Below are positions 1 through 64,000 of a stretch of DNA of 64,000 nucleotides, one piece after another. How positions within the stretch are numbered: the stretch's first letter is position 1; the number at the start of each line of letters is the position of its first letter. The position numbers and the translations under genes are program-made. The notes beneath the pieces were generated by a model, which did not search any database, was not told where the DNA came from, and saw only the letters and a program-made list of their open reading frames with translations. The stretch spans positions 7,007,501 through 7,071,500 of the forward strand of contig NZ_CP069338.1 in NCBI RefSeq assembly GCF_016859125.1. Reading direction: 5' to 3'. Origin of the DNA: Archangium violaceum. GTDB taxonomy: Bacteria > Myxococcota > Myxococcia > Myxococcales > Myxococcaceae.

Positions 1-630
1 CTCTTCCAGTACCTGCGCCTGGGTGTGGTCATCCTCGTGGCGGCGGCGGTGGGTCGGTGGATGGGCCATGGGCCGGAGACGCAGGTGGCCACCGCCGCGG
101 CGCTGCCGGGTGCTCCGTCGCCCGTGATGGCGTGGGGCACGACGGCCCTCGTCGCCGTGGTCGGCGGAGCGGTGGGGACGTGGTTGAAGCTGCCCGCTGG
201 CGGCTTCCTGGGGCCGCTCCTGTTGGGGATTCCCTTCTCGGCCCTGGGCTTTCCCGTGGGCGCGTGGCCTCCGGGCGTGCTGTTCGTATCGCTGTGGGTG
301 CTCGGGGTGCGCGTGGGGAGCCACTTCGACGAAGCGGCCGTGCACGAGCTGAAGCGCGTGGCGCTCGGCGCCCTGGGGGCCGTGGTGGCCATGGTGGGCG
401 GGTGTCTGCTGCTCGCCTGGTTCTGGTCCTCCGTGGGCGGGGTGGATCTGCTCACCACCTACTTCGCCACCTCCCCCGGGGGAGCCGACTCGGTGCTCGC
501 CATCGCCCTCGAGACCCGGGCCAGCCTCTCCCTGGTGGTGGCCGTGCAGGTGGGGCGACTCCTGCTCGTCTTCCTCGTCGCCCCCATGCTCATGCGCCGC
601 CTGTCCGCGCGGCACGCAGGGCTCCGCTGA
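1..630 (+). CDS. AbrB-family membrane protein, C-terminal part (5' end outside window)
   Basis: The reading frame is open from the first base, so the gene is cut by the window edge. The 209 visible residues are mostly hydrophobic, with about six membrane segments. Short loops are rich in Gly and Pro, such as KLPAGGFLGPLLLG, and the motif TSPGGADSVLAIALE lies near residue 160. Both fit the second half of the duplicated AbrB (PF05145, putative ammonia monooxygenase/AidB-regulator) family of inner-membrane proteins. Their substrate is not established. The gene is convergent with the hydrolase that follows, with only 24 bases between the stops. Family assignment is fairly sure; function is unknown. 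Confidence 0.75.
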   Translation, partial: LFQYLRLGVVILVAAAVGRWMGHGPETQVATAAALPGAPSPVMAWGTTALVAVVGGAVGTWLKLPAGGFLGPLLLGIPFSALGFPVGAWPPGVLFVSLWVLGVRVGSHFDEAAVHELKRVALGALGAVVAMVGGCLLLAWFWSSVGGVDLLTTYFATSPGGADSVLAIALETRASLSLVVAVQVGRLLLVFLVAPMLMRRLSARHAGLR

Positions 631-654
631 TGGTCGTTGAGATGAACGAAGGAC

Positions 655-1551
655 TCAGGCTTTCGCGCTCGTGTGCGCGAGGATCGCCCGAGCGATCTCC
701 CCGAACAGCGGGCGGGGGAGATCGTGACCCATTCCTTCCAACATGAGCAGCCTGGCTCCAGGGATGCGCTCCGCCGCGGCGATTCCATGCGCGGGGGGGA
801 ACATCGGGTCATCCGTCCCGTGGATGACGAGCGTGGGGACGCGCAGGTTCTTCAGCGCCTCGGCCTGCTCACGTGTGGGTGATGGCACGAGCCCGTGGTT
901 CGCCGAGGCCGCCGGGTTGCGTGCACGGTGGAATATCCGTTCCACCGTGCGCCGACACTCCTGCTCGTCGAAGGGGGCCACGCTTCCGGACATGGCCCGA
1001 GCCACCTTCACCTGGTAGTCGATGGCCTCCTGGAGGTTTCCAGGTGGGTTGGTGGCCGCCGACATGAACACCTCGATCGCGCGTGGGGCGGGCGGTGGCA
1101 GTGCCTCTGTCGTTGCCTGACCTTGGAAGGCTTGCGCGAAGGTCTCCACGACCCCGGTCCGCAGCGGCGTGGACATCATCACCGTCAGGGAGAGTACGCG
1201 CTCGGGGTGGAGGATGCCGATGAGCTGGCAGATCATCCCGCCCAGTGATGCACCCACCAGGTGGGCCGCGGCGATTCCATACGCATCGAGCACGCCCAGC
1301 GCGTCCTTGGCCAGATCCGCCAGCGTGTAGGGGTTCTTCTGGAAGTCGAAGCTGGTCGACTGGCCGGTATCCCGGTGGTCGTAGCGAATGACGTAGTGCC
1401 CTCCGGCGACCAGCAGGTCGATGAGTTCCTCGGGCCAGAGAATGCCCTGGGCCGATGCGCCCATTACCAGCAGGAACGGTGGGTTCCCGGGCTCGCCAAA
1501 GCTCTCGGTCCACAGCTCGATACCATTGGACTTCACCATCCGTTCCGCCAT
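655..1551 (-). CDS. alpha/beta-fold hydrolase
   Basis: A 298-residue cytoplasmic alpha/beta hydrolase. The nucleophile elbow GASLGG puts Ser at about 102. An acid lies in HGTDDP (about 247) and the His in EGMGHDLP (about 276). The core HRDTGQST after the second strand is common in the esterase/haloperoxidase-like branch. The ATG at 1551 is chosen because GGAAGGGGGAAG stands just before it. An in-frame start 30 codons upstream would add residues with no family resemblance and would run into the gene remnant beside it. Substrate cannot be read from sequence; an ester or lactone is likely. Confidence 0.85.
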   Translation of the reverse strand: MAERMVKSNGIELWTESFGEPGNPPFLLVMGASAQGILWPEELIDLLVAGGHYVIRYDHRDTGQSTSFDFQKNPYTLADLAKDALGVLDAYGIAAAHLVGASLGGMICQLIGILHPERVLSLTVMMSTPLRTGVVETFAQAFQGQATTEALPPPAPRAIEVFMSAATNPPGNLQEAIDYQVKVARAMSGSVAPFDEQECRRTVERIFHRARNPAASANHGLVPSPTREQAEALKNLRVPTLVIHGTDDPMFPPAHGIAAAERIPGARLLMLEGMGHDLPRPLFGEIARAILAHTSAKA

Positions 1552-1597
1552 GCGACTTCCCCCTTCCAAGGTGCCGGTGGCTGTGCCCACCAACGGA

Positions 1598-1714
1598 TCA
1601 AACAGCCCTGCATTCAGGACAGCGAAGCCCGGGAAGGCCACCCCACTTGTGCCTGGCGCTGAGATTGCCAGTGTACTTCGATTCTCTTGGCGCTCGCAGC
1701 TCGTAGAGCCTCAT
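1598..1714 (-). pseudogene. truncated double-CXXCG (SitI6-type) immunity protein remnant
   Basis: A 38-codon frame begins at an ATG preceded by GAGGAGGAAGAG. Its peptide MRLYELRAPRESKYTG is followed by HKWGGLPGLRCPEC and then a stop. That order (short N-terminal strand, YTG, HKWG, LPG, CPxC) is the N-terminus of the myxobacterial double-CXXCG paralogous family, which includes the SitI6 immunity proteins. The full family is roughly 200 or more residues with two CXXCG motifs. Here the first motif reads CPECR and the rest is missing, replaced by the upstream region of the hydrolase. I read it as a deletion remnant. The family call is from memory of its consensus. Confidence 0.6.
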
Positions 1715-1812
1715 CACTTCACTCTTCCTCCTCGATGGTACGGCACGATGGGTCCCGTCAGCTCGAAGCGGAAAATGAGCTCCCCTGCGTGGCGGTAGAT
1801 TTCCTCGGGTGA
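1714..1812 (-). pseudogene. C-terminal tail of a probable toxin gene next to the CXXCG remnant
   Basis: A frame reading SPEEIYRHAGELIFRFELTG and ending PIVPYHRGGRVK stops with a TGA that shares its A with the ATG of the CXXCG remnant (TGATG). Such coupling is usual for a toxin gene followed by its immunity gene. The frame has no start and runs into the 3' end of the histidine kinase region, so only about 32 residues survive. That this is the tail of a SitA-like toxin is inferred from position; the sequence alone does not prove it. Confidence 0.4.
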
Positions 1813-1841
1813 TGCACTGCAACCCGCGCGTCCGTGTTGTG

Positions 1842-3776
1842 TCAACCGCGGGCGGCGAGCACCTCGCGTGTCACCGCCAGCAGTGCGCGCGCGTTGAAGG
1901 GTTTCTCCACCCGGCGGTTGGGTACCCGCTCCAGGAAGGTCTTCGCCTGTGGTGTGAAGGCTCCTCCCGTGAGGAAGATGATCCGGCCAATCAGATCCGG
2001 CCTCAGCCGCTGCAGCGCCGCGTGGAAGTCCATCCCGCTCATTCGCGGCATCATCAAGTCACACAGGATGAGATCGAAGTGCGCTCCCGCCTCCAGCTGC
2101 GGCAGCGCCTCGGCCGCCAGCGTGGTGAGCACCACGTCGTGGTGGGGCCTCAGAATCCGCTCCAGCGCAGAGCACAGCATCGGCTCGTCGTCGATGACCA
2201 GCACGCGGCCCCTCGGTCCCTCGGTGACGAGCGTGGGTTGCGGCTCCGGCGCGGGCGGTTCCTCCGCTGTGGTGGCCGACGGCAGCAGCACCTGGAAGGT
2301 CGAGCCCCGCCCCAGGTCACTTTGGACGTGCAGCTCCCCGCCCATGGCGGTGACGAGGTTGTGGCAGATGGACAGGCCCAGCCCCGTCCCCACTCCCGGC
2401 GGCTTGGTGGTGAAGAAGGGATCGAAGATGCGGCCCAGCAGCTCGGGCGCGATGCCCATTCCCGTATCCGATACCTCCACCGCCACCTGCCCGGGCCCGG
2501 CCCTGCGCGTGGTGACGCGGATTTCATGGTGCTCCGCGTCACCATCGGAGGGGATGGCCTGGGCGGCGTTGACCAGCAGGTTGAGGAACACCTGCCCCAG
2601 ACGTGAGTCGTTGCCTCGCACCAGGGACACGTCCTCCCCGTACTCCTTCACCAGCCGGGCGCGGTGGCGGATCTCCCCGGACGCCAGGTTGATCGTGGAG
2701 TCCAGTACCTTCCTCACGTCCACCGGCCGGACGGACTCCTGCGTCTCGCGGGAGAAAGTCTTGAGGTCCCCGACGATCGTCTGCACCCGGTCCGCGCCAT
2801 GCAGCGCCTCGCCGAGCGCGAGGCACACCGATTTCAGCGGACCCGACGGAGGCAGTCCATCCGCCGGCTCCTTGGGCCAGCGCTCCAGCTGGCGGACCAG
2901 CTCCTCGTGCGCGTAGCCGAGGTTCGCCATGACGTAGGCCAGTGGGTTGTTGATCTCATGCGCCACGCCCGCGGCCAGCGTGCCCACCGAGGCCATCCGG
3001 TCCGCCAGCAGCAGCCTGTCCTGCAGCTGCTTGCGCTCGGTGAGGTCCGCGAACATGGTCACGATGTGGGGCATGCCCGCGAACTCGGCGAGGCCCGCGA
3101 ACATGAGCACGTGGCGCAGCTCGCCACCCTTCGTGCGCACCCGCGACTCCACCCCGCGCAGCACGCCGTGCTGCCGGAAGAGCGCCGCCAGTCGATCGGG
3201 CTCCACGGGGCTCTCCCACAGGTTCAGCTCGACCGGGGTGCGCCAGAGCAGCTCCTCGCGGGAGTAGCCGATCAACCGTGTGCAGGCATCGTTCACCTCG
3301 ACGAAAGCGTCACCCTCGCGCGTGGTGATGCAGGTGGGCACCGGGCTCTCCCGCAGCAGGATCGTCCCCAGTCCGTCCAGCGTGAGGTTCGCCGGCGGAG
3401 TCTCTGGCCGTCGCGTCGACCTGCGCTCGGCCAGGCGCAGCCGCAGCGTGGCCGCGGTCTCGTCCAGGGGCAGCAGCAGGAAGTCATCCGCTCCGGACTC
3501 GAGCACGGGCCCCATCCGCTCCATCTGTTCGGGGCGGGCCACCAGGAGGAGGGTGGCCCGTGTTCCGCTCGGACTGGCCCGGAGCGCGCGCACGAGCACG
3601 ACGCGCTCTCCCTCATCGTCCATTCCCACCAGCACGAGCGGGTAGGGGGACAGGTGGAAGGCCGTGATGGCCGCTTCGTCGTCTCCTGCCCGCGTCGGGG
3701 TCATTCCGAGCTGCCGGAGCAGGAACTCCACGGGCGATAGATCGATGCTCCCGGATGGAACCAACAGGGCCCGCAT
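1842..3776 (-). CDS. hybrid sensor histidine kinase (pseudo-receiver, PAS, HisKA, HATPase, receiver)
   Basis: A 644-residue cytoplasmic two-component kinase without membrane segments. Residues 1-115 look like a receiver, but a Gly occupies the usual phospho-Asp position (LVLVGMDD), so it is probably a pseudo-receiver. A PAS domain follows (about 135-240), then HisKA with His263 in GVAHEINNP. The HATPase shows the N box NLLVNAAQA, DTGMGIAP and GTGLGLSICHN. A C-terminal receiver has DD at 519-520 and phospho-Asp563 in ILCDLMMP. The C-terminal receiver could take phosphate from His263 and act as a phosphatase sink or relay. No response regulator gene is adjacent, so the output is unknown. Confidence 0.92.
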   Translation of the reverse strand: MRALLVPSGSIDLSPVEFLLRQLGMTPTRAGDDEAAITAFHLSPYPLVLVGMDDEGERVVLVRALRASPSGTRATLLLVARPEQMERMGPVLESGADDFLLLPLDETAATLRLRLAERRSTRRPETPPANLTLDGLGTILLRESPVPTCITTREGDAFVEVNDACTRLIGYSREELLWRTPVELNLWESPVEPDRLAALFRQHGVLRGVESRVRTKGGELRHVLMFAGLAEFAGMPHIVTMFADLTERKQLQDRLLLADRMASVGTLAAGVAHEINNPLAYVMANLGYAHEELVRQLERWPKEPADGLPPSGPLKSVCLALGEALHGADRVQTIVGDLKTFSRETQESVRPVDVRKVLDSTINLASGEIRHRARLVKEYGEDVSLVRGNDSRLGQVFLNLLVNAAQAIPSDGDAEHHEIRVTTRRAGPGQVAVEVSDTGMGIAPELLGRIFDPFFTTKPPGVGTGLGLSICHNLVTAMGGELHVQSDLGRGSTFQVLLPSATTAEEPPAPEPQPTLVTEGPRGRVLVIDDEPMLCSALERILRPHHDVVLTTLAAEALPQLEAGAHFDLILCDLMMPRMSGMDFHAALQRLRPDLIGRIIFLTGGAFTPQAKTFLERVPNRRVEKPFNARALLAVTREVLAARG

Positions 3777-3890
3777 GTGCGCCTCGAGGGGGTGCCGTGT
3801 GACGACCCTGTTTTACTACGGGCAGGCACGAGCCCCGACGGTGGGGGCCTCCTCGCGGGCTCTTCCGGGTGCGGCTGTTGTTCGGGGAGT

Positions 3891-3912
3891 CATGGAATCC
3901 ATGATTTCCATG
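3891..3912. repeat. short inverted repeat between kinase and protease genes
   Basis: CATGGAA and TTCCATG form a 7-bp perfect inverted repeat with an 8-nt spacer. It lies in the 157-bp gap after the protease stop and upstream of the kinase start (both genes on the minus strand). It could be an operator for the kinase or a weak hairpin. No run of T follows on either side. Confidence 0.35.
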
Positions 3913-3933
3913 TGGGACTTCCGAGGTGCAACC

Positions 3934-4926
3934 TCACTGGAGATAGGACTTGGGGGCAGACATGCGCGCGAAGGCGGCCTGGGCCTGGAGCCAGCGGTCG
4001 ATGACGTGGAGCAGGCCGTCGAAGGTGTCGCGCAGCGCCCAGGCGCACGAGTCCGCGTTGTCGAGCCGTGCGCAGCGCTGGAGCCCCTCGCGCAGGGCGA
4101 GCTGGGCGCCCGGGCAGTCCGAGCGCTCCTTCAGCAGACGCTCGGCCGTGCGCTCGTAGAGGCGGTAACAGGCCTCGGGGTCTCCACGATTGTAGGCGGG
4201 GGCTCCGAGCTGGATGGCCTGCATGATGGCGAGGGCGATCTCCTCGACCCCATCCGTGGCGCACCCCTCCAGCAGCGAGAGCGGATGCGAGGGCACCTGC
4301 CGCTCGCGGGAGGCGGCGGGCCTGGCCACGGCGAGCGTGGAGAGCGGCTGCGTCCCGGGCCGATCCAGCAGGGGCACCACGTAGCGCGAGGGGATGACGA
4401 TGGTGACCGGACGCCCGTCGGCGAAGGCGCACGTGGCCACGCCCACGAGCTCGCCCCTGGCATCCATCACCGGACTGCCCGAGGCATCCTCCGGCAGCGA
4501 GGCCTCCAGCTCGAGGAAGGTGAGGGACTCGTCGAGCACCTGCACGGCATGGACGCGCGTCTCCATCAATCCCAGCATGCCCCCGCCGGCCGGCAGCAGG
4601 ATGAAGAGCGCATCACCCTCGCCCGGGCTCGCTCCGCCATCGAACCGCAGGGCCTCCACGTCGTGCGTGGGCAGCTTCAACACGGCCAGGTCCCGCTTCT
4701 CGTCGAGGGCGACCACCTGCTCCACCTGGAGGAGCTGCTCGTCGGCGAGCAGGACGTGGATCTCCTCGGCGCCCGCCACCACGTGCAGATTGGTGACGAG
4801 CAGACCGTGGGGCGCGGCGACGAAGCCGACGCCCTGTCGGCTCGGCATCTCCAGGATGGCGAGGGAGGGGGCTGCCCGGGCGGCGACCGCACGAGCGGTG
4901 GAGAGATCGGTGTCGACGGTCAACAT
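3934..4926 (-). CDS. trypsin-like serine protease (HtrA/S1 family fold)
   Basis: A 330-residue protein. The triad is visible: His48 in VTNLHVVAG, Asp79 in KRDLAVLKL and Ser139 in EDASGSPV. The serine loop departs from the usual GNSGGP, but the nucleophile is kept. There is no PDZ domain. The C-terminal 120 residues are helical with several Cys and could be a tetratricopeptide-like or private module. The ATG at 4926 has GGAGA before it; an upstream ATG at 4986 would add 20 residues without resemblance. No clear signal peptide is seen, so the site of action is uncertain. Confidence 0.8.
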   Translation of the reverse strand: MLTVDTDLSTARAVAARAAPSLAILEMPSRQGVGFVAAPHGLLVTNLHVVAGAEEIHVLLADEQLLQVEQVVALDEKRDLAVLKLPTHDVEALRFDGGASPGEGDALFILLPAGGGMLGLMETRVHAVQVLDESLTFLELEASLPEDASGSPVMDARGELVGVATCAFADGRPVTIVIPSRYVVPLLDRPGTQPLSTLAVARPAASRERQVPSHPLSLLEGCATDGVEEIALAIMQAIQLGAPAYNRGDPEACYRLYERTAERLLKERSDCPGAQLALREGLQRCARLDNADSCAWALRDTFDGLLHVIDRWLQAQAAFARMSAPKSYLQ

Positions 4927-5032
4927 GGGGGGTCTCCTGCTTCCCTTCACCATGGACACGCCGGCGCAGCCGGGCAGCAACGGCACTGGAATGGCCCGAT
5001 GGAGGCAGGGCAGGCGGGCGATCCCCGGGGCC

Positions 5033-6226
5033 TCAGGGCAGGTGCGCCACGAGAGGCAGCTGCGTGAGACCCCGCATCACCAGCGAGGCATTCCACTGAA
5101 TGGGTCCATCCCCGGGCGTCAGCCGGGCGAAGCGGGCGAGCAGTGCCTCCAGGGCCACCCGGACCTCCATCCGCGCCAGCTGGGCACCCAGGCAGAAGTG
5201 GATGCCATGGCCGAAGGGCAGGTTCTGCGGCCCGGGACGGTCCATGTCGAAGCGATCCGGATCGGGGATGGCGGCCTCGTCGCGGTTGGCCGAGGCGATC
5301 AACAGCAGCATCCGCGCGCCCCGGGGAATCCGCACGCCGCCGAGCTCCACCTCGTCGGTGTTCAGCCGGAACAGCCCGTGCGCCGGGCCGCTGTGTCGCA
5401 GCATCTCGTCGATGAAGCGGGGGATGAGCGTGGGAGCCGCGCGCAGCCGCGCCATCAGCTCCGGTTGCTCCTGGAGCATCAGGGCGCAGGAGCTCAGCAG
5501 GTGCACGGCCGTCTCGAGGGCGCCGATGAGGAGCAGGAACAGGAAGCCCATCAAATCCGTGTACGACAGCTCCTCACCGTTCACGTGGGTCCGCAGCAGC
5601 TCGCTCACCAGGTCGTCACGAGGAGTGCGCCGGCGATCCTCCAGCACCTGATTGAAGTGAAACCGGGTCTCGGCCACCGTCTCGAGGATCGTCTTCTGCC
5701 GCTCGGTGTCGTTCTCGCCGATGCTGGTGAACTCGCCGTAGACCTCCGCCCAATGCTTGATTCGCGGATGGAGGGACTGGGGCAGGCTCAACATTTCTCC
5801 GAGGACGGCGATCGGCACCCAGATGGAGAAGGCGTCCACGAAGTTCACCGAGCGGCCCACGGGCAGCGAAGCGACGACCTGGTGGGCCACCTCGCGGATG
5901 CGAGGCTCCAGGCGCGCCACCACGGAGGTTCCAAAGGCCCGGTTGATGATCGCACGCAGCCGGGTGTGGTGCGGTGGATCCATGACGAGCATGGAGTCGG
6001 CCAGTGGGTAATCAGGTAGCCATGCCGGGCGATAGGCCTGCCGGATGCCATCCGACGAGAAGTGCTGGGGGTTCTTGAACACGGTGAGCACGTCTGCCTG
6101 GCGGGCCACGACCCAGAGTCCATCCGGGTCCACCTGACTCACCGGCGCGTTGCGGCGCAGCTCGGCATAGACAGGGTAGGGGTTGGCCCGTACCTCGGGG
6201 GCAAGCAGGTTCACTCGATTGCTCAT
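5033..6226 (-). CDS. cytochrome P450
   Basis: A 397-residue bacterial soluble P450. The I-helix reads [11 protein letters not shown] (Glu238-Thr239 in the oxygen-activation position). The ExxR pair is Glu274/Arg277 in DEMLRH, and the heme loop [15 protein letters not shown] places the thiolate ligand at Cys345. The DPPHHTRLR segment near residue 83 is typical of class I bacterial P450s. Such enzymes hydroxylate or epoxidise small molecules with electrons from a ferredoxin. No ferredoxin, reductase or biosynthetic cluster is adjacent, so the substrate is unknown. The start has no strong ribosome site, but no better in-frame ATG exists. Confidence 0.93.
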
Positions 6227-6382
6227 CGGATGTATCTCGCGATGTGGACTGGGTGGAGAGCGGGCTCATGCTAATGCAGTTGGTGCTCCGCGAGCCGGCT
6301 GGTTTCGAGCACTGTTCCGTTTCATCCCACGTGAAGGATTCCGTTGGCGAGCCCGACTTCTGCCGTTAAATCAGCGCTCTCC

Positions 6383-9300
6383 ATGCATAAGACGCACCTC
6401 GTTGGCGCCCGGACCCACAATCTCCAATCCCTCTCCGTGGACCTCGCCGAAGGCGAGCTGGTGTGCCTCACCGGAGTCTCAGGTTCTGGTAAGTCGAGTC
6501 TCGCACTCGACACCCTATACGCCGAGGGACAGCGCCGCTTCGTCGAGAGCTTCAGCCCGTATGCCCGCCAGTTCCTCGAGCGGCTGGAGAGGCCCCCGAT
6601 GGACAACCTGGAGCCCGTGGCGGCGGGCGTCGCGGTGGATCGCCGCGCGCCGGTGAAGAGCTCGCGCTCCACCGTGGCCACGCTGGCGGACGTGGAGGCG
6701 TACCTGTCCGCGCTCTTCACGCGGGAGGCCATGCCGGTGTGCCCGACGTGCGGAGTGGAGGCGGTGCGCACCGACGCGCGAGTGGCCGCCACGGCGACGC
6801 TCGCCGCCGAGCCCGACGCGCTGGCCGTGCTGGCCTTTCCCCTGCGCATCGCGGACACCGCCGAGTTCCTCGACGTGCGCGCCCGGCTGCTCAAGGAGGG
6901 GTTCCACCGGCTGGTGGTGCGGGGCGAGGTGCGCGAGCTGGAGTCGCTGCGGCCGAGCGAGGCCACCGACTCGGCCGGCGTGGCGCACGTGGTGGTGGAC
7001 CGGGTGAAGCTGGCCCAGGGGCAGCTCGGCCGGGTGACGGCGGCGCTGGAGTCGGCCTGGGCCATGGGCAATGGCGAGGCGGTGGCCTTCACGCCCTCGG
7101 GCACCCGGCGCATCCGGCGCGGATTGGTGTGCCCCCAGTGCGCGCGCGAGTTCGAGCAGGCCCGCCCCGGGCTCTTCAGCTACCAGTCGCCCACCGGCGC
7201 CTGCCCCACGTGCCGGGGCTTCGGCCGGACCATCGGCATCGACTGGGACAAGGTGGTGCCCAACCCGGCGCTGAGCCTGGAGAAGGGCGCCATCCGTCCA
7301 TGGTCGGGCAAGACGTCCGAGTGGGAGCGGAAGATGTTGTTCCGCTACGCGCGCGAGCAAGGCATTCCGCTGGACAAGCCCTGGGGGCAGCTCACCCCGG
7401 CGCAGCGGGAGCGGGTGCTGGAGGGCGAGGGGGATTACGACGGCGGCCGCGTCTACCCGGGCGTGCGCGCGTGGTTCCGCTGGATGGAGAGCCGCACGTA
7501 CAAGATGCACGTGCGCGTGCTGCTCTCGCGCTACCGCGCCTATTCGCTGTGCGAGAGCTGCAAGGGCGCTCGCCTCAACGAGTCCGCGCGGGCGTGGCGC
7601 GTGGGCGGGTTGGATCTGGCCGCGTGGCACGGGCTGGAGCTGTCCGATGCGCGCGCGCGCCTGGACTCGCTGCGCACCCATACGGGACAGGGCGAGCTGG
7701 CACGGCGCGAGCTGGCCAACCGCCTCGGCTACCTGGAGCGGGTGGGCCTGGGCTACCTCACGTTGGACAGGCCCGCGCGCACGCTGTCCGGCGGCGAGGC
7801 GCAGCGCGTGTCCCTCACCGCGGCGCTGGGGACCTCGCTGACGGGGGCGCTGTTCGTCCTGGACGAGCCCACCGTGGGCCTGCATCCCGCCGACGTGGGG
7901 CCCCTCACCGGCGCCATGGCCGAGCTGGCCACACGGGGCAACATCGCGCTCGTCATCGAGCATGATCCGCTCGTCATCCGCTCCGCGCACCGCGTGCTGG
8001 AGCTGGGGCCTGGGGCTGGCAAGCACGGGGGACGGCTGTGCTTCGATGGCACCCCGCGGGAGCTGGCGAAGCGCGCGGAGCTTCCCACCGGCCGGTTGCT
8101 GTCGGGGACAGGGGAGGAGAAGCGCACGCCGCGCGAGCGGACCGGTGAGCTGGTGGTGCGCAACGCCCGGGCCCACAACCTCCAGGGCGTCTCCGTGCGT
8201 GTGCCATTGGGCGTGCTGTGCGCCATCACCGGCCCCAGTGGCTCGGGCAAGAGCACCCTGATGGACGAGGTGCTGTACCGCCACCTCGGGCGCGCGCTGG
8301 GGGAGAAGGACGTGGAGGCGCCCGGCGAGGCGGACGGGGTGGACGGGCTGGAGGCCGTGGAGCGCGTCACCTTCGTGGACCAGTCGCCGCTGGGGCGCAC
8401 CTCGCGTGGCAACGCGGCCACGTACACCAAGGCGTGGGATCGGCTGCGCGAGCGCTTCGCCTCCGAGCCCGAGGCCGAGGTGCGGGGGCTGACCTCGGCG
8501 CACTTCTCCTTCAACGTGGACAAGGGCCGTTGCGAGGCCTGCTCGGGCGAGGGCTACGAGACGGTGGAGATGCAGTTCCTCGCGGACGTCTCCCTGCTGT
8601 GCCCCGTGTGCCGGGGCCGCCGCTTCAAGGAGGAGGTGCTGGCCATCCGGCATCACGGGCTCTCCGTGGCGGACGTGCTGGAGCTGACCGTGGACGAGGT
8701 GCTGGAGCGCTTCGCCGACGACAAGCCGCTGGCGCGCGCTCTCGGGCCCGTGTCCCGATTGGGTCTGGGGTACCTGCCCCTGGGCCAGCCCCTGTCCACC
8801 CTGTCCGGTGGCGAGGCCCAGCGCCTCAAGCTGGCGCGTGCCCTGGCCAGCGAGGCGAAGGGCTCGCTCTTCCTCATCGACGAGCCGAGTGCTGGCCTGC
8901 ATGACGCGGACGTACGCCAGGTGCTCGCCGCCCTGCATGAGTTGGTGGCGCGCGGCGCGAGTGTCGTCGTCGTGGACCATGACCTCGTCGTCATGCGGGG
9001 CGCGGATTGGATCATCGACCTGGGGCCGGGTGGTGGCCGCAACGGTGGGCGGCTGGTGGCCGAGGGCACGCCGGAGCAGCTGGTTTCTCGAGGAGAGGGG
9101 CTCACCGCGGCGGCGCTGCGTGGGACGTTGGTGGAGCCGGTGGTGCCGGGCAAGCGGGGCAAGGGCCCGGCGGAGGTGCCTCCCGCCATCGAGGTGGAGC
9201 ACGCGCGCGAGCACAACCTGCAGGAGGTGTCCTGCCGGATTCCGCTCGGGAAGATGACGGTGGTGACGGGGCCGAGCGGCTCGGGGAAGAGCTCGCTCGT

Positions 9301-11674
9301 CTTCGACGTGGTGTTCGCCGAGGGCCAGCGCCGCTTCCTGGAGACGCTGACGCCGTACGCGCGCCAGTTCCTCCCCACCATGCCGCGTCCGGACGTGGAG
9401 CGCATCAGCAGCATCCCGCCGTCCGTGGCGCTGGAGCAGCGCACCTCGCGCGCGGGCGCCACCAGCACCGTGGCCACCGTCACCGAGGTGGCCCACTACC
9501 TGCGCCTCCTCTTCGCCAAGCTGGGCCAGCCCCACTGCCCGCGTGACGGCGAGCCCATCGCCTCCACCACGCCCGAGGTCCTCTACGCGCAGCTCACCGC
9601 GATGAAGGGGGATGGCACGGTGCTCGCCCCCGCCGTGCGGGCGCGCAAGGGGACCTACCTGGACGTCTTCACCGCCGCCGCGCGCGCGGGCATCGAGACG
9701 GCCATCGCCGACGGGAAGGTGGTCTCCACGGACCAGCCGCCGCAGCTCGTGAAGTCGCGCGAGCACGACATCGACCTCGTCATGTACCAGGGCAAGCTGG
9801 CGAAGCTGCCGCGCGAGGTGTTCGACAAGGCCCTCACCTGGGGCAAGGGCGCGCTGAAGGTGCGCGGTACCGGCAACAAGGAGACGCTCCTGTCCAGCGA
9901 GCGCACCTGTCCCGTCTGCGGTTTCTCCGTTCCGGAGATGGACCCGCGGTGGTTCTCCTTCAACACGAAGCAGGGCCGGTGCGTGGACTGCGAGGGGACG
10001 GGCGTGGAAGGCGGCGCCGAGGCGCTGGCCGAGGGCCGTTCCGACTCCTGCCGCACCTGCGAGGGCTCGCGCCTGGAGCCGGTGCCTCGCGCCGTGAAGC
10101 TGGAGGGCCTGCGCTATCACGAGGTGGTGCGGCAGTCCGTCACCGCCGCCCTGGCGCGGGTGCGCGAGTGGAAGTTCCGTGGGGACCGGGCGCTGCTCGG
10201 CGAGCCGTCCCGCCAGGAGCTGCTGCGGCGCATGGAGTTCCTGGACCGCGTGGGGCTGGGCTACCTGTCGCTGGACCGGAACGCGTCCACGCTCTCGGGT
10301 GGCGAGATGCAGCGGCTGCGACTGTCCGCGCAGCTGGGCGCGGGCCTCACCGGCGCGATGTACGTGCTGGACGAGCCCACCATTGGCCTGCACCCGCGTG
10401 ACACCCACCGGCTGCTGTCCAACCTGCGCGCGCTGGTGGACACGGGCTCCACCGTGCTGGTGGTGGAGCACGACACGGACACCATCCGCGCGGCGGACCA
10501 CCTGCTCGAGCTGGGGCCCACCGGAGGCAGGGGGGGCGGACGCATCCTCGCCGAAGGCCCGCCCGAGAAGGTGCTACAGGTCGAGGACGCGCCCACGGCC
10601 CGCGCGCTCCGCGAGCCCGCCGTACTGGCCGGCACGCCCCGGGGCTCGCCGGAGAATTGGATCGAGCTGAAGGACGCTCGCGCCAACAACCTGAAGGGCG
10701 TGGACCTGCGCATCCCCGTGGGGCGGCTGACCGTGGTGTCGGGTGTGTCGGGCTCGGGAAAGAGCACCCTGGTGCGCCAGGTGCTGTACCCGGCCCTGCG
10801 TGAGAAGCTCGGGCTGGTGACGACGCGCCCGGGGCCCTTCAAGTCCCTCAGGGGGACGGAGGCCATCCGCCGGGTGCTGGCCGTGGACCAGTCGCCCATC
10901 GGACGCACGCCGCGCTCGGTGCCCGCCACCTTCCTGGGTCTCTGGGACGAGCTGCGCCGGGCCTTCGCCGCGACTCCCGAGGCCAAGCTGCGCGGCTTCA
11001 GCCCCGCGCGGTTCTCGTTCAACACCGCGTCGGGTGGCCGGTGCACGGCGTGCGACGGGCAGGGAGCCATCTCGCACGAGATGTCCTTCCTCCCGGATGT
11101 GGTCACCCCCTGCGAGGCCTGCGGCGGGGCGCGCTTCGACGCGGCCACGCTCGAGGTGCGCTACCACGGGCTGACCATCGGTGACGTGCTGCGCCTGTCG
11201 GCGGACGAGGCCAAGGATGTCTTCCACGCGCTGCCGAAGGTGGCCGCGCCGCTGTCCTGCCTGTCGGACCTGGGCGTGGGCTACCTGCAACTCGGGCAGG
11301 GCTCGAACACGCTGTCCGGCGGCGAGGCGCAGCGGTTGAAGCTGGCCGCGGAGCTCACCGCGTCCACGCGCCACGAGCCCACGCTGTACGTGCTCGACGA
11401 GCCCACCACGGGTTTGCACCTGGGGGACGTGTCGAAGCTGATCGCCTTCTTGCGCAGGTTGGTGGACCGTGGGGACTCGCTGGTGGTCATCGAGCACCAC
11501 CCGAGCGTCATCGCCTCGGCGGACCACGTGGTGGAACTGGGGCCGGAAGGCGGCGAGGCGGGTGGGCTCATCGTGGCGGAGGGGACACCCCAGGAGGTCG
11601 CGCGGCTGAAGACGGCCACGGGCCGGGTGCTCAAGTCACTGTTGGCTTCGCCAGCCCCCAAGGGGAGGCTGTGA
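6383..11674 (+). CDS. uvrA: double-length UvrA-like excinuclease ATPase (four ABC domains)
   Basis: About 1763 residues, nearly twice the usual 940 of UvrA. Two complete UvrA-like halves are fused in tandem. Walker A loops lie near residues 33, 616, 962 and 1453. Each is paired with an LSGGE(A/M)QR signature and a DEP(T/S)xGLH Walker B (near 468, 807, 1303 and 1643). Each half has UvrA Cys motifs for zinc, for example [18 protein letters not shown] and CTACDGQG. UvrA recognises DNA lesions and loads UvrB. The ATG at 6383 matches UvrA N-termini ([11 protein letters not shown]). A TTG at 6344 after GAAGGA is an alternative. Tandem UvrA of this size is known in chlamydiae. Whether this is the cell's main UvrA or a specialised copy cannot be decided here. 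Confidence 0.9.
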
Positions 11675-11806
11675 GGACGTAATCGCAGGTCTGGCGGGCG
11701 CATCATGGGGGGAAGAAATCGTCGACTCCGTCGTTCGTAGGAGCCCAGGGGCTCGTCCTTGCTGGAGTTTCCTCCAGGGCGTGCCCTAGAGTCGGATACG
11801 CCCCTC

Positions 11807-12529
11807 ATGCGCTGTCCTTCCTGCCAGAACGAGAACGATGCCGGTGCCGCCTGGTGCGATATGTGCGGCATGGACCTGACGCCCCCCAAGCCGGCTCCGG
11901 CCGTCGGGAGCGCTCCCGTGCCCCCGTCTCCCCAGCAGCCAGCCAACCCGCATCAAAAACGTCACACCGTCTTCGAGCCGGATCCGGCGGCTCCTCCTCC
12001 CGCCCCTCAACGGGGCGCGGACTTCTTCGCCAATCCGCCTCCGCCGCGGCCTACCTTCGACCCGCGCGACCCCTTCGCCGCCGCGTCCATTCCGGCCGCT
12101 CCGGCTCCCGCTCCCGCCGTCATGCCGCCGGCTCCCGCCGCTCCGCGCCCCAAGGCCCGGACCTTCGTGGAGACCGCCAACGAGGGCGCGGCCGCGGGGC
12201 TCGTTCGTGGTGCCCTCTTCGAGTACCGCAATCCCTCCGACCCGGGTCGCGTCCACCCGCTGCGCGTCGGGCGCAACGTGCTCGGCCGCAACCCCGAGTG
12301 CGATGTGGTGCTCGACGATGGACGCGTGAGCGGCCAGCACGCCTACCTGTTCATCCGCGCGGAGGACGCCTCGTTCATCGACGTCTCCAGCAACGGCTCC
12401 GTCGTCAACGGCTCCGTCGTCCACGGCGAGCAGGTCGTCCTGCAGAACCAGGCCGTCCTCATGCTGGGAGGGACGACGTTGGTGCTCGTCATCGTCCCCG
12501 AGAAGCTGCTGTCCCGGCGCTCCCAGTGA
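11807..12529 (+). CDS. zinc-ribbon and FHA domain protein
   Basis: 240 residues in three parts. An N-terminal zinc ribbon has CPSCQNEN followed by CDMCG. A Pro/Ala-rich linker runs from about 25 to 135. A C-terminal FHA domain follows from about 150, with VGRNVLGRNPECDV, SGQHAYL and SSNGSVVNG, the conserved Arg, Ser/His and Asn of phosphothreonine binding. It is likely cytoplasmic and reads Ser/Thr-kinase output. It opens the long cluster with VWA, PP2C, tubulin-like and kinase genes; the next gene starts 17 bases after its stop. The ATG at 11807 is chosen because the zinc ribbon begins there. Confidence 0.85.
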   Translation: MRCPSCQNENDAGAAWCDMCGMDLTPPKPAPAVGSAPVPPSPQQPANPHQKRHTVFEPDPAAPPPAPQRGADFFANPPPPRPTFDPRDPFAAASIPAAPAPAPAVMPPAPAAPRPKARTFVETANEGAAAGLVRGALFEYRNPSDPGRVHPLRVGRNVLGRNPECDVVLDDGRVSGQHAYLFIRAEDASFIDVSSNGSVVNGSVVHGEQVVLQNQAVLMLGGTTLVLVIVPEKLLSRRSQ

Positions 12530-12546
12530 GCAGCTCCCGAGGGGGG

Positions 12547-14472
12547 ATGCACATGCATCGCACCGTCTTCATGATCGCGGGTCTGCTCGCCGTCCTTCTC
12601 GTGGGCGCACCCGCGGCGGCAGCGGACAATGGGCTCACCGTGCTCGCGGTACCGCCCGCGTCCAACGGGCAGACGCGGCTCCAGATCGAGGTCACCGATC
12701 CCACCCTCCAGCAGGAGCTCCGCTCCACGGGGGCCTCCCCGGATCGCTTCCGCATCGCCGTGGATCAGGCCGGCGCGCAGGTGACGGATGTCCGCCGGAT
12801 GGCTGACTCCTCCGAGGGTCGTTACACGGTCCTCGCCTTCGATCAGTCCGGGTCGTTCTCCGCGTACTGGTCCCAGGCCTTCGTGTTCGCGAAGGACTAC
12901 GTGGACGCGCTGGGCGCCCGACCCCGGAACCACACCGTCGCGGTCATGACCTTCGGGCAGAGCAAGCGCACCCACTGCGAGGAGCGCACCGCCGCGGCAC
13001 TCGAGGCGTGTCTGGCGAAGGTCCAGCAGCTCGGGACCGTCCAGCGCATCACCCGGCTCAAGTTCTACATTCAGCAGGCCGTGCGTGAGGCCGCGAGCGC
13101 GCAGCCGCTCTCACGTGGTGGCTCGCGCGAGGTCATCGTCTTCACCGATGCCGGCGAGGAGTCGGCCGCGCTCAATGTGAAGGACCTCGCCCGGGAGGCG
13201 CGCGACAAGGGCGTGCGCATCCACCTGGTCGTCTTCAGTGGCCAGGGCAGGGGCAAGGGCTTCGCCCAGCGGCTCGACGAGATGTCCCAGCTCGCCGAGG
13301 GCTCCGGCGGCCGTTACATCCAGGTGGAGGATGGCAATGCCCGGCAGGCGCTCACGGGTCTCGTGGGCGCGTTGGAGCACCTCTACTGGCTGGACGTGGA
13401 CTTCTGTGGCGTGAAGCCCGGGCAGACCTCGGACCGGCTCTCCGTCACGGCCCTCTCGGCTCGTGCCACCACCGCGGCCTGGAGCGATCCGGTCTCCTTC
13501 CGCCAGAGGGCCGAGGGTCGTGCGACCACAGTCTGCCCCAGCACCGTCGCCATGGGACCCTCTCCGGTACGGACGGGTACCGGCTCGAAGACGGGGGCCT
13601 CCGGCTCGGTCAACCCTCCTGGGACGGCAGCGGGCAACTCTGGCTCCACGACGCCGTCTGGTTCCTCGACGGCGACTCCCGGGACGAACTCCACCGGAAG
13701 CGCGGCGGGAAGCCCCGGAGCCTCGACGCCCCCATCCGGGACGGCGGTGGGAGCTCCCGGGGCGGGAATGCAACCCGGTGGCTCGGATTCCCGTGGGCTT
13801 CCCTGGTGGCTGATCGTCCTGCTCATCGGCCTGGGATTCCTCCTGATGCTGGCGCTCATCGCGCTGCTGTCCCGGCGCCGCTCGGAGCCCGCTCCGGCGC
13901 CCCAGGTGTCCGCGCCCGTGGCCGCGCCACCGCCCGCCGCCGAGCCTCCTCCCGCTCAGCCCGAGCCCCCGCCGGCCGCCCCCGCGGTGTGGAAGGATCC
14001 CTTCGCGACCCTGCCGGAGACGCGGCTGGTGGTGGTCAAGGGACCTCCCGGGCTCGAGCCGTTCTACCGGATCCACAAGGGCTCGTTCACCATTGGCGCC
14101 CGGTCGGGCGAGATGGACCTCGCCATCGATCTGCCACAGCTCAGCGGCCACCACGCGACCGTGCAGCTCTTCAAGGCGGGCAATGTCTTCATCAAGGACG
14201 AGCACTCCACCAATGGCACCTTCGTGGACGGGCGCCGCTTGAACCCGGGCGAGCGAGTCCAGGTGAAGCCCGGTCAGAGCATCCGTCTGTCGCAGCAGCT
14301 GGAGCTCACCCTGGTCCAGCCGGGACTCCAGCCCGCCGTCGAGCCCTCCTCCACGGGGGAACCGCTCGTCGCGGCGCCTCCCGCCGCGCCCGTGGCCGCC
14401 CAGCCGTCCGCGGACGCGCCCCGAGCGAAGTCCAAGACCTTCTACGCACCCGCAAGGGGAGATGACGAATGA
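12547..14472 (+). CDS. signal-peptide VWA domain protein with a cytoplasmic FHA domain
   Basis: 641 residues. A signal peptide ends near AAAA at 22-26. A von Willebrand A domain follows with the metal site DQSGS at 99-103. Then comes a Ser/Gly/Thr/Pro-rich stalk (about 340-410), one membrane helix (about 417-440, WWLIVLLIGLGFLLMLALI), a Pro/Ala linker and an FHA domain (about 510-575: FTIGARSGEMDL, LSGHHATV, STNGTFVDG). The order suggests VWA outside the cytoplasm and FHA inside, a transmembrane link between an adhesion-type fold and phosphothreonine signalling. GAGGGGGG precedes the ATG. Its stop overlaps the start of the PP2C gene (ATGA), so the two are translationally coupled. Confidence 0.85.
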   Translation: MHMHRTVFMIAGLLAVLLVGAPAAAADNGLTVLAVPPASNGQTRLQIEVTDPTLQQELRSTGASPDRFRIAVDQAGAQVTDVRRMADSSEGRYTVLAFDQSGSFSAYWSQAFVFAKDYVDALGARPRNHTVAVMTFGQSKRTHCEERTAAALEACLAKVQQLGTVQRITRLKFYIQQAVREAASAQPLSRGGSREVIVFTDAGEESAALNVKDLAREARDKGVRIHLVVFSGQGRGKGFAQRLDEMSQLAEGSGGRYIQVEDGNARQALTGLVGALEHLYWLDVDFCGVKPGQTSDRLSVTALSARATTAAWSDPVSFRQRAEGRATTVCPSTVAMGPSPVRTGTGSKTGASGSVNPPGTAAGNSGSTTPSGSSTATPGTNSTGSAAGSPGASTPPSGTAVGAPGAGMQPGGSDSRGLPWWLIVLLIGLGFLLMLALIALLSRRRSEPAPAPQVSAPVAAPPPAAEPPPAQPEPPPAAPAVWKDPFATLPETRLVVVKGPPGLEPFYRIHKGSFTIGARSGEMDLAIDLPQLSGHHATVQLFKAGNVFIKDEHSTNGTFVDGRRLNPGERVQVKPGQSIRLSQQLELTLVQPGLQPAVEPSSTGEPLVAAPPAAPVAAQPSADAPRAKSKTFYAPARGDDE

Positions 14473-15599
14473 GCCTCCCGTTCTACATCCACGGGAGTAC
14501 CGACGTCGGCCGCCAGCGCGCGCAGAACGAGGATTCCTACCGCATCGTCGCCCAGCCGGACGGTTCCCGACTGCTCGTCGTCTGTGACGGCATGGGAGGC
14601 CACGAGGCCGGTGAGGTGGCCAGCCAGGTGGCCAGCGATCGCATCGTCGAGGTGCTCGCCGCGAGCGCTCCGGACCATCCGCCCCGCGCCCTCTATCAGT
14701 CCTTCATCGAGGCCAATCAGGCCGTGCTCGATGCCGCGCTCACCCGGGGCGCGGAGGGGATGGGGACCACGGGGGTCATCGCCTGGGTGATGGACTCGCG
14801 CTGCTATGTCGGCTGGGTGGGTGACAGCCGCCTCTACCAGTTCCGCGAGGGGGCGCTGGTCGATCGCACGCGAGACCACACGCGGGTGGCGCAGATGGTC
14901 ACCCACGGCATCCTCACGGAGGAGGAAGCCCGGAATCATCCCGACTCGCACGTGCTCGTGCAGGCGCTGGGAGGAAGCGCGGGAGTCCAGAAGCGCTTCA
15001 AGCCCGAGGTGTGGACGGATCCGCTGGAGCTGCGGTCCGGCGACGTGGTGCTGCTGTGCAGCGACGGGCTGTACGACTTCATCGAGGACTTCGAGCTGTA
15101 TCCGCTCATCGAGGGGCTCGACTACCAGGACGCTGTGGCGCGGCTCATCCAGACGGCCAACGAGCGCGGTGGGGCCGACAACATCACGGTCATCCTGCTC
15201 GTGGCGGGACAGCCCGAGGTGCCGCGTACGGTGAAGGATCCCCCTCGGGACCGGCGGGAGACGATCCCGGACGGCATGCCGATACTCGCGCCAGCTCCGG
15301 CTCCGGAGGTGCAGGCCACGTCGGTTCCTCCGAGCGCTCCCGTGGTACAGGCCTCGTCCGCTTCCGAGCCGCAAGGGAAGACGGAGGAGCCCGCGGCGGC
15401 TGCTCGCACCGGACGCCGTGTTCCGCTGTGGTGGTTGCTCGCGACGGGCCTCGTGGCGCTGGGCGTGGGCCTGGTCCTGGGGCTGAGGGCCTCCGAGCCG
15501 CCGCCAGCGCCAGGATCGTCTCCCTCCAGCGCTTCCAGTTCCAATCTGGACGCGGGCGTCGGCATGGGGACGCCTCATACGGAAGTCGGAGGGCAGTGA
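14469..15599 (+). CDS. PP2C-type Ser/Thr protein phosphatase with a C-terminal membrane helix
   Basis: 376 residues. The PPM/PP2C motifs are complete: RAQNEDSYR near 18-25, VCDGMGGHEAGE near 38-49, GDSRLYQFREG, CSDGLYDF near 197 and GGADNITV near 234. The acidic residues bind two divalent metals. A Pro/Ser/Ala-rich linker leads to one membrane helix (about 317-338) and a short tail. The catalytic domain is therefore cytoplasmic and tail-anchored. It would remove phosphate placed by the two Ser/Thr kinases of the same cluster, the partners expected for the FHA domains. It overlaps both neighbours (ATGA upstream, TGATG downstream). Confidence 0.92.
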   Translation: MSLPFYIHGSTDVGRQRAQNEDSYRIVAQPDGSRLLVVCDGMGGHEAGEVASQVASDRIVEVLAASAPDHPPRALYQSFIEANQAVLDAALTRGAEGMGTTGVIAWVMDSRCYVGWVGDSRLYQFREGALVDRTRDHTRVAQMVTHGILTEEEARNHPDSHVLVQALGGSAGVQKRFKPEVWTDPLELRSGDVVLLCSDGLYDFIEDFELYPLIEGLDYQDAVARLIQTANERGGADNITVILLVAGQPEVPRTVKDPPRDRRETIPDGMPILAPAPAPEVQATSVPPSAPVVQASSASEPQGKTEEPAAAARTGRRVPLWWLLATGLVALGVGLVLGLRASEPPPAPGSSPSSASSSNLDAGVGMGTPHTEVGGQ

Positions 15600-17776
15600 T
15601 GGTCCGCGCGCTTCTGGCGCTGCTCACGGTCGTCCCGCTCCTGGTGGCTGCTCCAGTCCTGGCGGGGGGAGAGACCTACTGCGTCGGAGGATACGAGGGG
15701 ACTCCGCCGAACGTGGTGGCCGCGTGCGACATGCCAGACGTCCGTGCGATGCACGCCCGATGGCACTACCACTGCTGGGTCACCAACGGGCAGGAGTGCT
15801 TCGTCTGCTACGACGAGGAGGACAACACCTGCGTCTCGACGTTTCTGCGGCGCAATCCGGGGACCTATCAGCGCGCGGATCCGTACCAATGTGCACGGCT
15901 CTACGGGGAGAAGCACGGCGCGGGCAACCTGGTGGCGCACGTCATCGACGGCCAGCCCGTCACGCCTGGTGCTCCGCCTCCTCCCGTGCAGCTGGAGGCC
16001 CGGGTGGAGCGTATCTCCCCCGGTCCGTATACCGCCGGGGACAAGGTGACCGTGGTGGGGGCGGTCCGTGACGAGCACGGGGCGCTGCGCCGCATCTCCG
16101 GGGGCTCCTTTCGTGTCACCGATGCGAGCGGACAGAGCTCCGAGCTTCGGGGCACCGTGCAGCCGGATGGCACCGTCGTGGCCGACTACTCGCTTCCGGC
16201 CTCCAGCTCCGCCCGCATCGAGTTCATTCCCGTGGCGCCACCACTCGCGGGGAACGAGACGCTCCGTGCGGCGGCTTCCGGAGGCCAGGAGCTGAAGGTG
16301 GAGGTCTGCGGTTTCCGAGCGCGCGTGGTGCAGCCCGCCATGCACGAGGCGCTCGTGTCGGGACAGGCCACCCTGCTGAGCGCCAGACTCTTCGACGCGG
16401 CGGGGCAGGTGCCCGTGAGCGCACCTCCGGCGGGCCTCGAACTGCGATTCAACGTGCAGGTGGAGGGCGAGAAGCCAGAGTCGCTCTCCGCCGATGCCTC
16501 GCTGTCGGCATCATGGACTCCGCCCGCGTCTCCCAAGCCGCGCGAGGTGCGCATCAGCGCGGGAGGCCGCGCGGGCGATCGCGTGGTCTGTCCGGCGGGC
16601 GAGGTCCCCGCCACGGTGAGTGACTTCGGACTCGGCTTCGACACGTCGACGTTGCCGCGCACCTGCTACGTCGGCCTTCCCTGTACGGGGACGGTGCGGC
16701 TCGTGCGCCCGGAGCCTGGGCCGGGCCGCCAGCGGGTGGACGCGCTCCTGGCGGATCCCTCGGTGGAGGCTCTCGTGGTGGATACGGGCGAGGAGCGTTA
16801 CCGCGGTCCTCCCCGGCCGGGCGACCGCTACGAATTCGCCGCCACCTACACCGAGGTCGGAGCCGCGAGTTGGTCGCTCGTGTTCCAGACGCCACGAGGG
16901 CCTGTCTCCATGCCCACGCACGAGGTCCAGGTGCGTCCCCAGCTCGAGTTGAAGCTGCCAGCCGAGCTGGACTTCGGCACCGTCAACGCGGGCACTCCGG
17001 TGACGGAGGCGTGCCAGAAACTCGACTTCAGCCATTCGCGGGGCGCCGAGGAACATCTCCTGGCGCTGCGTGTCGAGGGGCTCGGGAGTTGCCAGTCGCG
17101 CCCGGTGCTGCACTTCCTCAACGCGCTGAACCAGGCGGACGTGCGCGGCCTGGAGCCCGCGTCGGGCACGCAGGCGTTGTTGGATCCCCGAGACCTCCGG
17201 CTCGACATTTGTCTCGAGGTGCCCCGTTGTGCGGGCGAGGTGTCGCCCGAGTCGGCCGTGCTGCGTGTGGTGCCGCTCCCCCCCGAGTTCAAGGCGCAGG
17301 AGAAGACGGTGCGCCTGCGCTGGAAGGTCGAGGGACGGGGCTTCCTCGGCTGTCACGGCGCCTGGGTGTGGCCCTCGCTGGCGCTGCTCGGCTTCGGGGT
17401 GGTGCTCGCCGGTTTCACGCAGCCCGCGCGCTTTCCTCCCGGTGCGTCCATCCGCGTGGCCGGGAGCGAGCGGGGCATCCGTCAGGCCGCCGCCATCCTC
17501 TTGCAGGCGTGTCCCGGCAGCGGCCCTGGCTTCTACCGTGCCGCCCGGTTGGGCCTGCACGGGGATGGCGAGGTGAACGGCCGCACCCGGAACGCGGTCG
17601 TCGTCCTGCGTGCCACGCGAGGGGCCGGTGTGGTGCTGACGGGCACGGGCCCCCTGGAGCAGCAGGATCGCCGCACCCTCAAGTGGGAGCCGGTGGCGGA
17701 GCTGGCCCAGGGCCATGTCCCTTCTCCCTCGGTGCTGTACCGGGCCGGGGGCACGTACTTCAAGGTGGAACTCTAG
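15599..17776 (+). CDS. exported beta-sandwich protein with C-terminal TM and conserved module
   Basis: 725 residues, no firm family. It starts at the ATG overlapping the PP2C stop. A signal peptide (LLALLTVVPLLVAAPVLAGG) is followed by a Cys-rich stretch with CWVTNGQECFVCYDEEDN. Several beta-rich segments follow, then a strand motif ELDFGTVNAG near 460, like the ASH/choice-of-anchor type of Ig-like folds. A membrane helix lies at about 589-608. The last 115 residues (from GASIRVAGSERGIRQAA to TYFKVEL) resemble the C-terminus of the next gene's product. Most of the protein is outside the cytoplasm with the shared module inside. Its role is unknown. Confidence 0.75.
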   Translation: MVRALLALLTVVPLLVAAPVLAGGETYCVGGYEGTPPNVVAACDMPDVRAMHARWHYHCWVTNGQECFVCYDEEDNTCVSTFLRRNPGTYQRADPYQCARLYGEKHGAGNLVAHVIDGQPVTPGAPPPPVQLEARVERISPGPYTAGDKVTVVGAVRDEHGALRRISGGSFRVTDASGQSSELRGTVQPDGTVVADYSLPASSSARIEFIPVAPPLAGNETLRAAASGGQELKVEVCGFRARVVQPAMHEALVSGQATLLSARLFDAAGQVPVSAPPAGLELRFNVQVEGEKPESLSADASLSASWTPPASPKPREVRISAGGRAGDRVVCPAGEVPATVSDFGLGFDTSTLPRTCYVGLPCTGTVRLVRPEPGPGRQRVDALLADPSVEALVVDTGEERYRGPPRPGDRYEFAATYTEVGAASWSLVFQTPRGPVSMPTHEVQVRPQLELKLPAELDFGTVNAGTPVTEACQKLDFSHSRGAEEHLLALRVEGLGSCQSRPVLHFLNALNQADVRGLEPASGTQALLDPRDLRLDICLEVPRCAGEVSPESAVLRVVPLPPEFKAQEKTVRLRWKVEGRGFLGCHGAWVWPSLALLGFGVVLAGFTQPARFPPGASIRVAGSERGIRQAAAILLQACPGSGPGFYRAARLGLHGDGEVNGRTRNAVVVLRATRGAGVVLTGTGPLEQQDRRTLKWEPVAELAQGHVPSPSVLYRAGGTYFKVEL

Positions 17777-19855
17777 ATGACGCTCGCGCAGCTCGTCCTG
17801 CCCCTGCTCCTCTCCGGCGCGGCCGGCGGGGGCCACGAGATCGTCCTCATCCTCGACAACTCGTGCTCCATGGGCGTGGAGTCCCGGGATGACCAGGGCC
17901 GCCGCATTCCTCCGAATGATCCCGAGCGCGCCGCGGTGCTCGGCACGCTCGTCGTCGAGGGACTGGCGCGTGGCTCGGCCGACCGGGTGGACGTGCTGGC
18001 CTTCGGTGACGGCAAGGATGCTCCGCCGCGCCCGGCCCGGAGCGCGGATGACATCCGCGCGCTTCCGTACTCCAATGGCACCTTCTTCCGCCGCCCGCTG
18101 GAGGAGGCGGGCAATCGGCTGCGGGGCTCGGCGCTCCAGAAGCGGCTGTTCCTCTTCTTCACCGACGGCATCCCCGAGGACCTGAGAGACCCTTCGGAAG
18201 GACCCCGGGCCCTCGGGCTCTCCGAGTCGGCGGAGTTCGAGACGCTGGTCATCGGCCTCTTCGGCAGCGACGAGGTCCGCCAGATGGGCGAGCAGTTCCT
18301 CCGGCCGTTGGCGCGGGAGCCCCAGAAGGATCTCCTCTTCGTCGAGACGCCGCGCGAGGTGATTGGCGCCTTCACGAGGGGCTATGCGCACGTGCTGGGC
18401 TCGAGGCCGGAGACGGGGGCGCTGTCCCCGGGCCAGTCGAAGACCTTCGAGGTGGGCAAGTACGTGGTGGAGGTGCTGGTGGCCACGGCGTCGGCCTCGC
18501 CCGGTCCCGCGTACACCGCGAAGCTGGAGGGCCCTGGGGGTGAGATTCCGTCCCAGGCCTCGGGTGATAACGGGTGTCCGCCCGGCATTCGCTACTCGGG
18601 CGCGCCGAAGCTGTGCCAGCCGCCACACCGTCACTACCAGGTCTTCCGCGCGCCCAACTCGCCGGATCAGCGCAGCACCTGGACGCTGTCGCTGCCGAAG
18701 GGGTCGGGTGCCATCGACTATGGCCTCATCCTCCGTTACGACCTCGAGGCCTCGCTGGCCGTACCAACGACCGCGCGGGTGGGGGAAACGGTGCAGATCG
18801 ATGCACGGCTGCTCTTCCGCGGGAAGACCTTCGACGACGAGACCTTCTTCCAGGCGGACGGCTTCACGGCCGTGGCCACGCTCGAGGGGAAGGAGGTGCC
18901 CCTGCGTCACGAGGGGGGAGGGCGCTTCGTGGCGGACTGGACGCCCTCGGAGCCTTCGTTGGACGGGGCGTCCACGCCCGTGCGGGTGACCTTCCGCAAC
19001 GCGTGGATGGAGCAGAGCGCGCGCAGGGCCGTGCAGGTGGAGGGGTTCCTCGACTTCGCCCTGGTGCCGAATCCAGCCTCGCTCGATTTCGGGACGTGGA
19101 GGGGCGAGCGCAGCGAGACGCGCCGGTGCTCGGTGGTGGATCTGTCCCGATCCACGAACGCGGATCGCATCCCCATCCAATGCACCGCGCAGGGGGCCGT
19201 GGAGGGAGGCGTGCTGAGCTGTGCTCCCGTCGCGGGCTCGGAGGCGGACCTGGGTGGTGGCCGTAAGGGACAGCCGCTCAAATACGAGATCTGCTTCACC
19301 GCCGAGAGCTGCTGTGGCGATATCGCTCCGTCAGGGATTGGCGTCCTCTTCGCCGCGTCCCATCCCCACTACGCCGCCGCAGCCGTGACGGTCCCGACAC
19401 TCGTGAAGGTATCGGAGACGGGCTGGCTGCGTTGCTGGTGGCCCTGGCTCGCTTTGGCTGGAGGGATGATTGGCTTTGGCTGGGTCGTCGCGGGCTTCGT
19501 CCGGCCGCACGACTTCGACCCGGCGGCCAGCGTCTACGTGGCGGGCTCGGAGATGGGGCTCAAGCGAGCCTCGGCGCTCACTCTGCGGGAGACTCCGGGA
19601 GGGACGCGGGGCTTCTACCGCAATGCGCGTATGTGTTTGAACGCGGGAGGTGACTTCGTGCGCGCGCCGCGTGCGGCCGTGCTCGTCCTCGAAGCGGGAC
19701 CCGGAGGCTCCACGCGCTTCGCCACCGCGCCGGGCCTGGAGCGCAAGGTGCAGCGCACCGGGAAGTGGGAGCCCGTGCCATCCGAGGAGTTGGCTCTCGG
19801 GTACACGCCCAACGTGGTGTACCGGGTGGGCAGTCTCTATCTGAAGTGGAGCTGA
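17777..19855 (+). CDS. exported VWA domain protein with TM and the same C-terminal module
   Basis: 692 residues, starting directly after the previous TAG. A short hydrophobic N-terminus leads into a VWA domain with the metal site DNSCSM at 28-33. Beta-rich segments follow, with PASLDFGTWRG near 440, matching the LDFG strand of the preceding protein. A membrane helix lies at about 552-575. The C-terminal module (VYVAGSEMGLKRASALTLRE to YRVGSLYLKWS) aligns with that of the previous protein, including GFYRNAR and KWEPV. The two look like paralogues in which one kept and one lost a recognisable VWA. Both probably act at the envelope. Confidence 0.8.
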   Translation: MTLAQLVLPLLLSGAAGGGHEIVLILDNSCSMGVESRDDQGRRIPPNDPERAAVLGTLVVEGLARGSADRVDVLAFGDGKDAPPRPARSADDIRALPYSNGTFFRRPLEEAGNRLRGSALQKRLFLFFTDGIPEDLRDPSEGPRALGLSESAEFETLVIGLFGSDEVRQMGEQFLRPLAREPQKDLLFVETPREVIGAFTRGYAHVLGSRPETGALSPGQSKTFEVGKYVVEVLVATASASPGPAYTAKLEGPGGEIPSQASGDNGCPPGIRYSGAPKLCQPPHRHYQVFRAPNSPDQRSTWTLSLPKGSGAIDYGLILRYDLEASLAVPTTARVGETVQIDARLLFRGKTFDDETFFQADGFTAVATLEGKEVPLRHEGGGRFVADWTPSEPSLDGASTPVRVTFRNAWMEQSARRAVQVEGFLDFALVPNPASLDFGTWRGERSETRRCSVVDLSRSTNADRIPIQCTAQGAVEGGVLSCAPVAGSEADLGGGRKGQPLKYEICFTAESCCGDIAPSGIGVLFAASHPHYAAAAVTVPTLVKVSETGWLRCWWPWLALAGGMIGFGWVVAGFVRPHDFDPAASVYVAGSEMGLKRASALTLRETPGGTRGFYRNARMCLNAGGDFVRAPRAAVLVLEAGPGGSTRFATAPGLERKVQRTGKWEPVPSEELALGYTPNVVYRVGSLYLKWS

Positions 19856-19950
19856 GCAGGTGTTCGTTGCCTGACTGCTACGTCTCCGGTGCTTGCTTGT
19901 TCCTGAACGGCGATGGGAGCATGGGCCATTCGACTTGGGGGAGGTGTACA

Positions 19951-20415
19951 GTGGGGCGGATTACTCCCATCATGGCCGCCATGCTGGTCGTCACCGCGTG
20001 CGCCCATTCGCAACAGCCAGAGCGGCGAATCTATCTCATTTCAAAAGATACGCGGGGGGTTGGTGCCCCACCTGGAACTGGCGGCGCTGGCTTCCGCAAT
20101 TGTGAGGCAGAGGAGCGTGAGTGCTTCGATGAGTGCTGGAATACCAAGCCTCTGCCTTACCCTCACACGAAGCGGGATGGATGGTTTCGTGAGTACTGCA
20201 CCAAGAAATGCCGCGAGCTGTATATGGAATGCGAAAAGGCCAATGAGAAGCAGGCCAGGGAACTGAAGTTCTCGCGTGTTGACGAGGCTCTCGATTGGAT
20301 TAGGAGTCACAAGGCCGAGGTGGCTCTGGGAACGGTCGTCATCATCGCCGGCGTTGCCTTTGTCATCACGACAGGTGGTTCTGGCGCGCTGATTCTTGCT
20401 CCTCTTGCCCTCTAA
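19951..20415 (+). CDS. Cys-rich lipoprotein, possible polymorphic-toxin type
   Basis: 154 residues from a GTG with GGGAGG before it. A lipobox (LVVTAC) predicts lipidation and export. The mature part has a Cys/charged motif, NCEAEERECFDECWN then YCTKKCRELYMECEKAN, a helix, and a very hydrophobic C-terminus (VALGTVVIIAGVAFVI). Third codon positions are visibly richer in A/T than in the genes around it, which suggests later acquisition. The following 129-residue gene is 12 bases downstream. I do not recognise a characterised family. A Sit-type lipoprotein toxin with a partner gene is possible but not shown. Confidence 0.6.
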   Translation: MGRITPIMAAMLVVTACAHSQQPERRIYLISKDTRGVGAPPGTGGAGFRNCEAEERECFDECWNTKPLPYPHTKRDGWFREYCTKKCRELYMECEKANEKQARELKFSRVDEALDWIRSHKAEVALGTVVIIAGVAFVITTGGSGALILAPLAL

Positions 20416-20427
20416 CCCGGTGCGCTC

Positions 20428-20817
20428 ATGCCCTATGATTCAAACTTCGATGTCGAAGCCGTGATGAAGACGCTCGGTAGCGTGAGCGATAAGTACCCGG
20501 AGGGCTCGCCGGAAGAGGAGGCCCTCCGAATCGCCGCGGTGGCGCTGCTCTATGTGCGAGACATCGACAAGCTGGAGGATTACCGCAGCTATTTCAGGGC
20601 TTTCATCACTGGCAATCCGCTGATCGCTTCTCATGCGTTCGCGACGAGAGAGGAAGCAGATGCGTCTCTCGCCAGTGGAAAGGTCAACGATGGCGAGCTT
20701 GTCACCATCGAGGGCAAGGGGTTCACCGTGGTCCGTGGAGTCAAGGGCTGGAGGCTCTTGCGGACACGTCTGCCGGACGAAGTGGAACCCTCGGAAACGA
20801 AGTCAGAGCCCAGGTAG
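20428..20817 (+). CDS. small soluble protein paired with the lipoprotein
   Basis: 129 residues, acidic, without signal or membrane segment. The N-terminal two thirds are helical (DVEAVMKTLGSVSD, EEEALRIAAVALLYV). The rest is a short beta-rich part (DGELVTIEGKGFTVVRG). Base composition is like the lipoprotein gene before it and unlike the tubulin-like gene after. The size, lack of signal and tight linkage are what an immunity or chaperone partner would show. No family was recognised and the ribosome site is weak. Confidence 0.55.
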   Translation: MPYDSNFDVEAVMKTLGSVSDKYPEGSPEEEALRIAAVALLYVRDIDKLEDYRSYFRAFITGNPLIASHAFATREEADASLASGKVNDGELVTIEGKGFTVVRGVKGWRLLRTRLPDEVEPSETKSEPR

Positions 20818-20914
20818 ACGCCCGTGCTCTCTCCTCGGGTGGGAGGGCCGTGGGCTACCCCTGCGCTATCGTCGTGTGCAGTGACCCTGGAGGGGTCCTG
20901 GCGCGGCTGTGGGC

Positions 20915-21176
20915 ATGCTGACGGGGATCGACCTGTGCGGCATCTTCAGCCTGATGCACGCGCTGGCGGAGAATTTCGGCGCCGGGCCCTGGAGCGAGGG
21001 TGTCCCTGGCCCGCTTCGGCGGGAGCCTGCTCAGCAGTGACCTGCTGAGCTTCGTGTTGGTGATGCGCGTTATGTGGGTGCCGGGCAGCATGCGTCGGGG
21101 GCTGGGGTGGAGCCGGGCCGGTGAGGTTCTCCGAGGCGTGAAGGTGGGCACACCACGAGTGACCCTCCGCCCTTGA
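20915..21176 (+). pseudogene. degenerate small ORF in the spacer before the tubulin-like gene
   Basis: This lies in the 415-bp gap after the small gene. A frame from ATG 20915 (MLTGIDLCGIFSLMHALAEN, then FGAGPWSEG) runs to a stop at 21040. A second frame offset by one base, from 21000, continues VSLARFGGSLLSSDLLSFVL with VMRVMWVPG and stops at 21176. Both halves look protein-like and join if one base were restored, so a frameshifted remnant is possible. The family is not recognised. The rest of the gap holds only the putative promoter at 21184-21192. Confidence 0.25.
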
Positions 21177-21183
21177 TACGACG

Positions 21184-21192
21184 TGCTATATC
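21184..21192 (+). promoter_or_regulatory. putative extended -10 promoter for the tubulin-like gene
   Basis: TGCTATATC matches the extended -10 form (TGnTATAAT-like) and lies 40 bases before the start codon, in an A/T-richer patch. No convincing -35 is present. If real, the second half of the cluster has its own promoter downstream of the lipoprotein cassette. Confidence 0.35.
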
Positions 21193-21232
21193 GGACACGT
21201 ACTCTCTACACAGATGACGCGGAGGGGGAGCC

Positions 21233-24200
21233 TTGGGGCTGCTCGCGACGGAGAAGTTCAACCCGACCTTGTTCGTGGGGCTCGGTGGTAACGGCGGGAA
21301 GATCGTCCAGTTGCTCGCCGGCCGGTTGCGCCGCCATCCCAACTGGGAGCGCATCAAGTCGATGACCCATTTCGTGGCCATCGACACCAACAAGGATGAC
21401 CTCGACAAGCTCAAGGACATCCCCGTCGAGAACCGCTTCCTCGTCTCCGCCTTCGACGCGCGCGCCTATATCGAGCGCAAGCGCGGCCAGCGTGAGCTCC
21501 AGGAGGATCCGCTCGTCACCCAGTGGGTGCCCTCCACGTACCAGTTCCGTTCCACCCAGGGTGCTGGCGCCGGGCAGATCCGCATGGAGAGCCGCCTGCG
21601 CCTCTACTACAACCTCGAGGAGGATCGACGCGGCATCCGCAAGGCCCTCCAGAAGCTGCTCGACGAGTCCACCCGCCGCGAGAACCCCTGGCGCGACAAC
21701 GAGAACCGCGTCGTCCGCGTCATGCTCTATGGCTCGGTGGCGGGCGGTACCGGCTCGGGCGGCTTCCTGCCCATGGCCTACCTGCTGCGGCGCATGGTGC
21801 TCGACGCGGGCTGGGGCCGGCCCAACGTGACGGGCGTGCTCACCCTGCCCACCGCCTTCCTCGACAAGGTGAAGCCCCAGCTCCACCCGGACATCCTCGC
21901 CAACGGCTACTCCGCCCTGAAGGAACTGGAGTTCCTCAACCGCCAGCTCGATTACGCGGGCGGCTCGGGCGAGATCGAGTTCCACTACGACCCGGGCAGC
22001 CAGGACCGCGATCGCCAGGTCGTCGCCGAGCGCCCCTTCACGCTCACCTACCTCATCGACCGGCCCGACCAGCTCTCCATCGAGAAGTACGAGAACGCGG
22101 TGGCCGACGCCTGCTACCTGCAGATCTTCTCGCCGCTGCTCGGCGCGCAGGCCGGTGAGTACGACAACTACGAGAAGCACCAGAAGAAGCTGGCCCTGGG
22201 TCACTTCTCCGTGCACTACGGCTCGTTCGGCACCGCGCTGCTGCAGCTGCCTCGCCGCGACATCCTCAAGTACGCGGGCCTGCGCTACGTGGCGAGCGCC
22301 TTCCGGCAGTTCCTCTGCTTCGGCGCGGACCATCCGGACTTCCAGGTGCCCTACGGCGACCCGGCCTTCCAGCGGCTCGAGGTCAACGAGAAGAACCGCC
22401 GCATCGACGAGAAGTTCAAGGGCTACGTCGCCTTCCGAGCCTCCGAGGAGGAGCGCCGCGACGAGAAGGGCCAGTTCTACGGAATCCAGCAGCAGATCGG
22501 TAGGGGCGGGAAGAACCTGGCCGAGGCCTTCCGCGAGAAGCTGGAGGCCATCTTCGGGAGGCTGGACGAGCAGATCGACATCCCGGACGTGGAGAAGCAG
22601 TCCATCAACCCGGGCAATCCCTCGCTGAGCCGAGCCATCGCGGTGCTGCGGCGGGCCAAGGACGAGTCGCGCGCCCGCGTGTGCGGCGAGTACCTCGAGG
22701 CCCAGCGTGGCGACGTGCGCACCGGCCGCTTCTTCGAGTCCTTCTTCAAGGAGTACGAGGTCAACCCCATCGCCCAGCGGCTCTTCCTCGTTCGCCTGCT
22801 GGAGCAGTCCTTCATCGTCCCGTTCAAGGACCCGGAGGAGGGCGCCTACCTCAAGGCCGATGGCACTCCGCCCGATCTGGACAGCCCGGAGCTGCGCCAG
22901 GAGATCGCTCGGCTCGACTCGGAGATGGCGAAGCAGGCGCAGCCGGGGTTCTTCCAGAGCCTCACGGACCGTGACAACAAGGCCTTCGCCACCGCCAAGC
23001 TGCGCGCCGTGGCCAAGGTGGAGAGCTGGGCCAACGAGTTCCGCGACGAGATCAAGCGCTTCTTCTGGAAGTCCTTCGAGAGCGAGCTGCGCAAGGACGC
23101 GGAGGCCCGGCTGGAGTCCTTTCGCAAGGTGGCCCAGGTGGCCGACGAGCGCGCCCGTGACGCCGAGTCCCAGGCCGAGCGTTTCCGCAAGGATCCGGCC
23201 GCGGTGGACCCCGCTTCCGACGTGGCGCAGTTCTACCTGGACGCCGAGGTGCTCCGCGACGACCGGCGCCGCGAGCGGCTGTGGAAGGAGTTCTACGCCC
23301 ACAAGCTCGACAGCGATGCGAACTTCCGTGTGGCCGACATCTTCGACTCCGTCACCGAGGCCTTCACCCCGGTGCGAGACCCCAGCGGTCAGCTCCGCGC
23401 CCGCGACGCCAACGAGATCGTCACGCACGTGCGTGACAGGCTGGAGGCCCAGGCCCTTCAGGTCTACGGCCGGGTGATGGAGGAGATGGGGCTCGACCTG
23501 GCCTCGGGTCTGGACCTCGAGCAGCGCTACATCGCCCTGCACAAGGCCGGGAAGGACCTGGAGGAGCTGCGCCGCAAGGGCAAGCTCGAGGACGAGCTGC
23601 GCGCCGTGTCCGCCACCGAGGTGCGCCGTGGCATCGAGGACCGGCTCAAGCGGCTGTCCGACGAGTGCGTGCTGCTCGCGCACATCGACGCCACGCGCCG
23701 CGATGACCCCACGGTGACGCCCGCGGACGTCTTCTACGCCGGCCTGCACGACAAGTACGCCAGTGACGAGGAGGGCTCGCTCTGGAGCGTCCTCAAGGGC
23801 GTGGTGTCCGGGACGAACCGCGTGGCGGGATGGGAGGAGCGCGACTCGCTGGTGCTCTACCGCGCGCTGCTCGGCGTGCCCGTGTACTGGTTCAAGAACG
23901 TCCAGTCCGACCTGTACTCTGGCTACAAGCGCGTGCGCGACGACAAGAACCGCACCTACCCGCTGCACATCGAGGCGGCCTGGGAGTCCTCGCCGGGTCT
24001 GCCGGACCTGGATCCGGTGGAGCTCAAGCGCGCCGAGGAGCGCCGCGCCGCCGAGCGCTCCGCCCAGGCCTCCCGCGAGGCCCGCGAGAGCCGTTTGCGC
24101 GCCTTCACCCTGTGCGCCCTGTTCGGAGGCATCTCGCGCGACGACGAGGGCTACCACTGGAGCTTCGCCGGCACGAAGAACAAGCTGGCGCCGGACCGGG

Positions 24201-24457
24201 CGCGGGCCTTCGAGGCCTTCGAGGCCCTGGATCCCGTGCTGCGCGGGGACCTGGAGAAGAACGCCCATGACTCGTGGCTGAACGCGACGGCGGAGCGGCC
24301 CTCGCGCAACAAGCTGCTGGAGGAGGTGCAGGCCCACCAGCGCCGCCTCACCGAGGCCTACGCGCGCGCCGTCTCCGAGCAGAAGGACGCCGAGCGCCGC
24401 TTCCTCCAGGACGAGCGCACCGTGGTGGAGGCGCTCGCCGCCGAGCTGAGGAGCTAG
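21233..24457 (+). CDS. tubulin/FtsZ-superfamily GTPase, long form (Tubulin_2-like)
   Basis: 1074 residues from a TTG with GGAGGGGGAG before it. The N-terminus TLFVGLGGNGGKIVQLLAGR is the first nucleotide loop of the fold. The tubulin signature lies near 166-176 as GSVAGGTGSGG. Strand/helix pattern and the TLPTAF segment near 205 also fit. FtsZ is about 400 residues, so some 650 extra residues follow. They are largely helical, charged and coiled-coil prone (LRKDAEARLESFRKV, RAEERRAAERSAQASREAR). These features match the bacterial tubulin-like family PF13809. FtsZ-like families of this kind have been proposed to remodel membranes together with VWA proteins. It is expected to bind GTP and polymerise in the cytoplasm; neither is tested. 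The next gene starts one base after its stop. Confidence 0.8.
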   Translation: MGLLATEKFNPTLFVGLGGNGGKIVQLLAGRLRRHPNWERIKSMTHFVAIDTNKDDLDKLKDIPVENRFLVSAFDARAYIERKRGQRELQEDPLVTQWVPSTYQFRSTQGAGAGQIRMESRLRLYYNLEEDRRGIRKALQKLLDESTRRENPWRDNENRVVRVMLYGSVAGGTGSGGFLPMAYLLRRMVLDAGWGRPNVTGVLTLPTAFLDKVKPQLHPDILANGYSALKELEFLNRQLDYAGGSGEIEFHYDPGSQDRDRQVVAERPFTLTYLIDRPDQLSIEKYENAVADACYLQIFSPLLGAQAGEYDNYEKHQKKLALGHFSVHYGSFGTALLQLPRRDILKYAGLRYVASAFRQFLCFGADHPDFQVPYGDPAFQRLEVNEKNRRIDEKFKGYVAFRASEEERRDEKGQFYGIQQQIGRGGKNLAEAFREKLEAIFGRLDEQIDIPDVEKQSINPGNPSLSRAIAVLRRAKDESRARVCGEYLEAQRGDVRTGRFFESFFKEYEVNPIAQRLFLVRLLEQSFIVPFKDPEEGAYLKADGTPPDLDSPELRQEIARLDSEMAKQAQPGFFQSLTDRDNKAFATAKLRAVAKVESWANEFRDEIKRFFWKSFESELRKDAEARLESFRKVAQVADERARDAESQAERFRKDPAAVDPASDVAQFYLDAEVLRDDRRRERLWKEFYAHKLDSDANFRVADIFDSVTEAFTPVRDPSGQLRARDANEIVTHVRDRLEAQALQVYGRVMEEMGLDLASGLDLEQRYIALHKAGKDLEELRRKGKLEDELRAVSATEVRRGIEDRLKRLSDECVLLAHIDATRRDDPTVTPADVFYAGLHDKYASDEEGSLWSVLKGVVSGTNRVAGWEERDSLVLYRALLGVPVYWFKNVQSDLYSGYKRVRDDKNRTYPLHIEAAWESSPGLPDLDPVELKRAEERRAAERSAQASREARESRLRAFTLCALFGGISRDDEGYHWSFAGTKNKLAPDRARAFEAFEALDPVLRGDLEKNAHDSWLNATAERPSRNKLLEEVQAHQRRLTEAYARAVSEQKDAERRFLQDERTVVEALAAELRS

Positions 24458-24458
24458 C

Positions 24459-26855
24459 TTGGACGCCGCCGTCTCGTACCCCACCGTCCTCCTCGGACTG
24501 GGGCGCTTCGGCCATGAGGTCATCGGCCGCGCCCTCCAGTCCCTGGAGGCTTCTTCGCCGCTGTTGGGCGTGCTGCGCTGTGAGCCCTCGGGCGTGGCGG
24601 CCGGGCTCCAGCCCCTGCTGGAGGACCTGTTGCGCGCGGGCCGTGGCTCGGGCGAGCGGCGCGATCAGCGGCTGGACCTCATCGCCTTCGCCGCGGCGCT
24701 GCAGGGCGGAGACCAGGACCTGCTCGTCGCGTGCGATCAGGCCGCGCGTCTGCTGGCCGAGGGCTACGGCGCCATGTTCCCTCCGGACCGGCCGCCGGAG
24801 CAGCGCACCGCCTCGCTCCACCTCGTGGTGCAGGTGCCGGCGCTGTCCAACCCGCGTGCCTCCGTGGCGCTCGCGCGGCTGGCCGCCCTGGAGAGCTGGG
24901 CCCGCTCCCGTCCCGTGTTCCCCCTGCTGGCCCGCATCTGGGTCGTGTCCCAGCAGACCGCCGCGGGCACCCTCACCTCCGAGGAGATGGTGTCCACCTG
25001 CGCGTCCTTCGCGCTCGGCATGGTGGCCTCGGGCCTGCGCACCGAGGACGAGGTGTCCCGCCGTCTGGCCCACCCGGCGCTCGATGAGGGGCTCGTGGGC
25101 TTCGTCTCGCTGGCCTCGGTGGAGTTGCCCGAGTCGCGTCTGCGCGCCTATGCCGCCGCCCGTGCCGCCTATGACGGACTCGGCGTGCTGGTGGAGCGCG
25201 TGCAGGAGCCCGGGACGGACGCCACCCTGGCCATGGGAGCCGTCTCCGCGCTCCAGCGGGACCGGTGGTTGGCGCCCTTCGTCGAGGGCCAGGCCGCGCA
25301 GCTCTCCCGGCGCCTCGCCGCCGAGCTGTCCCGCTCTCCGGTGGATCTGCCCGCGGACATCCACGTGGGGCCGCTCGATACTCCCGAGGAGATCCGCGCC
25401 CGCCACGCCGGGCTCTTCAAGCCTGCCTCCGTGGAGGCCGCGCCCACCACCGTGGACCAGGCCCGGACCGACGAGACCTTCCGCGCGCTCGACCGCGCCG
25501 AGGCCGAGGTGGCCTCCTCGGTGGAGCAGGGCATCCAGGCGGTGTTCGACGCCTCGCTCGGGCCCACGTCGGGCCTGTCGCAGCTCCCCGCCGTCGAGCA
25601 GGGGCTCAAGCGCGTCATCGCGCAATTGCATGACGAGCAGGTCCAGGAGGACGCCACGCTGCGGAAGTTGGATCCGTCCCAGCCGCCGGGCCCTCCGGTG
25701 GATCCGCACCGGGAGGAGCTGGAGCACGCCCTGCTGGCGCTGCCCTCGCGCGGAATGGCATTCGCGGCGGCGGCGGCGCTCGCGCTGGCCGTGCTGCTGG
25801 GCGTCTCGTTCGGCACGCTGTCCCTCATGACTCCGGCCGCGGCTTCCGCTGGCACTGGCCCCGCTCGCGTCCAGGTAACCGCTTCGGCCACCCCGGTCGC
25901 CACGGGCTTCGACTGGCGCGAGGCCATGCCGTGGATCGTCGGAGTGCTCGCCGCGCTGGGCGCCGGAGGCGGGTGGCTCTACTTCGTCGGCAATCACACG
26001 CGGAAGGAAGTGCGCCGCGTGCTGAAGCTCCGGCGTGATGCGCTGGAATCTCTGGTCAGCCGGGGAGGGGGAGGGCGGCGCGCGAAGCAGGCGGAGCTGC
26101 AGCTCGTGGTGCGCCGCAAGCGTGCCCGTCGTGGCGCCATCCTCGCCCTGGAGAACGCCGTGGCCCGGTTGCAGGCCGTGCGTCACGCGCTGTTGGAGGC
26201 GAGGGACCGCAAGCGTCAGGAGTTGCTGTCGCTCGGGGTGACGCCGGCCGCCGAGGCGCGGTTGGATGACCTCGGGCCATTGCTCGGGGCGGGCGGTCTG
26301 TTGCACGGCTCGCTGGTGCCCCCGGAGGTCATCAGCCGGTGGATCGCCGCACGCCGTGAGATCTCCGAGGACCGCGTCTGGGCCGATCGTCTCCTCGAGG
26401 GTGCCTGGCCCGAGGGCGGATTGCTCGAGGACGTCCCGTGCGGAGACCCCGAGCGCGTCGCTGAATTGAGCCGGCGTCAGGTGCAGCCCATGGGCGAGCG
26501 CAGTGTGTTGGATGACCCCGAGGGGGGGCAGCAGGCGGCGGACGTGTTGCGCGACTTCGGGGCGAGGATGGGGGCGGTGCTCGCTCCGCCGTGCCAGCCG
26601 TTGAACGCGCATGGAGATCCGGTGCTCGGCCTGCGTCCGGGCGAGGGCTTCGTCATCGCTCCGTCGGCGGGGCGCGACACGTTGGACGCGGGCCTCCGGG
26701 ACGTGCCCACGCGGCTTCCCGTCCTCTGGTCGCCCTCGAAGGCCGCGCGGGTCATCTTCCTGCGCACCTGGGAGGGCTTCTCCGTGGAGGAGGTGACGCG
26801 AGGGGCTCGCTCCCTGTCGCAGCCGGCCGTGGTGGCCCCGCGAGGTGCGCGATGA
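24459..26855 (+). CDS. membrane protein partner of the tubulin-like GTPase
   Basis: 798 residues from a TTG with GAGGAG upstream, one base after the tubulin-like stop. The N-terminus YPTVLLGLGRFGHEVIGRAL resembles the first loop of its neighbour (TLFVGLGGNGGKIVQLL). It may be a divergent or nucleotide-dead relative, but no GGTGSG motif follows. Two hydrophobic segments in the middle (about 432-455 and 488-508) form a membrane hairpin. A basic coiled coil follows directly (RKEVRRVLKLRRDALESLV and on to about 600). Both ends would lie in the cytoplasm. Its stop overlaps the next start (ATGA). No firm family assignment. Confidence 0.7.
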   Translation: MDAAVSYPTVLLGLGRFGHEVIGRALQSLEASSPLLGVLRCEPSGVAAGLQPLLEDLLRAGRGSGERRDQRLDLIAFAAALQGGDQDLLVACDQAARLLAEGYGAMFPPDRPPEQRTASLHLVVQVPALSNPRASVALARLAALESWARSRPVFPLLARIWVVSQQTAAGTLTSEEMVSTCASFALGMVASGLRTEDEVSRRLAHPALDEGLVGFVSLASVELPESRLRAYAAARAAYDGLGVLVERVQEPGTDATLAMGAVSALQRDRWLAPFVEGQAAQLSRRLAAELSRSPVDLPADIHVGPLDTPEEIRARHAGLFKPASVEAAPTTVDQARTDETFRALDRAEAEVASSVEQGIQAVFDASLGPTSGLSQLPAVEQGLKRVIAQLHDEQVQEDATLRKLDPSQPPGPPVDPHREELEHALLALPSRGMAFAAAAALALAVLLGVSFGTLSLMTPAAASAGTGPARVQVTASATPVATGFDWREAMPWIVGVLAALGAGGGWLYFVGNHTRKEVRRVLKLRRDALESLVSRGGGGRRAKQAELQLVVRRKRARRGAILALENAVARLQAVRHALLEARDRKRQELLSLGVTPAAEARLDDLGPLLGAGGLLHGSLVPPEVISRWIAARREISEDRVWADRLLEGAWPEGGLLEDVPCGDPERVAELSRRQVQPMGERSVLDDPEGGQQAADVLRDFGARMGAVLAPPCQPLNAHGDPVLGLRPGEGFVIAPSAGRDTLDAGLRDVPTRLPVLWSPSKAARVIFLRTWEGFSVEEVTRGARSLSQPAVVAPRGAR

Positions 26856-29650
26856 ACGTGAAGCTCCCGCATCCGTCCTCTGATTTCACGACGGCCGTCT
26901 ACCTGCTGGTCTGGGTGCTGGTGCTCGCCACGCCCCTGTGGGCCTGGGTGTTGGCGGCGCTGGTGGTGGGCCCCGGTCCCAACTCCCGCTGGCGCCGTGC
27001 CGCGCTGCCCGTGGGCAAGGCCGTCCTCGTCACCCTGTCGCTCGTGCTCGTCACCCGTCTGGTGGAGGCCGCCAGTGCCTCCATGCGGGGTGGGCCGCTC
27101 GGCTGGCTCGCCGCGCTCTCGGCGTTGCCCCAGGTCCAGGTCCCGGGCAGCGCTCCGGTGACGATGCAAGCGACCTGGTACCCCGTGGACGCGGTCCTGC
27201 TGCTGGCGCTGCCCCATGCCGTTGCCTTCCTCTTCGCGACGACGGTGTTCGCGTTCCAGGAGTCCAACCACAAGAGCCTCACGTCCTTCCGCGTGCCGCT
27301 CGCGGATCCGCTGGCGGCCGTCCTGGTGGCGGTGCCGGTGCTGTCCCTCATCGCGGTGGATGGGGCGTGGCGCCAGGAGAAACCCCGCGCACTGCTCGAT
27401 CTGGCCGCCGTGTTGCCCATGTTGTGCATGGCGCTCGCGGTGTGGACGCGCTCCGAGCGCCTCGCGCCTCCGCCCGTGAAGGAGGAGGCTCCCCAACCCC
27501 AGACGCCCGTGCTTCCTCGCGCGGACATACCGGGGATGTGGCGGAAGCTGGGCGCCATCGAGGCCCAGGGGCGCCCGCTGCTCGCGACGCAGGGCACGGC
27601 CAACGAGGAGCCGGCTCCGGCCTGGAGCGCCGCCGCCTGGCGGGACTCGGGGGCCACCGGGGCTCCGCCTCGGGCACTGGAGGAGATCGCCAACGCGTGG
27701 AGCACGCCCACCCAGGGCTGGCTCGTGGGCGACCTGCCCGATCCGACGGAGCGCCACTTCCTCACCTCGTGCGTGCAGCTCGCGTTGCAGCGGGAGGGCC
27801 TGCCGTGCCTCGTCATCAGCGACGAGCCGGAGGCGCTGCGTGACGCGGTGAGCGAGGCCATCGCACGCAGTGGCTCGTGGCCCTCGGGGCCTCTGCTGGC
27901 CGGCGAGGCGGCGATGCGCGAGGCCTTCGCGGGCAACCGGATGCCGGCCGCCGTCTTCCTGGACGTGGAGCAACTGTCCGCCGGAGGCATCCGCGCGCTC
28001 TCCGAGACGCGGGGCGGCTGTGGCCGGCTGTGGGCCCGCTCCGTGGGGCTGGTGCTGTTGTCGCGCGTGGACCGGGGGACGCCGCTCGCGTCCACGCACC
28101 GCATGTTCACCCTGCGGCGGCTGGAGCTGGCGCTGTCGGCGGCCGGGGCCCGGTGGAATGTGCTGGCCACGGGCGTGGGGGGCGCGGGCACGCGGGGGCT
28201 GGTGGAGCAGATGTTCCCGGGCATCTCCGTGCGCGAGGTGCCCTTCACCCCGCGCGCAGCGGCCCCCGTGCGTGTCTGGCGCGTGGCCGAGGGTTTCCGC
28301 GTCCAGCCCGGTACGCCTTGGGTGCGCCGGGCGCTGGAGCCGGTGGTGGGGGCGAAGCTGCCTGCCTCGGTGGGAGACCCGGGAGGCACTTTCGATCTCA
28401 AGGCCGTGGATTTCTGGGGCGGCGAGCTGCGCTTCGTTCGTGACGTATCGCTCTTCGGCGTGGCCTCCGTGGGCACGCTGGACGAGGCGTGGCTGGTGGC
28501 CGCATACCGGGCGCTTCCTCACCGCGTGCCGCTTGCGGACGGGCAGGCCCATGACGCGCTGTGGGGCCTCGCCGACAACCCGGTGACGCGCTTCCTCACG
28601 CGCGATGGCAACCTGGACGGATTGTCCCGCCACGGCATGTTGCTGCCGCCGCGCCCGCTCGTGGGCTACCACAACGGCGCGCTGGCCACGGCCCACCTCA
28701 AGGCCGCCATGCAAGAGGGCTCGCAGGACGTGGAGTCCCTGGCCGCCGTCTTCGGCCGCTCGCGCGTGGAGCAGGTGCTGGGGCCGAAGTTCCGGCCCGA
28801 GCGGCACGTGGTGCGCCTGCCCCAGGGGCGCGAGCCCGTGCGCAGCCCCGTCGTCCCCGCCGGCCTGTCCGAGTCCGTCAATCCGCTGCGGCGCACCGTG
28901 AGCGAGCAGGTGGTGCGTATCCTCGACGTGCACAGCGGCCAGCTCCTCACGGAGGTAGACCGGCTGCTGGTGGAGACGCGCTACTACCCGGGCCGCGTGT
29001 TCGCCGTGGGCGACGCGCGCTACGAGGTGCCGTTGCACTCGCTGGACACCAAGCGCAACGAGCTGCGCGTGAAGCCGGTGCCCAACGACAGGCCACTCAC
29101 GAAGCCGCAGCTACGTATCCAGTTCGAGTCCGCCACCGTGGTGGAGTCCCCGCAGACGGTGCGCACCGGGCGGTGCGTGTACCAGGTGTGCACCCTGGAG
29201 GCGACGGTGGTGGAGAGCGTCACCGGCTACTCGCAGGTGGGGCGGCCGGGCCGGGTGGACGTGGGCGCGGTGAGCTGCCGCTATCGCACCCGCGTGCGCG
29301 GCATCTTCTTCCCCGCGGCCACCACGCCCCAGGTGCTCGTCCATCTGGCGCGCTCGACGGACGGAGTGTTGGTGGCGCACCTGCTCTCCAACGACGAGGA
29401 CATGGACGTGGTTCCGGTGGGGGCGGGTATGTTCCCGGAGGCTCCCGCGGGCATCGTGGTGGTGGACCGGCACCTCCAGGGCATGGGCGTGGCCGAGGCG
29501 TTGGATCTGGCGCTCGTCGACGACACGTTCAAGTGGGTCCGGGCCATCCTCGCCAATTGCAAGTGCGCGAACGGGTGCCCCGAGTGCACACCCCAGGACG
29601 TGCTCACCTCCGGCCCCGACAAGTCGGGTGTGCTCGGGCTGTTGGGATAG
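26852..29650 (+). CDS. membrane-anchored degenerate MrfA/Hrq1-like (SF2 helicase-derived) protein
   Basis: 932 residues. The first 200 hold about five membrane helices (13-40, 53-72, 111-135, 151-169, 181-198). From about 290 the sequence follows the plan of MrfA/YprA-type SF2 helicases with their zinc-binding MZB (DUF1998) domain. RRLELALSAAGARWNVLATG sits where helicases have the SAT motif, VGYHNGA in the motif IV region, and ETRYYPGRVFAVGDARYEV in the pre-MZB strand set. CKCANGCPEC near 903-912 matches the zinc motif. The Walker A lysine is missing (WLVGDLPDPTERH) and no DEAH is present, so it probably does not hydrolyse ATP. I infer a scaffold or nucleic-acid-binding role at the membrane. 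It overlaps the previous gene (ATGA). Confidence 0.65.
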   Translation: MNVKLPHPSSDFTTAVYLLVWVLVLATPLWAWVLAALVVGPGPNSRWRRAALPVGKAVLVTLSLVLVTRLVEAASASMRGGPLGWLAALSALPQVQVPGSAPVTMQATWYPVDAVLLLALPHAVAFLFATTVFAFQESNHKSLTSFRVPLADPLAAVLVAVPVLSLIAVDGAWRQEKPRALLDLAAVLPMLCMALAVWTRSERLAPPPVKEEAPQPQTPVLPRADIPGMWRKLGAIEAQGRPLLATQGTANEEPAPAWSAAAWRDSGATGAPPRALEEIANAWSTPTQGWLVGDLPDPTERHFLTSCVQLALQREGLPCLVISDEPEALRDAVSEAIARSGSWPSGPLLAGEAAMREAFAGNRMPAAVFLDVEQLSAGGIRALSETRGGCGRLWARSVGLVLLSRVDRGTPLASTHRMFTLRRLELALSAAGARWNVLATGVGGAGTRGLVEQMFPGISVREVPFTPRAAAPVRVWRVAEGFRVQPGTPWVRRALEPVVGAKLPASVGDPGGTFDLKAVDFWGGELRFVRDVSLFGVASVGTLDEAWLVAAYRALPHRVPLADGQAHDALWGLADNPVTRFLTRDGNLDGLSRHGMLLPPRPLVGYHNGALATAHLKAAMQEGSQDVESLAAVFGRSRVEQVLGPKFRPERHVVRLPQGREPVRSPVVPAGLSESVNPLRRTVSEQVVRILDVHSGQLLTEVDRLLVETRYYPGRVFAVGDARYEVPLHSLDTKRNELRVKPVPNDRPLTKPQLRIQFESATVVESPQTVRTGRCVYQVCTLEATVVESVTGYSQVGRPGRVDVGAVSCRYRTRVRGIFFPAATTPQVLVHLARSTDGVLVAHLLSNDEDMDVVPVGAGMFPEAPAGIVVVDRHLQGMGVAEALDLALVDDTFKWVRAILANCKCANGCPECTPQDVLTSGPDKSGVLGLLG

Positions 29651-29665
29651 GCAAAGGCAATCGCC

Positions 29666-30988
29666 ATGACGGATGGACGTATGCAGGGGGACATGAACCT
29701 CCTCCAGCCAGGGACTCAGCTGGATGGCCGTTACGAGGTGGTGAGGCTGCTCGGGCAGGGTGGCATGGCCGCCGTGTACGAGGTGCGCCACCTCGGGCTC
29801 CACAGCACGCACGCCCTGAAGGTGCTCAACGCGGACCTGGCGCGGAACGATGACATCCGCGCGCGCTTCCTCGCCGAGGGCCGCATCCAGGCGCGCCTGC
29901 GCCACCCCCACATCGTCCAGGTGACGGAGATCGTCACCAACCCGGTGGCGGGTCTGGTGATGGACTACATCGATGGCCCCACGCTCGGTGAGCTCTGCCG
30001 GGGCCAGGGGTTGGAGCCGCGGGTGCTCCTCGAGGTGTTCCTGCCGGTGCTGGACGCCATCGAGGAGGCGCACAAGCACAACGTCGTCCACCGGGACCTC
30101 AAGCCGGAAAACATCCTCGTCGGCAGGGACAGCCGGGGCCGGCTCCAGCCGATGGTGACGGACTTCGGCATCGCCAAGATGCTGGAGGGGGAGGGGCCGG
30201 ATGGCAGGGCGAGGACCCAGGCCGGCGCCCGCATGGGCACGCTGCTGTACATGAGCCCGGAGCAGATCCGCGGGGCCGGGGAGGTGGATGCGCGCACCGA
30301 CATCTTCGCGCTGGGCGCCATCCTCTACGAGGCCGCCACGGGACGGGTCGCGTTCCACGCATCGAGCGACTACGACACGATGAAGAGCATCGTGGAGGGC
30401 ACCTACGAGCCCCCCGAGCGCGTCGTGGGTGGCCTGCATCCCGTCATCGCGGGCTGCATCCGAAAGGCCCTGGCCGTGGGCCCCGCCGAGCGCTTCCAGG
30501 ACTGCGCCTCCTTCCGCGAGGCCCTGGAGAAACTCCGCGACGCGGACCCCTCGGTTCCCCAGAAGCCGTCCCGCTCGTACGCGGTGACGCAGGTGGGGGA
30601 CACTCCGCCCAGGCCCGAGGTCTCCGCGTCCGAGCCGGTGCCCGAGTCCGCCTTCGCGCCGACGTACACCCCATCCGCGCTCCAGCGCACTCCGGTCAAC
30701 ACCCTGCGCTCACAGCCGGTGCCCCAGGCGAGCGCCCTCGATTCCAATGTCTCCCCCGGCCTGGCCGTGTTCCTGAGCCTGTTGTGCATATCCGGGCTCG
30801 GGCAGCTCTATAACGGGCAGACGCTCAAGGGCCTGCTCGGTCTGGGACTGTCCGCCGTGGCGCTGGCGAATGGGCCCGGCGGAGTGTGTTTGTGGCTCCT
30901 GGGGTACATTGGTTTCACCATCGACGCGTACCGCATCGCCTCCAAGCGCAAGCGAGGGCAGCGTGTGGGTCCCTGGGAGTTCTTCTAG
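29666..30988 (+). CDS. Ser/Thr protein kinase with C-terminal TM2-like domain
   Basis: 440 residues. The Hanks-type kinase domain is intact: GQGGMAAVYEV glycine loop, Lys in HALKVL, HRDLKPENIL near 141, DFGIAKM near 166 and GTLLYMSPEQIRG. A Pro-rich linker (about 295-355) joins it to a C-terminal hydrophobic pair of helices. These carry GLGQLYNGQTLKG, the pattern of the TM2 domain, and end with basic residues. The kinase would be tethered to the inner membrane. In-frame ATGs at 29681 and 29693 are alternative starts, the last being closest to the kinase fold. It follows the MrfA-like gene by 15 bases and could phosphorylate FHA-binding sites on the cluster's proteins. Confidence 0.93.
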   Translation: MTDGRMQGDMNLLQPGTQLDGRYEVVRLLGQGGMAAVYEVRHLGLHSTHALKVLNADLARNDDIRARFLAEGRIQARLRHPHIVQVTEIVTNPVAGLVMDYIDGPTLGELCRGQGLEPRVLLEVFLPVLDAIEEAHKHNVVHRDLKPENILVGRDSRGRLQPMVTDFGIAKMLEGEGPDGRARTQAGARMGTLLYMSPEQIRGAGEVDARTDIFALGAILYEAATGRVAFHASSDYDTMKSIVEGTYEPPERVVGGLHPVIAGCIRKALAVGPAERFQDCASFREALEKLRDADPSVPQKPSRSYAVTQVGDTPPRPEVSASEPVPESAFAPTYTPSALQRTPVNTLRSQPVPQASALDSNVSPGLAVFLSLLCISGLGQLYNGQTLKGLLGLGLSAVALANGPGGVCLWLLGYIGFTIDAYRIASKRKRGQRVGPWEFF

Positions 30989-31006
30989 TTGGAGTAGAGT
31001 CGCCGC

Positions 31007-32410
31007 ATGTTGAGCCCGGGGAACGTGGTCGAGCGCTACGAGGTGGAGCGCGAGCTGGGCGGCGGCGGTATGGCGCGCGTCTACAAGGTGCGTCATGTGG
31101 CCCTGGGCAGTGTCCATGCCCTCAAGGTGTTGGAGCCCGAGCTGGTGGGGAACGCGGAGCTGCGAGCCCGCTTCCTCGACGAGGGACGCATCCAGGCGCG
31201 CCTGAAGCACCCGAACATCCTGGGCATCACGGATGTGGTCGCGGCCCCTGGTGTCGCGGGCCTGGTGATGGACTACCTGGAGGGCGAGTCGCTCGACAGA
31301 TACCTCGCCCGGGCGACGCGGCCTCCAGCCGCGGACGAGGTGCGCGACATCTTCCGGCAGGTGTTGGAGGGCATGGGGTTCGCCCACGAACAGGGCGTCA
31401 TCCACAGGGATCTCAAGCCCTCGAACATCTTCCTGGAGCAGTCCTACGGCCGGCGGGTGGTGCGCATCCTCGACTTCGGCATCGCCAAGGTGTCCGGGAC
31501 GGAGGGCCGGCCGACGACGCGCACCGGGGCGCGCATGGGCACCCCGCAGTACATGAGCCCGGAGCAGATCCGCGAGGCCCGGGACGTCACGCTCCGCTCG
31601 GACATCTTCTCGCTCGGGGTGACGCTCTATGAGCTGGCCACCGGGCAACCCTGCTTCCAGGGGGAGAGCGACTTCAACATCATGGAGAAGATCGTCCGGG
31701 CGGACTTCGTGCGTCCGGACGTGGTGCACCCGGGGCTCGAGCGAGGAATCGTCGCGGCCATCCTCCGGGCCATGGAGCTGGAGCCGGAGCGGCGCTTCGC
31801 CTCCTGCCGGGAGTTCGCCGCCGCGCTGGTGGCGGAGGTCCCGGTGGAGCGGGTCGAGGAGGCGGTTCCGGAAGCTCCACCCGCTTCCCGGGCGGCGACG
31901 CCTCTTCATGTCCCCGTGGCGAGCGTTCCGGCACCCGCGAAGGTGTCCGTCGCTCCCGCGACGATGAGCGCTCGGGTCGCGACCGCTCTCGCCGAGGCGC
32001 CCGAGCCGGCGCAGGTCCCCGCTCCCTGTCCCGTGGCGGTCCGGCAGGAGCCTCTGGTCGTGCCCGTCCGGCTCGCCGAGCCAGCGCCCGCCGCGCCCCT
32101 CGAGAAGAGCGTGCCCGCTGTCCGTGAGCGTGCCCTGCCCGCGAAGAAGCCCGTGCCTGCGTCCCAGGAGGAGAAAGCGCCTCCTCGCCGCAAGGCGTGG
32201 CGCTGGGCCCTGCTCTTCGCGTTCGCGGGGCTGTTGGCCCTGTTCGGCTCGGCGCTCATCGGGATGGTCATGGGACGACTCTCGGAGTCGCCGAACCGCT
32301 CCCCGCCGAAGCGGTCGGTGGGTGGCGCTCCGGTGCAGCGGGCCGGTGGCTCGTCCGGCACCCGCTCCTCCACGCCTCGGAATGACAGTCCTTTCGTCGA
32401 AATCCGGTAG
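31007..32410 (+). CDS. Ser/Thr protein kinase with C-terminal membrane helix
   Basis: 467 residues. The kinase domain has GGGGMARVYKV, Lys in HALKVLEPEL, HRDLKPSNIFLE near 131, DFGIAKV near 155 and GTPQYMSPEQIRE. A long Ala/Pro/Val linker (about 280-390) leads to one membrane helix (about 398-420) and a short Ser/Arg tail. It starts 18 bases after the previous kinase. The two kinase domains are similar but have different membrane anchors, so this is likely duplication with divergence. It is the last gene before a strong hairpin and probably ends the cluster. Confidence 0.93.
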   Translation: MLSPGNVVERYEVERELGGGGMARVYKVRHVALGSVHALKVLEPELVGNAELRARFLDEGRIQARLKHPNILGITDVVAAPGVAGLVMDYLEGESLDRYLARATRPPAADEVRDIFRQVLEGMGFAHEQGVIHRDLKPSNIFLEQSYGRRVVRILDFGIAKVSGTEGRPTTRTGARMGTPQYMSPEQIREARDVTLRSDIFSLGVTLYELATGQPCFQGESDFNIMEKIVRADFVRPDVVHPGLERGIVAAILRAMELEPERRFASCREFAAALVAEVPVERVEEAVPEAPPASRAATPLHVPVASVPAPAKVSVAPATMSARVATALAEAPEPAQVPAPCPVAVRQEPLVVPVRLAEPAPAAPLEKSVPAVRERALPAKKPVPASQEEKAPPRRKAWRWALLFAFAGLLALFGSALIGMVMGRLSESPNRSPPKRSVGGAPVQRAGGSSGTRSSTPRNDSPFVEIR

Positions 32411-32458
32411 GCGCCGGGGCTCCGATTCCTTTCAGACACATCCGGGAAGAAGAGGGGG

Positions 32459-32488
32459 CCAGGGCGCTCGCGCGGACACGCGCCCTGG
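32459..32488 (+). terminator. GC-rich hairpin after the kinase gene
   Basis: CCAGGGCGC and GCGCCCTGG form a perfect 9-bp stem with a 12-nt loop, about 50 bases after the kinase stop. There is no T run after it, common in GC-rich genomes. It plausibly ends the transcript of the 11.8-32.4 kb cluster. Confidence 0.5.
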
Positions 32489-32566
32489 CAGAATGCGCCG
32501 TGCAGTCGCGGTAAGGGGGGGCATCCAGCTCCACTTCGGATTCATGTACGAGAGGAGGGCTGGTCC

Positions 32567-33037
32567 GTGGGCACACGCGCTGCTCCCTATTTCATTTTCG
32601 ATGACTCGCACTGGCCGCTGCTCATCAACCGTCTCGTGGGAGATGCGTTGAGTCAGGAGTTCGAGGAATACCTCGCCCAGGCGACCGAGTCCCTGAAACG
32701 AAATCAGCCACACGTCCTCCTCATGGACATGAGCCGGGCCGGCGGTCTGTCGACCCAGCAGCGCCAACAGCTGGCGGCGTGGCTGCGGCAACATGAAGAG
32801 CCCATGCAACGGACGTTGCTCGGCATCGCCTACGTCACCCAGACGCCCACGATCCAACTGGCGATGAACGTCGTCTTGTATCTGCGGCGGCCGGTCTATC
32901 CGTACATCCTCGTCTCCAAGGAAGACGAGGCGCTCACGTGGGCCGTCCACCGATTGGAGGACTCGGGGATGCACGCGTCCGCCGCGCGCATCCGGCGCGA
33001 CCTGGGGCTGGTGTCCGAACATCACCGGGCGGGTTGA
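32567..33037 (+). CDS. STAS/SEC14-like small protein
   Basis: 156 residues from a GTG preceded by GGAGGG. The pattern is a strand (PYFIFDDSHWPLLINRLVG), an acidic helix, a strand ending HVLLMDMSRAGG, a helix and a second strand IAYVTQTPTIQLAMNVV. It fits the SpoIIAA/STAS-SEC14-like family that is common as single genes in myxobacteria. There is no signal peptide or catalytic motif. Members often act in protein-protein signalling. No partner is adjacent, so the role is open. Confidence 0.6.
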   Translation: MGTRAAPYFIFDDSHWPLLINRLVGDALSQEFEEYLAQATESLKRNQPHVLLMDMSRAGGLSTQQRQQLAAWLRQHEEPMQRTLLGIAYVTQTPTIQLAMNVVLYLRRPVYPYILVSKEDEALTWAVHRLEDSGMHASAARIRRDLGLVSEHHRAG

Positions 33038-33164
33038 GCCCCGACGGAGCGCGGTGGCGCGGTGCGTTGCGCCTTGCCCGGGGGTTCCGCCCTCTGTGGC
33101 GCGGACGCTTTTTTCCTGCCCCCGAGTGCCTTAGCTTGTCCCGCGGTGCATGGGGAGGGGATGG

Positions 33165-34952
33165 ATGGTGGGGTTTTCGATGGCGCTGCTCGCGACGCTG
33201 CTCGCGAGCACGGCGCCCGTGGTTCCGGTGAGCGCGGGCAACGCGCTCACCTTGCCGGCTCAACGTCACGCGGTGCGTATCGACACGGGCGGAGGTCGTC
33301 CGCCTACCTGGCTGCTCGCCGTACAGCAGGCCGGTGTCGAGGGACGGGGGTTGTCCTTCTTCCGCTCGGACGATGGTGGGCGCACCTATCGCTTCGCCGC
33401 CGCCATCCAGCCGGACGGGAGCCACGCGGACCGCGCGGATGTGCTCGCGGTGGGACGGGACGTGGCGCTCGTCTATTCGTTCGAGGCGCCGAGCCTCAAT
33501 GCCTCGCGCCGTCACGACGTGTTCTTCCAGTGGTGGCGCTACCGGCCGGGCACGCACGACTGGGCACCGCAGCCAGCGGTGGGCGTCTTCGATGCCGGTG
33601 ACTCCACGGCCTACTCGCGGGCGTTGCTCGCGCGCGACTCACGTGGCCGGTTGTGGGTGCAGACCTTCCGGTTGGAGTCGGATGGCGGTTCCACCGCGGT
33701 GGTGTCCGTCTCCACTGATGGAGGGGCGAGCTTCCAGCGCCAGTCGAACCTGGGTCGGGTGAAGCACCGGGGAGGTGGGCGGTTGTTGAGCCTCGGCTCG
33801 AAGCTCGTCTTCCTCTACGCCATGCATGATGGCTTCGAGCCCACGCGCCTCCGCGTCCGCGACGATGGCGATCCGCTGGACTCCTGGAGCTCCGTCCGCG
33901 ACGCCTTCTCCGAGGGCATCTACCACGGGGCCGCGCTGAGCGCGGTCGCGGACGGCCGGGGTGGCATGCACCTCGTCTACAAGGACGAGCTGGAGCGCCT
34001 CTATTACCGCTACTTCGATGGCTCCACGTTCGGCCCACGCACGCTGCTGGAGGGCTCGCGTGACTGGGCGATGCAGGCCACCACCACGCGCATCGGCGAC
34101 ACGCTGTATGTGTTCTACAACGTCATGCGTCGTTCCAACGTCTCCTACGAGGTGCATGCCCGGGTCTTGAAGGACGGGCACATCAGCGAGCCGGTGGTGC
34201 TCGACGCTCGCTCGACCTTCAAGGGCTACCCCAATGCCCCGGAGACGCTGCCGGAGGGCTCGTCCGAGGTGCCCTGCTTCTTCGGCGAGGCCCCCGACGC
34301 CAGCTCTCGCGGGAACGTGGTCCGCGTGGCCCTCTCCGTGCCAGGCGGCGGGGACGAGCCCGAGGATCTGCCACCTTCGAACCCGGAGCCGGAGCCGGAG
34401 CCCGGACAGCTCCTCTTCAGCGATACCTTCTCGCGCGGCCCGTCGAACGGCCTCGGGCCCGATTGGACCCTGAGCGGGCTCTGGCGGACGGACGGCAAGT
34501 GGGCCATCAGCGACCTCGACCACTCGTATGGGAACAACCTCGCCCTCGCGCTGTCCTCGCGGTGTGAGGATTGCCAGGTGGAGGCGCGGCTCCAGGCCTT
34601 TGCCGTGGACGAGGCAGGTGTCGTGCTGCGTGCCTAGGGGGACGCGCACTATGCGCTCGTGCTGCTGCCGGAGGGGCGCATCCAGCTTCGCCGCTACCGG
34701 GGCGGGAGCTTCACCGTGCTCGGCGAGGCCTCCAGCGGCCAGGCGTCTCCCTGGGATGCCGCGACGCTGTCCCTGTCCGTGTGGGGCTCGGAGCCGGTGC
34801 GGCTCTCGTCCACGGTGGATGGAGAGGTCCGCCTCTCGGTGACGGACGCGGACCCGGCCGCCCTCACGGGCGAGGGACTCGCGGGGCTGATCACCCCCAT
34901 CGCCGGCGTCTGGTTCGACGACTTCCAGGTGCGCGCGGTGGGCGAGCCCTGA
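33165..34952 (+). pseudogene. exported sialidase/BNR-like protein with LamG-type domain, split by an in-frame TAG
   Basis: The 596-codon frame is interrupted only by a TAG at 34635-34637 (codon 491). Start 33165 has GGGAGGGG before it and a signal peptide MVGFSMALLATLL...VSAGN. Residues 30-390 have repeated Asp-box-like strands (FFRSDDGGRTYRFAA, VSVSTDGGASFQR), as in sialidase/BNR propellers. Then comes a Pro/Glu spacer and a beta-sandwich of the concanavalin/LamG type (LFSDTFSRGPSNGLGPDW). The TAG cuts that domain. The downstream 105 codons continue in the same frame (GDAHYALVLLPEGRIQLR) and finish it (GVWFDDFQV). It could be a recent nonsense mutation, a sequencing error or readthrough. Confidence 0.7.
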
Positions 34953-35063
34953 CGCCTCGCGCAAGTTTCTCCACGCGCATCCCCGCCCGCGCAAATCCTG
35001 CATCCAGGAAGTAGGGTTTCCGGGCGGACACCCGTGGCCCGGGAATTGAAATCGCGACGGGCC

Positions 35064-35591
35064 ATGGAACGCGAGGCGGACAGAACGGTGGGAGGTGCCC
35101 TGGGCGCCCGGACCTGGCTGTTCATCGCACTGGGCGCGTGCGTGGGCCTCGCCCTCGGTATCGGTGGCTTCACCTTCACCTACGCGAAGGGCTACGCGTA
35201 CCTCACGAATGATCCGGCCTCCTGCGCCAACTGCCACGTCATGCGCGAGCAGTACGAGGGCTGGATGAAGTCGAGCCACCACGCGGTGGCCACCTGCAAT
35301 GACTGCCACACGCCGTCGGGCCTGATCGGCAAGTACGCGACCAAGGCGTCCAATGGCTTCTGGCACTCGTTCTATTTCACCACCGGCACCTTCCACGAGC
35401 CCATCCAGATCCGCCCTGGCAACCGGGAGGTGACGGAGCAGGCGTGCCGCAAGTGCCACGGCGATCAGGTGGAGCCGCTCGAGGCCCCACACGGCGCCGC
35501 GGAGACCTCGTGCCTTCGCTGCCACAACTCGGTGGGCCACCCGGAAGGGCTCGGCCAGCCCGGGCTGACGGCGCAGGAGTCCAGACCATGA
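35064..35591 (+). CDS. nrfH: cytochrome c nitrite reductase small subunit NrfH
   Basis: About 175 residues. An N-terminal membrane helix (TWLFIALGACVGLALGIGGF) is followed by four CxxCH heme sites (CANCH, CNDCH, CRKCH, CLRCH). These are the layout of the NapC/NirT-type quinol dehydrogenase NrfH. It takes electrons from menaquinol and passes them to NrfA on the periplasmic side. The ATG at 35064 is preferred over a GTG ten codons upstream, but neither has a clear ribosome site. Its stop overlaps the NrfA start (ATGA), which supports one complex. Confidence 0.93.
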   Translation: MEREADRTVGGALGARTWLFIALGACVGLALGIGGFTFTYAKGYAYLTNDPASCANCHVMREQYEGWMKSSHHAVATCNDCHTPSGLIGKYATKASNGFWHSFYFTTGTFHEPIQIRPGNREVTEQACRKCHGDQVEPLEAPHGAAETSCLRCHNSVGHPEGLGQPGLTAQESRP

Positions 35592-37012
35592 GCAACCCCA
35601 CGACACAACCGGAGCCGAGGCTCCGGAGGACCCGGCTCGTCATCCTCACTGCGGTCATCGCGGCCGTAGGCGCGGTGGCGGCCACCGCCCTGCTGGTGAA
35701 CATCTCCGAGCGCAAGCAGGAGGCGCGCAACCCCTTCTACCGGGTGGTGGAGCTGGACGACACCATGGAGGACCCGGCCGTCTGGGGGAAGAACTTCCCC
35801 CTGCAGTACGACGACTACAAGCGCACGGTGGACCAGGTGCGCACGAAGTACGGCGGCAGCGAGGCCGTGCCGCACACGCCCACCGCGGCGGACCCGCGCT
35901 CGGTGGTGGCCCAGTCGCGGCTGGAGGAGGACCCGCGCCTGAAGACGATGTGGGCCGGTTATGCCTTCGCGGTGGACTTCCGCGAGGAGCGCGGCCACGC
36001 GTACATGCTGGATGATCAGACGCTCACCGAGCGCCAGCACGTCACGAAGCAGCCCGGCACGTGCATGCACTGCCACGGCTCGGTCTACCTGCCCTACAAG
36101 AAGCTCGGGGAGGGCGATCTCATCAAGGGCTTCGAGAAGATGAACCAGATGCCCTACATGGAGGCGCGCAAACTGGTGGATCATCCGGTGGCGTGCATCG
36201 ACTGCCATGATCCGAAGACGATGGCGCTCCGGGTGACGCGTCCTGGCTTCATCGAGGGCATGCGCGCGCTCAAGGCCGGGCAGGGAGTGCGGGACTACGA
36301 CGTGAACGCTCAGGCCACGCGCCAGGAGATGCGCTCGTACGTCTGTGGCCAGTGCCACGTCGAGTACTACTTCAAGGGTCCGGAGAAGCGGCTGACGTAC
36401 CCATGGGCCAAGGGCCTGAACATCGACAACATCATGGCCTACTACGAGGAGAACGGGCACAAGGACTGGGTCCACTCCGAGACGGGCGCGCCTGTGCTCA
36501 AGGCCCAGCACCCCGAGTTCGAGATGTACAACCAGGGCATCCATGCCCGCTCGGGCGTGGCCTGCGCCGACTGCCACATGGCCTACAAGCGCGAGGGGGC
36601 GATGAAGATCAGCGACCACCACGTGCGCAGCCCGCTGCTCAACATCAACCGGGCCTGCCAGACGTGCCACAAGTGGTCCGAGGAGGAGATGAAGCACCGG
36701 GTGGAGATCCTCCAGGACCGGCACCACGCGCTGCGCAACACGGCCATGGACGCGCTGGTGGACCTCATCCACGACGTCAAGGAGCGCAAGCTGGCGGGCG
36801 CCACCGACGTCGAGCTGGCCGAGGCTCGGGGCTTCCAGCGCAAGGCCCAGTTCTACCTGGACTTCGTGGAGGCGGAGAACTCCAATGGCTTCCACGCGCC
36901 GCAGGAGTCGGCCCGCATCCTCGGCGAGTCCATCAACTACTCTCGCCTGGGTCAGAAGGCGCTGCGCAAGCAGCCGCCGGTACCTCAGCAGGACGCGCGC
37001 AAGCTCGAGTAG
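35588..37012 (+). CDS. nrfA: ammonia-forming cytochrome c nitrite reductase NrfA (CxxCH type at heme 1)
   Basis: 474 residues. An N-terminal hydrophobic segment (RLVILTAVIAAVGAVAATALLV) acts as signal or anchor. Five heme motifs follow: CMHCH, CIDCH, CGQCH, CADCH and CQTCH. The catalytic heme of E. coli NrfA is bound by CxxCK; here the first site is CxxCH, as in some NrfA clades. The rest fits the family, including the SDHHVRSPLLN region with a distal heme His. It reduces nitrite to ammonium in the periplasm with six electrons from NrfH. With nrfH it forms a two-gene operon. The start overlaps the nrfH stop. Confidence 0.93.
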   Translation: MSNPTTQPEPRLRRTRLVILTAVIAAVGAVAATALLVNISERKQEARNPFYRVVELDDTMEDPAVWGKNFPLQYDDYKRTVDQVRTKYGGSEAVPHTPTAADPRSVVAQSRLEEDPRLKTMWAGYAFAVDFREERGHAYMLDDQTLTERQHVTKQPGTCMHCHGSVYLPYKKLGEGDLIKGFEKMNQMPYMEARKLVDHPVACIDCHDPKTMALRVTRPGFIEGMRALKAGQGVRDYDVNAQATRQEMRSYVCGQCHVEYYFKGPEKRLTYPWAKGLNIDNIMAYYEENGHKDWVHSETGAPVLKAQHPEFEMYNQGIHARSGVACADCHMAYKREGAMKISDHHVRSPLLNINRACQTCHKWSEEEMKHRVEILQDRHHALRNTAMDALVDLIHDVKERKLAGATDVELAEARGFQRKAQFYLDFVEAENSNGFHAPQESARILGESINYSRLGQKALRKQPPVPQQDARKLE

Positions 37013-37059
37013 CGCTTCCCGGGTGTGTCGGGTGCACGACGAACAAACCCTCGACGCGC

Positions 37060-37235
37060 GTGAAGCCCACTGCAATTCGCGTTTCCACCGCTATTGGTGA
37101 CAAACCGGTGAACAACGTGCAGGTCCTCGGCAGTGGCCGGCACACGCTCATCTTCGCCCACGGCTTCGGCTCCGAGCAGAGCGCCTGGCGTCATCAGGTC
37201 AAGGCGTTCCAGGAGCGCTACCGCATTCAGGGCGG
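37060..37235 (+). pseudogene. N-terminal fragment of an RsbQ-like alpha/beta hydrolase
   Basis: A frame from GTG 37060 reads VNNVQVLGSGRHTLIFAHGF then GSEQSAWRHQVKAFQERYRI. This is the start of an RsbQ-like hydrolase with the oxyanion motif HGFG. It breaks off near 37235, where a different reading frame with unrelated content begins. The nucleophile and the rest of the fold are absent, so it is not functional. It sits directly after nrfA. Confidence 0.6.
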
Positions 37236-37857
37236 GACTGCTGGGAATCTCCGCCGTGCTGGCCGTCTGCGAGAGGGGCGTGGGGCAGGGCCTGACGTCC
37301 CGGTGCCTCGCCCCGCTCCTCTTCGGCCTCGTTGCCCTGCTGCCCGTCTCCGCCGCGTGGTGGGGGGGCGGGGTGGTGTCGGGCTTCGTCCTGTCGCTCC
37401 TGGTGTCCGGGTCGCCCGGTGGGGATGCGTACATGGTGGCGGGAGGGTTGCCCCTGCCCACGCCGGACCATGCCGAGGCCATCGCGGAGATGGCGCTGGA
37501 CATGAGGCGGTTCATCCAGGACTTCAACAGGGGAAAGCGCGTCTCGCTGCGCCTGCGGACCGGCATCAGCACCGGGCCGGTGGTGGCGGGCGTCATCGGC
37601 ACGAAGAAGTTCACCTACGACCTGTGGGGCGACACGGTGAACACGGCCAGTCGCATGGAATCCCATGGGTTGCCAGGGCACATCCACGTCACGCAGGCCA
37701 CCTACGAGCGCCTGCGCGACACGTACGTCTTCACCGAGCGGGGCCGCATCCCCATCAAGGGCAAGGGCGAGATGACCACCTACCTGCTCGAGGGACGGAG
37801 GAACCGTGCCGCCGTGTCGCCCGGCGGGGTGTCACCCGGCGGCCTGCTCGGAGCTGA
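37236..37857 (+). pseudogene. remnant of a class III adenylate/guanylate cyclase with membrane region
   Basis: This frame starts with hydrophobic segments (GLLGISAVLAV, LLFGLVALLPVSAAWW, VVSGFVLSLLV). Near 37425 it jumps straight into the second half of a cyclase domain: GDAYMVAGGLP, then TGISTGPVVAGVIG, YDLWGDTVNTASRME and GRIPIKGKGEM. The first half of the catalytic domain, with the first metal-binding Asp, is missing. An internal deletion fused the membrane part to mid-domain. The natural stop is lost: the frame runs on into the opposite-strand SGNH gene. A dead gene is the simplest reading. Confidence 0.65.
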
Positions 37858-38470
37858 CGCCGCGCTCGGCGGCCTGGAGCAGGACGGGCCAGAAGTGCTC
37901 CGCCATCCGCTGGTAGCCCGTGTCGGAGGGGTGGAAGCCGTCGGCCGAGAAGTAGTCGGCGCTCCCCGACAGCTCCACGCGGCTGGGGGAGTAGAGGTCC
38001 ACGCCGAAGAGGCCATGGCGGGACACCACTCGGGCGAGCGCCTCGTTGAAGGCCGCGATGCGGGCGGCGATCAGCTCGAGCGGGAGGAAGTGCGTCGCGA
38101 GCCGCGCCACGGGAGCGAGTGACATGTCGGGCAGGTTGGCCAGCACCACCGGGGCACCCGTGGACACCAGGCCGCGCGCGATCTGGTCGAGGTTGGACTC
38201 CAGCTGGTGGGGCTCCACGCCGCGCCACAGGTCGTTGATGCCCACCGCGAGCGTCACCACGTGGGGGCGCGAGCGGATGGCCTTGGGAAGCTGCCCGGAG
38301 AGGACCGTGCCGCTGGTGGCCCCGCTCACGCCCAGGTTGAGCAGGCCCACGCCCGGCCGGGTACGGCGCAGCCGCTGGAAGAGGTGTTCCACGTAGCCGC
38401 CGTTGCGCGCGCCCACTCCGACAGCGGAGGAGTCGCCCAGGGCCACGTATCTCAGGGAGAGTGCGCTCAT
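37832..38470 (-). CDS. SGNH/GDSL-type hydrolase
   Basis: 212 residues. Block I is YVALGDSSAVGVGARN with the nucleophile Ser. Block II Gly lies in NLGVSGATSG and block III Asn in AVGINDLWRG. Block V SADGFHPSDTGY has the Asp and His of the triad. This is a compact esterase or lipase-like hydrolase of the TesA/GDSL class. There is no obvious signal peptide from this ATG. Substrate is unknown. Its 3' end overlaps the end of the cyclase remnant. It is divergent from the KAS III-like gene across 117 bases. Confidence 0.85.
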   Translation of the reverse strand: MSALSLRYVALGDSSAVGVGARNGGYVEHLFQRLRRTRPGVGLLNLGVSGATSGTVLSGQLPKAIRSRPHVVTLAVGINDLWRGVEPHQLESNLDQIARGLVSTGAPVVLANLPDMSLAPVARLATHFLPLELIAARIAAFNEALARVVSRHGLFGVDLYSPSRVELSGSADYFSADGFHPSDTGYQRMAEHFWPVLLQAAERGVSSEQAAG

Positions 38471-38587
38471 GAGTGTCCTTCCATAGCGGCCTGGAGCCGG
38501 GTCCGCAGCGGCGCCCGCCTGCCTTCCTGTCCCTCGGGCATTCGGGAACGCGCGTGGCGGTTCGGGTGTGCTATGGCGCGCCCGGCG

Positions 38588-39559
38588 ATGACGCGTCCTT
38601 CGATTTCCTTCCTGGGCTTTGGTGCCGCGCTGCCGGAGCGGGTGCGCACCAGTTCCGATCCCATCTTCGACCGGATTCGCGAGGAGGCCCGAGCAAAGGG
38701 GCTGTCCGAAGCCTCGCTCTTCTACGGCAACCGGGAGCACCGATGCCTGGCTCCGGAAGAGTCCCTGGCCGCCCTCACCGCGAAGGCGGGAACCGCGGCG
38801 TTGGAGGACGCGGGCATCCGGCCGGATCAGGTGGATCGGCTCTACGGCTACGTCTCCGTGCCCGAGTTCATCACCCCCAACGAGTTGTACGCGGTCCACC
38901 GGGAGGTGGGCCTGGGCTCGCATGCGATGGTGGTGCCGGTGCAGGCCGAGTTCGCCAACTTCGTCATGGGCGCCGTGCTGGCCTGGGAGGCGATGCTCGC
39001 GGGGCATTCGGAGCGGGCGCTCGTGGCCGTGGGGGCCGGGTGGACGCGCAACGTGGACTACGCGCAGGGGCACGCCTTCGGTATTGGAGATGGGGCGGGC
39101 GCGGCGGTGCTCGGGCTCGGGGAGCGGCTCGTCCTGGTGGACTACGCCGTGGACACCTTCAGTGACGAGTACGGGTCCATGACCATGCGCCCCCGTCCCG
39201 AGAGCGGCTTCGACAGGCCCGTGTACGGGCTCGAGCCCGCCCGTGGCCTGCGGTCCTTCCTGAACAGCGGCATGGACGGACCACCGAGGCTCGTCGAGCG
39301 GCTGCTGCGCAAGCACGGCCTGACCGGGGAAGACATCACCCTCGTTTCACACCAGGCCACGCGGAAGTTGCTCGACCACTGGAACGAGAAGATCCGCCCG
39401 CGCGAGTACCTGCACACGCTCGAGGACTGCGGGAACATGGCGCTCGCCTCGATTCCCGTCACCCTGGCCCGTTACCACCGCGAGCTGCGCACGAAGTACC
39501 TCGTCCTCTTCGGCATTGGCATCGGCGCGCACCAGATGGCGCTGCTGGTGCGCGTGTAG
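38588..39559 (+). CDS. KAS III-like thiolase-fold protein lacking the catalytic cysteine
   Basis: 323 residues. The fold follows ketoacyl-ACP synthase III: FLGFGAALPERVRTS at the start, an acyl-binding region and two active residues kept. These are His in LVSHQATRKLL and Asn in DCGNMALASIP. At the nucleophile, where KAS III has (D)xxxACxGF, this reads QAEFANFVMGA, with Phe in the Cys position. Normal condensation through an acyl-enzyme is thus unlikely. It may act as an acyltransferase by direct transfer or as a binding protein. An ATG five codons upstream is an alternative start. No PKS or fatty-acid genes adjoin. Confidence 0.8.
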   Translation: MTRPSISFLGFGAALPERVRTSSDPIFDRIREEARAKGLSEASLFYGNREHRCLAPEESLAALTAKAGTAALEDAGIRPDQVDRLYGYVSVPEFITPNELYAVHREVGLGSHAMVVPVQAEFANFVMGAVLAWEAMLAGHSERALVAVGAGWTRNVDYAQGHAFGIGDGAGAAVLGLGERLVLVDYAVDTFSDEYGSMTMRPRPESGFDRPVYGLEPARGLRSFLNSGMDGPPRLVERLLRKHGLTGEDITLVSHQATRKLLDHWNEKIRPREYLHTLEDCGNMALASIPVTLARYHRELRTKYLVLFGIGIGAHQMALLVRV

Positions 39560-39574
39560 AGCGAGGCGCCGGCG

Positions 39575-40141
39575 CTACTGTTGTCCTTCCGTGCCGCGCT
39601 GCTGCATGCGCTCCTGGATTCGACGCATGCGCTCCTGCATCCGCTGCTGCATGCGCTCCTGCCGCTCCTTGAGCCGGCCCTCCCGGTCGGCCTTCCTCAT
39701 CAGCTTCGCCATCTTCCCCTCGTGACGGGCCATGAAGATGGCGAGCTGCGCCCGCTTTTGTGGAGGCAGGTCCTTCGCGAGCGCCTGGTACATGTCGCGA
39801 TCCAACGCCGTGAGCTGTGCCCGCGCGTCGAATACCCGCTGGATCGCCTGGTCCACCTGCGACTGAGCCGACGCGTCTCCCCGTGCCGCCAGTCTGAGCA
39901 CCTTCGCGGACTCGCGCACCTGCTTCATCAGGGGCCGGCGGCGCTCGTCGAACTGGCGCATCGTGTCCGCCATCTTCAGGGCCTGGGACTCGTCGAGCCC
40001 CAGCTCCTCCGCCAGCCCCATGACCCGCATCATCCGCGTCCGCCGCTCCTCGCGCGCCGCCGCATCACCCTCGGGCGGCGCGGCCAGCGTCACCAGGGGG
40101 AGCAGGGTCAGGGTCAGCACCGCCAGTCGAAAGGGCTTCAT
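39575..40141 (-). CDS. periplasmic Spy/CpxP-like helical protein
   Basis: 188 residues with a signal peptide (RLAVLTLTLLPLVTLAAPP). The rest is helical and rich in Arg, Gln, Met and Glu, with ELGLDESQALKMADTM and ALDRDMYQALAKDLPPQKR, like the LTxxQ region of Spy/CpxP. The last 40 residues are a run of RMQQRMQERM-type repeats. Such proteins act as periplasmic chaperones or metal/stress sensors. The gene is third in an operon with an ECF sigma factor and a zinc-type anti-sigma factor, overlapping the latter by one base (TGATG). Confidence 0.75.
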   Translation of the reverse strand: MKPFRLAVLTLTLLPLVTLAAPPEGDAAAREERRTRMMRVMGLAEELGLDESQALKMADTMRQFDERRRPLMKQVRESAKVLRLAARGDASAQSQVDQAIQRVFDARAQLTALDRDMYQALAKDLPPQKRAQLAIFMARHEGKMAKLMRKADREGRLKERQERMQQRMQERMRRIQERMQQRGTEGQQ

Positions 40142-40689
40142 CACAGGGTCTCTCCAGGGATGGGGGATGAGAGGAGTTCTTCGAGCTCGAGCTCCGAGAG
40201 CCCGGCGACGTCCTCGGCGTCCTCCAGGTCCATGTAGGACAGCTCGAGCGCATCGGACAGCGGATCCGTGAGCGCCCACTGCTCCAGCTCCGACTCCGTC
40301 TCCTCGACCACGCTGGCGGGGGTCTCCACCTGAGGGGCGAGTGGGGCCGGAGGGGCCACACGGCGCTGAACCACCGGTCCCAGCGCGAACAGCACCACGG
40401 CCGCCGCCGCCAGCAGCGCTCCGGTGGTCCGCATCCGTGCCGCCTTCTGGACCTGCTCCCGGCGCCAGGTGCCCACCGCCGTTCGAGGCAGGGCCGCCAT
40501 CACCGCCTGCTCCCGCGCGGACGGCGGTGGTAGCGCGGCGAGCCCGAGCACGTCGCGGTGGGCCTCGGCCTCGGAGCGGCACGCCGCACAGGATTCCAGG
40601 TGCGCGCGCACCCGCGCCTCCTCCTCGGGCTCCAGCGCTCCCGCGGCGAAGAGGGTCAACGACTCGTCTTGATCCCGGCACGCGGACAT
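40141..40689 (-). CDS. anti-sigma factor with zinc-binding N-terminus and TM helix
   Basis: 182 residues. The N-terminus has the anti-sigma zinc motif: His and two Cys in RAHLESCAACRSE. A membrane helix follows (about 95-112, TGALLAAAAVVLFALGPVV). The outer part is acidic (ELEELLSSP). It should hold the adjacent ECF sigma factor at the membrane and release it on an envelope signal. Its start overlaps the sigma-factor stop (ATGA) and its stop overlaps the start of the Spy-like gene, so the three are coupled. Confidence 0.88.
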   Translation of the reverse strand: MSACRDQDESLTLFAAGALEPEEEARVRAHLESCAACRSEAEAHRDVLGLAALPPPSAREQAVMAALPRTAVGTWRREQVQKAARMRTTGALLAAAAVVLFALGPVVQRRVAPPAPLAPQVETPASVVEETESELEQWALTDPLSDALELSYMDLEDAEDVAGLSELELEELLSSPIPGETL

Positions 40690-41297
40690 CAGCGTTCCTC
40701 CTCGGGCGTTTCGGTCACCTGCGCCCGGAGGCGCTTCACGGCGTGATGGAAATTCACCTTGGCGTTCGTCTCGGTGATGCCGAGCGTCTCGGCGATGTCT
40801 CGGAAGTTGAGCCCGCCGTCCACCCGGAGCGTCAGCACCTCGCGCTGGCGGCGGGGTAGGGTGAGCACCGCCGCGCGGACCCGTCGCTCCTGTTCGGTCC
40901 GCTCCAGGGCCTCGTGCGCGGATTCGCCCGGGGCCTCGGTCTCCGGGACGTCCACCACCTGCAACCAACGCCGTCCTTGACGGGCATGGTTCTTCGCCAG
41001 GTTGAGCGCGATGCGGATGAGCCAGGCCCGGAAGGGCGCGGGTCCCGAGGGGCTCCAGCGGGAGAAGACCCGGCGCGAGGCCTCCAGGGCTCGCAGGAAG
41101 GCCTGCTGGGCGAGGTCCGCGGCGTCCTCGGGCCGGGCCGTGTAGCGCCGCATGAGCGAGAAGACCAGGGTCCGGTGTCGCTCCACGAGCGTGCCGAAGG
41201 CCGCCTCGTCACCAGCCAGGAAGGCGTGGCAGAGCGCCTCGTCGCTCGGTTCGATGGCGGCCTCCATCGGCGCCAGGGCTGTCTCCAGGGCCTTCAC
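40689..41297 (-). CDS. ECF-type RNA polymerase sigma factor
   Basis: 202 residues. Region 2 is seen in TLVFSLMRRYTARPEDAADL with the -10 recognition helix AQQAFLRALE. Region 4 is LPRRQREVLTLRVDGGLNFR with the helix-turn-helix AETLGITETNAKVNFHHAV. There is no region 3. It redirects RNA polymerase, probably to its own operon and stress genes. The GTG at 41297 lies about where a putative ECF promoter would start transcription, so the message may be leaderless. ATG 41267 is an alternative start. Confidence 0.93.
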   Translation of the reverse strand: MKALETALAPMEAAIEPSDEALCHAFLAGDEAAFGTLVERHRTLVFSLMRRYTARPEDAADLAQQAFLRALEASRRVFSRWSPSGPAPFRAWLIRIALNLAKNHARQGRRWLQVVDVPETEAPGESAHEALERTEQERRVRAAVLTLPRRQREVLTLRVDGGLNFRDIAETLGITETNAKVNFHHAVKRLRAQVTETPEEER

Positions 41298-41303
41298 GCT
41301 CCC

Positions 41304-41330
41304 TACAAACCCTGGGGCTGGCGAAAAGTT
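41304..41330 (-). promoter_or_regulatory. putative ECF-type promoter of the sigma-factor operon
   Basis: On the minus strand AACTTTT (41330-41324) is followed after 17 bases by GTAGGG (41306-41301). An AAC-containing -35 and a GT-containing -10 are typical of promoters read by ECF sigma factors, which often control themselves. Transcription would start near the GTG at 41297. Confidence 0.35.
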
Positions 41331-41504
41331 AAACGGATTTTTTCGCGGGTGTCCGGGTGACGGGAGAGGTTCTGGGGTGGGGTTGGGACGACACTACTTG
41401 AGAGGTTATAAAAAGTTTCGCATCGTCAGCGTGTGCCGCTATCCTGCACGTGTTGGGCCTGGGAAGGCTCGCGCGATGCCCGGGAGGGCGAGGAGGGTGA
41501 GGAG

Positions 41505-41924
41505 ATGGCGGAGACGTTTGGGGGCGACATTGGCGTCCAGATCCTGCAGGCCGTGCAGGGTCTAGCGGTCCGGATGGACCGGCTGGAAGCGCGGATGGAC
41601 AGCCTGGAGTCCGAGGTGAAGGACCTGCAGGCCCGAATGACGAGACAGGAAACGTTGATGGAAATCCTGGGGGCCGAGTTCGTCGCCTGGCGCGGAGAGG
41701 TCCAGCAACTCCGCGGGGATGTCCAGCAGCTGAAAGGCGAGGTCCAGCAGCTGAAAGGCGAGGTCCAGCAGCTGCGCACGGAGACGCATGAGGGGTTTCG
41801 CCGGGTGAAGGCTCGTCTCGACGTGACGGACGGCACGGTGGTCCTGATGGCCTCGGTGCTGCGCCGGCCAACGGAGCTCGGCGAGGAACTGGAGAGTCAT
41901 CTGCGGGAAATCGCAGCGCGCTGA
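41505..41924 (+). CDS. coiled-coil protein with heptad tandem repeats
   Basis: 139 residues from an ATG with GAGGAGGGTGAGGAG before it. Almost the whole chain is a coiled coil: MDRLEARMDSLESEVKDLQA, then four near-perfect heptads of the type EVQQLKG. There is no signal or membrane segment. The fold suggests a parallel oligomer. Small proteins of this make-up are common in myxobacteria and have no agreed function. The neighbours on both sides have their own transcription. Confidence 0.7.
   Translation: MAETFGGDIGVQILQAVQGLAVRMDRLEARMDSLESEVKDLQARMTRQETLMEILGAEFVAWRGEVQQLRGDVQQLKGEVQQLKGEVQQLRTETHEGFRRVKARLDVTDGTVVLMASVLRRPTELGEELESHLREIAAR
41697..41780 (+). repeat. 21-bp tandem repeat coding for heptads
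   Basis: Four units of 21 bp; the middle two are identical (GAGGTCCAGCAGCTGAAAGG, then C) and the outer ones differ at a few bases. Each unit codes for one heptad (E/D-V-Q-Q-L-K/R-G) of the coiled-coil protein, so copy-number change would keep the frame and alter rod length by one heptad. Confidence 0.85.
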
Positions 41925-42042
41925 CGGCGTAAGTCCACCGGGCTCGCCTGGCCGCTCGACTCAGGAAGTCTCCCCAAGCGGGTTGCTGGCCCCATCATGC
42001 GGCTGACACAATGAGGAAGGGGCCCTCCGGGGGATCGGCGAC

Positions 42043-42624
42043 ATGGCAACGGACAGCGCGGCCGCACGCATCAAGGGAAGTGTTCTCATCGCCCGACTCA
42101 AGCTGTTGACGACGCAGGGGGGGTCGGAGCGTCTCCAGGATGTGCTTCAGCGGCTGCCTCCCGCGGATCGCAAGGTCCTCGAGGGCGTCATCATGCCCAT
42201 TGGCTGGTATCCCCTGGGGCTGAACCTCCGGCTCGACGCGGCCATCGCCGCCTCGCTCTCTCCCAGGGATCGCGGCAAGGCCTTCATCGACATGGGCCGG
42301 GCCTCCGCGGAGGACAACCTGAAGGGCCCCCACCACGTGTTCATCCGCAAGGGGGATCCGCATTTCCTCCTCAGCCACGCGCCGGAGATCTACCGGCTCT
42401 ACTACGCGGTGGGTGAGCGCTCCTACGAGAAGCGAGGGGAGCGGAGCGCGGTGCTGCGCACCGTGGGCGCCGAGATCGTCACCGAGGCGGATTGTCTCAC
42501 CATCATCGGTTGGCACCAGCGTGCCATCGAGCTGAGCGGCGGCCGCAACGTGCTCGTCGGGCACCCCAAGTGCCGTGCCCGCGGCAACGGCCACTGCGAG
42601 TACCACTGCACCTGGGAGGTCTAG
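42043..42624 (+). CDS. TIGR02265 (DUF2378) family protein
   Basis: 193 residues. It has the plan of the myxobacterial TIGR02265 family: KGSVLIARLKLL at the start, LPPADRKVLEGVIMPIGWYP, then a middle GKAFIDMGRASAEDNLKGPH and a Cys-containing end, HPKCRARGNGHCEYHCTW. The family is expanded in fruiting myxobacteria; its biochemical role is not known. The ending resembles the 4-vinyl reductase/V4R-type small-molecule fold, a weak resemblance. Its stop codon lies in a CTAG shared with the opposite-strand peroxiredoxin stop. Confidence 0.8.
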   Translation: MATDSAAARIKGSVLIARLKLLTTQGGSERLQDVLQRLPPADRKVLEGVIMPIGWYPLGLNLRLDAAIAASLSPRDRGKAFIDMGRASAEDNLKGPHHVFIRKGDPHFLLSHAPEIYRLYYAVGERSYEKRGERSAVLRTVGAEIVTEADCLTIIGWHQRAIELSGGRNVLVGHPKCRARGNGHCEYHCTWEV

Positions 42625-43088
42625 GCTCCCGCCGTGGGGAGCGGGTGCTCCCGCAGGTAGCGCAGCACGTCGTCCAGGTGCTTGTAGACGCGCACCTCGT
42701 GGCGGATGACGGACTCGATGACACCCTCCGGGCCGATGATGTAGGTGACGCGCCGGTCCACTCTCAGTACGGGCCAGAGCACGTCATAGGCCTTGCTGAT
42801 GGTGCGCGCCTCGTCACCCAGCAGGGAGAAGTGGATGTCCTCCTGCTCGGCGAACTCGCATTGCGTCTTCACCGTGTCCACCGACACACCCACCAGTTCC
42901 GCCCCGAGCGACTGGATGCGCTCGTGGTTGTCCCGGAAGTGCCGCGTTTCCTCGGTGCAGGCGATGGTGAAGGCCTTGGGGAAGAAGAAGAGGACGACCC
43001 GCCGCCCCCTCAGGGCGGAGAGCGAGAAGGGACGTCCCTGACAATCGGTGCCGGTGAAGTCCGGGGCGGCTTGTCCCACTTCGAGCAT
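42621..43088 (-). CDS. peroxiredoxin (AhpC/TSA, Bcp-like)
   Basis: 155 residues. The thioredoxin-fold motif FFFPKAFTIACTEETRHF gives the peroxidatic Cys (T-x-x-C, about 46). A second Cys in TQCEFAEQ (about 83) may be resolving. The active-site Arg lies in the later WPVLRVDRRVTYIIG part. It reduces hydroperoxides using thioredoxin-type donors in the cytoplasm. The ATG at 43088 has AGGAGG nine bases before it. It is divergent from the YcaO gene across 81 bases. Confidence 0.88.
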   Translation of the reverse strand: MLEVGQAAPDFTGTDCQGRPFSLSALRGRRVVLFFFPKAFTIACTEETRHFRDNHERIQSLGAELVGVSVDTVKTQCEFAEQEDIHFSLLGDEARTISKAYDVLWPVLRVDRRVTYIIGPEGVIESVIRHEVRVYKHLDDVLRYLREHPLPTAGA

Positions 43089-43169
43089 CTTCTTCGGCCT
43101 CCTGGGCCCGGTCTCCCCTAGCATGCTTCCCGCTGATACGACCACGCTCACCCAACACCGAGCTCTTCC

Positions 43170-44336
43170 GTGGCCCTCCCTCTCTCCGTTCCCTTGACTT
43201 CCTCCTTCCTCGAACGGCTTGCCCGTGCGCTCGGCGTCACCCGTGTGGCGCGGGTGACCGGGTTGGACCGGGCCGGGGTGGAGGTGGCCGCCGCGGTGCG
43301 TCCAGGTGGCTATGTGCTGCAGGTGTGCAATGGCAAGGGCCTGGATTTCCAGGCCGCTTCGGCTGGAGCCCTCCTGGAGACGGCGGAGCTGTGGGCCGCG
43401 GAGACGGTGCCGCGGGGGCGGCTCGTCTGGGGGACGCTGGAGGGGTTGGATGCCCAGGGGCTCTCCGTCTGGGGCGCCGAGGCCCTGGGGAGCCGGGGCG
43501 GCGTGGTCGTTCCCCGCCTGTGGGGCCGGGAGGTGCGCTGCGCCTGGTGCGAGGCAACCGAGCTGCACTCCGGTGAGCCCGTGCTCGTCCCCGCCCAGGG
43601 GGTGTATTGCCCGCCCACGGGGGCGCCAGCTCTCGGCCCGGTGAGTGTGCAGTGGACGAGCAACGGCTCGGGTGCCCATCCCGAGCGGTCGAGGGCTCTC
43701 CTGCATGCGCTGCTGGAGGCGACGGAGAGGGATCAGCTCGCGCGCCTGCTGCCAGAGGGCTGGACGGAGGAGGCGCTCCGCTCGCGCATGCTGCGCCCGG
43801 GTGGGCTGGAGCAGGGCGCCCCTCGCACGGCGGCCCTCGCGCGGGCCCTGGGGGAGCGCGGCTTCGCCGTCTACCTCTTCGATCTCTCGCCCGGCGCGCG
43901 GGCGCCCGGTGCGGTGGGCCTGCCCGTGGGCGCGGCGCTGCTCGTGGACCAGGAGCAGGGACCGGTGCCCCTGGCGGCGGGTTACGCGTGCGCGCTGGGG
44001 AGGGAGCAGGCGCTGCTCGGGGCCTTGCTGGAGGCGGCGCAGTCGCGGCTGACCGACATCCACGGCGCGCGCGAGGACGTGGCCGCGGTGGACCACGAGT
44101 CCGCCCTGGCCCTGGCCTCCGCGTGTGCCGAGGTCCGCCCGCGACGGGCCGTGGAGGCCATGCCCGACCGCTCCGGCGCGGTGTCCTCTCCAGAGGAAGC
44201 GGTGCGCGAAGTGCTGGCCCGGCTCGGCAAGGCGGGCTTCACCCGGGCCGCCGCCATCGAGCTGGAGGCCCCTCTCCCCGGACTCCACGTGGTGCGCGTG
44301 GTGGTGCCGGGCCTGCTCGTCTCGGAGCTGCTGTGA
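43170..44336 (+). CDS. YcaO-family ATP-dependent cyclodehydratase/thioamidation enzyme
   Basis: 388 residues from a GTG. YcaO ATP-binding signatures are present: LLETAELWAAE near 72 and SNGSGAHPERSR then HALLEATERDQ near 165-190. A later segment is ALGREQALLGALLEAAQSRL. YcaO proteins use ATP to activate a backbone amide, giving azolines with Cys/Ser/Thr or thioamides when a sulfide donor is present. The C-terminus lacks the Pro-rich tail of many azoline-forming YcaOs. The next gene is a TfuA partner overlapping by four bases (GTGA), which points to thioamide formation. No precursor peptide is seen nearby. Confidence 0.85.
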   Translation: MALPLSVPLTSSFLERLARALGVTRVARVTGLDRAGVEVAAAVRPGGYVLQVCNGKGLDFQAASAGALLETAELWAAETVPRGRLVWGTLEGLDAQGLSVWGAEALGSRGGVVVPRLWGREVRCAWCEATELHSGEPVLVPAQGVYCPPTGAPALGPVSVQWTSNGSGAHPERSRALLHALLEATERDQLARLLPEGWTEEALRSRMLRPGGLEQGAPRTAALARALGERGFAVYLFDLSPGARAPGAVGLPVGAALLVDQEQGPVPLAAGYACALGREQALLGALLEAAQSRLTDIHGAREDVAAVDHESALALASACAEVRPRRAVEAMPDRSGAVSSPEEAVREVLARLGKAGFTRAAAIELEAPLPGLHVVRVVVPGLLVSELL

Positions 44337-45511
44337 AACGTCCCAATCCCGATGAGCTCATCGTCTTCCTCGGCCCCTCGATGCCGGAGGAAGAGGCGCT
44401 GGCGCTGGCACCCTGCCGCGTGCTGCCACCGGCGCGCCAGGGGGACATCTGGCGGGCACTCACGCTGCGTCCGAAGGCCATCGCGCTGGTGGATGGTGTC
44501 TTCGAGGCACAGCCCTCCGTCTGGCACCACGAGCTGCTGGCCGCGCTCGATGCCGGAGTGGCGGTGTTCGGCGGGGGCAGCATGGGGGCCCTGCGCGCGG
44601 CGGAGCTCGCGGTGCACGGCATGGTGGGCGTGGGCCACATCTTCGAGGCGTACCGCCGGGGAGAGCTGGTGGATGACTCCGAGGTGGCGTTGCTCCACGC
44701 CGAGGCGGAGCACGGCTTCCGGGCCCTGACGGTGCCGCTCGTCAACGTGCGCCACGTGGCCCGGCTGGCCCGGCGCGCGCGGATTCTGTCTCCGCGTGAG
44801 GCCCAGTCCCTGGTGGACGCGGCGGCGGCGATCTTCTACCAGGATCGCACCTGGCCCCGGATGCTGGCGGCCGTGGGCGGCTCGTGGCGTCCGGCCACCC
44901 GGGCGAAGTGGGAGGCCTGGGCCGCCGGAGGACTCGAGGACCTCAAGCGCGAGGATGCCCGGGCCTGCATCCTGGCCGCCGCGGCCTTCGTGGCCTCCGG
45001 AGCGCCAGCCCCCACGCGCGAGCGGACCCGCCGGCCCCCGCCGTCCTCGTACGTGCGTCGCCGCCGCCTCGTGGAGGGACTGTGCGCGACGGAGTCGGGC
45101 CTCGTGTCCTCGGAGGAGGTGCTCGAACAACTGCGTGCCGCACCCGACGCGGGGGAGCTGGCGGAGGAGGGCCTGCGCCGGGCACTGCTCGCGGGGTGGG
45201 CCCGCACGCTGGGGCTCGCCCCCTCCGCCGAGGAGGTGGCGCGGGCCGAAGCGGATTGGTGGGCGCGCCTCGGCGTCGCTCGGGCGTCGCGCGAGGAGTA
45301 CCTGGCCGCTTGTGGCCTGGATGCGCACGAGCTGCGGCGGCTGTGCGAGGATCGCGCGTTGGAGCGGCTCACGCTCGAGCACGCGTCGCGGTTGCTGCCG
45401 GATGGACCTTCGTGGGACGAGGCGCTCGCGACCGAGGCGCGTCTCCGCGGCCGTTGGGTGGAGGAGGCCCAGCGGTTCGGTGCCCCGAGGCGGAGCCGGC
45501 GCAAGCGGTGA
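44333..45511 (+). CDS. TfuA-like protein, partner of YcaO
   Basis: 392 residues from a GTG overlapping the YcaO stop. The first 125 residues carry the TfuA core: IVFLGPSMPEEEAL, PPARQGDIWRAL, ALVDGVFEAQPSVWHHELL, GGGSMGALRAAEL and GMVGVGHIFEAYRRG. TfuA is known to work with YcaO in thioamidation of methyl-CoM reductase and of thioviridamide-type peptides, delivering sulfide from a thiocarboxylated carrier. The C-terminal 260 residues are helical and private to this branch (YQDRTWPRML, EEVLEQLRAAPD). Cytoplasmic. The target is not encoded next to it. Confidence 0.88.
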   Translation: MKRPNPDELIVFLGPSMPEEEALALAPCRVLPPARQGDIWRALTLRPKAIALVDGVFEAQPSVWHHELLAALDAGVAVFGGGSMGALRAAELAVHGMVGVGHIFEAYRRGELVDDSEVALLHAEAEHGFRALTVPLVNVRHVARLARRARILSPREAQSLVDAAAAIFYQDRTWPRMLAAVGGSWRPATRAKWEAWAAGGLEDLKREDARACILAAAAFVASGAPAPTRERTRRPPPSSYVRRRRLVEGLCATESGLVSSEEVLEQLRAAPDAGELAEEGLRRALLAGWARTLGLAPSAEEVARAEADWWARLGVARASREEYLAACGLDAHELRRLCEDRALERLTLEHASRLLPDGPSWDEALATEARLRGRWVEEAQRFGAPRRSRRKR

Positions 45512-45677
45512 GCCCGCGGCGAGCTGCGCAGGGGCTGGAGGGAGATGTGCATCAGCCAACGGCAGGAAGGTCCGCGAGGTGAGCGCCTCGTGCTCGTTCC
45601 GGTGGGCGGGGGGTCCGTGTGTGGTTACGTAGAGGGATGCGGCGCGGGGGGGATTTCGCGCTGGAGGCAGCGAGACG

Positions 45678-45920
45678 ATGGCCCGGATATGCCAGGATGA
45701 GGTGGGTCGCTGTGACTTCCTCGACGTGCTCGAGGAGGCGGTTCTGAAGCACCGGCCGGTGGCGGTCCAGCTGCGAGAGGGCGAGGCCTTCATCGATCTG
45801 GTGGTGGACGTGGTCACCGAGCAGGGGGACGACTTCGCCATCTTCAAGTCGCACGAGCGGGTGTCCGTGGGTCGGATTCTCGCCGTCACGCGGGCCGGGC
45901 CGGTCGCGGCGCGGTGGTGA
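45678..45920 (+). CDS. small Rof/Sm-like protein
   Basis: 80 residues. An N-terminal Cys-containing helix (CQDEVGRCDFLDVLEEAV) precedes a short five-strand pattern: RPVAVQLREGEAFIDLVVDV then FAIFKSHERVSVGRILAV. This looks like the small beta-barrel of Rof/YaeO (Rho inhibitor) or other Sm-like folds, by pattern only. It is 166 bases after the TfuA gene and may or may not share its transcript. Nothing recognisable lies in that gap. Confidence 0.5.
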   Translation: MARICQDEVGRCDFLDVLEEAVLKHRPVAVQLREGEAFIDLVVDVVTEQGDDFAIFKSHERVSVGRILAVTRAGPVAARW

Positions 45921-45951
45921 AGCGGGGCGGCTGGGGTAGGGTGCACGCCGG

Positions 45952-46782
45952 ATGAATCCTCACGACGAGAGCGAGACCTTCCGCTGCGTGCGGGCCGATG
46001 CCCGGGAGCCCGGGGGATACCGGACGGTGCTGGGGGAGGCGAAGGCCACCTTCCTGCACACGGATCCGCCGTATTGCCTGCTCACGCGGCGCCGCAAGGG
46101 GGGGGACCTGAGGGATCCCCGCGCGAACAAGAAAATCGATCGCAACCCCATCGTGCGCTTCGAGACGGTGCGCGACTACCGGGCCTTCACCGAGGCGTGG
46201 ATGACGCGAGCGGTGGCGCACCTCACTCCGGACGCCACGATGGCCATCTGGACGAACCTGTTGGGCAAGGAGCCCATCCTCGCGGTGGCGCGCTCGCTGG
46301 GTTTCGGGCACCTGCGGGGCGAGTACGTCTGGGGCAAGCGCACCACGGACAAGAACGCCAACGAGCAGCTGCTGCGCGTCTACGAGGTGGCGCTGGTGTT
46401 CTCGCGCACTCCCGCGCCCCCCCTGGCGCCAGGGGAGCTGCCCACCGTCTGGGCGGTGGTGGGGGGCTACGACGACGACGCCGAGGCGGCGCGCTGGGGC
46501 AACCATCCCCACCACAAGCCCTTCTCCGTGCTGGAGCCCCTGGTACGCACCTGGAGCCGCCCGGGGGACTGGGTGTTGGACCCGTTCGCGGGCAGCGGCT
46601 CCATGCCCTCGGCGGCGCTGCGGCTGGGGCGCAAGGCGGCGTGCATGGAGGTGGAGCCGGAGTGGGCCGAGCGGGTGGCCGGGCGGCTCCGTGAGACGGC
46701 GAGCGAGCTGGCTCGGGGGCCAGGGGTTCGGCCGGAGACAGCTCCCGACGAGAAGGTATCCGCCACCCCGAATCATCGGTAG
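45952..46782 (+). CDS. orphan DNA methyltransferase (N4/N6 beta-type)
   Basis: 276 residues. Motif IV DPPY lies at 39-42 (LHTDPPYCLLTRR). The cofactor motif DPFAGSGSMPSAALRLGR is near 208, after the catalytic motif, giving the beta-class order of PF01555 enzymes. HKPFSVLEPLVR before it is typical. It would methylate the exocyclic amino group of adenine or cytosine in duplex DNA. No restriction gene is adjacent, so it looks solitary. The target-recognition part lies between the motifs and cannot be read for specificity. Confidence 0.88.
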   Translation: MNPHDESETFRCVRADAREPGGYRTVLGEAKATFLHTDPPYCLLTRRRKGGDLRDPRANKKIDRNPIVRFETVRDYRAFTEAWMTRAVAHLTPDATMAIWTNLLGKEPILAVARSLGFGHLRGEYVWGKRTTDKNANEQLLRVYEVALVFSRTPAPPLAPGELPTVWAVVGGYDDDAEAARWGNHPHHKPFSVLEPLVRTWSRPGDWVLDPFAGSGSMPSAALRLGRKAACMEVEPEWAERVAGRLRETASELARGPGVRPETAPDEKVSATPNHR

Positions 46783-46789
46783 TGTTCTC

Positions 46790-46816
46790 CGCCCCCCTGG
46801 GCTCCAGGGGGCGTTT
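46790..46816 (+). terminator. intrinsic terminator after the methyltransferase gene
   Basis: CGCCCCCCTGG and CCAGGGGGCG pair over about ten bases (one bulged C) with a 3-nt loop, followed by TTT. The hairpin is 8 bases after the stop codon and before the transporter's ribosome site. Confidence 0.6.
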
Positions 46817-46846
46817 CCCCCCAGCAACACGCGAAGAGGCACCCGG

Positions 46847-48133
46847 ATGAAGCAGCACCAGAAGATGCTCCTGGGCATCGTCATCGGTACGGTGGCGGGA
46901 ATCGCCGCCAACACCCTGGCGGGCGGCTCGCCATGGCTCGACTGGGTGGTGACGAACATCACCTCGCTGGTGGGGCAGATCTTCCTCCGGTTGCTGCTGA
47001 TGCTGGTGGTGCCGCTGCTCTTCTCCGCGCTGGTGACGGGCGTGTGCGAGCTGGACCTGAAGCAGCTCGGCCGGCTGGGCCTGCGGACCATGGGCTACAC
47101 CGTGGTGGTCTCCAGCATCGCGGTACTCATCGGGCTGCTGCTGGTCAACACGCTCCAGCCGGGCGTGGGGCTGAGCGAGGAGGCGCGCGCGCAGGCGATG
47201 AAGGGCACCGCGGTGAAGGCCGCCCCGTCTCCGAGCGACACCTCGGTGCCCTCGCTGATCGCCTCGATGATTCCCACCAACCCGCTGAAGGCGGCGGCCG
47301 ACGGGGACATGATCGCCCTCATCGTCTTCTCGCTCATCTTCGGCCTGGGGCTCGCCCTGACGGACACCCCGGCGGTGAGGCGGCTGCGCGAGACGATCCA
47401 GGGCCTGCACGACGTGATGATGCGGCTCATCGACGGGGTGCTGAAGCTGGCGCCCTTCGGCGTGGGCGCGCTGCTCTTCAGCATGATGGCGCGCCTGGGC
47501 GTGGGCGTGCTGATGCAGGTGGCTTCCTACGTGGGCGTGGTGCTGCTGGCGCTCGGGCTGCACATGTTCGGTGTGTACTCGCTGTCGGTGCGCTTCCTCG
47601 GGGGGCGCAACCCACAGGGCTTCTTCCGCGACTGCCGCCTGGCCATCGTCACCGCCTTCTCCACCGCGTCCTCCAGCGCCACGCTGCCCACCGCGCTGAA
47701 GGTGGCCGAGGAGAACCTCAAGCTGCCTCGCAACGTGTCGCGCTTCGTGCTCACCGCCGGCTCGGCGATGAACCAGAACGGCACCGCGCTCTTCGAGGGC
47801 GTCACCGTGCTCTTCCTGGCCCAGGTGTTCGGCGTGCAGCTGAGCCTGGCGGATCAGACCATCGTGATGTTCATCTGCGTCCTGGCGGGCATTGGCACCG
47901 CGGGCGTGCCGGCCGGCTCCATCCCCGTCATCGCGATGATCCTCGGCCTCTTCAAGATTCCCCCCGAGGGGCTCGCGCTGGTGCTGGGCGTGGATCGCTT
48001 CCTCGACATGTGCCGCACCACGCTCAACGTGACGGGGGACCTGGCCGCCGCCGTCTACGTTTCCCGAGGCGAGCCCATGACCGAGGCCGAACCCGAGGGC
48101 TCCCGGCTCGAGCCCGAATCGTCCGCTTCCTGA
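46847..48133 (+). CDS. dicarboxylate/amino acid:cation symporter (DAACS family)
   Basis: 428 residues with about eight hydrophobic segments and two re-entrant loop motifs. The Ser-rich tip is FSTASSSATLPTAL and the substrate/cation site is MNQNGTALFEG, in place of the classic NMDGTA. The following helix GIGTAGVPAGSIP is also typical. It resembles GltP/DctA proteins, which import glutamate, aspartate or C4-dicarboxylates with protons or sodium. GAAGAGG precedes the ATG. It stands alone, after a terminator. Confidence 0.92.
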   Translation: MKQHQKMLLGIVIGTVAGIAANTLAGGSPWLDWVVTNITSLVGQIFLRLLLMLVVPLLFSALVTGVCELDLKQLGRLGLRTMGYTVVVSSIAVLIGLLLVNTLQPGVGLSEEARAQAMKGTAVKAAPSPSDTSVPSLIASMIPTNPLKAAADGDMIALIVFSLIFGLGLALTDTPAVRRLRETIQGLHDVMMRLIDGVLKLAPFGVGALLFSMMARLGVGVLMQVASYVGVVLLALGLHMFGVYSLSVRFLGGRNPQGFFRDCRLAIVTAFSTASSSATLPTALKVAEENLKLPRNVSRFVLTAGSAMNQNGTALFEGVTVLFLAQVFGVQLSLADQTIVMFICVLAGIGTAGVPAGSIPVIAMILGLFKIPPEGLALVLGVDRFLDMCRTTLNVTGDLAAAVYVSRGEPMTEAEPEGSRLEPESSAS

Positions 48134-48206
48134 GCTTCCGGACAGGTTCGGGGTTGCCCCGGCCCATCAGGTGTCCCATACCCGTAGGAACAGAAGGAGC
48201 AGCCAC

Positions 48207-48689
48207 ATGAAGGTGTCCAAGGGAAGTGTCGTCTCGTTGGAGTACCGGTTGCACCTCGGGGATGGGCAGGTCATCGACGAGAGTGAGCCCGGACAACCGC
48301 TCGCCTACATGCATGGTCGTGGGCAGATCGTCCCGGGACTCGAGGGACAGCTCGAGGGAATGTCCGCCGGCGAGTCGAAGAAGGTGGTGGTGCCGCCTTC
48401 CCAGGGCTACGGCGAGCACGATGCGCGCGGCCTCCAGGAGGTGCCCCGCGGCATGTTCCCGCCCAATGCCCAGCTCCAGCCCGGCCTGAGCATCACCGCG
48501 CAGACGGCGGAAGGGGATGTCATCCCCATCACCATTCGCGAGGTGAAGGGCGAGACGGTGGTGGTGGACCTCAACCACCCGCTGGCGGGCAAGACGCTCC
48601 ACTTCGATGTGACGGTGCGTGAAGTGCGTGCGGCCACCGCCGAGGAGAACGAGCACGGCCACGCCCACGGGCCTGGCGGCGCGCATTGA
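48207..48689 (+). CDS. SlyD-like FKBP peptidyl-prolyl isomerase
   Basis: 160 residues. FKBP-fold active-site segments are split by the inserted chaperone flap: VVSLEYRLHLGDGQVIDESE, LAYMHGRGQIVPGLEGQLEG and GESKKVVVPPSQGYGEHD, with VVDLNHPLAGKTLHFDVTV closing the fold. The flap ARGLQEVPRGMFP and the His-rich tail (EHGHAHGPGGAH) are SlyD marks. It assists folding and can bind nickel. AGGAGC before ATG 48207 decides the start. Confidence 0.9.
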   Translation: MKVSKGSVVSLEYRLHLGDGQVIDESEPGQPLAYMHGRGQIVPGLEGQLEGMSAGESKKVVVPPSQGYGEHDARGLQEVPRGMFPPNAQLQPGLSITAQTAEGDVIPITIREVKGETVVVDLNHPLAGKTLHFDVTVREVRAATAEENEHGHAHGPGGAH

Positions 48690-48755
48690 GCGGGCGCCCG
48701 AGGGAGCGATCCTCACTCGTCGGGTAGGGGGTGTTCCGATATCCTCGGACCTCCC

Positions 48756-50642
48756 ATGAGTCAGCCCGCCTCGCCCTCTCCTCAGCAGCTCCAGATTCCG
48801 CCCGGGCCCGCGCCCCAGCCGGCGCCCGCCGTCGCGACCCAGGACCCCGAGCGCTACTGGCTCGAGAACGTCTACAAGGGCGGCGAGCGCCAGCTCACCG
48901 TGCGCGCCGTCATCGCCGGCATGGTGATTGGCGCGGTGATGTGCCTGTCCAACCTGTACGTCATCCTCAAGACGGGCTGGAGCCTGGGCGTCACCATCAC
49001 CGCGTGCATCCTCGCCTTCGCCTCCTTCGGCATGCTGCGAGGCGTGGGGTTGCTGAGGACGGACTTCACCACGCTCGAGAACAACGCCATGGGCTCGGTG
49101 GCCTCGGCGGCGGGGTACATGACGGGCGGCGGCAACATGGCGGCCGTGCCCGCGCTGTTGATGCTCACCGGGACGCTTCCTCCCTCGGGGTGGCTGGTGG
49201 CGTGGTTCGCGGTGGTGTCCGCGCTGGGCGTCTTCGCCGCCATCCCCATCAAACGGCAGCTCATCAACATCGAACAGCTCCCGTTCCCCACGGGCACCGC
49301 CACCGCCGAGACGCTCCAGGCGCTCCATGGGCATGACGAGCGCTCGCGCGGAAAGGCGCGCTACCTGGGCATCGCGGGCCTGATTGGCGCCGTCATCGCC
49401 TTCTGGCGGGATGCCAAGGCCTCGTGGCTGGTGTGGAACCTGCCCGCGAAGCTGAGCCTGCCCTTCACCATTGGCGGCAAGCCCGCGGGGGCGTGGACGC
49501 TCTCGTTGGACCTGAGCCTGCTGCTGGTGGGCGCCGGGGCGCTGGTGAGCTTCAAGACGGGCTGGTCCATGTTGCTGGGCGCCGTGCTCAACTACGGCTT
49601 CCTGGCCCCGGAGATGGTCCGCCGCGGCGTCATCCCCGAGGTCTCGTACAAGGCCATCAACGCCTGGGCGCTGTGGACGGGGGCCTCGGTGCTCGTCTCC
49701 TCGGGCCTTTTGTCCTTCGCCTTCCAGTGGCGCAGCGTGGCGAAGTCCTTCAAGGCGCTCTCGGGCCTCTTCGGGAAGAAGGCCGAGGAGGAGAAGGATC
49801 CCCTCGCCGACATCGAATGCCCGCCCACGTGGTTCCCGCTGGGCTTCCTGGTGCTCGGCCCGGTGGTGGTGGCGCTGATGGCCTACCTCTTCCAGATTCC
49901 GTGGTGGGCGGGCGTCATCGCCCTGCCGCTGTCCGTGGTGATGGGCGTCATCGCCTCGCGCGTCACGGGTGAGACGGATACCACGCCGACCAAGGCGCTC
50001 GGGCCGGTGACCCAGCTCATCTACGGAGGCCTGCTGCCCGGCAACCTCACCGCCAACGTGATGAGCGCCAACGCCACGGGTGGCGTGGGCCTGCACTCGG
50101 CGGACCTGCTCACGGACCTCAAGTCCGGGTGGTTGCTCGGTGCCAACCCGCGCCAGCAGTTCTTCGCCCAGCTCTTCGGCGTGGTGGCCGGGGCGGCGGT
50201 GGTGGTGCCCGCGTTCAACCTGCTCGTGCCGAGCGCGGAGGTGTTGGGCACCGAGGAGTTCCCCGCGCCCTCCTCTCTGGTGTGGGCCGGCGTGTCGAAG
50301 ATGCTGATGAACGGGGTGAGCATGCTGCACACGTCCGCGCGGATCGGCGCGCTGTGCGGCCTGGCGTTGGGCGTGGCGCTGGTGCTGCTGGATCGTTGGG
50401 CTCCGAAGAAGGCGAAGCCCTTCATTCCTTCCGCGTCGGGCCTGGGCCTGGCCATGGTGATTCCGGGCGCCAGCTCCATCAGCTTCTTCCTCGGCGCGGC
50501 CATCGCCGAGTTCCTGCGTCGCAAGCAGGCGAAGCTGGCGGAGGCCACCGTGCTCCCCGTGAGCTCGGGCTTCATCGCAGGTGAGAGCCTCATGGGCATC
50601 GCCGTGGCGATGCTCAAGGCCTTCGGGATGATGCCCAAGTAG
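48756..50642 (+). CDS. OPT-family oligopeptide transporter
   Basis: 628 residues with about fourteen hydrophobic segments. After a Pro/Gln-rich N-terminus comes LTVRAVIAGMVIGAVMCLSN, where the family begins. Later marks are GYMTGGGNMAAVPALLMLTG, PIKRQLINIEQLPFPTGTA and MVIPGASSISFFLGAAIAEF. OPT proteins of this bacterial branch import peptides or metal chelates across the inner membrane with protons. Length is normal. No partner gene is adjacent. Confidence 0.9.
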   Translation: MSQPASPSPQQLQIPPGPAPQPAPAVATQDPERYWLENVYKGGERQLTVRAVIAGMVIGAVMCLSNLYVILKTGWSLGVTITACILAFASFGMLRGVGLLRTDFTTLENNAMGSVASAAGYMTGGGNMAAVPALLMLTGTLPPSGWLVAWFAVVSALGVFAAIPIKRQLINIEQLPFPTGTATAETLQALHGHDERSRGKARYLGIAGLIGAVIAFWRDAKASWLVWNLPAKLSLPFTIGGKPAGAWTLSLDLSLLLVGAGALVSFKTGWSMLLGAVLNYGFLAPEMVRRGVIPEVSYKAINAWALWTGASVLVSSGLLSFAFQWRSVAKSFKALSGLFGKKAEEEKDPLADIECPPTWFPLGFLVLGPVVVALMAYLFQIPWWAGVIALPLSVVMGVIASRVTGETDTTPTKALGPVTQLIYGGLLPGNLTANVMSANATGGVGLHSADLLTDLKSGWLLGANPRQQFFAQLFGVVAGAAVVVPAFNLLVPSAEVLGTEEFPAPSSLVWAGVSKMLMNGVSMLHTSARIGALCGLALGVALVLLDRWAPKKAKPFIPSASGLGLAMVIPGASSISFFLGAAIAEFLRRKQAKLAEATVLPVSSGFIAGESLMGIAVAMLKAFGMMPK

Positions 50643-50657
50643 GCACCACGCTCCGGG

Positions 50658-51320
50658 TTACCTGCCGCGTGACCCGGAGTCCGAGGACTGCTCGGCGACA
50701 TAGATGATCAGGGGAACCTTGTACTTCTCTCGCTCATCGGGGGCGCCTGTCACCACCTTCACCCGGTGGAAGGTCCCGAGCTTGGAGACCCGCGACCGCA
50801 TCTCCTCGAGTGTGCTCACCGTGCAGGCCCTGTCCTGCGTGAGCGCGCTTTTCGCCGCCTGGGTGATGCGTACGGGTGACACCTTCGGGTTTTCGTCAAC
50901 GCTCACGAAAATGCTGCCGATCCGATAGGGCGTCCCGAGCTGGATGCTCAGGCGGGGCAGGGCGGCTCCGGTCGCGGTATCTCCCTGGCTCGTCACACGC
51001 GCTTCCGGCCAGCAGAGGGCCCGGAGCCGACTCTCGACGAGCTGCGCCGCGAGCTCCTGGCACTCCGAGAGCTCCGAGCTGCCCACCGCCTGCACGGGGA
51101 GGTCCGCGAGCACCAGATGACGAAAGGCCGCGGGCAGCTCGTCGATCCTGGTGACCTGGTCCGGGGCGAGCGAGGCCGTGCTCGTGGGCTGGCACTACCT
51201 CTGAATGAAGAACGTGGTGTTGACGCGCTCGAGCACCAGCCGGGTGTTTCCCAACTGTGTACCGGTGGTACTGGCGGCCAGCGAGAGACCGAGGACGGCA
51301 AGGGGAGTGTGTCGGAACAT
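50658..51320 (-). pseudogene. POTRA-like lipoprotein paralogue with an in-frame TAG and lost lipobox
   Basis: The frame from ATG 51320 (MFRHTPLAVLGLSLAAS) is stopped by TAG at 51197-51195 (codon 42). It then stays open in the same frame for 178 codons. It aligns end to end with the next gene: FFIQR-stop-CQPTST against FFRQEQCKPTST, so TAG stands where the paralogue has Gln (one base change). The lipobox LAAC of the paralogue reads LAAS here, so the lipid anchor is lost too. The C-terminal part is POTRA-like (LGTPYRIGSIFVSV, VSKLGTFHRVKVV). Probably a decaying duplicate. Confidence 0.7.
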
Positions 51321-51358
51321 GCGCGGGTTTATAGCTCTCGTGAGAGTGCCGGAGCTCC

Positions 51359-52009
51359 TCACTTCTTGTTCGGGTCCGCGGGCGCCTGCTCCTTCGGGGG
51401 CGCCGGAGCCGTCTCCTTGACGTCGATGAGCAGCGTCACCTGCTTCTGCTCGCTGTCGGCCGGGCCCGATTCGACCAGCACCTGGTGGAAGCTCCCGAGC
51501 TTGGAGACCTGCTCGCGGATCTTCTCGAGCGTCTTCGTCGTACACGCCTTGTCCTTGGGGAGGGCACTCTTCGCCGCTTCGATGATGCGCGCCGGTGGCA
51601 CCTTCGCGTCCTTCTCCTGGGTCACCCAGATGATGGTGCCGACCTGGTAGCGCGCCCCGAGCTGGACGCTCAGCTGGGGCTGCGCGGTCACTCGCGCCTC
51701 GACCCAGCAGAGGGAGTGAAGCCGCTTCTCGAGGAGCCGGGCCGCGACGTCCTCGCACCGCACGCGCTCCGTGCTCCCCTCGGCTTGCAGGGGGAGATTC
51801 GCGAGCACGCTTTCCCGGAGGGCCGAAGGCAGCTCGTCGAGCCCGGTGACCTGCTCCCGGGTGAGCGAGCCCGTGCTCGTGGGCTTGCACTGTTCCTGAC
51901 GGAAGAACCTGTTGTCGACGCGCTGGAGCACCTCTCGGGTGTTGTGTTGTTGCGTGGCACAGGCCGCCAACGTGAGGCCGAGGAGGGCGGGAAGGGTGCG
52001 ATGGCTCAT
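51359..52009 (-). CDS. lipoprotein with POTRA-like domain
   Basis: 216 residues. A signal peptide with lipobox LAAC (MSHRTLPALLGLTLAACATQ) predicts a lipoprotein. The middle has several Cys. The C-terminal domain, LGARYQVGTIIWVTQEKDAK then ARIIEAAKSAL and VSKLGSFHQVLVESG, has the strand-helix-helix-strand pattern of POTRA domains as in BamA-type proteins. The end is a Pro/Lys/Ala tail. It may assist outer-membrane or secretion assembly. The gene upstream in the same direction is a decayed copy of it. It is divergent from the GlcD-like gene. Confidence 0.65.
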   Translation of the reverse strand: MSHRTLPALLGLTLAACATQQHNTREVLQRVDNRFFRQEQCKPTSTGSLTREQVTGLDELPSALRESVLANLPLQAEGSTERVRCEDVAARLLEKRLHSLCWVEARVTAQPQLSVQLGARYQVGTIIWVTQEKDAKVPPARIIEAAKSALPKDKACTTKTLEKIREQVSKLGSFHQVLVESGPADSEQKQVTLLIDVKETAPAPPKEQAPADPNKK

Positions 52010-52069
52010 GAGGAATGCTTGTAACGCACCAGGGGCCTCGAAGTGGGCGGCGTGGTAGCGTTGGGATCG

Positions 52070-53440
52070 ATGAGCGTGGATCTTTTGCGTGAGCTCGCGT
52101 CCGTGCTGCCGCCGGATGCACTCGTCACCGACTCCGATGTGCTCGAGTCGCACCGCCGGGACCAGGCGGGGTGGGCTCCGGCTGGTACGCCTCGTGTCCT
52201 CGTCCGTCCCGCCTCGACGGCCGAGGTGCAGGCCGTGCTGCGTGTCGCCTCGGCCCTCCGTGTCCCCGTGGTCGCCCGCGGCGCGGGGTCGGGTTTGTCG
52301 GGCGGAGCCAATGCCGTGGATGGTTGCATCGTGCTCTCGCTCGCGCGGATGAACCGCATCCTGGAGATCGACCGGCGAGGACTGTTCGCCGTCGTCCAAC
52401 CGGGGGTGATCAACGGCGCGCTCAAGGCGGCCGCGGCGGAGCTGGGGCTCTGGTACGCGCCGGACCCCGCGAGTTGGGAGTTCTCGACGATTGGCGGCAA
52501 CCTCGCCACCAATGCCGGCGGCCTGTGTTGCGTGAAGTACGGCGTGACCGGGGATGCGGTGCTCGGGCTCGAGGCCGTCCTCGCGGATGGTTCCGTCGTC
52601 CGCACCGGTGGCCGCACGGTCAAGAACGTCGCGGGCTATGACCTCACCCGCTTGTTCGTGGGCTCCGAGGGGACGCTCGGCGTCATCACCGAGGCCACGT
52701 TGAAGCTCCGGCCGCGTCCGCCCCGGGCCACGACGCTGGTGGCCTCCTTCCCGACGCTCGTCGGGGCGGGGGCGGCGGTCACGGAGATCATGGCCGACAC
52801 CCGGCCCTCGCTGCTGGAGTTGATGGATCGCACGACCGTTCGGGCCGTCGAGGCCGCCAGGCCCATGGGGTTGGACGTCGAGGCCGCCGCGCTCCTGCTG
52901 GCGCGTTCGGATGCCGGGGGCGAGCAGGGCGTGGCCGAGTGCGCTCGGATGGTGGCCGCCTGTGAGGCCGCCGGGGCGACCTTCGTCGCGCACTCCGCCG
53001 ACGAGGCCGAGGGCGAGCTGCTGATGGGGGCTCGCCGGTTCGCCTTTCCCGCGCTCGAGCGGCAGGGCTCGACGCTGCTCGATGATGTCGGGGTGCCGGT
53101 CTCGCGCATCGCGGATCTACTCGCGGCGGTCGAGCGGATCGCCGAGCAGCGGGGGGTGCTCATCGGCACATTCGGACACGCGGGGGACGGGAACATGCAC
53201 CCCACGCTCGTCTTCGACCAGAACGACGCGGACGCGGTGGCGCGAGCCCGGGCGGCGTTCGACGACATCCTGCGCGTGGTGCTCGATATGGGCGGGACGA
53301 TCACCGGTGAGCACGGGGTCGGCTCGCTCAAGCGCCCGTTCATCGCGAGCCAGCTGGGCCCCGAGACCCACCGGCTCCACCTCGCCATCAAGGCCGCGGT
53401 GGATCCGCTCGGCCTCCTCAATCCCGGCAAGCTGCTCTGA
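52070..53440 (+). CDS. FAD-linked oxidase (GlcD/D-lactate dehydrogenase type)
   Basis: 456 residues. The FAD-binding PCMH part shows VARGAGSGLSGGANAV and STIGGNLATNAGGLCCVKYG. The C-terminal cap holds GHAGDGNMHP, TGEHGVGSLKR and the closing DPLGLLNPGKLL. This is the GlcD subunit fold, acting on 2-hydroxy acids such as glycolate or D-lactate. No GlcE or GlcF gene adjoins, so it may act alone. The ATG at 52070 fits family N-termini. Its last 23 bases overlap the end of the convergent metC-like gene. Confidence 0.9.
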   Translation: MSVDLLRELASVLPPDALVTDSDVLESHRRDQAGWAPAGTPRVLVRPASTAEVQAVLRVASALRVPVVARGAGSGLSGGANAVDGCIVLSLARMNRILEIDRRGLFAVVQPGVINGALKAAAAELGLWYAPDPASWEFSTIGGNLATNAGGLCCVKYGVTGDAVLGLEAVLADGSVVRTGGRTVKNVAGYDLTRLFVGSEGTLGVITEATLKLRPRPPRATTLVASFPTLVGAGAAVTEIMADTRPSLLELMDRTTVRAVEAARPMGLDVEAAALLLARSDAGGEQGVAECARMVAACEAAGATFVAHSADEAEGELLMGARRFAFPALERQGSTLLDDVGVPVSRIADLLAAVERIAEQRGVLIGTFGHAGDGNMHPTLVFDQNDADAVARARAAFDDILRVVLDMGGTITGEHGVGSLKRPFIASQLGPETHRLHLAIKAAVDPLGLLNPGKLL

Positions 53441-54617
53441 CCTCCTCGTCGAGGGCCTGATCGAGGTCTTCGAGGATGTCCTCGATGGCCTCCAGGCCCA
53501 CGGAGTAGCGCAGCAGCCCATCGCCGATTCCTCGCTGGAGCCGGACCTCGCGGGGCATGGCCGCATGGGACATCATGGCCGGGTAGGACAGGATGCTCTC
53601 CACCGCCCCGAGGCTGACCGCCACCAGGGGAAGGGTGACCCGCTCGAGCACCTGTTTCGCGCGAGCACCCGTGCCGACATCGAAGGACACGATGGCTCCG
53701 TAGCCGTGTGCCTGCCGCTCGTGGATGTCCCGTCCGGGGTGGCCCGGCAGTCCGGGGTAGTACACCCGAGACACCGCCGGGTGTCGGGACAGCCAGTCCG
53801 CCAGACGTCGTGCGTTCCGCTCGGCGCACTCCATCCGGGCCGTGAGCGTCTTCATTCCGCGCATCAGCAGCCACGCGTCCTGGACTCCCAGCACGCTGCC
53901 CAGGGCGTTCTGGAGATGCTTGAGCTGATGGCCCAGCTTCTCGTTGGCCACCACCGCGAGCCCCGCCAGCACGTCGCTGTGACCGCACAGGAACTTGGTC
54001 GCGCTGTGGAGCACGATGTCGATGCCCAGCTCGATCGGCCGCTGGAGGCAGGGCGTCATGAAGGTGTTGTCCAGCATCGTCAGCAGGCCGTGCTTCCTGG
54101 CCCACTCCGCCACGGCGGCGATGTCGGTGATCTTCAGGGTCGGATTGGAAGGCGTCTCCAGGAACACGGCCCGGGTGTTCGGCCTTCGCGCGGCCTCGAG
54201 CTGGTCCAGGTCGGTCATGTCGACGAAGGTCGTCTCGATGCCCATCCGGCCGAGGATCGTCGTCAGCAGGCGGTACGTTCCGCCATACACGTCCTCGCTA
54301 CAGAGGACGTGGTCGCCGTGGGAGAGCAGCATGAAGGCGGTGGAGATCGCCGCCATCCCCGAGGAGAAGGCGAAGCCCCGGGCTCCTCCCTCGAGCTCGG
54401 CGATGGTGTCCTCGAGCGCCTGGCGGGTCGGGTTGCCGGAGCGCGAGTAGTCGTACTCGGGAGGGTGCTCCAGCGAGGCGTGGTGGAAGGTGGAGGCCTG
54501 GTACAGCGGGATGCTGGAGGCGCCGGTATGCGCGTCCACGCTCGAGGCGGAGTGGAGCACGCGGGTGGCCAGCTTCCGGCCGGGGTGACGGCGTTGGATG
54601 TCTCTGGGTTGGCGCAT
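53418..54617 (-). CDS. metC: PLP-dependent trans-sulfuration enzyme, MetC-like (cystathionine beta-lyase type)
   Basis: 399 residues of the Cys/Met metabolism PLP family. The PLP lysine is in HSATKFLCGHSDVLAG. Phosphate-binding FSSGMAA lies near 90, EYDYSRSGNPTRQALE near 55 and SLGAVESILSYPAMMSHA near 345. It lies 8 bases after the metI-like gene and is third in a methionine operon, as in the metI-metC pair of Bacillus. That context suggests cystathionine beta-lyase; gamma-lyase or homocysteine-forming activity is possible, as the family cannot be split by motif alone. Confidence 0.82.
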   Translation of the reverse strand: MRQPRDIQRRHPGRKLATRVLHSASSVDAHTGASSIPLYQASTFHHASLEHPPEYDYSRSGNPTRQALEDTIAELEGGARGFAFSSGMAAISTAFMLLSHGDHVLCSEDVYGGTYRLLTTILGRMGIETTFVDMTDLDQLEAARRPNTRAVFLETPSNPTLKITDIAAVAEWARKHGLLTMLDNTFMTPCLQRPIELGIDIVLHSATKFLCGHSDVLAGLAVVANEKLGHQLKHLQNALGSVLGVQDAWLLMRGMKTLTARMECAERNARRLADWLSRHPAVSRVYYPGLPGHPGRDIHERQAHGYGAIVSFDVGTGARAKQVLERVTLPLVAVSLGAVESILSYPAMMSHAAMPREVRLQRGIGDGLLRYSVGLEAIEDILEDLDQALDEEVRAACRD

Positions 54618-54625
54618 GGGTTGCC

Positions 54626-55831
54626 TCACTGGCGAGCCGCGTCGAGTGCCTGGGAGAGATCCGCGATCAGATCCTCCACGTGCTCGATTCCCACCGAGTA
54701 CCGGAGCAGACGATCGTCCACGCCCACGCGGCGGCGGATCTCCTCCGGGATGTCCGCATGGGTCTGCACCGCCGGGTACGTCATCAGGGACTCCACTCCG
54801 CCGAGGCTCTCCGCGAAGGCAATCAGCCGCACGTGGCGCAGGAGCGGTTCGACGAGCCGGGCATCCTTCAACTTGAAGGAGAAGATGCCCGTGTTGCCCG
54901 AGGCCTGCCGCCGCTGGATGGCGTAGCCGGGATGGGTCTCGAAGCCCGGGTGGAAGACCTGCTCGACGAGCGGATGGGCTGCCAGCCACGTGGCGATGCG
55001 GAGCGCGTTCTCCTGGTGGCGCTCCATCCTCAACGCGAGCGTCTTCATTCCCCGCATGAGCAGCCAGCTGTCCTGCGGTCCCAGCACGGCCCCGATGGAG
55101 TTGTGCAGGAACGCGACCTGCTCGGACAGCGCCTTGTGCCGGGTCACGATGAGGCCCGCGAGGACGTCATTGTGCCCACCGAGGTACTTGGAGGCGCTGT
55201 GGACGACGATGTCCGCTCCCAGCTCGATGGGGCGCTGGAAGAAGGGGGTCAGCAGCGTGTTGTCCACGATGGAGAGCAGCTCGCGGGAGCGGGCCCAGCG
55301 GCAGACCTTCTCGAGGTCGGTGATCTTCATCAGCGGGTTGGTGGGCGTTTCGATCAACACCGCCTTCGTGTTGGGCCGGAGGTTCGCCTCGAGCGCGTCC
55401 AGATCGTTGGTGTCGACGTAGGTCGCGGAGATCCCGAAGCGGGAGAGGACCTTCTCCAGCAACCGGTACGTTCCCCCATACAGGTCGAGCGAGACGAGCA
55501 GGTGGGCTCCCTGGCTGAACAGGGAGAAGACGACCTGGAGCGCGGCCATGCCGGAGCTGCAGGCGAAGCCGGCGTCACCCGACTCGAGGTGCGCGATCGC
55601 GTCCTCCAGGACGGACCGCGTGGGGCTCTTCGTGCGCGCGTAGTCGAAGCCCGTGCTCTGTCCCAGGCATGGATGCCGGAAGGCGGTGGCGTGATGGATG
55701 GGGAGGCTGACCGCGCCCGTCACGGTGTCCGACACGGAACCAATCTGCGCCAGGTGGCTTTCAATCTTCATGTTCTGGAGACCCGTGGTGCTGGAGGTGG
55801 AGTGACGGGAGGGGAGGGGAGCGGAGCTCAT
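54626..55831 (-). CDS. metI: PLP-dependent cystathionine gamma-synthase/O-acetylhomoserine thiolyase, MetI-like
   Basis: 401 residues. Near the start LAQIGSVSDTVTGAVSLPIH and TGFDYARTKSPTR match Bacillus MetI closely. The PLP lysine is in HSASKYLGGHNDVLAG; CSSGMAALQ, LIETPTNPLM and AESLGGVESLMTYPA are further family blocks. It should join an activated homoserine with cysteine or sulfide. The ATG at 55831 overlaps the stop of the aspartokinase/homoserine dehydrogenase gene (ATGA); a second ATG 20 codons later is where the MetI similarity begins. Confidence 0.87.
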   Translation of the reverse strand: MSSAPLPSRHSTSSTTGLQNMKIESHLAQIGSVSDTVTGAVSLPIHHATAFRHPCLGQSTGFDYARTKSPTRSVLEDAIAHLESGDAGFACSSGMAALQVVFSLFSQGAHLLVSLDLYGGTYRLLEKVLSRFGISATYVDTNDLDALEANLRPNTKAVLIETPTNPLMKITDLEKVCRWARSRELLSIVDNTLLTPFFQRPIELGADIVVHSASKYLGGHNDVLAGLIVTRHKALSEQVAFLHNSIGAVLGPQDSWLLMRGMKTLALRMERHQENALRIATWLAAHPLVEQVFHPGFETHPGYAIQRRQASGNTGIFSFKLKDARLVEPLLRHVRLIAFAESLGGVESLMTYPAVQTHADIPEEIRRRVGVDDRLLRYSVGIEHVEDLIADLSQALDAARQ

Positions 55832-58347
55832 CTGCGCCCCCGGACGTTCTGGGCGAGGCGGAGGATGTCGGCGAGCACACCAGCGGCCGTGACATCACCT
55901 CCCGCGCCCGCGCCGCGGACGATGAGCGGGTACTCGCGGTAGCGCTCCGTGAAGAAGGACACCATCGCCTCGGCGCCCTTCAGCCCGGTGGCCGGGTGGG
56001 CCGCGTCCACCGCCACCGGGCCCACCTTCACGCGAGGGCCTCCGGGGGCATGGGGGAGGATCTGCGCCAGGTAGCGCAGGCTCCTGCCCGCGGAACGGTA
56101 GCGGGCCACCTGGGCGCTCACGTCCGGGTCCAGCGACGTCAGCGAACGCAGGAAGGCTTCCGGCTCGTCCACGTCGAGGTGCTCGCGCGGGACGAGCGGC
56201 TCCACGGTGACGTCCTCCAGGTCGAGCTCCAGGCCCAGCTCGCGGGCGAGGATGAGGGCCTTGCGTGCCACGTCCAGGCCCGACAGGTCATCGCGGGGGT
56301 GGGGCTCGGTGTAGCCGTTCGCGCGAGCCGTCCGCACCGCCTGGGACAGGGGGACTCCGTCCATCAACGCATGGCAGACGTAGCCGAGCGAGCCGGAGAA
56401 GCATCCCTCGATGCGCTCCACCCGGTCGCCGGTGCGCACCAGGTTCTTCAGCGTCTCGATGACCGGGAGGCTCGCGCCCACGGTGGTCTCGTAGTGCCAG
56501 GCGCGGAACTGCTCACGGGAGAGGGTGTGCAGCGCCGCGCTCTCCTTCCAGGGGCGAGCGAGCGGTTTCTTGTTGGCCGCCACCACGTGGATGCCTCGTC
56601 GGAAGGCCTCGGCGTAGAGGACATCCATTCCGTCCGCCGCGGTGCAATCCACCAGCACGGGGACGGACAGGCGGGACAGCCGCTCGAGCAGCGGCCCCAC
56701 GTCCGGAGGAGACTCGTGGCTCGGGGAGACCTTGGCGAGCCTCGCGAGCGCCTCGGCGGGAGGCACACCCGCGGGGTCGAAGAGCGCGCGGCGGCTGTCC
56801 ACCAGCCCCACCAGCCGCAGGGCCACGCCGTGCCGGGCCGCGAGCGCCTTCGCGTTCTGCGCGAGCTGGACGAGCAACCGTCCGCCCACCGTTCCCTTGC
56901 CGACGAGGAGGACGTTGATCTCCGTCTCGTTGAGGTTGAAGGCGCTGTGCACGGTGCGCACCGCCACGGCCGTGTCCTCGGCGTCCACGGCGCACGACAC
57001 GCTGCGGGAGCTCGCGCCCTGGAGGATGGCACGCACGTTCACGCCCACGTTCCCGAGCGCGTGGAAGAACCGGCCCGCCACATTCGGCCGGTGGCCCATG
57101 GACTCGGCGACCAGGGTGACCAGCGTCACCGGCGCATGGGGCGGCGGAACGCGGACCTCGTGCCGGTCGCGCTCACCGCGCAGCGCGGCCTCGAGCACGG
57201 CATGCGCCCGCTGGGCCTGGGCCTGGGGCACCACCAGGGAGATGGACGGCGCCTGCGCGGACAGGGTCCCTCCCCACACCGTGACCTGCGCCGCCTCGAG
57301 CGCCTGCAACACGCGCAGCCCGAGCGGCTCGCTGAGCGTGGGACGCAGCGACTCGACGTGGAGCAGGGCCAGACGCTCCAGGCTCGTCACGCTGGTGGGC
57401 CGGTGGGGATCCGGATTGCCCTCGGCATCGATGCACGTGCCCGGCGCCTCGGGCTCGGTGGTGCTGCGGATGTGCAGGGCCGCTCCGCTCTCGAGCAGCG
57501 GAATCATCGTGCGGGGGTGGAACATCCGGGTGCCGAAGTGGGCCAGCTCGAGCGCCTCCGCGTAGGTCATGCGCGGCACGGGGTAGGCGTCGCGAACCAG
57601 GGCCGGGTCGGCCGTCATGACTCCGGGCACGTCCGTCCACACCGTGACCTGGGGGGCACCGAGGAGCCACGAGAGCAGTGTCGCGGTGTAGTCGGAGCCA
57701 TTGCGGCCCAGCGTGGTGGTCCGCCCCTGGTGCGAGCGGGCGATGAACCCCGTGATGACGGGCACCACGCCTTCCCACCCGGACACGAGCGGCGAGAGCT
57801 TCGCGCGGCTCGCGTCGATGTCGACCCGGGCCGAGCCGGCGGTCTCGTCCGTGACGAGGAAGGTGCGGGCGTCCACGGCGCGGGCGGGGACTCCCCGGGT
57901 CGTCAGGGCCCGCGCGACCAGCTCGGAGGAGATGCGCTCTCCCACGGACATCACCTCGTCGAGCGTGGCGGGTGTGCACTCCCGGGTCAGCTCCACGCCC
58001 GTGAGGAGCCGCTCGATGGGCGCCAGGAGTTGCTCCACCGTGGCCTCGTGCGCGGAGAGGGCGGGGCCCTCGAGGACCGTGCTCGCGATCGACCTCGCGA
58101 GGTTCCGGACGCGCGTCAGCTCCACGCTCGTGCCGGCTGTATCTCCGCTCGCGGCGGCTCGGGCCGCGGAGATCAACCAATCCGTGGTGTCGCCGAGCGC
58201 GGACACCACGACCGCGAGCGGGCGCTGCGCGTCGGTGATGAGGGAGAGGACACGCGGCAGCCGTCCGGGTGTTCCGAGAGAGGAGCCGCCGAATTTATAG
58301 ACACGCCATGCACGGCTCTCGGAGCCGTGAAGAGAGGCATTGCTCAA
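55828..58347 (-). CDS. bifunctional aspartokinase/homoserine dehydrogenase
   Basis: 839 residues, close to the 810-820 of ThrA/MetL. The aspartokinase part has VYKFGGSSLGTP, MSVGERISSEL, TLGRNGSDYTATLL and FGTRMFHPRT. Two ACT-like regulatory segments follow (LLHVESLRPTLSEPLGLRVL, GVNVRAILQGASSRS). The dehydrogenase part has the nucleotide loop NVLLVGKGTVGGRLLVQL, VAANKKPLAR and GCFSGSLGYVC. It makes homoserine for methionine and threonine. It heads the operon with metI and metC, which suggests the MetL-like role. The TTG at 58347 with GGCAGGA before it is chosen; no ATG fits better. A long leader precedes it. Confidence 0.92.
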   Translation of the reverse strand: MSNASLHGSESRAWRVYKFGGSSLGTPGRLPRVLSLITDAQRPLAVVVSALGDTTDWLISAARAAASGDTAGTSVELTRVRNLARSIASTVLEGPALSAHEATVEQLLAPIERLLTGVELTRECTPATLDEVMSVGERISSELVARALTTRGVPARAVDARTFLVTDETAGSARVDIDASRAKLSPLVSGWEGVVPVITGFIARSHQGRTTTLGRNGSDYTATLLSWLLGAPQVTVWTDVPGVMTADPALVRDAYPVPRMTYAEALELAHFGTRMFHPRTMIPLLESGAALHIRSTTEPEAPGTCIDAEGNPDPHRPTSVTSLERLALLHVESLRPTLSEPLGLRVLQALEAAQVTVWGGTLSAQAPSISLVVPQAQAQRAHAVLEAALRGERDRHEVRVPPPHAPVTLVTLVAESMGHRPNVAGRFFHALGNVGVNVRAILQGASSRSVSCAVDAEDTAVAVRTVHSAFNLNETEINVLLVGKGTVGGRLLVQLAQNAKALAARHGVALRLVGLVDSRRALFDPAGVPPAEALARLAKVSPSHESPPDVGPLLERLSRLSVPVLVDCTAADGMDVLYAEAFRRGIHVVAANKKPLARPWKESAALHTLSREQFRAWHYETTVGASLPVIETLKNLVRTGDRVERIEGCFSGSLGYVCHALMDGVPLSQAVRTARANGYTEPHPRDDLSGLDVARKALILARELGLELDLEDVTVEPLVPREHLDVDEPEAFLRSLTSLDPDVSAQVARYRSAGRSLRYLAQILPHAPGGPRVKVGPVAVDAAHPATGLKGAEAMVSFFTERYREYPLIVRGAGAGGDVTAAGVLADILRLAQNVRGRR

Positions 58348-58435
58348 GGGGTCCTGCCTTTCGAGGAACTGCGTGGGTGGGGAACCGCGGCCCACGGCGA
58401 AAGGCGGACGTCAGAGGTGTCCTCAGGACGTAGCC

Positions 58436-58480
58436 GAGCCGCGGACGGTGTCAGGTCGGAAACCCGGGCACCCGCGGCTC
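58436..58480 (-). promoter_or_regulatory. strong hairpin in the leader of the methionine operon
   Basis: In the RNA, GAGCCGCGG pairs with CCGCGGCUC, extended inside by GGUG with CACC. It begins 18 bases after the stop of the Met-rich leader peptide. Just downstream, two copies of ACGTCC flank GGAC (58406-58431), so mutually exclusive pairings are possible. There is no clear U run. The placing is that of a transcription or translation attenuator. It shows no SAM-I riboswitch consensus. Confidence 0.5.
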
Positions 58481-58498
58481 TTCACTGGGAGAGGTCAG

Positions 58499-58582
58499 CT
58501 AGAAACGGCTGGAAGCCCATCCTCCCGCGAACGCGCGCATGCCCGGGCCACGCATGAGCATGGCCTCCATGGACATCGGCAT
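58499..58582 (-). CDS. Met-rich leader peptide upstream of the methionine operon
   Basis: A 27-codon frame starts MPMSMEAMLMRGPGM and ends with TAG. Six of its first fifteen residues are Met, encoded by ATGs at 58582, 58576, 58570, 58561, 58555 and 58540. It lies about 40 bases after a good promoter and 151 bases before the start of the aspartokinase/homoserine dehydrogenase gene, and is followed by a strong hairpin. This is the classical attenuator layout: scarce Met-tRNA would stall the ribosome and change leader folding. No strong Shine-Dalgarno is visible before the first ATG. Peptide function is inferred from composition and place. Confidence 0.6.
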   Translation of the reverse strand: MPMSMEAMLMRGPGMRAFAGGWASSRF

Positions 58583-58628
58583 TCGGGTGACAGGACAGGA
58601 CACGTGATTCTCCAGACGAACGCAGGTG

Positions 58629-58657
58629 CAATAACAAGGAACGGAGAGCCCTGTCAA
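58629..58657 (-). promoter_or_regulatory. sigma-70-type promoter of the methionine operon
   Basis: On the minus strand TTGACA (58657-58652) is followed after exactly 17 bases by TTATTG (58634-58629). Transcription would start near 58621, giving a leader of about 275 bases before the first operon gene. It lies just after the stop of the FAD oxidoreductase gene, in the only spacer upstream. Confidence 0.65.
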
Positions 58658-58682
58658 TCGCGTGCTGTGTCTGTGTTCACCA

Positions 58683-59990
58683 TCAACCGCGCGCGCCGGG
58701 GACGAGCCGGCGCAGGTCGTTCGTGATGCCGCGAGCCAACGCCCCGAGAAGGACGTTGGGCGGGGCCCACCCCTCGGGGGCGATGCGGCGGGCGAGCAGG
58801 AGCGAGAAGCGCCGCATGTATTCGCCGTCGGTCATCATCCACCGGAGCACGCTCCTGGCGGCCCAGGGGGGCAGCTCGGTGTAGATCTCCCGCTTCACCC
58901 GGTCGAGCGTGGCGTGGAACATGGCGCGGGTGGCGGAGAGCGCTTCCCGCTCGTAGCGCGCGATGGCTTCTTCCCAGCTGACGGCCCCCTGCTTCCAGTC
59001 GACGAGCGCGGCCGCGAGCAGCTTGCTCTCGAGCAGGGCGTCATAGATGCCCTGTGCATCGATGGTGTCCTTCTGGTGGAAGGCGTCACCGACGAGCACC
59101 CATCCGGGACCGCCCGCCTGACGGTACAGGTTGCCGATCCGCTTGATGCCGCGGATGGAAGAGACCTGCGTGGCGTGGGCCAGGCGCCGCCAGATCGCCG
59201 GATACCGGCGGAGGCCCTCGAGGTAATAGGCCTGGGCATCACCGGTGACCAGGAAGCGGTCGGAGCGCCCCTGGAAGACGACGCCCGCACGGCCCTCGGT
59301 GGTCGGCATGACGATCAGGGAGAACCCGTCCCCGGCGGTGTGGATCTGGATGCCCGTGGGCTCGGCGTCGTAGGGCGCGTATCCGGACCAGTAGGCATAC
59401 AGCGACGAGGTATCGACATCCGTGCGCTGCTCGGTGACGCGCGCGCCGGCCTCGCGTGCGACCAGACTGTAGCGACCATCGGCGCCGACGACGCAGCGGC
59501 CCGCGATGACCTGCTCCGTTCCGTCCTCGAGGCGAACCTTGATCCCGGAGATCCGCCCGGAGGCGTCACGCTCGAGCGCGTTGACATGCGCGCCCTCGAG
59601 CCGGGTGACCGAGTCGAAGCGGGAGAGGTGATTCCAGAGGCAGCCGTCGAGCCGTGCGCGATCGACGGTGTAGATGTAGTCGCGGCCACCCACCTCGGCG
59701 ATGGTGCAGTGGGCGCGGAAGTAGTCCTTGTACTCGACGAAGAAGTGCCGCAGGCGCGGCGCGTCGTGTGCGTACTCGGACTCGGGCACCTCGAGCTCGT
59801 CGAGCAGGCTCATGGCGCTGTTCATGAGGAACGGCACCGACACCGGCGGCGCGCTGGGGAAGTTCGCCCGATCGACGATCAGCACGCGCATGCCATGGCG
59901 GCCCAGACGCATGGCCAGGGTGGCTCCCGCGGGGCGCCCGCCAACGATGATGACGTCGTAGGGTTCGGAGGATGGTCGCGTGGTGCTCAT
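58683..59990 (-). CDS. FAD-dependent oxidoreductase (halogenase/geranylgeranyl-reductase-like fold)
   Basis: 435 residues from an ATG with AAGGAG before it. The N-terminal FAD fingerprint is DVIIVGGRPAGATLAMRLGR. The second FAD motif is GWVLVGDAFHQKDTIDAQGI near 310, and a middle GADGRYSLVAR. This is the p-hydroxybenzoate-hydroxylase-like superfamily, which includes monooxygenases, halogenases and prenyl reductases. The halogenase WxWxIP motif is not present, so halogenation is unlikely. It stands between an ABC-F gene and the methionine operon, all on the minus strand. Substrate is unknown. Confidence 0.85.
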   Translation of the reverse strand: MSTTRPSSEPYDVIIVGGRPAGATLAMRLGRHGMRVLIVDRANFPSAPPVSVPFLMNSAMSLLDELEVPESEYAHDAPRLRHFFVEYKDYFRAHCTIAEVGGRDYIYTVDRARLDGCLWNHLSRFDSVTRLEGAHVNALERDASGRISGIKVRLEDGTEQVIAGRCVVGADGRYSLVAREAGARVTEQRTDVDTSSLYAYWSGYAPYDAEPTGIQIHTAGDGFSLIVMPTTEGRAGVVFQGRSDRFLVTGDAQAYYLEGLRRYPAIWRRLAHATQVSSIRGIKRIGNLYRQAGGPGWVLVGDAFHQKDTIDAQGIYDALLESKLLAAALVDWKQGAVSWEEAIARYEREALSATRAMFHATLDRVKREIYTELPPWAARSVLRWMMTDGEYMRRFSLLLARRIAPEGWAPPNVLLGALARGITNDLRRLVPGARG

Positions 59991-60076
59991 GGATGCTCCT
60001 TTACGGAGAGCATCGGACCGCGCGACCCGGGCTGTCAAAACCGGGAAGGTCCCGGGTATCCTGGGATGGGGACGCG

Positions 60077-60111
60077 TACCCTCACCCCGACCCTCTCCCG
60101 GAGGGAGAGGG
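60077..60111. repeat. palindromic interspersed repeat, copy 1
   Basis: A 35-bp unit starting TACCCTCACCCCG, with the inverted repeat CCCTCTCCCGGAGGGAGAGG at its end. It is identical to the copy at 61793-61827 except for one base (A for T at position 14). It lies between the ABC-F stop and the FAD gene start, so the transcribed hairpin could end the ABC-F message. REP-type elements with this core are widespread in GC-rich proteobacteria. Confidence 0.85.
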
Positions 60112-60147
60112 AGGGAGGGAGCGGGATGGGAATGGGGAGGGGCCTGG

Positions 60148-61770
60148 CTAGCTGCGCAGGCCGGGAGCCTCTTGGCCCGTGCGTGCCACGTACTCCGTGT
60201 AGCCTCCGCCGTACTGGTGGACGCCCTCGGGCGTCAGTTCCAGTACCCGGTTGGACAGCGCCGCCAGGAAGTGCCGGTCGTGGCTCACGAACAGCATCGT
60301 GCCCTCGTAGTTGGCCAACGCCGTGATCAGCATCTGCTTCGTCGCCATGTCCAGGTGGTTGGTGGGCTCGTCCAGCACCAGGAAGTTGGGCGGATCGTAG
60401 AGCATCTGCGCCAGCACCAGCCGCGCCTTCTCTCCTCCGGAGAGCACCTTGCACTTCTTCTCGATTTCATCGCCCGAGAAGCCGAAGCACCCCGCCAGCG
60501 CCCGCAGCGAGCCCTGCGAGGCACGCGGGAACTTGTCCACCAGCGAGTCGTAGACCGTCTGATCCGGCTTCAGCAGCTCCATGGCGTGCTGCGCGAAGTA
60601 GCCCATCTTCACGCTGCCGCCGAGCGACACCGCGCCATCGTCCGGCTGCGACTCGCCCGCGATCAGCTTGAGCAGCGTGGACTTGCCCGCGCCGTTCACG
60701 CCCATCACGCACCAGCGCTCGCCGCGCCGCACCAGGAAGTCCAGGCCGTTGTAGATGCGGCGCTTGCCGTAGCCCTTCACCACCCGCTCCAGCTTCGCCA
60801 CGTCGTCCCCCGAGCGCGGGGCCTGCTCGAACTCGAACACCAGCGTCTGCCGGCGCTTCGGCGGCTCCACCTTCTCGATCTTCTCGAGCTTCTTCACCCG
60901 GCTCTGCACCTGGGCCGCGTGCGAGGCGCGCGCCTTGAAGCGCTCGATGAACTTCAGCTCCTTGGCGAGCATCGCCTGCTGGCGCTCGTACTGTGCCTGC
61001 TGGTGCTTGTCGTTCAGCGCACGCTGCTGCTCGTAGAAGTTGTAGTCGCCCGTGTACGTCGTCAGCTCGCCGCCGTCGATCTCGATGATCTTCGTCACGA
61101 TGCGGTTCATGAACTCGCGATCGTGGCTCGTCATCAGCAGCGCGCCCTCGAAGCCCTTGAGGAACGTCTCCAGCCAGATGAGCGACTCGAGGTCCAGGTG
61201 GTTGCTGGGCTCGTCCAGCAGCATCACGTCCGGACGCATCAGCAGGATGCGCGCGAGCGCCACGCGCATCTTCCACCCGCCCGACAGCGCCCCCACGTCC
61301 CCGTCCATCATCTCCTCGGTGAAGCCGAGGCCCGCGAGGATCTCCCTCGCCCGTCCCTCCAGCGCGTACCCGCCCAGCTCCTCGTAGCGCCCCTGCACCA
61401 CGCCAAAGCGCTCCACGAGCTTCTCCATCTCGTCCATGCGCTCTGGATCCGCCATGGCCGCCTCGAGCTGCTTCAGCTCCGCAGCCACCTCGGACACCGG
61501 CCCCGCACCGTCCATCGCCTCGGCCACCGCCGTCTTGCCCGCCATCTCGCCCACGTCCTGGTCGAAATAGCCGACCGTCACGCCGCGATCGATGGACACC
61601 TGGCCCTCGTCCGGGTGCTCCCGCTGGACGATCATCTTGAAGAGGGTGGACTTGCCCGCTCCGTTCGGACCGACCAGACCGACCTTCTCTCCCTTGTTGA
61701 GCTGAGCAGACGCCTCCACGAAGAGGATCTGCTGCCCGTGCTGCTTGCTGATGTTGTCGAGACGAATCAT
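60148..61770 (-). CDS. ABC-F family ATPase (YbiT/EttA-like ribosome factor)
   Basis: 540 residues with two ABC domains and no membrane part. Walker A sites are GPNGAGKSTLFK near 34-45 and GVNGAGKSTLLK near 355. Signatures are LSGGWKMRVALAR and LSGGEKARLVLAQ, and Walker B LLDEPSNHLD and VLDEPTNHLD. Between the domains lies a charged helical linker (FIERFKARASHAAQVQSRVK), the P-site tRNA-interaction motif of ABC-F. Such proteins act on the ribosome in translation or antibiotic protection. It follows the other ABC-F gene with 86 bases between them. Confidence 0.92.
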   Translation of the reverse strand: MIRLDNISKQHGQQILFVEASAQLNKGEKVGLVGPNGAGKSTLFKMIVQREHPDEGQVSIDRGVTVGYFDQDVGEMAGKTAVAEAMDGAGPVSEVAAELKQLEAAMADPERMDEMEKLVERFGVVQGRYEELGGYALEGRAREILAGLGFTEEMMDGDVGALSGGWKMRVALARILLMRPDVMLLDEPSNHLDLESLIWLETFLKGFEGALLMTSHDREFMNRIVTKIIEIDGGELTTYTGDYNFYEQQRALNDKHQQAQYERQQAMLAKELKFIERFKARASHAAQVQSRVKKLEKIEKVEPPKRRQTLVFEFEQAPRSGDDVAKLERVVKGYGKRRIYNGLDFLVRRGERWCVMGVNGAGKSTLLKLIAGESQPDDGAVSLGGSVKMGYFAQHAMELLKPDQTVYDSLVDKFPRASQGSLRALAGCFGFSGDEIEKKCKVLSGGEKARLVLAQMLYDPPNFLVLDEPTNHLDMATKQMLITALANYEGTMLFVSHDRHFLAALSNRVLELTPEGVHQYGGGYTEYVARTGQEAPGLRS

Positions 61771-61792
61771 GGGACCTCAGATGGGGGCGGGA

Positions 61793-61827
61793 TACCCTCA
61801 CCCCGTCCCTCTCCCGGAGGGAGAGGG
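61793..61827. repeat. palindromic interspersed repeat, copy 2
   Basis: The second copy of the 35-bp unit, with the same inverted repeat. It lies in the 86-bp gap just after the stop of the Uup-like gene and before the start of the next ABC-F gene. Both copies thus stand directly 3' of an ABC-F gene, in the same orientation. Confidence 0.85.
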
Positions 61828-61856
61828 GATGTTTTCACAGTGGGGGTCTCTGGGAT

Positions 61857-63785
61857 TCAGGCGGCTCCGGCGGCCAGGTTCTGCAGCTCCTGCCAACGCG
61901 CGTAGAGGCGATCCACCTCCGCCGCCGCCGCGTCCAGGTTCTTCTGCACCTCGGCCGCCTTCGTTCCGTTGGAGTAGACGCTGGGGTCCACGAGCTGTGC
62001 TTCCAGCTCCGCCTTGCGCGTCTCCGCGGCCTCGATCGCCGCCTCCATTCCGTCCAGCTCGCGCTGCTCCTTGTACGAGAGCTTCCCCGGCTTGCGCGCC
62101 TGCTTCGGCTCGGCCACGGGCGCCGGCTCGGCCTTCTTCGTCGTGGGCGCGGGAGCCGCCGCGGCGCGTGCCTGGGCCTGCTCCTTCAGCCGCCGGTACA
62201 TCGCGAAGTTGCCTTCGTACCGCGTGACCTTCCCGTCGCCCTCGAAGGCCAGGATGGACGTGGCCACCTTGTCCAGGAAGTACCGGTCGTGCGTCACCAG
62301 CAGCACGCTGCCGGTGAAGTTCAGCAGCAGCCCCTCGAGGATGTTCAGCGTGACGATGTCCAGATCGTTCGTTGGCTCGTCCAGCACGAGGACGTTGGCG
62401 CCCTCCAGGAAGAGCCTTGCGAGCAGCAACCGGTTGCGCTCGCCGCCCGACAGTGCCTTCACCTTCATCCGCTGCATGGGCACGGGGAAGAGCAGGTCGT
62501 CCAGGTAGTCGCGCAGCGCCACCCGTTGATCTCCCAGCTCCACCCAGTCATCCCCGCGCGGCGAGGCCGCCTCGTACACCGTCTGCTCCGGGTCCAGCGA
62601 GGCGCGCGTCTGGTCGTAGTACGACACCTTCGTGTTCTTCCCGATGACCACCTTGCCGGAGTCCGGCGGCAGCTCTCCGAGCAGCACACGCAGGAAGGTC
62701 GTCTTCCCCACGCCGTTGGGTCCCACCAGGCCCACGCGCTCGCCGCGCTGGAGCAGCAGGTTCACGCCCTTCAGAACGTTCCGCTCGCCGTAGGACTTGT
62801 GGACGTCCTCGGCCTCGATGACCGTATGGCCCAGTCGGGGCGCCTGCATCACCTGCAGTCCCGCCACCTTCGGACGCTGGAAGCCCTTCTCCTCCATCAA
62901 CTTGCGCGCCCGATCGATGCGCGCCTTGCTCTTGGTGCGCCGCGCCTCCGGGCCCTTGCGCAGCCACGCCACTTCCTGGGCAATCCAGCGCTCGCGCTTG
63001 TGCTGGGCGATGGCCGCGTTCTCCTGGGCCACCAGCTTCTGCTCCACGTACGCCTCGTAGTTGCCAGGGTACGAGATGACGCCCGCGCCCGGCTGGATCT
63101 CCACGATGCGGTCCACCAGCCCGTCCAGGAAGTAGCGATCGTGTGTCACCAGCAGCAGGGAGCCGGGCAGATTGTCCAGCTCCTCCTCGAGCCAGTCCAC
63201 CGTGTCCGCGTCCAGGTGGTTGGTGGGCTCGTCCAGCATCAGCATGTCCGGCCGCGTCAGCAGCGCGCGGGCGATGGCCACCCGCTTGCGTAGACCGCCG
63301 GAGAGCTCCGCCACCGGCCGGTCCCAGTCCTTCACGCCCAGCCGGTCCAGCAGCGTCTTCGCGTGGTGCTCCGTGTCCCAGCCGCCGAGCTGCTCGATGC
63401 GGTCGGACAGCGCCGCGAGCTGCTCCATCAGCTTTTCCTGGCCCTGGGTGGGCGTGGACTCCATGCGCCGGGTGAGCTCGGCCTGCGCGGCCAGCGCTTC
63501 CCTCAGCGGCCCCTGGGCCACGCTCAACTCCGAGGCCACCGTGGCACCTGGAGCGAACTCGGGCTCCTGTGGCAGGTAGGTGACGCGTGCTCCCCGGCGG
63601 AGCTGCAGCTCCCCCGCGTCCGCGCGCGCCACCCCCGCCAATATCTTCATCAGCGAGGACTTGCCGGAGCCGTTCACTCCCACGAGGCCCACGCGCTCAC
63701 CCTCTTCAATGGTGAGCGTCAGGCCCTGGAAGACGGTACGGCTGCCGAAGGAGAGTTGGACGTCGGCGGCGCGGAGCAGGGTCAC
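61857..63785 (-). CDS. uup: ABC-F family ATPase, Uup-like
   Basis: 642 residues. Two ABC domains have Walker A GVNGSGKSSLMKI near 35 and GPNGVGKTTFLRV near 355. Signatures are LSGGLRKRVAIAR and LSGGERNRLLLAR, with DEPTNHLDADTVDW and DEPTNDLDIVTLNI. The last 100 residues are the C-terminal coiled coil of Uup (ARKPGKLSYKEQRELDGMEA and on), preceded by an Ala/Pro linker. Uup acts in ribosome assembly and in precise excision of transposons through Holliday junction binding. Length and domain order are normal. Confidence 0.92.
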   Translation of the reverse strand: MTLLRAADVQLSFGSRTVFQGLTLTIEEGERVGLVGVNGSGKSSLMKILAGVARADAGELQLRRGARVTYLPQEPEFAPGATVASELSVAQGPLREALAAQAELTRRMESTPTQGQEKLMEQLAALSDRIEQLGGWDTEHHAKTLLDRLGVKDWDRPVAELSGGLRKRVAIARALLTRPDMLMLDEPTNHLDADTVDWLEEELDNLPGSLLLVTHDRYFLDGLVDRIVEIQPGAGVISYPGNYEAYVEQKLVAQENAAIAQHKRERWIAQEVAWLRKGPEARRTKSKARIDRARKLMEEKGFQRPKVAGLQVMQAPRLGHTVIEAEDVHKSYGERNVLKGVNLLLQRGERVGLVGPNGVGKTTFLRVLLGELPPDSGKVVIGKNTKVSYYDQTRASLDPEQTVYEAASPRGDDWVELGDQRVALRDYLDDLLFPVPMQRMKVKALSGGERNRLLLARLFLEGANVLVLDEPTNDLDIVTLNILEGLLLNFTGSVLLVTHDRYFLDKVATSILAFEGDGKVTRYEGNFAMYRRLKEQAQARAAAAPAPTTKKAEPAPVAEPKQARKPGKLSYKEQRELDGMEAAIEAAETRKAELEAQLVDPSVYSNGTKAAEVQKNLDAAAAEVDRLYARWQELQNLAAGAA

Positions 63786-63830
63786 GGTTGCCTCGAATGC
63801 GGTACGGAGGTGCTCGTCACGGCTGCTTCT

Positions 63831-64000
63831 TTACAGCCACTTGGGGGCGCGAGGCCTCTGGGAAACGGCGGGCGGTGCCGCCGGGGCGGGACGGGCCGCC
63901 TGGGAAGCCGGGGCCTGCTGGCTGGCCGGGCGGTCGCTCCGGGGCGGACGGGCCGACTCCTGGCCCCTGGAGCCTCCGGGGTTGCCACTACGCCCGTTGC
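63831..64000 (-). CDS. C-terminal tail of a low-complexity protein (5' end outside window)
   Basis: The minus-strand frame ending with TAA at 63831-63833 is open to the window edge (56 codons). It reads NGRSGNPGGSRGQESARPPR, then a Pro/Ala/Gln/Ser-rich run, and ends SQRPRAPKWL. Gly/Arg/Ser/Pro tails of this kind are common at the C-terminus of DEAD-box RNA helicases and RNA-binding proteins, but nothing catalytic is visible. It lies 45 bases upstream of the uup gene in the same direction. Confidence 0.45.
   Translation of the reverse strand, partial: NGRSGNPGGSRGQESARPPRSDRPASQQAPASQAARPAPAAPPAVSQRPRAPKWL

Follow-up and report, generated by a model that had tools for sequence, protein, structure and literature searches.

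Attenuation by leader peptides is known for many amino acids. Methionine would be a special signal because its codon also starts proteins. In enteric bacteria, the thrABC leader is an attenuator with Thr and Ile codons that precedes the gene of bifunctional aspartokinase/homoserine dehydrogenase (AK-HSD) I. An earlier reading of the DNA analysed here, made from the sequence alone, had stated that attenuation by Met codons is rarely described. This agrees with the literature that we searched, where a single predicted leader was found, judging from partial texts. It is metL of Streptomyces lividans, upstream of metNIQ, which encodes MSTTSDRTPATEATTTPGARCMCRRMCAF and a stop, with several Met codons; the accessible part of the source describes it as predicted from RNA-seq and its transcript as leaderless (PMC8079986). 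In Actinobacteria, cysteine leader peptides carry runs of Cys codons before sulfur genes (Seliverstov et al. 2005, PMC1262725). As far as the available portion of that study goes, terminator hairpins are missing from these leaders, Rho is suggested, and no conserved RNA structure is reported ahead of methionine operons (PMC1262725). In the open-licence literature, judged by title and start of abstract, none of the matches listed dealt with attenuation by a methionine leader peptide in myxobacteria.

The locus studied here belongs to the soil bacterium Archangium violaceum. Its minus strand (58657-58347 of the window, i.e. of the whole stretch of 64,000 nucleotides that was analysed) carries a promoter, a short Met-rich frame and alternative hairpins, and then the AK-HSD operon:

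58629-58657, minus strand: promoter, TTGACA (58657-58652), 17 bases, TTATTG (58634-58629), by direct reading
58610-58613, minus strand: GGAG, likely Shine-Dalgarno of the leader frame (GGAG, 6 bases, GTG/TTG in 6/6 Archangium leaders)
58499-58603, minus strand: probable leader frame with GTG start, (M)SCPVTRMPMSMEAMLMRGPGMRAFAGGWASSRF and a stop (supported by the relatives L002-L006, L118, L119, L122 and L123)
58582, 58576, 58570, 58561, 58555 and 58540, minus strand: six internal Met codons, inside the leader frame
55828-58347, minus strand: AK-HSD, TTG start (NF006959)
54626-55831, minus strand: Cys/Met metabolism PLP enzyme, cystathionine gamma-synthase/lyase type (PF01053)
53418-54620, minus strand: second Cys/Met metabolism PLP enzyme, cystathionine lyase type, start unsettled (PF01053)

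The sequence-only reading described a 27-codon frame with six Met among its first fifteen residues, behind a good promoter and ahead of a homoserine/methionine operon. The frame reads as claimed, from ATG 58582 to TAG 58501-58499 (MPMSMEAMLMRGPGMRAFAGGWASSRF and a stop), and the operon is borne out by AK-HSD (742.9 bits against NCBIfam NF006959, cut-off 726) and the two PF01053 enzymes downstream; MetX and MetY are absent from it. The promoter stands only in part. TTGACA, with the spacing and second hexamer given above, is present and is kept in all ten aligned leaders, hereafter set A, including the window's own, but TTATTG is a poor second hexamer and a sigma-70 promoter scan called none at the leader. 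The true start of the leader is probably GTG 58603, seven codons before ATG 58582, giving a predicted (M)SCPVTRMPMSM..., because GGAG, six bases and an in-frame GTG or TTG are kept throughout Archangium. Translation of the frame is inferred, and the conserved GGAG and start codon are only an indirect sign of it.

Both this leader and that of thrABC precede AK-HSD (the window's gene passes NF006959), but here there are six Met, one Thr and no Ile, and a threonine/isoleucine attenuator was rejected on these grounds. The likeness to metL is closer, as far as the partial source allows: both are short peptides with Met codons before methionine genes, without a typical Rho-independent terminator. 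However, metL comes from another phylum and precedes a transporter operon, whereas the operons here are biosynthetic and the pairings were compared across genera. Six Met were also claimed to be very unlikely by chance, and among the 1185 ATG-started open stretches of 15 codons in the window the only such case is the leader itself. Open frames are common at such G+C content (general knowledge, not computed), which leaves room for a chance Met-rich frame within an untranslated leader. Given the count above, the conservation over four genera and the matching leader families presented below, we give that explanation almost no credence.

We found the leader in all six Archangium genomes and, beyond this genus, in four genomes from three genera (G001, G045, G081 and G082), where it lies before metY-metX-AK-HSD. 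There is one per genome, no convincing second copy having been found. It is missing from L009 and L010, and its frame stops 8 codons earlier in L003 and L005. The sequence-only reading had proposed checking orthologous leaders for conserved Met codons and stems, with loss of the codons as a refutation. This check did not refute it: all six codons are identical in the six Archangium genomes, and the central pair (EAM.M) occurs in 10/10 leaders from four genera. Only 2 internal Met codons are left in L123. The alternative pairings persist as well, two leaders showing compensatory changes. Met accounts for 53 of the 318 residues of the ten leaders, compared with 2.18% of 3252 residues in six proteins of the window. 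For these counts (sets A and B), segment 2, defined below, fixed the frame, which was taken to begin at whichever start codon came first after the estimated transcription start. The RNA elements are:

58546-58565, minus strand: hairpin 1, GGCCAUGC-UCAU-GCGUGGCC, spanning the Met codons of AUG-CUC-AUG (10-leader alignment)
58531-58547, minus strand: segment 2, CCCGGGCAUGCGCGCGU, 5' strand of the antiterminator, within the leader frame and shortly after the fifth Met codon
58463-58478, minus strand: segment 3, GCCGCGGGUGCCCGGG, partner of segment 2 or of segment 4
58436-58480, minus strand: hairpin 3:4, GAGCCGCGG...CCGCGGCUC, proposed OFF structure
58356-58405, minus strand: hairpin GCCUUUCG...CGAAAGGC, which can cover the AK-HSD Shine-Dalgarno (effect inconsistent between species)

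The stem of hairpin 1 is unchanged in 10/10 leaders, and a single loop base is variable. The antiterminator 2:3 and hairpin 3:4 are mutually exclusive, also in the relatives. The suggestion of a strong hairpin with alternative pairings is supported by the folding energies, both for 3:4 (-27.3 kcal/mol over 58484-58433, z -2.2) and for the alternative fold (-58.4 over 58566-58462, z -3.2); in L118, L122 and L123 hairpin 3:4 is ordinary for its composition (z -1.6, -0.8 and -1.4). Helix 2:3 has 14 pairs, with 93.6% of the cells of the ten-leader alignment paired and at most 49.3% when slid. It is important to highlight that the structure was derived from the same alignment, which favours the paired fraction. 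Three pairs are altered on both sides, in L122/L123. Of 500 shuffles, none came up to the observed paired fraction, number of doubly changed cells or covariation score, while 52 reached the count of pairs changed on both sides and 146 the number of pair types.

In the leader core no third codon position varies, and the sole variable base alters the amino acid (L/H/R), from which we conclude that selection there acts on RNA. The core is thus conserved mainly as RNA, which counts against the peptide-codon reading. Conservation at the nucleotide level could also point to an unknown riboswitch that binds a metabolite, the Met codons being a by-product of the conserved RNA core. Indeed, in sister genera the leader's place ahead of AK-HSD is taken by a SAM-I/IV riboswitch (RF01725); it serves the same gene and the same pathway end product, but senses SAM by an aptamer. 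On one side of the AK-HSD tree, 10 of 12 rows have the Met leader, and a separate group has SAM-I/IV (17 of 17), a pattern that we count for the attenuator. Behind the SAM-I/IV aptamer, the sister genera have short frames that include MR, in many cases as RMRGP or RMRRPGG. RF01725 had no match in the six Archangium genomes. The Rfam search of the window gave no family at gathering level, with only five matches in 58300-58800, all far under gathering scores, and none above threshold in L002-L006. Many of the invariant bases sit in hairpin 1 and helix 2:3. Moreover, Met codons beyond the hairpin, kept starts and TGT/TGC Cys swaps in L122/L123 suggest translation, and other metY and sulfate leaders share a similar codon logic. 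We regard such a riboswitch as quite improbable. Another explanation is that the nascent ...EAM.MRGPG... peptide stalls the ribosome on Met or SAM, without any counting of codons. MRGPG, present in 10/10 leaders, speaks for this, as do the MR frames of the sister genera. Yet synonymous core positions are invariant while one residue varies between L, H and R, and the metY and Cys families have codons in common, not peptide. These observations make nascent-chain arrest very unlikely.

We folded the RNA with the ribosome at different positions. When the RNA was cut behind segment 3, the antiterminator formed with the A site at each internal Met codon through the fifth, and not with the ribosome at the sixth Met codon or at the stop, in all ten leaders. 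Accordingly classified, 45 of 169 'on' codons of set A are Met, versus 8 of 149 'off' codons. Counting Met and Cys together gives a smaller contrast (50/169 versus 24/149), since the Cys tails fall beyond the switch window. These cut-RNA folds had no shuffle control, either for the 10 leaders of set A or for the 26 metY leaders described below. With segment 4 in the fold, 2:3 formed when the ribosome was stalled at the EAM Met and 3:4 when it stood at the stop, in 10/10. At equilibrium, three Met codons of the window's own leader (the second, the third and the fifth) lead to 3:4. The fifth (LM or its equivalent) does so in 8/10 leaders. Shuffles losing equally many 3:4 pairs with ribosome position numbered 19, 25, 2, 14, 15, 8, 41, 21, 48 and 30 of 100 in the ten leaders, and the loss was smaller at footprints of 15-16 bases. 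Hence, taken by itself, the equilibrium switch lacks significance. We dropped it as proof, shuffles being nearly as good, and the case rests on the specific 2:3 helix and the cut-RNA fold.

A scan of 58300-58750 revealed neither a U-tract behind 3:4 nor a terminator-like site. By computation, the leader works like an attenuator, and it is because 3:4 lacks a U-tract that we do not file it as the classical intrinsic-terminator type. This absence also fits translational attenuation, where a stall would free the AK-HSD Shine-Dalgarno from the CCUUUCG/CGAAAGG hairpin. That hairpin is present (58405-58356), and the site is more open at a Met-codon stall than at the stop in L002, L003, L005 and L006. 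However, the effect is weak in L004, disappears at the central Met of L001, and does not occur in the metY-type leaders L118, L119, L122 and L123. As it is not conserved, we rejected sequestration of the Shine-Dalgarno as the main mechanism and consider it unlikely.

We thus favour ribosome-mediated attenuation with methionyl-tRNA as the signal. As RNA polymerase transcribes the leader, a ribosome would follow behind. If Met-tRNA were scarce, the ribosome would stall at the five leading Met codons (58582-58553), which include the best-conserved pair, with starts at 58561 and 58555. The RNA newly made ahead of it could then pair segment 2 (58547-58531) with segment 3 (58478-58463), and with segment 3 occupied, hairpin 3:4 would be blocked and the AK-HSD operon expressed. 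With ample methionine, the ribosome would cross segment 2 to the stop, 3:4 would form, and expression would be cut short by Rho or a non-canonical terminator. The promoter, the frame, the Met codons and the pairings are conserved, and in the folding model of cut RNA the antiterminator depends on ribosome position, although the equilibrium folds and their shuffles leave this choice of structure less certain. The proposal of the sequence-only reading has therefore gained computational support and we judge it likely to be correct, although translation of the leader, stalling, the response to methionine and termination at 3:4 are inferred, without experiment.

A separate set of leaders precedes metY, which is present in 46 of 96 genomes. 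We considered 30 metY loci and used 26, leaving out L141 and L143 (SAM-I/IV riboswitch), L144 (without segment 3) and L150 (near a contig end). The remaining 16 metY genomes are outside the alignment; four of these belong to set A, L125 comes from another of the 16 and is outside the counts, and L120 and L121, from two of them, were read and have no Met leader. Two matches to the metY model from another family (L199 and L200) were set aside because they resemble simple terminators. Met and Cys codons are placed similarly relative to the antiterminator in the 26 leaders, and in the cut-RNA fold all 26 form the antiterminator with the ribosome at control codons, but none with it at the stop. At equilibrium with segment 4, 3:4 forms at every codon in 24/26, i.e. 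the position switch is seen only when segment 4 is not yet made. The transcripts of the metY leaders, as those of the non-Archangium leaders, seem leaderless, a feature shared with metL of Streptomyces as described.

We also identified 12 Cys-rich leaders, with 39 Cys and 6 Met among 295 residues. The frame with most Cys around the Cys cluster was kept, so this share results partly from selection; L198 has a Cys pair, yet was excluded from the counts. Eight of the 12 precede genes of sulfate-binding proteins (three assigned by eye). By eye, metY and Cys leaders have U-rich tails. As in the actinobacterial cysteine leaders, judged from the partial text, runs of sulfur amino acid codons precede sulfur genes, and a typical terminator is missing there as it is behind the Met leader. 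The Cys leaders here differ in being myxobacterial and in having hairpins. Leader codons thus seem to fit the gene that follows, Met/Cys before metY and Cys mostly before sulfate-binding proteins. In the three other genera the switch window contains the Met codons and is followed by a Cys cluster (GECC..), whereas in many metY leaders Met and Cys codons occur together inside it. The RNA may read charged Met and Cys tRNAs with different sign or weight, as a two-input sulfur amino acid gate evolutionarily exchanged with the SAM riboswitch at the same gene, but this remains a speculative possibility.

The Met leader is a conserved candidate with a mutually exclusive fold, and it falls in with other leaders whose codons track the pathway (Met, Met/Cys, Cys). 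In these bacteria, stalled ribosomes probably switch methionine genes on when methionine is low, while relatives use an RNA sensor of S-adenosylmethionine. As the leader holds the place of the SAM-I/IV riboswitch, it provides a testable case of a riboswitch and a sensor of tRNA charging swapping at one gene.

The window carries, on its minus strand, a TTGACA hexamer at 58657, a weak second hexamer and a GGAG sequence, followed by a short frame and the gene of an aspartokinase/homoserine dehydrogenase (AK-HSD).

58603 to 58501-58499, minus strand: leader frame of 34 codons, from GTG to TAG
58347, minus strand: TTG start of AK-HSD

The sequence-only reading had described a good promoter, of which the first hexamer holds and the second is weak, and a frame of 27 codons, which does run from the first ATG (58582) to the stop, but is likely part of the 34-codon frame. 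The six Met codons that it placed in the first 15 of these 27 codons are present, and are unmatched among the 1185 ATG-started open stretches of 15 codons in the window. Two Cys/Met PLP enzymes are encoded behind AK-HSD in this genome of 12.7 Mb.

We searched for AK-HSD in 96 genomes of the family and obtained 30 loci. The leader lies upstream of the gene in all six Archangium genomes (95-100% identity over the matched stretch). In four genomes from three other genera (G001, G045, G081 and G082) it precedes metY-metX-AK-HSD, which places it in a methionine operon, as proposed. By inference, metY-metX were apparently lost from the leader locus in Archangium; the genome carrying the window retains a metY-metX-homoserine dehydrogenase operon at another place. 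The window peptide and those of the other genera read as follows.

Window: (M)SCPVTRMPMSMEAMLMRGPGMRAFAGGWASSRF
L118: (M)TLIRSRMPMSMEAMLMRGPGMRAFAGECCPSCCR
L119: MKSSSASMWMCPEAMLMRGPGMRASAGECCCGCRI
L122: MRKFTSQMRRSMRLEAMHMRGPGGRPVAGECCRRCC
L123: (M)RQFTSRTGRITAEAMRMRGPGGRPVAGECCRCC

Together with L002-L006 from Archangium these make ten leaders, all of which have the motif EAM.M; the expected conservation of Met codons is thus met at this core, while the outer ones vary and are absent from L123. A covariance model built from the ten and run on 147 genomes of the class recovered all of them, and beyond these gave a single weak hit in G040 (E 0.003).

In the consensus fold, hairpin 1 spans AUG-CNC-AUG and an antiterminator helix (2:3) pairs GCCGCGGGUGCCCGGG with the part of the frame that immediately follows the fifth Met codon. 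This helix has 93.6% of its cells paired, against at most 49.3% when slid, a comparison biased in its favour because the structure was derived from the same alignment. Three pairs are changed on both sides, in L122 and L123. None of 500 shuffles reached its paired fraction, doubly changed cells or covariation score; 52 matched the number of pairs changed on both sides and 146 the number of pair types. In 10/10 leaders segment 3 can also form the proposed OFF hairpin (3:4) with sequence further downstream; in L119, L122 and L123 the sequence of that partner differs. The alternative pairings noted earlier are found in the window: 3:4 has a folding energy of -27.3 kcal/mol (z -2.2), and the stretch with the antiterminator one of -58.4 kcal/mol (z -3.2); ten other stretches gave z of -0.3 to -2.5. 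For L002, L003, L006 and L119 the folded pieces truncated the hairpin; the uncut 3:4 pieces of L118, L122 and L123 were not unusual (z -1.6, -0.8 and -1.4).

We modelled the ribosome as covering 13 bases from the A-site codon and folded the RNA ahead of it. With segment 4 included, an A site at the Met of EAM gives 2:3 and one at the stop gives 3:4 in all ten leaders. The fifth Met codon (LM or equivalent) gives 3:4 in eight of them; in the window's own leader the second, third and fifth all do so. Such a change is not rare in RNA this rich in G+C, since as large a loss of 3:4 pairs occurs in 2 to 48 per 100 dinucleotide shuffles, and the effect is smaller at footprints of 15-16 bases. The classical kinetic model of attenuation considers the fold of RNA whose 3' end has only just passed segment 3. 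When cut there, all ten leaders form the antiterminator at every internal Met codon through the fifth (no shuffle control), and none at the stop or at the sixth Met, which eight have; in L119 and L122 a few codons near the start also lack it. Met accounts for 45/169 codons at which the antiterminator forms ('on' codons) versus 8/149 remaining codons (50/169 versus 24/149 for Met plus Cys).

A separate set of 26 aligned leaders upstream of metY shares a common promoter and has Met codons with or without Cys (Met 67 and Cys 39 of 582 residues). They seem nearly leaderless, as all 26 place the ATG 37-39 bases behind the first base of the TTGACA or TTGACT hexamer. The codons are followed by segments GGTGGGC, GAGCCCA[CT]C and GGTGGGCT, often with a CGTCGTTTC-like sequence next. 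In the cut RNA, all 26 form the antiterminator when the A site is at control codons, and none does so once it has reached the Gly-Gly codons, up to and including the stop (no shuffle control). At the final Met of the cluster, L127, L128 and L137 are only partly 'on' while L152 and L153 are 'off', and several leaders are 'off' at codons close to the start. Met and Cys make up 96/295 'on' codons versus 10/287 remaining ones. P values for these codon counts are not independent, as the rows are related. One metY leader, L144 (G026), has neither segment 3 nor segment 4, and may be a naturally hairpin-less variant or an assembly fault. Upstream of metY at L120 and L121 lies another kind of leader, in which hairpin CCTCCGTCGTGGCGGAGG occurs and the frame shows no clustering of Met or Cys; at L141 (G041) and L143 (G080) metY has a SAM-I/IV riboswitch in place of the Met/Cys leader.

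The metY-leader model matches 61/147 genomes at E 0.001, some weakly. We read 20 further sites: five metY-like, twelve Cys-rich (for example MTFAPSTACCCCDAPAVGACPPAA and MSTPSRQEVCCCCRSRRWALVRRQRGG) and three left out. Three of the five Met leaders lie upstream of a metX-like frame, judged by eye; the gene was not read for two. Five Cys-rich leaders with hairpins (L187-L191) precede, with profile support, an Archangium sulfate-binding protein found in five of six genomes and absent from the window's own. L194, L196 and L197, also with hairpins, precede proteins resembling it by eye. Among the similar Cys-rich leaders L192, L193, L195 and L201, two precede a Peripla_BP_2 (periplasmic binding) transporter protein and two a porin-like (porin O/P) gene, one identity of each being tested (L192, L195). 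At several of these further sites, direct reading shows a U-rich tail behind the hairpin.

In sister genera, a SAM-I/IV riboswitch lies upstream of AK-HSD at all 17 loci of one tree group, 11 identified by one search and the others by a genome search with a stricter filter. L103-L105 have the riboswitch too, two of them missed by the stricter search. This search, which thus missed two true loci, gave no SAM-I/IV match in the six Archangium genomes. In the AK-HSD tree (30 rows, midpoint root for drawing only), the 17 riboswitch rows form one group (100/100); on the other side, 10 of 12 rows have the Met leader and L009 and L010 have none. Exchange of a T-box or riboswitch with a leader peptide between groups is called well known in PMC2965389. 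Behind the SAM-I/IV aptamer, all 23 loci examined (L014-L030, L103-L105, L110, L111, L114) have a short MR-containing frame whose end often reads RMRGP.. or RMRRPGG..; this frame could be a vestige or a second control in tandem.

We do not class the window leader as a classical intrinsic-terminator attenuator, because the U-tract sought behind its 3:4 hairpin is missing. Among published cases, the closest that we found is a metL leader predicted in S. lividans (PMC8079986); for Actinobacteria, PMC1262725 reports Cys leaders and no methionine element. With translation, stalling and termination inferred, we judge that the leader works in the manner of a ribosome-mediated attenuator whose signal is methionine.
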